A stretch of DNA of 16,400 bases. It comes from Thermoproteota archaeon (GTDB taxonomy: Archaea; Korarchaeota; Korarchaeia; B14-G2). The stretch is taken from NCBI GenBank assembly GCA_003661385.1, contig QMWA01000018.1:1-16400 (forward strand), in the 5' to 3' direction. The number at the start of each line of letters is the position of its first letter. Position 1 is the stretch's first letter. The translations under genes were made by a program, and so were the position numbers. Under the pieces are notes generated by a model, which worked only from the letters and a program-made list of their open reading frames with translations, made no database searches and was not told the origin of the DNA. Positions 1 to 16,400 of the stretch are shown piece after piece.

Positions 1-1
1 C

Positions 2-2089
2 CCGCCATGGGCAGGGAATATCATGTTCTACCAGGATCCAGCTGCAGTAATAGATAGGAACTGGGCATTTGCATTCTATGAGCCAAGAGCACTATGGCTA
101 GTTGGATCTGAGTATGAGATAGAGTGGGCAGGAGGATACAGGCTACAGATAACTAACATCAGGATAAATGAGGACTTTGCTGACGACTTGGAGAGCACGA
201 ACCACATAGTGAGTTTCGCCCTAATAAGCCCAGAGGGTGAGATAGTAGACTGCTGGCAGCAGAACATAAGCCAGATTCACGTTGAAGTAGTACCACTGGA
301 TCTGGGGCCCGCAGCACTCTTCATTCATGTGTCAAAAGTGTGTCCAGATGCAAACTGTGCGTATGTATGGGTGCAGAGCTATCCAATCCACAAGCATGTA
401 AGTAACCCAGCTCTCAACATCCTAAGCATAGCAGAGGACAGCTATGGTATTTCAGCCGGTTGGAGCGATGACAACCCAGGAAACGAGTGGATAGATGTTA
501 ATGGCAATGGAGTACGTGAGCCATTCCCAGGCCCAGATATGGTAGAGGGCTGGGGAGGTAACCTCTATAGGACAGAGGAAGGCACAGACTACATTGAGAC
601 ATATGACACAGAAGTAGGAGATTTCTGGTACTACACTTTGACAGCAGACTTCCTCCTACTAGGCAGTGATGCATATGGGATAGACACCTACTGGGCTCCA
701 TGTGGGCTCTACTCACCAGAAGCCTGGCGCAGATGGTGGAGATGGGAGGGCATACCGATAGAGCTACCTCCAATGTACTGGGTGAGAGCGCACCATTGGG
801 TCTGGGCTGAGGGCAAGAAGCTCATAAAGGAGGAGTATGTCAGCATATACACTGGAGCTATCCTGATAGATTATGTGAAGACGACAGAGTGGATGGCATG
901 GCAGCTAAACGAGACTAAGGTATATGATGGCAGGAGGTACTTCTTCGGCAACCTACCATACATAGCAGAGGCAGCAGAGAAAGAGGGGTTGGTCACAGAA
1001 CCCATGGCATTGGAGAAGCTTAAGTGGCAGGCAACAATCTATGAGGTAGTAGAGACCACAATAGACACAAAGGAGCCGCTGTATAAGCTAGAAGAGTGGG
1101 TGCCACTACGCTATGTGTTCTACCCATGGGAGTGGAACAGCTGGACACTAGCTGGGCAAGTAGACGGACAGAACTATTACACTGCAATATACAACAACTC
1201 GGAGTATGTGAAGCCTGAGGGCAGTGACAGAGCTCAGTGCATATCAATAGATCCACAGACAGGGCTGCCATTTGCCTCATGGATGACAGTACCAGAGACC
1301 TTCATAGGGCCAGTTTACTCACACAGGGTGCTGCTAGTAGACCTGAAGTTACTGAAGGAGATAATAGGAACTGATGTCACTGGGACATTTGCAGGGATAT
1401 TCGACCAGTTTGTCGGTGGCCCAGGGGTAGAATACACTGGCACACTACTGATATCGTTCGAGAACTACACTGACATCACTCCACCAAGTGAGAAGGACAT
1501 AATCTTCGAGGGAGAGGACGTATTCAGCTTCTTCCATGCACCATTTGTCTACATAGCTGGGACAGAGGCAGCTGAGAAGGCTAAGACAAGCTGTGCACTG
1601 ATACTGGTCGGTGGGCCTATAGTTAACAGCTACGTTAAGGAGCTGAACGACACTGGCAAGCTGTGGATAACCTTCATAGGAACCGATAAGGTGCAGGACT
1701 GGACTGGCAAGGTATGGACACTAGAGGATGTTGCAGCAACACTAGGCTGGCCAGTAGAGTATGTACCTAAGGTGACATCAGGTATAGGGACAGTACAGTA
1801 TGCTAAGGAGAACCCATGGAACCCAGACCCAACTGTACCAGTGCTAGTAGTGGCAGGCTGTGACAGATTCGGAACGTATGCTGCAGCTGTAGCGCTAGCT
1901 GACCCAACCAAGATACTCAGAGAGACAGCATCAGCATGGTGGGAGGCTGGCAGAAACACCCAGCCACCAGCAGTAATAGTACTGGGCATAGTGCCAGGAA
2001 TACCAATACCTGTTCCGGTTGCTCCACCACCGGGAGTAGTCTTCGTAGGCATCGGACCAGCGCCTAAGGAAACACCACTGGGCGGCTAG
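2..2089 (+). CDS. S-layer-like surface protein, Trp-rich (5' end outside window)
   Basis: The reading frame has no stop back to the window edge (PPWAGNI precedes the first ATG at 23), so the true start and any signal peptide lie outside. The visible 688 residues from M23 contain about 32 Trp, densest at 202-293, with 7 Cys and several N-glycosylation sequons (N81, N296, N391, N481, N542), which fits an extracellular protein. A loop DVNGNGVRE (158-166) resembles a Ca2+-binding loop. Near the C-terminus, ILVGGPIVN (527-535), GIGTVQYAKENPWN (587-600) and VLVVAGCDRFGTYAAA (607-622) recall the C-terminal region of archaeal S-layer proteins. The end (648-688) is Pro-rich, with no clear 20-residue membrane helix. 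It probably forms the surface lattice, held by a separate anchor. Codons are strongly biased (CCA, ATA, GCA), as in highly expressed genes. The S-layer assignment is from remembered motif patterns, not a search. Confidence 0.75.
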   Translation, partial: PPWAGNIMFYQDPAAVIDRNWAFAFYEPRALWLVGSEYEIEWAGGYRLQITNIRINEDFADDLESTNHIVSFALISPEGEIVDCWQQNISQIHVEVVPLDLGPAALFIHVSKVCPDANCAYVWVQSYPIHKHVSNPALNILSIAEDSYGISAGWSDDNPGNEWIDVNGNGVREPFPGPDMVEGWGGNLYRTEEGTDYIETYDTEVGDFWYYTLTADFLLLGSDAYGIDTYWAPCGLYSPEAWRRWWRWEGIPIELPPMYWVRAHHWVWAEGKKLIKEEYVSIYTGAILIDYVKTTEWMAWQLNETKVYDGRRYFFGNLPYIAEAAEKEGLVTEPMALEKLKWQATIYEVVETTIDTKEPLYKLEEWVPLRYVFYPWEWNSWTLAGQVDGQNYYTAIYNNSEYVKPEGSDRAQCISIDPQTGLPFASWMTVPETFIGPVYSHRVLLVDLKLLKEIIGTDVTGTFAGIFDQFVGGPGVEYTGTLLISFENYTDITPPSEKDIIFEGEDVFSFFHAPFVYIAGTEAAEKAKTSCALILVGGPIVNSYVKELNDTGKLWITFIGTDKVQDWTGKVWTLEDVAATLGWPVEYVPKVTSGIGTVQYAKENPWNPDPTVPVLVVAGCDRFGTYAAAVALADPTKILRETASAWWEAGRNTQPPAVIVLGIVPGIPIPVPVAPPPGVVFVGIGPAPKETPLGG

Positions 2090-2090
2090 C

Positions 2091-2118
2091 CCCACCCCCT
2101 TTTATATTACGTTTTCGA
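2091..2118 (+). terminator. possible T-rich terminator after the S-layer gene
   Basis: A C-run is followed by two short T-runs (TTTT near 2099-2103 and 2111-2115) just after the S-layer stop at 2087-2089. Archaeal termination commonly uses such T-rich stretches. The segment also contains a TATA-like TTTATATTA, so it could instead be a promoter element; this is a weak call. Confidence 0.3.
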
Positions 2119-2156
2119 TTCCAGCTGAAGTTCTCTTCTTAATCTGCGGCGTTACC

Positions 2157-2165
2157 TATTTTAAG
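2157..2165 (+). promoter_or_regulatory. TATA-like box for the toroid/CARDB gene
   Basis: TATTTTAAG is centred about 34 nt before the TTG start at 2195, a spacing similar to other candidate promoters in this window. A strong Shine-Dalgarno GGGAGGT lies at 2185-2191, 3 nt before the TTG, and fixes that start. A second AT-rich box at 2100-2109 could give a longer leader. Confidence 0.45.
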
Positions 2166-2194
2166 GGCTGAGCTTACAACTGCTGGGAGGTACC

Positions 2195-4465
2195 TTGAGA
2201 AAGCTGCCTATAGTGCTGTTAGTGATTTTGGCTCTCTCTACACTACCATATGAGTTAGGGGAAGCACAGTCAGACATCTTGAGAGCTATAGAGAAGGCTT
2301 ATGAGTACTTCGCCACTATGCCAGGCCTCTATGAAATTATGAACCCAATGACCCAAGAGAGAGAAGTTGGGTTTTATGAGAACATCCTGATTGGTATGTC
2401 TCTTAGTTTTTGTCTTGAGAACGCTGAGTTCATGCCAGGTGTCTCTGAGCGTGAGAAGAGGGGGAAGGAGCTTCTCGAGAAGATAGTTGAGCTTGCACTT
2501 AGAAGTAATCGTGTAGAGAGGGGGTGGCGTAGCCCATTCTCAGGTGGAGTAGAGGACACGTATGTTACCTCCCATGTAGTTCTCCTACTAGTCAGAGCTA
2601 GCAAGATAGTTGGTGTGGAGAAGGAAGCTAAAGATGCTGCAGCAGGTTTAAGTAGCTTACAGGATAAAAGCGGAGGATGGGGGGCATTTCCAAGACATCC
2701 AAATAAAGATTACAGGAAGCCTGACCCTGGATTGACTGCAGTAGTCTTGCACACTTTGCTTGAGGCTAGAATAAGGGGCATCCCGGTGAGCGGAGATGTT
2801 ATAAGCAAGGCCATAGCTTTTCTCAAGGAAAGCACCAAGAAGACTGCAAATGGAGTATACTGGAGTTCTGATGAAAGAATGACCGGGTTGACAACAGGAG
2901 TCAGCACAGGATATGCTCTTGCCTCCCTTTGCTCAGCTAAGATGCTAGGATATGATGTAGACGAAAAGCTGCTTAGAGACGCAAAAAGGTGGGTAGTGAA
3001 CAGCTACTCCCAGTTTAGCGACGAATGGGATAAAATTCACTTGGCATGGGCGCTTAGCAGGTTAGCATTCATCGGAATGATAGAAAGCAAAGAGCTTAAG
3101 ATGCTTACACTCGATGACATAATCCTCTATGTGTCTACACAGGAAAATGGCTTACTCAAGGGAGGAGTCTTCAGAACAGCACTTGTTCTCCCAATGCTGT
3201 TTGACTACTATGAGGCCATAACAGTATATGCCACAGTCACCTTCACAGGAAAGGGTGTAGATGAGCTAGCCAAGCCTCCTATAATAGTCGAAGGAGGAGA
3301 GCTTACAGTATTCGTGACAGTCGAGAATGGAGCAGAGTACCGCCAGGCTCTTGAGGTTGAAGTCGAATACCCTAACGAATTCGTACTAGCAGCACGGAAC
3401 AAGCCTCCAAGTGAGCTTGAGCCGGGAGAGAAGGCAGTCTCTAGCTTTAAACTCAAGCATAAGGAGGGGATACAGCAGAGACATAGAGTCCAGATAGTAG
3501 TGTGGGTTAAGAGGAGGCATTTTGGAGTAGTTAAGGTAGCTTACACGACCACACTGGATTTCGAGGTAGTTAAGAACTCCAAGATAGCTCTCAGCAAGCA
3601 GGTATCGCCTAGCACAGTTGACCTTGGAGACAGAGCTAAAGTGAGAATCTTCCTCAAAAACACAGGAGACGTCTCGGCTAAGAACATCATGATAAGAGAG
3701 GAGCTCTATTCTGGAGCTGTGGTAGCAGATTTCAAGGATACTCCTCCATCGCTTTTTGTAGGGGGCTTTAGCATAGCCGAGCTTAAGGCTGGAGAAGAGA
3801 AAGTGTTCACATACGAGATTGAGCTAAGAGAAGCTCCACCTGGCAAAGTAGAGCTAGCTAAGACCACCTTAATGTACACTAATGCCCTTGGAGAGCCCAT
3901 GAACATCACAGCAGCCACATCTCTATCAGTGAAGAGGCCTCTCCTTAAGGTAGAAGCCTGGGTTGAGGATGCCGAGACCGGAGCCAACTTAAGTAGTGTA
4001 AAGTGGGGGCAGGATGCTAAGCTGAAGATCAAAGTCTGCAACATAGGGAACTCCTTAGCCAAAGATGTGTCTATAGACGTCAGCTGGACGCCTCAGCTAG
4101 AAGCTGAGAGCCATAAGCCTTCAACAAGGCTTGAAGCCAGCCAGCTAGAGCCAGGAGACTGTGAGATCTTTGAGATAAATGTAAGCGGCAAGAAATTCCT
4201 TATGCCACCAACCCAGGAAGCTGTTATCGTATCTGAAACACACTATTTGGATGCAAAAAACAACAGCTTGCCAACATACTATACCACAGCCCAGGTTGTT
4301 ATCAGGGTGGAGATGCCTAAGTGGATAATATATGCTGGAATATCGCTAGGAGCTATAGTAGCCCTGCTTGCAGCCGCAGTATGGGCTAGAAGAGAGGCCT
4401 CAAGGAGAATTAGACGTGAAAGGAGGAGAATAAGGAGGCCAAGGAGGGCATCTAGGCTTGGCTAA
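2195..4465 (+). CDS. Membrane-anchored alpha/alpha-toroid protein with CARDB-like domains
   Basis: TTG start, set by the GGGAGGT ribosome site just upstream. Residues 1-25 form a signal peptide (hydrophobic 5-17, then EAQS). Residues ~27-345 are helical repeats of the prenyltransferase/squalene-cyclase/alpha-2-macroglobulin TED type; the clearest are SGGWGAF (159-165) with PDPGLTAVVLHTL (176-188), and TTGVSTGYALASL (233-245). No DxDD cyclase motif and no thioester GCGEQ is present, so catalysis is unlikely. Three beta-sandwich domains follow (~345-460, 461-580, 581-705) with CARDB/DUF11 features such as KVRIFLKNTGDVSAKN. Sequons at N570, N598, N662 and N689 fit an outside location. A membrane helix (709-730) and a tail with 14 Arg in the last 27 residues end the protein, giving an outside ectodomain and cytoplasmic basic tail. 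It overlaps the next gene by 8 nt. Role unknown; surface binding or S-layer support is inferred. Confidence 0.8.
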   Translation: MRKLPIVLLVILALSTLPYELGEAQSDILRAIEKAYEYFATMPGLYEIMNPMTQEREVGFYENILIGMSLSFCLENAEFMPGVSEREKRGKELLEKIVELALRSNRVERGWRSPFSGGVEDTYVTSHVVLLLVRASKIVGVEKEAKDAAAGLSSLQDKSGGWGAFPRHPNKDYRKPDPGLTAVVLHTLLEARIRGIPVSGDVISKAIAFLKESTKKTANGVYWSSDERMTGLTTGVSTGYALASLCSAKMLGYDVDEKLLRDAKRWVVNSYSQFSDEWDKIHLAWALSRLAFIGMIESKELKMLTLDDIILYVSTQENGLLKGGVFRTALVLPMLFDYYEAITVYATVTFTGKGVDELAKPPIIVEGGELTVFVTVENGAEYRQALEVEVEYPNEFVLAARNKPPSELEPGEKAVSSFKLKHKEGIQQRHRVQIVVWVKRRHFGVVKVAYTTTLDFEVVKNSKIALSKQVSPSTVDLGDRAKVRIFLKNTGDVSAKNIMIREELYSGAVVADFKDTPPSLFVGGFSIAELKAGEEKVFTYEIELREAPPGKVELAKTTLMYTNALGEPMNITAATSLSVKRPLLKVEAWVEDAETGANLSSVKWGQDAKLKIKVCNIGNSLAKDVSIDVSWTPQLEAESHKPSTRLEASQLEPGDCEIFEINVSGKKFLMPPTQEAVIVSETHYLDAKNNSLPTYYTTAQVVIRVEMPKWIIYAGISLGAIVALLAAAVWARREASRRIRRERRRIRRPRRASRLG

Positions 4466-5123
4466 GCTCAAGAGGAGGAGATATGGCAGGCAGCTTCTTA
4501 AGGCCAGTATGGTAATCTTAGTGGCTGCTGTGGCAGCAACCTTGATCATAACTCACAGGAGAAGAAGCTCAGGCATAGAAGGAGAGAAACTGATTGCAAT
4601 TTGCTACTACTCCAAAGATGCCAGCAGTGGAGGGGCAGAAATGCAGATTATAGCAGCAGATATAGTACAGTACTTGGCTAGAGTCACGAGGCCGCCGATA
4701 TCTGAAGCTGAAATAGGGGGAGGACTGCTAGATAAAGAGAAGCCACCAGAAGCTTACTCCTACATAGTGATCAAGGGGCCTGCTTCAGGAGGTAGAGGGT
4801 GTAAGATACTCGTTATACCTGAGAACAGAACTATAGTACTTGAAGCTGATAGCTACATGAAGCTTAGATCTACTACAGATAGGTTAGTGCTGGCATTATG
4901 CAGGCCGTATATCCTTAAAGTGTCAAGATACGAGAAGTCTCCAAGTGGCTGGGTTCTCCTTATGATCCTCCCAGGTACAAGCGACATCTATGCGGGAATG
5001 TGGCTAAGTGGTAGCACAATAGAGGAGGTAGAGAGGAGTGTTACAGTGATCAGGGCAGATGGGATACCGATAGAGGACTATGAAGTGGCCAGGATACTGT
5101 TAGGTGACAGGTATATAGGGTAG
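4458..5123 (+). CDS. Small single-pass membrane protein of unknown function
   Basis: I do not recognise this 221-residue protein. The TTG start overlaps the previous gene's end by 8 nt and is preceded by AAGGAGGG (4441-4448), so translation is probably coupled. One hydrophobic helix (~15-32) is flanked by arginines on both sides (RRR at 6-8 and 34-36), making topology ambiguous; it could be a signal anchor with the rest outside. The segment KILVIPENRTIVLEADSYMKL through DRLVLALC (116-148) resembles a beta-beta-alpha unit seen in archaeal surface proteins, where a short strand pair is followed by a helix ending in DR-hydrophobic; this is from memory and weak. One sequon lies at N123. Three cysteines lie in the C-terminal part (49, 115, 148). 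Its position suggests it works with the toroid/CARDB protein. ATG at codon 18 is an alternative start but has a poorer ribosome site. Confidence 0.7.
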   Translation: MAKLKRRRYGRQLLKASMVILVAAVAATLIITHRRRSSGIEGEKLIAICYYSKDASSGGAEMQIIAADIVQYLARVTRPPISEAEIGGGLLDKEKPPEAYSYIVIKGPASGGRGCKILVIPENRTIVLEADSYMKLRSTTDRLVLALCRPYILKVSRYEKSPSGWVLLMILPGTSDIYAGMWLSGSTIEEVERSVTVIRADGIPIEDYEVARILLGDRYIG

Positions 5124-5151
5124 ATTAGCGGGGAGGAAGATGTTGGTAAGG

Positions 5152-5243
5152 CGGGCCCAGCGGGACTCGAACCCGCGACCTCCGGCTTAGAAGGCCGGCG
5201 CTCTGACTCTAGCTGTTAAAGCTCCTAGCTGAGCTATGGGCCC
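5152..5243 (-). tRNA. tRNA-Arg(UCU), with probable D-loop intron
   Basis: Read on the minus strand, the acceptor stem GGGCCCA pairs perfectly with TGGGCCC, the discriminator is G, and no CCA is encoded. The anticodon arm CCGGC-CTTCTAA-GCCGG gives anticodon UCU (reads AGA, and AGG by wobble). The T-arm GCGGG-TTCGAGT-CCCGC is standard. The D-stem GCTC/GAGC is intact but is separated by 27 nt rather than about 8-9, and the gene is 92 nt instead of about 73. Removing the 19-nt segment given separately restores a canonical 73-nt tRNA. Arg is encoded mostly by AGA/AGG here, so this is probably a major tRNA. It is transcribed divergently from the CARDB-repeat gene at 5414. Confidence 0.92.
5205..5223 (-). 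other. candidate 18-19 nt intron in the tRNA D-loop
   Basis: On the minus strand AGCTTTAACAGCTAGAGTC sits between G18-G19 and A21. With this cut, intron nucleotides 2-5 (GCTT) can pair with the first D-stem bases of the 3' exon (GAGC, one G-U pair), leaving GG|A and TC|A as 3-nt bulges: a relaxed bulge-helix-bulge substrate for the archaeal splicing endonuclease. Flanking helices are weak. Non-canonical D-arm introns are known in Thermoproteales tRNAs. The segment partly repeats the D-loop (AGCTAG occurs in both), so a local duplication may be its origin. Boundaries may be off by one nucleotide. Confidence 0.65.
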
Positions 5244-5265
5244 GATAAAGTGGTCTTTAGGAGGC

Positions 5266-5276
5266 TTATTAACTTT
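5266..5276 (-). promoter_or_regulatory. TATA-like box for tRNA-Arg
   Basis: The minus strand reads AAAGTTAATAA, centred about 28 nt upstream of the tRNA 5' end, the normal distance for an archaeal TATA box. Confidence 0.5.
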
Positions 5277-5314
5277 ACGGCAGAGATGCCTAGAAAAAAG
5301 ACGATACTCCTTTG

Positions 5315-5326
5315 AACTCTAGAGTT
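5315..5326. promoter_or_regulatory. 12-bp perfect palindrome between divergent promoters
   Basis: AACTCTAGAGTT is a perfect inverted repeat between the tRNA promoter (minus) and the TATA box at 5374 (plus). It could be an operator, but no second copy was seen in the window and a 12-bp palindrome can occur by chance. Confidence 0.3.
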
Positions 5327-5373
5327 TTAGTAGGCTTACGCAAAAAACTGGTACGACACTATGTTGGCTAATG

Positions 5374-5380
5374 TTTATTA
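5374..5380 (+). promoter_or_regulatory. TATA-like box for the four-repeat CARDB gene
   Basis: TTTATTA is centred about 37 nt before the TTG start at 5414. A GGGGGT sequence at 5402-5407 can serve as ribosome site with one G-U pair. The predicted leader is very short. Confidence 0.45.
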
Positions 5381-5413
5381 TCCAGTCTAGAGGCTGTAGT
5401 TGGGGGTTCTTCC

Positions 5414-7456
5414 TTGTGGAGAAGAGGGGCTGCAGGGCTGCTGGTGATCCTTATACTTCAACTTATAGTCAATGTGGGCTGGTGTGTAGGACAGGAGACT
5501 TACACCTATAGGATAAAGCTGTACGATAGGAATCAGGTGCAAAATACTGGGTTAACGAGATTCTATATAGGCCCATACTACATAGAGTACGAAGCAGTGT
5601 ATCTGGGTGGGGTTAAGAAGGCAGATAGGTTATTAGTGTACAATAGAACCTCTGGAAGGAAGCTGAAGGAAGTTGATAATGCTGGAGGATATAACCCGTT
5701 CCCATGGTACATCCCCAGTAAGGCCAACCGTGAGTTTGTAGTGAACTTAACTAGTGGAGGCTATGACTCAGAGAAGAAGTCTGATTATGTAAACTTACTC
5801 ATATATGATTCCATATACAAGGTGGAGTATAAGGTTGAAACCGAAATCACTCCCTCAAGAGTGTCTCTTAGAGAAAGTGGCGAGGAAGCTGAGATAAAGA
5901 TAATAGTCAGGAATGCTGGAACAACTCCTTTAGATCGCGTTGAGTATAAGCTAATCCTTCCAGCTAGTGGGGAGGTAGCGCTCCTTTCAGGAGCCCCTCT
6001 GGGAGCTACTGCGCTTGATGTAGGAGAGTCAATAACATTAGAGTACAGAATCAAGGTGATTACTCAAACAACACCATATGCCACATACCTCATGTTCATA
6101 GTCAGCTATATGGACTTCTTCTCAGTTACAGGAACAGGAATGAGCGAGGAATCCTACATAATCAGCATTGAAGTTGGAGAAAAGAGGACTGTAGTCGAGA
6201 AGCCTAACGTGTTTGCCAAAGTAATACCAGACAGCATCAAGGTAAAGCCTGGTGAGAGAGTAAGTATATCCTTCCACATGGAAAACCGCGGTAGAGGGGT
6301 AGCTGTCGAGCCGGCTATAACAGTATGGGCTAAACCCTCAGATCTGAAGCTAGTCTTTGTCAACCCTCAGCTAGGAGAAGTCACAGGATACCTGTCTGAG
6401 CCCATTTACCTGATAAATGAAACTACAGGCGAGCATGCGGATTTGCTTCCAGGATGGAAGATAAGGCCTCTTAAGTTCATAGCACAGATTCCACCAACAG
6501 TCACAACAGCTAGGTACACGATCTATATCGGCATCGAGTACTCTGATCTTGAAGGAGACTACTATAACCAGACCTATACTGTTATAATTGATGTAGTTGA
6601 GCCAGGAAAGCCTCTGATAGATGTGTCTAAAGTGGTGTCAAGCCTGTGGACAGGAGTGGGTGGAGAGCTTAGCATCACTGTAACCGTGAAGAATAGAGGA
6701 GATGGAGTCGCTTTAAATGTCAAAGTGGTGGATGACTTCCCTTCACAGTACTTTACGCTAGTTAAGGGAGAAACTAAGATGTCTATTCCAAAGCTTAATC
6801 CAGGAGAGGAAGTGGAAATGACCTATAGGCTTAAGGCAACCACAGCAGGGAACGTGCTTATTGGAAGAGCTGTAGTTGAGTACATGGATGAGGCAGGAGG
6901 CAAGTACATAGAGGAGAGCAACGAGGCTGGAATGGTGTCTATAGTGGAGCCTGATGTAAGGGTGAACCTAATAGAGAAGCCTGACGAGGTGATTATCACG
7001 AACAGAATATACAAGTACAGGTTTGAAGTCGTGAACATGGGCAATGGCCCTGCTAAGAAGGTAAGGCTGTTGATCAAACTCCCAAAGGGGCTAGATGTGT
7101 ATCTTCAAGGGGGCCCTGTCGAGCTGACAGAAGGAAACATCTTGAAGTTTGAAGTCGAGGAGATGGCACCATACCAGAAGGAAACCATTACCGTGACGCT
7201 TAGACCATTTCTCACAGGGAATTTCAGCATCACCCAGCTTGAGGGCTCCTACATGGGGCCAGGAGAAGCTAAACAGTATGAGATTGTTGGAAATGTCAGC
7301 ATAGAGTTCATGGCGGTGGTTCCAGAGTCTGTCAGGATGTTCCATGCAGGCATGCTGGTAGTCCTGGTAGTGCTGTCGCTGGCACTTGTCTTAGTAGCGT
7401 TAAGGGCCGGCGGACGAACCAGAAGGAGATACTTGAGAGGCAGACTCGGGTACTAG
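5414..7456 (+). CDS. Membrane-anchored protein with four CARDB/DUF11-like repeats
   Basis: 680 residues, TTG start. A signal peptide covers ~1-26 (RR, hydrophobic core 7-21). A Tyr-rich N-terminal region (28-136) is followed by four beta-sandwich repeats at ~137-253, 262-393, 400-511 and 513-635, each with the pattern of a strand, N-x-G, then a PGE turn (e.g. ITVTVKNRGDGVALNVKV and LNPGEEVEMTYRLKA in repeat 3). This is the architecture of COG1361-type archaeal surface proteins. Sequons at N77, N111, N335, N385, N603 and N627 fit an outside ectodomain. A membrane helix (645-663) and short Arg-rich cytoplasmic tail end it. The repeats resemble the beta domains of the protein at 2195-4465, so the two are probably functionally related: a stalk or adhesion-like envelope protein is inferred. 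The last 57 nt overlap the end of the opposite-strand gene. Confidence 0.8.
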   Translation: MWRRGAAGLLVILILQLIVNVGWCVGQETYTYRIKLYDRNQVQNTGLTRFYIGPYYIEYEAVYLGGVKKADRLLVYNRTSGRKLKEVDNAGGYNPFPWYIPSKANREFVVNLTSGGYDSEKKSDYVNLLIYDSIYKVEYKVETEITPSRVSLRESGEEAEIKIIVRNAGTTPLDRVEYKLILPASGEVALLSGAPLGATALDVGESITLEYRIKVITQTTPYATYLMFIVSYMDFFSVTGTGMSEESYIISIEVGEKRTVVEKPNVFAKVIPDSIKVKPGERVSISFHMENRGRGVAVEPAITVWAKPSDLKLVFVNPQLGEVTGYLSEPIYLINETTGEHADLLPGWKIRPLKFIAQIPPTVTTARYTIYIGIEYSDLEGDYYNQTYTVIIDVVEPGKPLIDVSKVVSSLWTGVGGELSITVTVKNRGDGVALNVKVVDDFPSQYFTLVKGETKMSIPKLNPGEEVEMTYRLKATTAGNVLIGRAVVEYMDEAGGKYIEESNEAGMVSIVEPDVRVNLIEKPDEVIITNRIYKYRFEVVNMGNGPAKKVRLLIKLPKGLDVYLQGGPVELTEGNILKFEVEEMAPYQKETITVTLRPFLTGNFSITQLEGSYMGPGEAKQYEIVGNVSIEFMAVVPESVRMFHAGMLVVLVVLSLALVLVALRAGGRTRRRYLRGRLGY

Positions 7457-8116
7457 AGAGATCACATGGACAGGAGTAGAGATTGTAGACAGAACTTCAG
7501 CAGGGAGATCCAGAACGTGGTCTACCTTGGCTACTACTACAGTGTCACTTGAGGCAGCCACTGGAAACCCAGATACAACCTCATCCACATTGTTTATTGC
7601 CCTAGCCTCTCCCCTTAGACCTAAATTCCTCAGCTTAGATGCTATATAGCTTGCTAGAGCTCCACTCTTGCTGACTGGCTTATCAAAGAAGAAGTATACT
7701 GACTCTACTTTGGAGCTGCTTAGGGATAGTAGCATCAGCTCTATAGCCTTGTCAAAAGCAGCATCCATGTGAATCCTCCCATGGAGGCCCAGCGTATCTC
7801 TTAGCATCAGGTCATCACTTAGGTACAGTGGCTCTCTCCTTAATGCAGCTTCTATTGTGTGTAGAACATTAAACCCGTCTATGGCAAGCTCGAGGCCAGC
7901 TACCTCGCATAGAAGCAGCCTCTTACATATGGCGCTCATAGCAAAGCTTAAGGGGTGTATTGCTCTTCTGAGAGCTTTCTGGTATGATCTGCTTAGGCTC
8001 GTCATGCTAGTTACGAGCCTTAAGGCCTGGTCTACAGTCATCCCAGATTCCAGTAGGCTACGGTACACCGAGGCAGCTTTAGCAAGAGGATAAGGAGGAG
8101 GCTCAAGCACTATCAT
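7400..8116 (-). CDS. DUF434/COG2454 family protein
   Basis: 238 residues. The N-terminal part (~15-75) is helical with SLSRSYQKALRRAI, as in DUF434. The C-terminal part has LAIDGFNVL (77-85), a DD...LRDTLG stretch (101-110), YFFFDKPVSKSG (141-152) and SSDTVVVAKVDHVLD (189-203). These spaced acidic residues at strand ends (D80, D101/D102, D107, D145, D191) resemble a PIN/NYN-like nuclease fold. The family is conserved in archaea but has no established function that I know; RNA or nucleotide processing is inference only. Its ATG shares one base with the alaS stop (TAATG), so translation is coupled to alaS. The last 18 codons run antisense to the Arg-rich tail of the gene at 5414-7456 and are Ser/Pro/Gly-rich, probably an unstructured tail. 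Confidence 0.82.
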   Translation of the reverse strand: MIVLEPPPYPLAKAASVYRSLLESGMTVDQALRLVTSMTSLSRSYQKALRRAIHPLSFAMSAICKRLLLCEVAGLELAIDGFNVLHTIEAALRREPLYLSDDLMLRDTLGLHGRIHMDAAFDKAIELMLLSLSSSKVESVYFFFDKPVSKSGALASYIASKLRNLGLRGEARAINNVDEVVSGFPVAASSDTVVVAKVDHVLDLPAEVLSTISTPVHVISLVPESASQVSPSGSSAGP

Positions 8117-10878
8117 TACATAACCTTGGCTATAACATCTAGGATCTGCTGCCTCGACAAGGGGAAGGGTGTCACTAGCTGCGCTAACTTCTTGGATCCT
8201 CCTCCTTTGCCTTCAGCTACCCTAGAGAGTTCCTTAACGACTACATCAGCAGGCAGCCTCTCTTTGAGGGGGTCTGCGGCCATAACTACCGTGGGATACC
8301 CGCTATCAGTTGCAGCTTTAGAGCAAAGTACTATGACCACGTTCTCCCTGTGGGTTCTTAGATAGCTGTCTGCTGAGTCTATTAGTATGCGAGCCTCTGG
8401 TTCCTCTACCTCAACCACTAAGATCTTGACCCCACCTATGGTTGATGGATGAGCTGCTTCAATGGACGTGGTACATAGCTTGACCCTGAGCTTTCTGTTC
8501 TCGCTTCTCAGCAGCTTTACACTTGATACCAGGTCACGAACGGCGATAGGAATCTCCTCTATTCTCCTGTTTACTAGCTTAGCAGCCTCTGCTGCACTCG
8601 AGTAGACTTCAGCCACCTTCTTTACTGCAGGAAGGCCCGCGGAGTATACAAGACGTATGACGTTCTCTTGGATCTTTTCAGCCCTCAGCACCTTAATCAA
8701 GCCTATTTCTCCTGTGCGGCTTACGTGTGTGCCACCACATGCTTGGATGTTGAAGCCTTCCACCTCTACAATTCTGAGCTCTGCCCCCGGGACAACCCCT
8801 CCCTGGTATATTTCAAACCCGTATTTCTCTTCAGCTTCAGTTCTGCTCTCAAACCTCGCGTTTACTCTCCTATTCTCTGTGACTATCCTATTTGCTAGAA
8901 GCTCTATGTTCTCTAAGTCGCTTGTAGTGAGCGGCTTATAATGGCTTATATCCAGCCGACTTTCCTCGGCTCCAAGCTCAGATCCCGCCTGCCAGACATG
9001 GCTACCCAAGATCTCCTTTGCCGCACCTAAGAGTACGTGCGTTGCGGTATGCTGCCTCATTAAAGATATGCGTCTGTCCCAGTCCACTGTGCACTTTACC
9101 TTCATCTTACTGAAAAGCGGCTTGGACGACTCGACTTCATGTAGAACCCAGTTTCCTATGAGCTTAACGGATTTGACTGGGATCTTTAAGCCGTCTACGA
9201 TGATGAAGCCCCTGTCTGATGGCTGTCCTCCTCCTTCTGGGTAGAATATTGTCTCTTTGAGTAGTATGCCAGCTGGGGTCGCTGCTATGACTTCTGTTTC
9301 AAGCTCAGAGAGGTAGGGTTTCTCATAATAGACTTTACGTGTCGGGGGGTACTTCTTTAGCTCCTGGATTATGCTAGCGTACTTTACCTCTTCAGGTACA
9401 GGAGGAGCCTTTGGCTTATAGTGCCTTGCTGCAACTAGCTCGTAGAAGTTATCTGGGATGGTGACCATCATACCATGTTCTTTTGCTATCTTGGATACTA
9501 GGGTTGGAGGTATCCCGTGGGAGTCGTAAAGCTCTACTAGGTGTTCTACTGTGATGCTGGGCTCAGATGATATCAGCCTCTTTACGATTGCTGAGCCCTT
9601 CTTTAAGAGATTTCTGAACTTCTCCTCTTCGATCTCTACTATCTCAAGGATCCTATCTTCCTCCCTTCTCAGCTCGGGGAAGGGCTTAGACCATAATCCT
9701 ATCTGGAGCGCTATTAGCTCACTTAGGTGAGGAGGCTCTGGTAGAGCCCATAGCTTGCTTAGGGTTCTTCTGATGACCAGCCTGCCTAAGTATCCTTCCT
9801 TGGCATTTGAAGGTATGAGGCCGTCAGCTAGCATGAAGAGGATGCACTTAGTGTGATCTAATATGGTGTACAGCGATTCTAATGGGGTAAGCATGGCATC
9901 TAGTTCGGTAGGGGACATCCCTAGGCTTTCCGCGGCTTTCTCCCTGAGTTCTCTTAGGGGCTTACCTTCCTCTATCTTGCCCATTAAGCTGGATATCCTC
10001 GAGTACTCCTCTAGTATATGTGCTGGCGGTATTGTTGTTGAAGTCAGTCTTGCAAACTTTTCCACCAGCTCGCGATATATTGGAGGGAATGCTGATGGCG
10101 AGCCTTCAGCGAGCCAGGCGAACCGCTCTAGCCCATATCCCGTGTCTACTATCTTTATAGGTATCTTGTAGTACTTACCTTCATCTGTTACACCATACAT
10201 CATAAAGACGAGTGTTGCTATTTCAAGACCATAAGCTATGCACTCCAGGTCTGGGCCAGCATTACCTCCACCTTCCCATATGCCTTCCTTGTAGATGACT
10301 TCTTCTTCTGGTATATGTAGCACTTCTGTTACGAACTCATGGTGTATATCGACTGTCTCCTCTTTCCAGTACACTTCTTTTTCTGGGTAGTTAAATGCGT
10401 GGTGGGCCATCATTTCAAATATCGTTAGGTGCCTACCGAATGTGAGGCCTACTTTATCTATGTCCTTTAGCCGGATGCAGACTTGAGAGATACACAGTGG
10501 GTTTGCTGGAGGTGGAACTATGCCAGCAGTCACATATGGCTGGAATGCTATTATTGAAGCGTCTGTCAGGAATAGGTCCTCTCTCCAACGAGCTACAACA
10601 GGTCTTCGTGGGACTCTGGTGTGTCCTCTTCTCTCTAAGTATCTTAGGAACTGCTCTCGAACCTCGTCTAGAGTGAGCTTTGGGATACCTTTGACACCGC
10701 CTATAAATTTGTATGGGTCGCAGGGAGCCTCTCCGCAAGTTTCTCTATCAGGATCAGCAGTCCAGAAGTAGTCTCCACAGATCTTGCACTTTTTCCTGTG
10801 ATACCCGTGTTCCCTGAAGAAACTGAGCCTAAGCTCTTCCTCAACCTTGCTAGATAGAGGGTGCTCTTTCTTAGGCAA
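8116..10878 (-). CDS. alaS: Alanine--tRNA ligase (archaeal type)
   Basis: 920 residues; charges tRNA-Ala and hydrolyses mischarged Ser/Gly-tRNA. An archaeal N-terminal zinc ribbon is present (C31, C34, C48, C53). The class II catalytic core includes AFQPYVTAGIVPP (111-123), EGIWEGGGNAGPDLE (198-212) and motif 3 VDTGYGLERFAW (244-255). The editing domain has EGGGQPSD (548-555), HTATH (H610, H614) and CGGTH (C714, H718), the zinc ligands for editing, all intact. The C-terminal DHHA1-like domain (~810-920) carries GGGSKKLAQ (892-900) where GGGRxDxAQ is more usual. The start is TTG, preceded by GGGGT about 5 nt upstream; no other start in frame keeps the zinc ribbon. It follows rpl12 by 30 nt, a known archaeal neighbour order, and is probably co-transcribed with it. 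Confidence 0.97.
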   Translation of the reverse strand: MPKKEHPLSSKVEEELRLSFFREHGYHRKKCKICGDYFWTADPDRETCGEAPCDPYKFIGGVKGIPKLTLDEVREQFLRYLERRGHTRVPRRPVVARWREDLFLTDASIIAFQPYVTAGIVPPPANPLCISQVCIRLKDIDKVGLTFGRHLTIFEMMAHHAFNYPEKEVYWKEETVDIHHEFVTEVLHIPEEEVIYKEGIWEGGGNAGPDLECIAYGLEIATLVFMMYGVTDEGKYYKIPIKIVDTGYGLERFAWLAEGSPSAFPPIYRELVEKFARLTSTTIPPAHILEEYSRISSLMGKIEEGKPLRELREKAAESLGMSPTELDAMLTPLESLYTILDHTKCILFMLADGLIPSNAKEGYLGRLVIRRTLSKLWALPEPPHLSELIALQIGLWSKPFPELRREEDRILEIVEIEEEKFRNLLKKGSAIVKRLISSEPSITVEHLVELYDSHGIPPTLVSKIAKEHGMMVTIPDNFYELVAARHYKPKAPPVPEEVKYASIIQELKKYPPTRKVYYEKPYLSELETEVIAATPAGILLKETIFYPEGGGQPSDRGFIIVDGLKIPVKSVKLIGNWVLHEVESSKPLFSKMKVKCTVDWDRRISLMRQHTATHVLLGAAKEILGSHVWQAGSELGAEESRLDISHYKPLTTSDLENIELLANRIVTENRRVNARFESRTEAEEKYGFEIYQGGVVPGAELRIVEVEGFNIQACGGTHVSRTGEIGLIKVLRAEKIQENVIRLVYSAGLPAVKKVAEVYSSAAEAAKLVNRRIEEIPIAVRDLVSSVKLLRSENRKLRVKLCTTSIEAAHPSTIGGVKILVVEVEEPEARILIDSADSYLRTHRENVVIVLCSKAATDSGYPTVVMAADPLKERLPADVVVKELSRVAEGKGGGSKKLAQLVTPFPLSRQQILDVIAKVM

Positions 10879-10908
10879 AATGACCCCAAATATAGGTGTT
10901 GGAGGCTG

Positions 10909-11229
10909 CTATCCGAATAGGGCGCTGAGACCAGCTAGGGCTTCCTCCTCCTTCTCCTCTTCCTTCTTTTTCTCCTCTTCCTCCTTGGGCTTCTCTTCTT
11001 CAGCTGGCGCGGGTGCTGGCGCAGCTGCCTGAGCAGCTGCAGGAGCTGCAATTGGAGCCTTAAGGACCTCCTCTATATTTATCTCTCTTAAGTCATTGAC
11101 TAGCCTCTTAATCCAGGCTTCCTCCGGTGTAACTCCAGCTGCCTCTAGCACCTTCTTGAGGTTTTCTTCATTGATGTCCTTCTTCGCTTCATAAAGGAGC
11201 AAAGCGGCATACAGATACTCCATTGACAT
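10909..11229 (-). CDS. rpl12: Ribosomal protein P1 (archaeal L12)
   Basis: 106 residues. The N-terminal dimerisation and P0-binding domain begins [17 protein letters not shown]. An Ala/Pro hinge (~58-75) leads to a highly charged Glu/Lys stretch and the classic tail ending GLSALFG, which recruits translational GTPases such as EF-2 to the ribosome stalk. Two Met codons (11229 and 11223) could each be the start; AGGTG upstream is 10-11 nt before the first. The 35-nt gap to rpl10 contains a pyrimidine-rich stretch. Several P1 copies bind one P0, so separate extra expression would be sensible. Confidence 0.97.
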
Positions 11230-11263
11230 CTTATCACACCTAAGGTGGAGGGGAAGGGTTGGG

Positions 11264-11274
11264 ATTAAAATCTT
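11264..11274 (-). promoter_or_regulatory. possible internal promoter for rpl12-alaS
   Basis: The minus strand AGATTTTAATC overlaps the rpl10 stop and is centred about 40 nt before the rpl12 start. It could boost P1 above P0, which would fit their unequal stoichiometry. The match is weak and may be only coding sequence. Confidence 0.25.
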
Positions 11275-12128
11275 ATGGCATCAGCTAAAGCCTTAGCCTT
11301 AGCTGCAAGCGCTGATAGGAGGAGAGGTAGGGTTTCTCTGGTATACCATCCAGTTGCTAGTGAAAGTTGGACTGCTCTAGACTTTGCGGTAGCTACTAGA
11401 AGAGGTATTATCGGGTATACTGGTAGTTCTAAGTGAGCCGCTAGCTTAGCAACTGACTCATAGGCCTTGTTTAGGCTGTCCACTATCTGCTGGGTGGGGG
11501 TGTAAAGAACCTCTGGTGGATAGAACGCGCCATCTTTGTCTATTGCGCCACTCATCTTAACTTTTACTCTTTTTGTCTTCATCTCCAGGTTCCTTAGTAG
11601 GTCTATTACTCCTCTAGAGAACCTTTCCCCCTTCTTGAGTATCACAGCGTCTTCTAGAATAGTTATCCTACCCTTCTCTACCTTGGCCTTTATGCCATAT
11701 GATCTAAGTGTTGTCAGGACAGGGCCAGGAGGTAGGGCTGTTGGGCCCTTCTTTATCACAATATCTTCTGAGGCTGCTTCATTAGGCCTAGGGTACATTT
11801 CCTCCTCGAACTTATCTAGTATTTCAGCTGTCTTGTATGGCGGTGTGTTTGAGAATATCAGGAGGAGAGTCTGTGGAAAGTGCTCTATCAGCTTCTCTAC
11901 GCCCTTTCTCTCGGATTTCCTCAGCGCTAGCCTGGCTAGGGTCTTCTTCGAGACCAATAGAGCATGATTTGCCCTAAGCTCACGTCTTACTCTCTTGAGG
12001 AGGCTGGCTGGCACACCTGCACATTCCGCTGCTGATATGTAGCTGTGAGATTTGGAGAGCTCTAGGATCTTTTGGATGGTCTTCACTTTCCTCTCAGGAT
12101 ATCTTCTTGGTTCGCTACTTTGAGGCAT
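11265..12128 (-). CDS. rpl10: Ribosomal protein P0 (archaeal L10), lacking the acidic tail
   Basis: 287 residues. Base of the ribosomal P-stalk: binds 23S rRNA with L11 and carries P1 dimers on C-terminal helices. [16 protein letters not shown] and [22 protein letters not shown] match the rRNA-binding domain, and the archaeal/eukaryotic insertion (~105-185, with [28 protein letters not shown]) is present. The P1-binding helices (~210-287) are present, but the protein stops at ALADAIRF. Most archaeal P0 proteins are about 300-340 residues and end with an acidic tail like that of P1; here the stop is followed by pyrimidine-rich DNA with no sign of a shifted tail. Start ATG 12128 has AGGGTG 7 nt upstream. 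It follows rpl1 by 11 nt. Confidence 0.95.
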
Positions 12129-12139
12129 TTAAATGCACC

Positions 12140-12805
12140 CTATGCACCTACTTTGACTGAGGGGCCCATAGTTGTCTTGAGGTATATGTCTTTTATGATC
12201 TGGTTGAGGTTGTGATACTTTTTTGCCAGGTACTCTACTACTGCCTGGAAGTTCTTGTATAAGTCTTCAATGCTCATGTCTTTTGTCCCGATAGAAACCT
12301 GTAGTACAGGTTGATCTCTCATTCTAAGCCTTATTGACCGCCTCATCTTCTCTACTACAGTGGCTACATCGTCTTGTGGAAAGCGGACCGGAATAGGGGT
12401 CTTTCCTCTTGGGCCTAGGATTGGCCCTAGGATTCTACCAACTATGGGCATTACATCTGTTGAAACTATGAAGAAGTCGTGGTGTTGGGCCATCTTCTTT
12501 AGAGCCCTCTTGTCATCCTTCATTTTCTCCAGCTCCTCTTTGGAAAGCACGGTGTCTGCGTTAGCTTCTCGAGCTCTTACTAGAACCCCTCCAGTTCCTA
12601 TGACGCATACTTTTGGCTTCTTGGATTTTCTTGGCACAGGAAGCTCTAATACATCGGATATCCTGGCAGATAAGTCTCTTTTAAGATCTAAGCCCTTAAA
12701 AACCACAACCATGTCAACTGACTCCAAAAAGTTCCTTTGAGGAGAGTTTAAGGCCTTTCTTATAGCGTCCTTAATGTCTTTTTCCTTGAGCTTTAAGGGA
12801 GACAT
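12140..12805 (-). CDS. rpl1: Ribosomal protein L1
   Basis: 221 residues from the ATG at 12805. Binds 23S rRNA to form the mobile L1 stalk at the E site; in several archaea it also represses its own mRNA. RILGPILGPRGKTPIPV is the family signature, and IRLRMRDQPVLQVSIGTKDMSIEDLYKN is typical of the archaeal protein. A longer frame begins with TTG at 12814, but the ribosome site AGGAGG (12815-12820) would touch it directly; the same site lies 9 nt before the ATG at 12805, so the ATG is preferred. The ATG is one base after the rpl11 stop, indicating translational coupling. Confidence 0.96.
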   Translation of the reverse strand: MSPLKLKEKDIKDAIRKALNSPQRNFLESVDMVVVFKGLDLKRDLSARISDVLELPVPRKSKKPKVCVIGTGGVLVRAREANADTVLSKEELEKMKDDKRALKKMAQHHDFFIVSTDVMPIVGRILGPILGPRGKTPIPVRFPQDDVATVVEKMRRSIRLRMRDQPVLQVSIGTKDMSIEDLYKNFQAVVEYLAKKYHNLNQIIKDIYLKTTMGPSVKVGA

Positions 12806-12806
12806 G

Positions 12807-13298
12807 CTACTCAACCTCCTTTAATATCTCATCAAACTCTCCGCTTTTTACAGCCTTAACCACCTCTTTAGGATCTTTTCCGTCTACTAGCACACCCATG
12901 CTTACACAAGTTCCTAGAACCTCTAGTACTGTCCCCTTAAATGTCCTACTTAAGGACTGAGGTCTCTTAATTTTCGCTATTCTTAGTACCTGCTCCATTG
13001 TAATTGATCCTATGAACTTCTTTTTAGCTTCTCCAGACCCTTTGTCAGCACCTAGCTCCTTTAGGATGAGAGCAGAGGTTGGCGGAGTTCCTACCTTTAT
13101 CTCGAAGTCCTTTGTCTCGAGGTCTACTATTACCTCTACTGGAACTTTCAGGCCCTTAAACTCCATGCTCTTCTTGTTTATCTCGGCGACGACACGGTCT
13201 AATCGGACACCAAGTGGGCCTAGTGCAGGAGCTATCGGGGGGCCTGGAGTAGCATTTCCTCCTTCGATTAGAAACTTGACAGACTTATATGGAGGCAT
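12807..13298 (-). CDS. rpl11: Ribosomal protein L11
   Basis: 163 residues. Binds the GTPase-associated region of 23S rRNA at the stalk base beside P0. The N-terminal domain has GGNATPGPPIAPALGPLGV (14-32), the proline-rich signature, and the C-terminal rRNA-binding domain includes ITMEQVLRIAKIKRPQSLSRTFKGTVLEVLGTC split over two helices. Start ATG 13298 has GAGGTGG 7 nt upstream, overlapping the end of spt5, with a 2-nt gap between the genes. The order spt5-rpl11-rpl1-rpl10-rpl12 is widely conserved in archaea. Confidence 0.97.
   Translation of the reverse strand: MPPYKSVKFLIEGGNATPGPPIAPALGPLGVRLDRVVAEINKKSMEFKGLKVPVEVIVDLETKDFEIKVGTPPTSALILKELGADKGSGEAKKKFIGSITMEQVLRIAKIKRPQSLSRTFKGTVLEVLGTCVSMGVLVDGKDPKEVVKAVKSGEFDEILKEVE
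12815..12820 (-). promoter_or_regulatory. Ribosome binding site deciding the rpl1 start
   Basis: AGGAGG on the minus strand, inside the last codons of rpl11, is 9 nt from ATG 12805 and 0 nt from TTG 12814. This spacing favours the ATG. Confidence 0.75.
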
Positions 13299-13300
13299 GT

Positions 13301-13765
13301 TTAGCCCACCTCACTAGATTCAGCTTCTTCTTTAGCTTGCTCAAGAACTCTTATCTTATCTAGGCTTATTGTTATCGTCCAAGCTGGGCTTATCTCAACA
13401 AGCGAGAGCTCAGCAACAGACTTCTGCTTGTCTACAGACCTTACTATAGCCTTAGCCCCCCTTAGTGCGCCATCTAATATCTCAACAACATCGCCTGGCT
13501 TTACTTCTATCTCAGGTACTCTTGTTATTAAGGACACTATCTCATCTACTTCTACTACTCCTCTTTGGATCCGTTTTATCTTCATGACCTTAGACGCTAG
13601 CTTTCTTACCTCGAAGACATTAGGAGCTTCCACGAATATTCTTCCCTTTAGCTTGCTCGTGTAGAGTATGGAGTATATTTGGAGGTTCATTAGCTTAGCT
13701 GTTTGAGCCATCACTAAAGCTACCTTTCTCTCCTGGCCTATTGGAACCCTTACTGCAAATATCAT
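13301..13765 (-). CDS. spt5: Transcription elongation factor Spt5 (NusG family)
   Basis: 154 residues. Binds the RNA polymerase clamp, usually with Spt4, and makes elongation processive; it can link transcription to ribosomes. The NGN domain (~1-85) begins FAVRVPIGQERKVA, with LKGRIFVEAPNVFEVRKL in the middle. The KOW domain (~92-145) starts KPGDVVEILDGALRGAKAIV. A short acidic tail ends the protein. Start ATG 13765 lies 5 nt after the secE stop; the ribosome site is weak (GGGTAG), which suggests coupling. No spt4 gene is in the window. Confidence 0.96.
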   Translation of the reverse strand: MIFAVRVPIGQERKVALVMAQTAKLMNLQIYSILYTSKLKGRIFVEAPNVFEVRKLASKVMKIKRIQRGVVEVDEIVSLITRVPEIEVKPGDVVEILDGALRGAKAIVRSVDKQKSVAELSLVEISPAWTITISLDKIRVLEQAKEEAESSEVG

Positions 13766-13770
13766 GTCTA

Positions 13771-13956
13771 CTACCCAGCTTGGATTAGTGTAGAGATGAA
13801 CTTAATTGTAAACCCAAAAAATCCTACCAAGAGTAGGCCTAGGAAGCATATTTTGAAAGTCGTCCATATCTCCTCTCTAGTAGGCTTCCGTGCTACCTGC
13901 AGTGTCCTTGATATATCTGATAGGATCTCACGAATCTTCACTATAGCACCCCTCAT
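13771..13956 (-). CDS. secE: Protein translocase subunit SecE/Sec61-gamma
   Basis: 61 residues, normal for archaeal SecE. An amphipathic cytoplasmic helix with the conserved ARKPTREEIWTTFKI (22-36) precedes one membrane helix (~37-57). It clamps SecY in the Sec61-like translocon. ATG 13956 overlaps the ftsZ stop as ATGA. A GTG at 13941 (codon 6) with GAGGGGTG 5 nt upstream is a plausible alternative, giving 56 residues that start MKIREIL. Confidence 0.95.
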   Translation of the reverse strand: MRGAIVKIREILSDISRTLQVARKPTREEIWTTFKICFLGLLLVGFFGFTIKFISTLIQAG

Positions 13957-15089
13957 AGCTCTTCTACACCTAGTTCAGCTAGATCAAGTATCCTTCTCAC
14001 GGTTTTCTCTTTTTCTCTTCTGACTCTTGATGTTATATATGGTGTTGATACACCTGTGACAACGAGAAGAACTCTCAGTAAGTCCTGTAGATCTTCTTCT
14101 ATTCTAGCACCCCATATTATGTCTGCATCAGGGTTTAGTTCTCCTGCAATTGACTCGACTACTTGGTTTACTTCTTCCAGAGTTATTGAAGGGCCTGCTG
14201 TGATGTTTATGAGGGCGCCTCTACCTCCTTTTATGTCCACTTCTAGAAGAGGAGTATTTAGCGCTGATGCCACAGCCTCCTCAGCCCTGTTTTCAGCGTC
14301 TGATTCCCCAAATGCAATCAATGCTGGGCCAGCATCCTCCATTATCGTCCTTAGGTCTGCGAAGTCTACGTTTACTAGGCCAGGTTTAGTTAGTGTGTCG
14401 GCTATGCCTCTAACCCCTCTGACTAGGATTTCATCTGCTACACGGAATGCTTCACTTAGTGTTAGCGTGGGAGATATCTGGAGGAGCCTCTCATTTGGAA
14501 CTATTATTATCGTGTCACAAGTCTTCTCCAGCTTCTCCAAGCCTGTTAGAGCGTTTTCCATCCTCTTGCGGCCTTCCATGTTGAATGGCAGCGTTACTAT
14601 GGCTATTACTAGGGCGCCAGCTGATCTAGCTGCCTTGGCCACTATAGGAGCCCCTCCCGTCCCAGTTCCTCCTCCTAAGCCGCAAGTCACAAATACAAGG
14701 TCTAAGCCCTCCACTATCTTCTCTATTTCCTCTAGGCTCTCTTTAGCAGCTTCCTCTCCTATTAGCGGATCGCCACCACATCCTAAGCCACCGCATAGTT
14801 CTCTTCCCAGTAGGAGCTTTCTCTTTGACCTTGTGATAAGGAGATGCTGTGCATCTGTATTCATTGCTATGGTGTCTATGTCCCTGCAGTCTTCCATTTC
14901 TAGGCGTGTTATGGTGTTACAGCCTGCTCCTCCTATTCCTATGGCAGCTATCCTAAGCCTGGAGAGTTCCAGGATCTTGAGGAGCTCCTCGTCATCTGGC
15001 GTCCTCGGTAGCTGCCTTGGTTGGGGACGAGACGACTCTCTTACTGGCCTCCTTAGACGCACCTTGTGCGGCACAGACACTGTGCTCAC
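13953..15089 (-). CDS. ftsZ: Cell division GTPase FtsZ
   Basis: 378 residues from GTG 15089. Tubulin-like GTPase that forms the division ring. Visible motifs: GIGGAGCN (51-58), MNTDAQ (76-81), the signature CGLGGGTGTGGAP (136-148), and the catalytic T7 loop VNVDFADLRTIM (239-250, D242 and D245 intact), so GTP hydrolysis should work. An Arg/Pro-rich extension of about 40 residues precedes the fold, and the C-terminus (353-378) is a charged helix. Position beside secE-spt5 is the usual context of euryarchaeal ftsZ1. GTG 15080 (codon 4), with GGTGA 6-7 nt upstream, is an alternative start. It overlaps secE by 4 nt. Confidence 0.96.
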   Translation of the reverse strand: MSTVSVPHKVRLRRPVRESSRPQPRQLPRTPDDEELLKILELSRLRIAAIGIGGAGCNTITRLEMEDCRDIDTIAMNTDAQHLLITRSKRKLLLGRELCGGLGCGGDPLIGEEAAKESLEEIEKIVEGLDLVFVTCGLGGGTGTGGAPIVAKAARSAGALVIAIVTLPFNMEGRKRMENALTGLEKLEKTCDTIIIVPNERLLQISPTLTLSEAFRVADEILVRGVRGIADTLTKPGLVNVDFADLRTIMEDAGPALIAFGESDAENRAEEAVASALNTPLLEVDIKGGRGALINITAGPSITLEEVNQVVESIAGELNPDADIIWGARIEEDLQDLLRVLLVVTGVSTPYITSRVRREKEKTVRRILDLAELGVEEL

Positions 15090-15116
15090 CTTCTTCTAGC
15101 TCTCAGCTCAGTCCAG

Positions 15117-15124
15117 CTTAAAAG
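15117..15124 (-). promoter_or_regulatory. TATA-like box for ftsZ and downstream genes
   Basis: The minus strand CTTTTAAG, preceded by a purine-rich GAAGA, lies in the 39-nt gap between argF and ftsZ and is centred about 32 nt before the GTG start. It may drive the ftsZ-secE-spt5-ribosomal transcript. Confidence 0.4.
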
Positions 15125-15128
15125 TCTT

Positions 15129-16073
15129 CTACGTATGACTTGCGCCTCCAGCTAGCAGGAACTTTAACACAGCCATCGACGTGTACAGCCGGTTCTCAGC
15201 TTGCTCAAATGCCTTAGATCTGGGAGAGTAAGCTACATCAGCTGTTATCTCCTGGCCTAGGAACCAAGGCTGGCAGTGTAGGACTATAGCATCCTCTGAG
15301 GCATGAGCAAGCAGCTCAGAGTTAACTTGATACGGTGGGAAGGCTTCCCTTCTCTTCTCTATGTCTTTAACTCCCATAGAGAACCACGTATCTGTGTAGA
15401 TAACATCTGCCATGTGAACTGCTTCAGCAGGAGACTCTACAACCTCCACTGTGCATCCCTGTTTCCTAGCCCTTACCCTTGCTGCAGCGATGACCTGAGA
15501 GTCGGGAGCATATTCTGGGGGACAGCCTACAGTGAAGTCCATACCTAAGGAGGCACATGCTATCATCAAGCTATGACAAGTGTTCGCGGAGCCATCTCCT
15601 ATAAAAGCTACCTTCACCTTCCTGTTAGGAAAGTACTCTAGTATGGTCATTACATCAGCTAGAGCCTGAAGTGGGTGGTACTTGTCGCTGAGCAAATTGA
15701 TGACTGGTATAGCTGCGTGATGAGCCAACTCCTCTAGGGTACTGTGATGGAGTACTCTTGCAGCTATTGCATCAACGTATCTTGATAATACTAAGGCAGT
15801 GTCTTTCAGGGTCTCTCCTCTTGAAAGCTGCATATGCTCTCTTGTAGACTCTATTACTGTGATGCCAAGTAGGCTAGCTGCTCTATTAAATGATGCACGA
15901 GTCCGAGTTGATGGCTTCTCGTAGATCGTGAATACAGCCCTCCCAGCAAGTACGGGCACATACCCTTCTCCCCTCTTTACCCTGGATTTCTCAGCGAACG
16001 ACTCATGGATTATCTGGGTAATCTCCTCTTGAGTAAGCTGGAGTAGAGTCAGTAGGTCTCTCTTATGCTGCAA
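15129..16073 (-). CDS. argF: Ornithine carbamoyltransferase
   Basis: 314 residues from TTG 16073. Transfers the carbamoyl group from carbamoyl phosphate to ornithine to make citrulline (arginine synthesis), in the cytoplasm, usually as a trimer or multiple of it. Carbamoyl-phosphate motifs STRTR (55-59) and HPLQ (133-136) are present, and DTWFSMG (228-234) is the ornithine-type motif. The usual HCLPA is HCQPW here (266-270), followed by FLGQEITADV, which is unusual. The longer frame from TTG 16091 has no ribosome site; AGGTGGTGG (16075-16083) lies just before TTG 16073, and the upstream TATA box is 34 nt from that codon. It sits between ftsY and ftsZ, an unusual place for argF. A variant substrate is possible but not shown. 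Confidence 0.9.
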   Translation of the reverse strand: MQHKRDLLTLLQLTQEEITQIIHESFAEKSRVKRGEGYVPVLAGRAVFTIYEKPSTRTRASFNRAASLLGITVIESTREHMQLSRGETLKDTALVLSRYVDAIAARVLHHSTLEELAHHAAIPVINLLSDKYHPLQALADVMTILEYFPNRKVKVAFIGDGSANTCHSLMIACASLGMDFTVGCPPEYAPDSQVIAAARVRARKQGCTVEVVESPAEAVHMADVIYTDTWFSMGVKDIEKRREAFPPYQVNSELLAHASEDAIVLHCQPWFLGQEITADVAYSPRSKAFEQAENRLYTSMAVLKFLLAGGASHT

Positions 16074-16096
16074 ACCACCACCTAACCTCAAGGGTG

Positions 16097-16400
16097 CTAT
16101 GGTATTAATATGCCTAGCAGCTTCTCAGGATCGTACGGCATGAGGTCATTAATGTTCTGGCCGGTTCCCAGGTACAGTATAGGCTTCCTGACTGAAACAG
16201 CAACAGACAGGACGGCAGCGGGAGTATCAACAGCATCTAGCTTCGTCACTATCACAGCATCTATGCCAACCTTGCTGTCAAATTCTCTACACTGATTAAT
16301 GACGTCTTCCCCAAGTACTGCATCGACAACCAGTACCTTTAAGTCAGGCTCTATTACTCGGACTATCTTCCTAAGCTCATCCATCAGGTTTACATCGGCA
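16097..16400 (-). CDS. ftsY: Signal recognition particle receptor FtsY (C-terminal part)
   Basis: Only about 100 C-terminal residues are visible; the frame stays open to the window edge (ADVNLMDELRKI). FtsY is the SRP receptor GTPase that docks ribosome-SRP complexes at the membrane translocon. The segments DVNLMDELRKI, VLVVDAVLGEDVINQ, GIDAVIVTKLD (the TKLD guanine-specificity motif) and PILYLGTGQNINDLMPYDP match the G domain end of FtsY. The following residues read AVDTPAAVLS where family members usually have a DAKGG-type motif. ftsY upstream of ftsZ/secE/spt5 is a common archaeal arrangement and links it to SecE functionally. Cannot judge the N-terminal domain. Confidence 0.88.
   Translation of the reverse strand, partial: ADVNLMDELRKIVRVIEPDLKVLVVDAVLGEDVINQCREFDSKVGIDAVIVTKLDAVDTPAAVLSVAVSVRKPILYLGTGQNINDLMPYDPEKLLGILIP
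16103..16111 (-). promoter_or_regulatory. TATA-like box for argF
   Basis: The minus strand ATATTAATA lies in the last codons of ftsY, centred about 34 nt before TTG 16073. This is the same spacing as at 2157, and it supports the shorter argF start. Confidence 0.4.

Follow-up and report, generated by a model that had tools for sequence, protein, structure and literature searches.

Why does a tRNA gene whose stems are all intact carry a D-loop of 27 nt? The gene lies in the korarchaeal stretch of 16,400 nucleotides analysed here (the window), at 5152..5243 on the minus strand, and is 92 nt long with its extra bases. A sequence-only reading had proposed a short intron in the D-loop of a tRNA-Arg(UCU) that is otherwise intact, and both parts of that proposal stand: the intron is supported by motif rank, by alignment and by a twin in tRNA-Arg(CCU), and the spliced 76-nt form is called tRNA-Arg(tct). 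In our view the gene very probably contains a 16-nt non-canonical archaeal tRNA intron, placed at 20/20a and removed by the tRNA-splicing endonuclease, and this accounts for the extra bases.

A tRNA-Arg(UCU) gene with an oversized D-loop

Read from the window sequence, 5243 to 5152 on the minus strand, the gene runs GGGCCCA TA GCTC [AGCTAGGAGCTTTAACAGCTAGAGTCA] GAGC G CCGGC CTTCTAA GCCGG AGGTC GCGGG TTCGAGT CCCGC TGGGCCC G. Outside the D-loop the tRNA is complete, with an anticodon stem-loop of CCGGC CTTCTAA GCCGG, and it has orthologues in relatives of the same class. A TATA-like box, TTAATAAG, is found upstream at 5265..5272 on the same strand, spanning -29 to -22 relative to the 5' end of the mature tRNA. 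It may serve as the promoter; T/A-rich stretches occur at a similar distance upstream of many other tRNA genes in the genome.

The insert disturbs automatic annotation. On the unspliced gene (window 5150-5243) ARAGORN reports tRNA-Pyl(CUA), and the Rfam tRNA model covers the gene only from the D-arm onward, both because of the insert. We rejected the pyrrolysine identity as an artefact of the intron, since the spliced gene is Arg(UCU) with its anticodon stem-loop intact; ARAGORN named every spliced version, with 16 to 19 bases taken out, tRNA-Arg(tct). The misnaming and the partial match hide the tRNA for the commonest arginine codon of the window (AGA, 129 of 293 arginine codons in window genes, with AGG at 122 of 293), and the tRNA-Pyl call could mislead annotation. 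A search of the genome for a second UCU tRNA gene found only this one. As the single UCU gene, with AGA the commonest arginine codon in the window, it should be functional.

Borders of the predicted intron

We scanned every cut pair in the gene for the bulge-helix-bulge motif, in which a 4-bp helix separates two 3-nt bulges, each cut after its second base. The 16-nt cut AGCTAGGA^gctttaacagctagag^TCA ranked first of all pairs. It has 3-nt bulges GAG and AGT, four central pairs and five outer pairs across one A.A mismatch; its inner helix is weak, at only 2 bp (1 bp in tRNA-Arg(CCU)). On the minus strand, the central helix joins CTAG of the 5' exon (5225..5228) to the CTAG of the 3' intron strand (5209..5212). 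The 5' bulge, GA^G, occupies 5222..5224 and the 3' bulge, AG^T, 5206..5208, and the known geometry of the motif predicts cuts between 5223 and 5222 and between 5207 and 5206. The predicted intron, GCTTTAACAGCTAGAG (5207..5222, minus), falls between A20 and U20a and leaves a 76-nt tRNA with the D-loop AGCTAGGATCA. Scan and alignment agree on 20/20a, elsewhere than 37/38, which bears out the non-canonical position originally suggested.

The extent of the intron has to be revised. The sequence-only reading took 19 bases, 5205-5223, with a 73-nt product, whereas the best-supported interval is 16 bases, 5222-5207, with a product of 76 nt. Its description of 3-nt bulges around a 4-bp helix fits the 16-nt cut and fails for the 19-nt borders to which it was applied. 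No bulge-helix-bulge candidate with three or more central pairs had those borders.

How much weight can the motif bear? A 4-bp central helix together with a valid mature D-loop arose in 24-28% of trials with random inserts, and such a helix alone is therefore weak evidence; the full motif score of the 16-nt cut was attained by only 0.14-0.24% of them. Applied to introns at usual sites in the same genome, the scan ranked those of L016 and L013 (37/38) and L014 (T-loop) first, and it missed the likely intron as first rank in some genes, mainly those with long or several introns. For the isolated D-arm, the minimum-energy fold is -9.9 kcal/mol against -4.0 kcal/mol for the bulge-helix-bulge. The energy model counts neither for nor against the motif, since a similar gap is seen for the T-loop introns in L026 and L027.

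Comparison with the same tRNA in relatives, one of the checks suggested in the sequence-only reading, proved informative. Among genomes of the class, 17 tRNA-Arg(UCU) genes in 16 genomes are without the insert, at ~75 nt and with D-loops of AGCAAGGATA or AGCAAGGACA, and the D-loops of the relatives' arginine tRNAs measure 10-11 nt. A further search of the relatives for UCU genes overlooked by the first pattern yielded no additional tRNA genes. Alignment to the best match, an intron-free tRNA-Arg (L144) of class relative G002 with the D-loop AGCAAGGATCA, used no structure rule and returned a single insertion, exactly the 16 bases. Three lines thus point to one cut: the top motif rank, the alignment to an intron-free relative and the same borders in tRNA-Arg(CCU). 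Inserts within the D-arm of tRNA-Arg(UCU), or close to it, are also present in other archaea (for example L034, L064 and L082). Our pattern scan of a collection of 84,980 species genomes for tRNA-Arg(UCU) with inserts before the anticodon covered only acceptor stems starting with GGGCCC and is not a census.

The insert had also been said to repeat the AGCTAG of the D-loop, hinting at local duplication. There are indeed two copies of AGCTAG in the loop, the second within the insert. We do not adopt the duplication, since the repeat can be explained without it. CTAG is a palindrome, identical to its reverse complement, and an intron that has to pair with the CTAG of the exon should in any case contain a second CTAG; this partner accounts for the repeat. 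The eight bases between the cores of the two copies (GCTTTAAC) are unlike the exon bases downstream of A20 in the mature gene (TCAGAGCG).

Other readings of the extra bases can be weighed against this evidence. The same machinery could act at other borders, releasing a 17- or 18-nt intron and leaving a 75- or 74-nt tRNA, which we judge unlikely. The 18-nt cut is the runner-up when a normal spliced D-loop is required, scoring 10 against 11, and the 17-nt cut would produce AGCTAGGACA, a 10-nt D-loop resembling the AGCAAGGACA of the relatives' UCU genes L057 and L058. Yet of the four central pairs, only three form at the 18-nt cut and at most two at the 17-nt cut, and neither cut equals the insertion obtained by alignment to the best-matching relative.

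It is very improbable that the gene has no intron and that the mature tRNA keeps an enlarged D-loop. The insert is able to form a small hairpin of its own, but a loop of 27 nt is far beyond the 10-11 nt of the relatives' arginine tRNAs, the bulge-helix-bulge borders are common to a second tRNA, Arg(CCU), and inserts stand at intron sites in many other tRNAs of the genome. We give least credence of all to the idea that the gene is damaged, that it is a pseudo-tRNA gene or that the assembly is in error. Fragmentation of the assembly (206 contigs, 91% complete) would allow for this, but all stems are intact, the gene is the sole one found for UCU while AGA leads the arginine codons of the window, and an insert of the same type lies in Arg(CCU) on a different contig.

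Splicing machinery, intron load and a twin intron

A single EndA is encoded, a protein of 367 aa in which two catalytic-type domains are fused (alpha2-type). Crenarchaeal subunits are the nearest match to its C-terminal half (3p1z, E 2.8e-32). The specific-loop lysine of A. pernix (K44 by residue count) aligns with a lysine in this protein, and a lysine is found at the same position in all eight class and phylum relatives aligned. Efficient removal of relaxed-motif introns has been ascribed only to (alpha beta)2 and epsilon2 enzymes, with the specific-loop lysine required (PMC6379350), and Korarchaeota are described as having an alpha2 enzyme with such a loop alongside non-canonical introns (PMC4033280). 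RtcB is encoded as well (L228/L229, G000:C181, 2538-3718). The RtcB gene is divided between two frames, and each of the two matches contains an internal TGA; the cause may be a frameshift, an error in sequencing or some other event.

The motif, the cut given by comparison and the enzyme genes are present; from these we infer cleavage and ligation. In the precursor, CTAG in the D-loop of the 5' exon would pair with the 3'-proximal CTAG of the intron to form the bulge-helix-bulge. The fused alpha2-type endonuclease, with its loop lysine linked to broad specificity, would then cut within both bulges (GA^G and AG^T), after which a ligase, for instance RtcB, would join the exons into a normal 76-nt tRNA-Arg(UCU) reading AGCUAGGAUCAGAGC.

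The intron is one of many in this genome. By reference-guided alignment in this assembly, ~33 of 39 tRNA genes have at least one insert and several have two or three; the count is a rough one, most of all where Leu and Ser genes are concerned. Inserts in the D-loop are also carried by Ala(UGC), Arg(CCG), Arg(GCG), Ile(GAU) and a Pro gene; the motifs of those scored are weaker, Ala's least so. T-loop introns are found in L014, L025, L026 and L027. Relatives have D-loop inserts too, for example in a Trp gene (L223, G002) and a Lys gene (L195, G026). Other introns of the genome measure 10-14 nt, so the shortness first thought special does not set this one apart. On contig G000:C2, tRNA-Ile(GAU) and tRNA-Arg(GCG) (L168, L169) apparently have three introns each, one of them in the D-loop. 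Three Val isoacceptor genes (L028, L162 and L187) have in common an insert of 13-14 nt at ~25/26 (TCACTAGCATAAG, TCCGCTGTGATAAG and TCGATAGCATAAA).

The twin of the D-loop intron lies in tRNA-Arg(CCU) (L186, G000:C25, ~3223-3310, minus), together with a canonical 37/38 intron. That gene reads AGCTAGGA^gcagatagctagag^TTA, with the borders and the CTAG/CTAG helix of Arg(UCU), a different spacer and an intron of 14 nt. Its predicted mature D-loop, AGCTAGGATTA, matches the AGCAAGGATTA of Arg(CCU) L218 in relative G017. The similarity of the two introns was equalled by 8 of 20000 shuffles, or by 352 of 20000 with CTAG held fixed, and across the phylum the shared pattern had one match beyond this genome's two genes (L193 in G015).

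These observations suggest a tentative and rather doubtful broader reading. Transposition of introns or gene conversion may recently have spread D-loop introns among the arginine tRNAs of this lineage (the same intron in UCU and CCU, other inserts in the same loop of CCG and GCG), in the presence of a fused, single-chain endonuclease that has the specific loop. This would be an independent case of Thermoproteales-type intron expansion. As sharing is seen only between isoacceptors, transposition on the one hand and gene duplication or conversion on the other are equally likely.

Comparison with known archaeal introns

The sequence evidence indicates an element of a known kind, probably an ordinary and well-supported non-canonical archaeal tRNA intron, with an intron common to two isoacceptors as a modest extra. 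With introns at the D-loop, 25/26, 29/30, 37/38 and the T-loop alongside a fused endonuclease, the genome is a good test case, and the published idea that the enzyme's specific loop opened the way to non-canonical introns could be tested on it.

In Thermoproteales, similar introns in different tRNAs have been taken as a sign that introns transpose (Fujishima 2010, as cited in PMC4033280). The sharing seen here is alike in that Arg(UCU) and Arg(CCU) have one intron position in common, as do three Val genes at ~25/26; unlike that case, the sharing seen here is between isoacceptors only. The system also resembles that of Korarchaeum cryptofilum (PMC4033280), with a fused EndA whose loop has the lysine and an intron-rich genome from what is presumably the same class, although our host belongs to another family of that class and seemingly has more introns than relative G002. 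D-loop and T-loop positions of non-canonical archaeal tRNA introns are already published (PMC8450103, PMC6379350). The Arg(UCU) intron is like the bulge-helix-bulge introns of those papers in its short insert, D-loop site, motif and accompanying enzyme; its gene and lineage do not appear in them, and its splicing is predicted from sequence.
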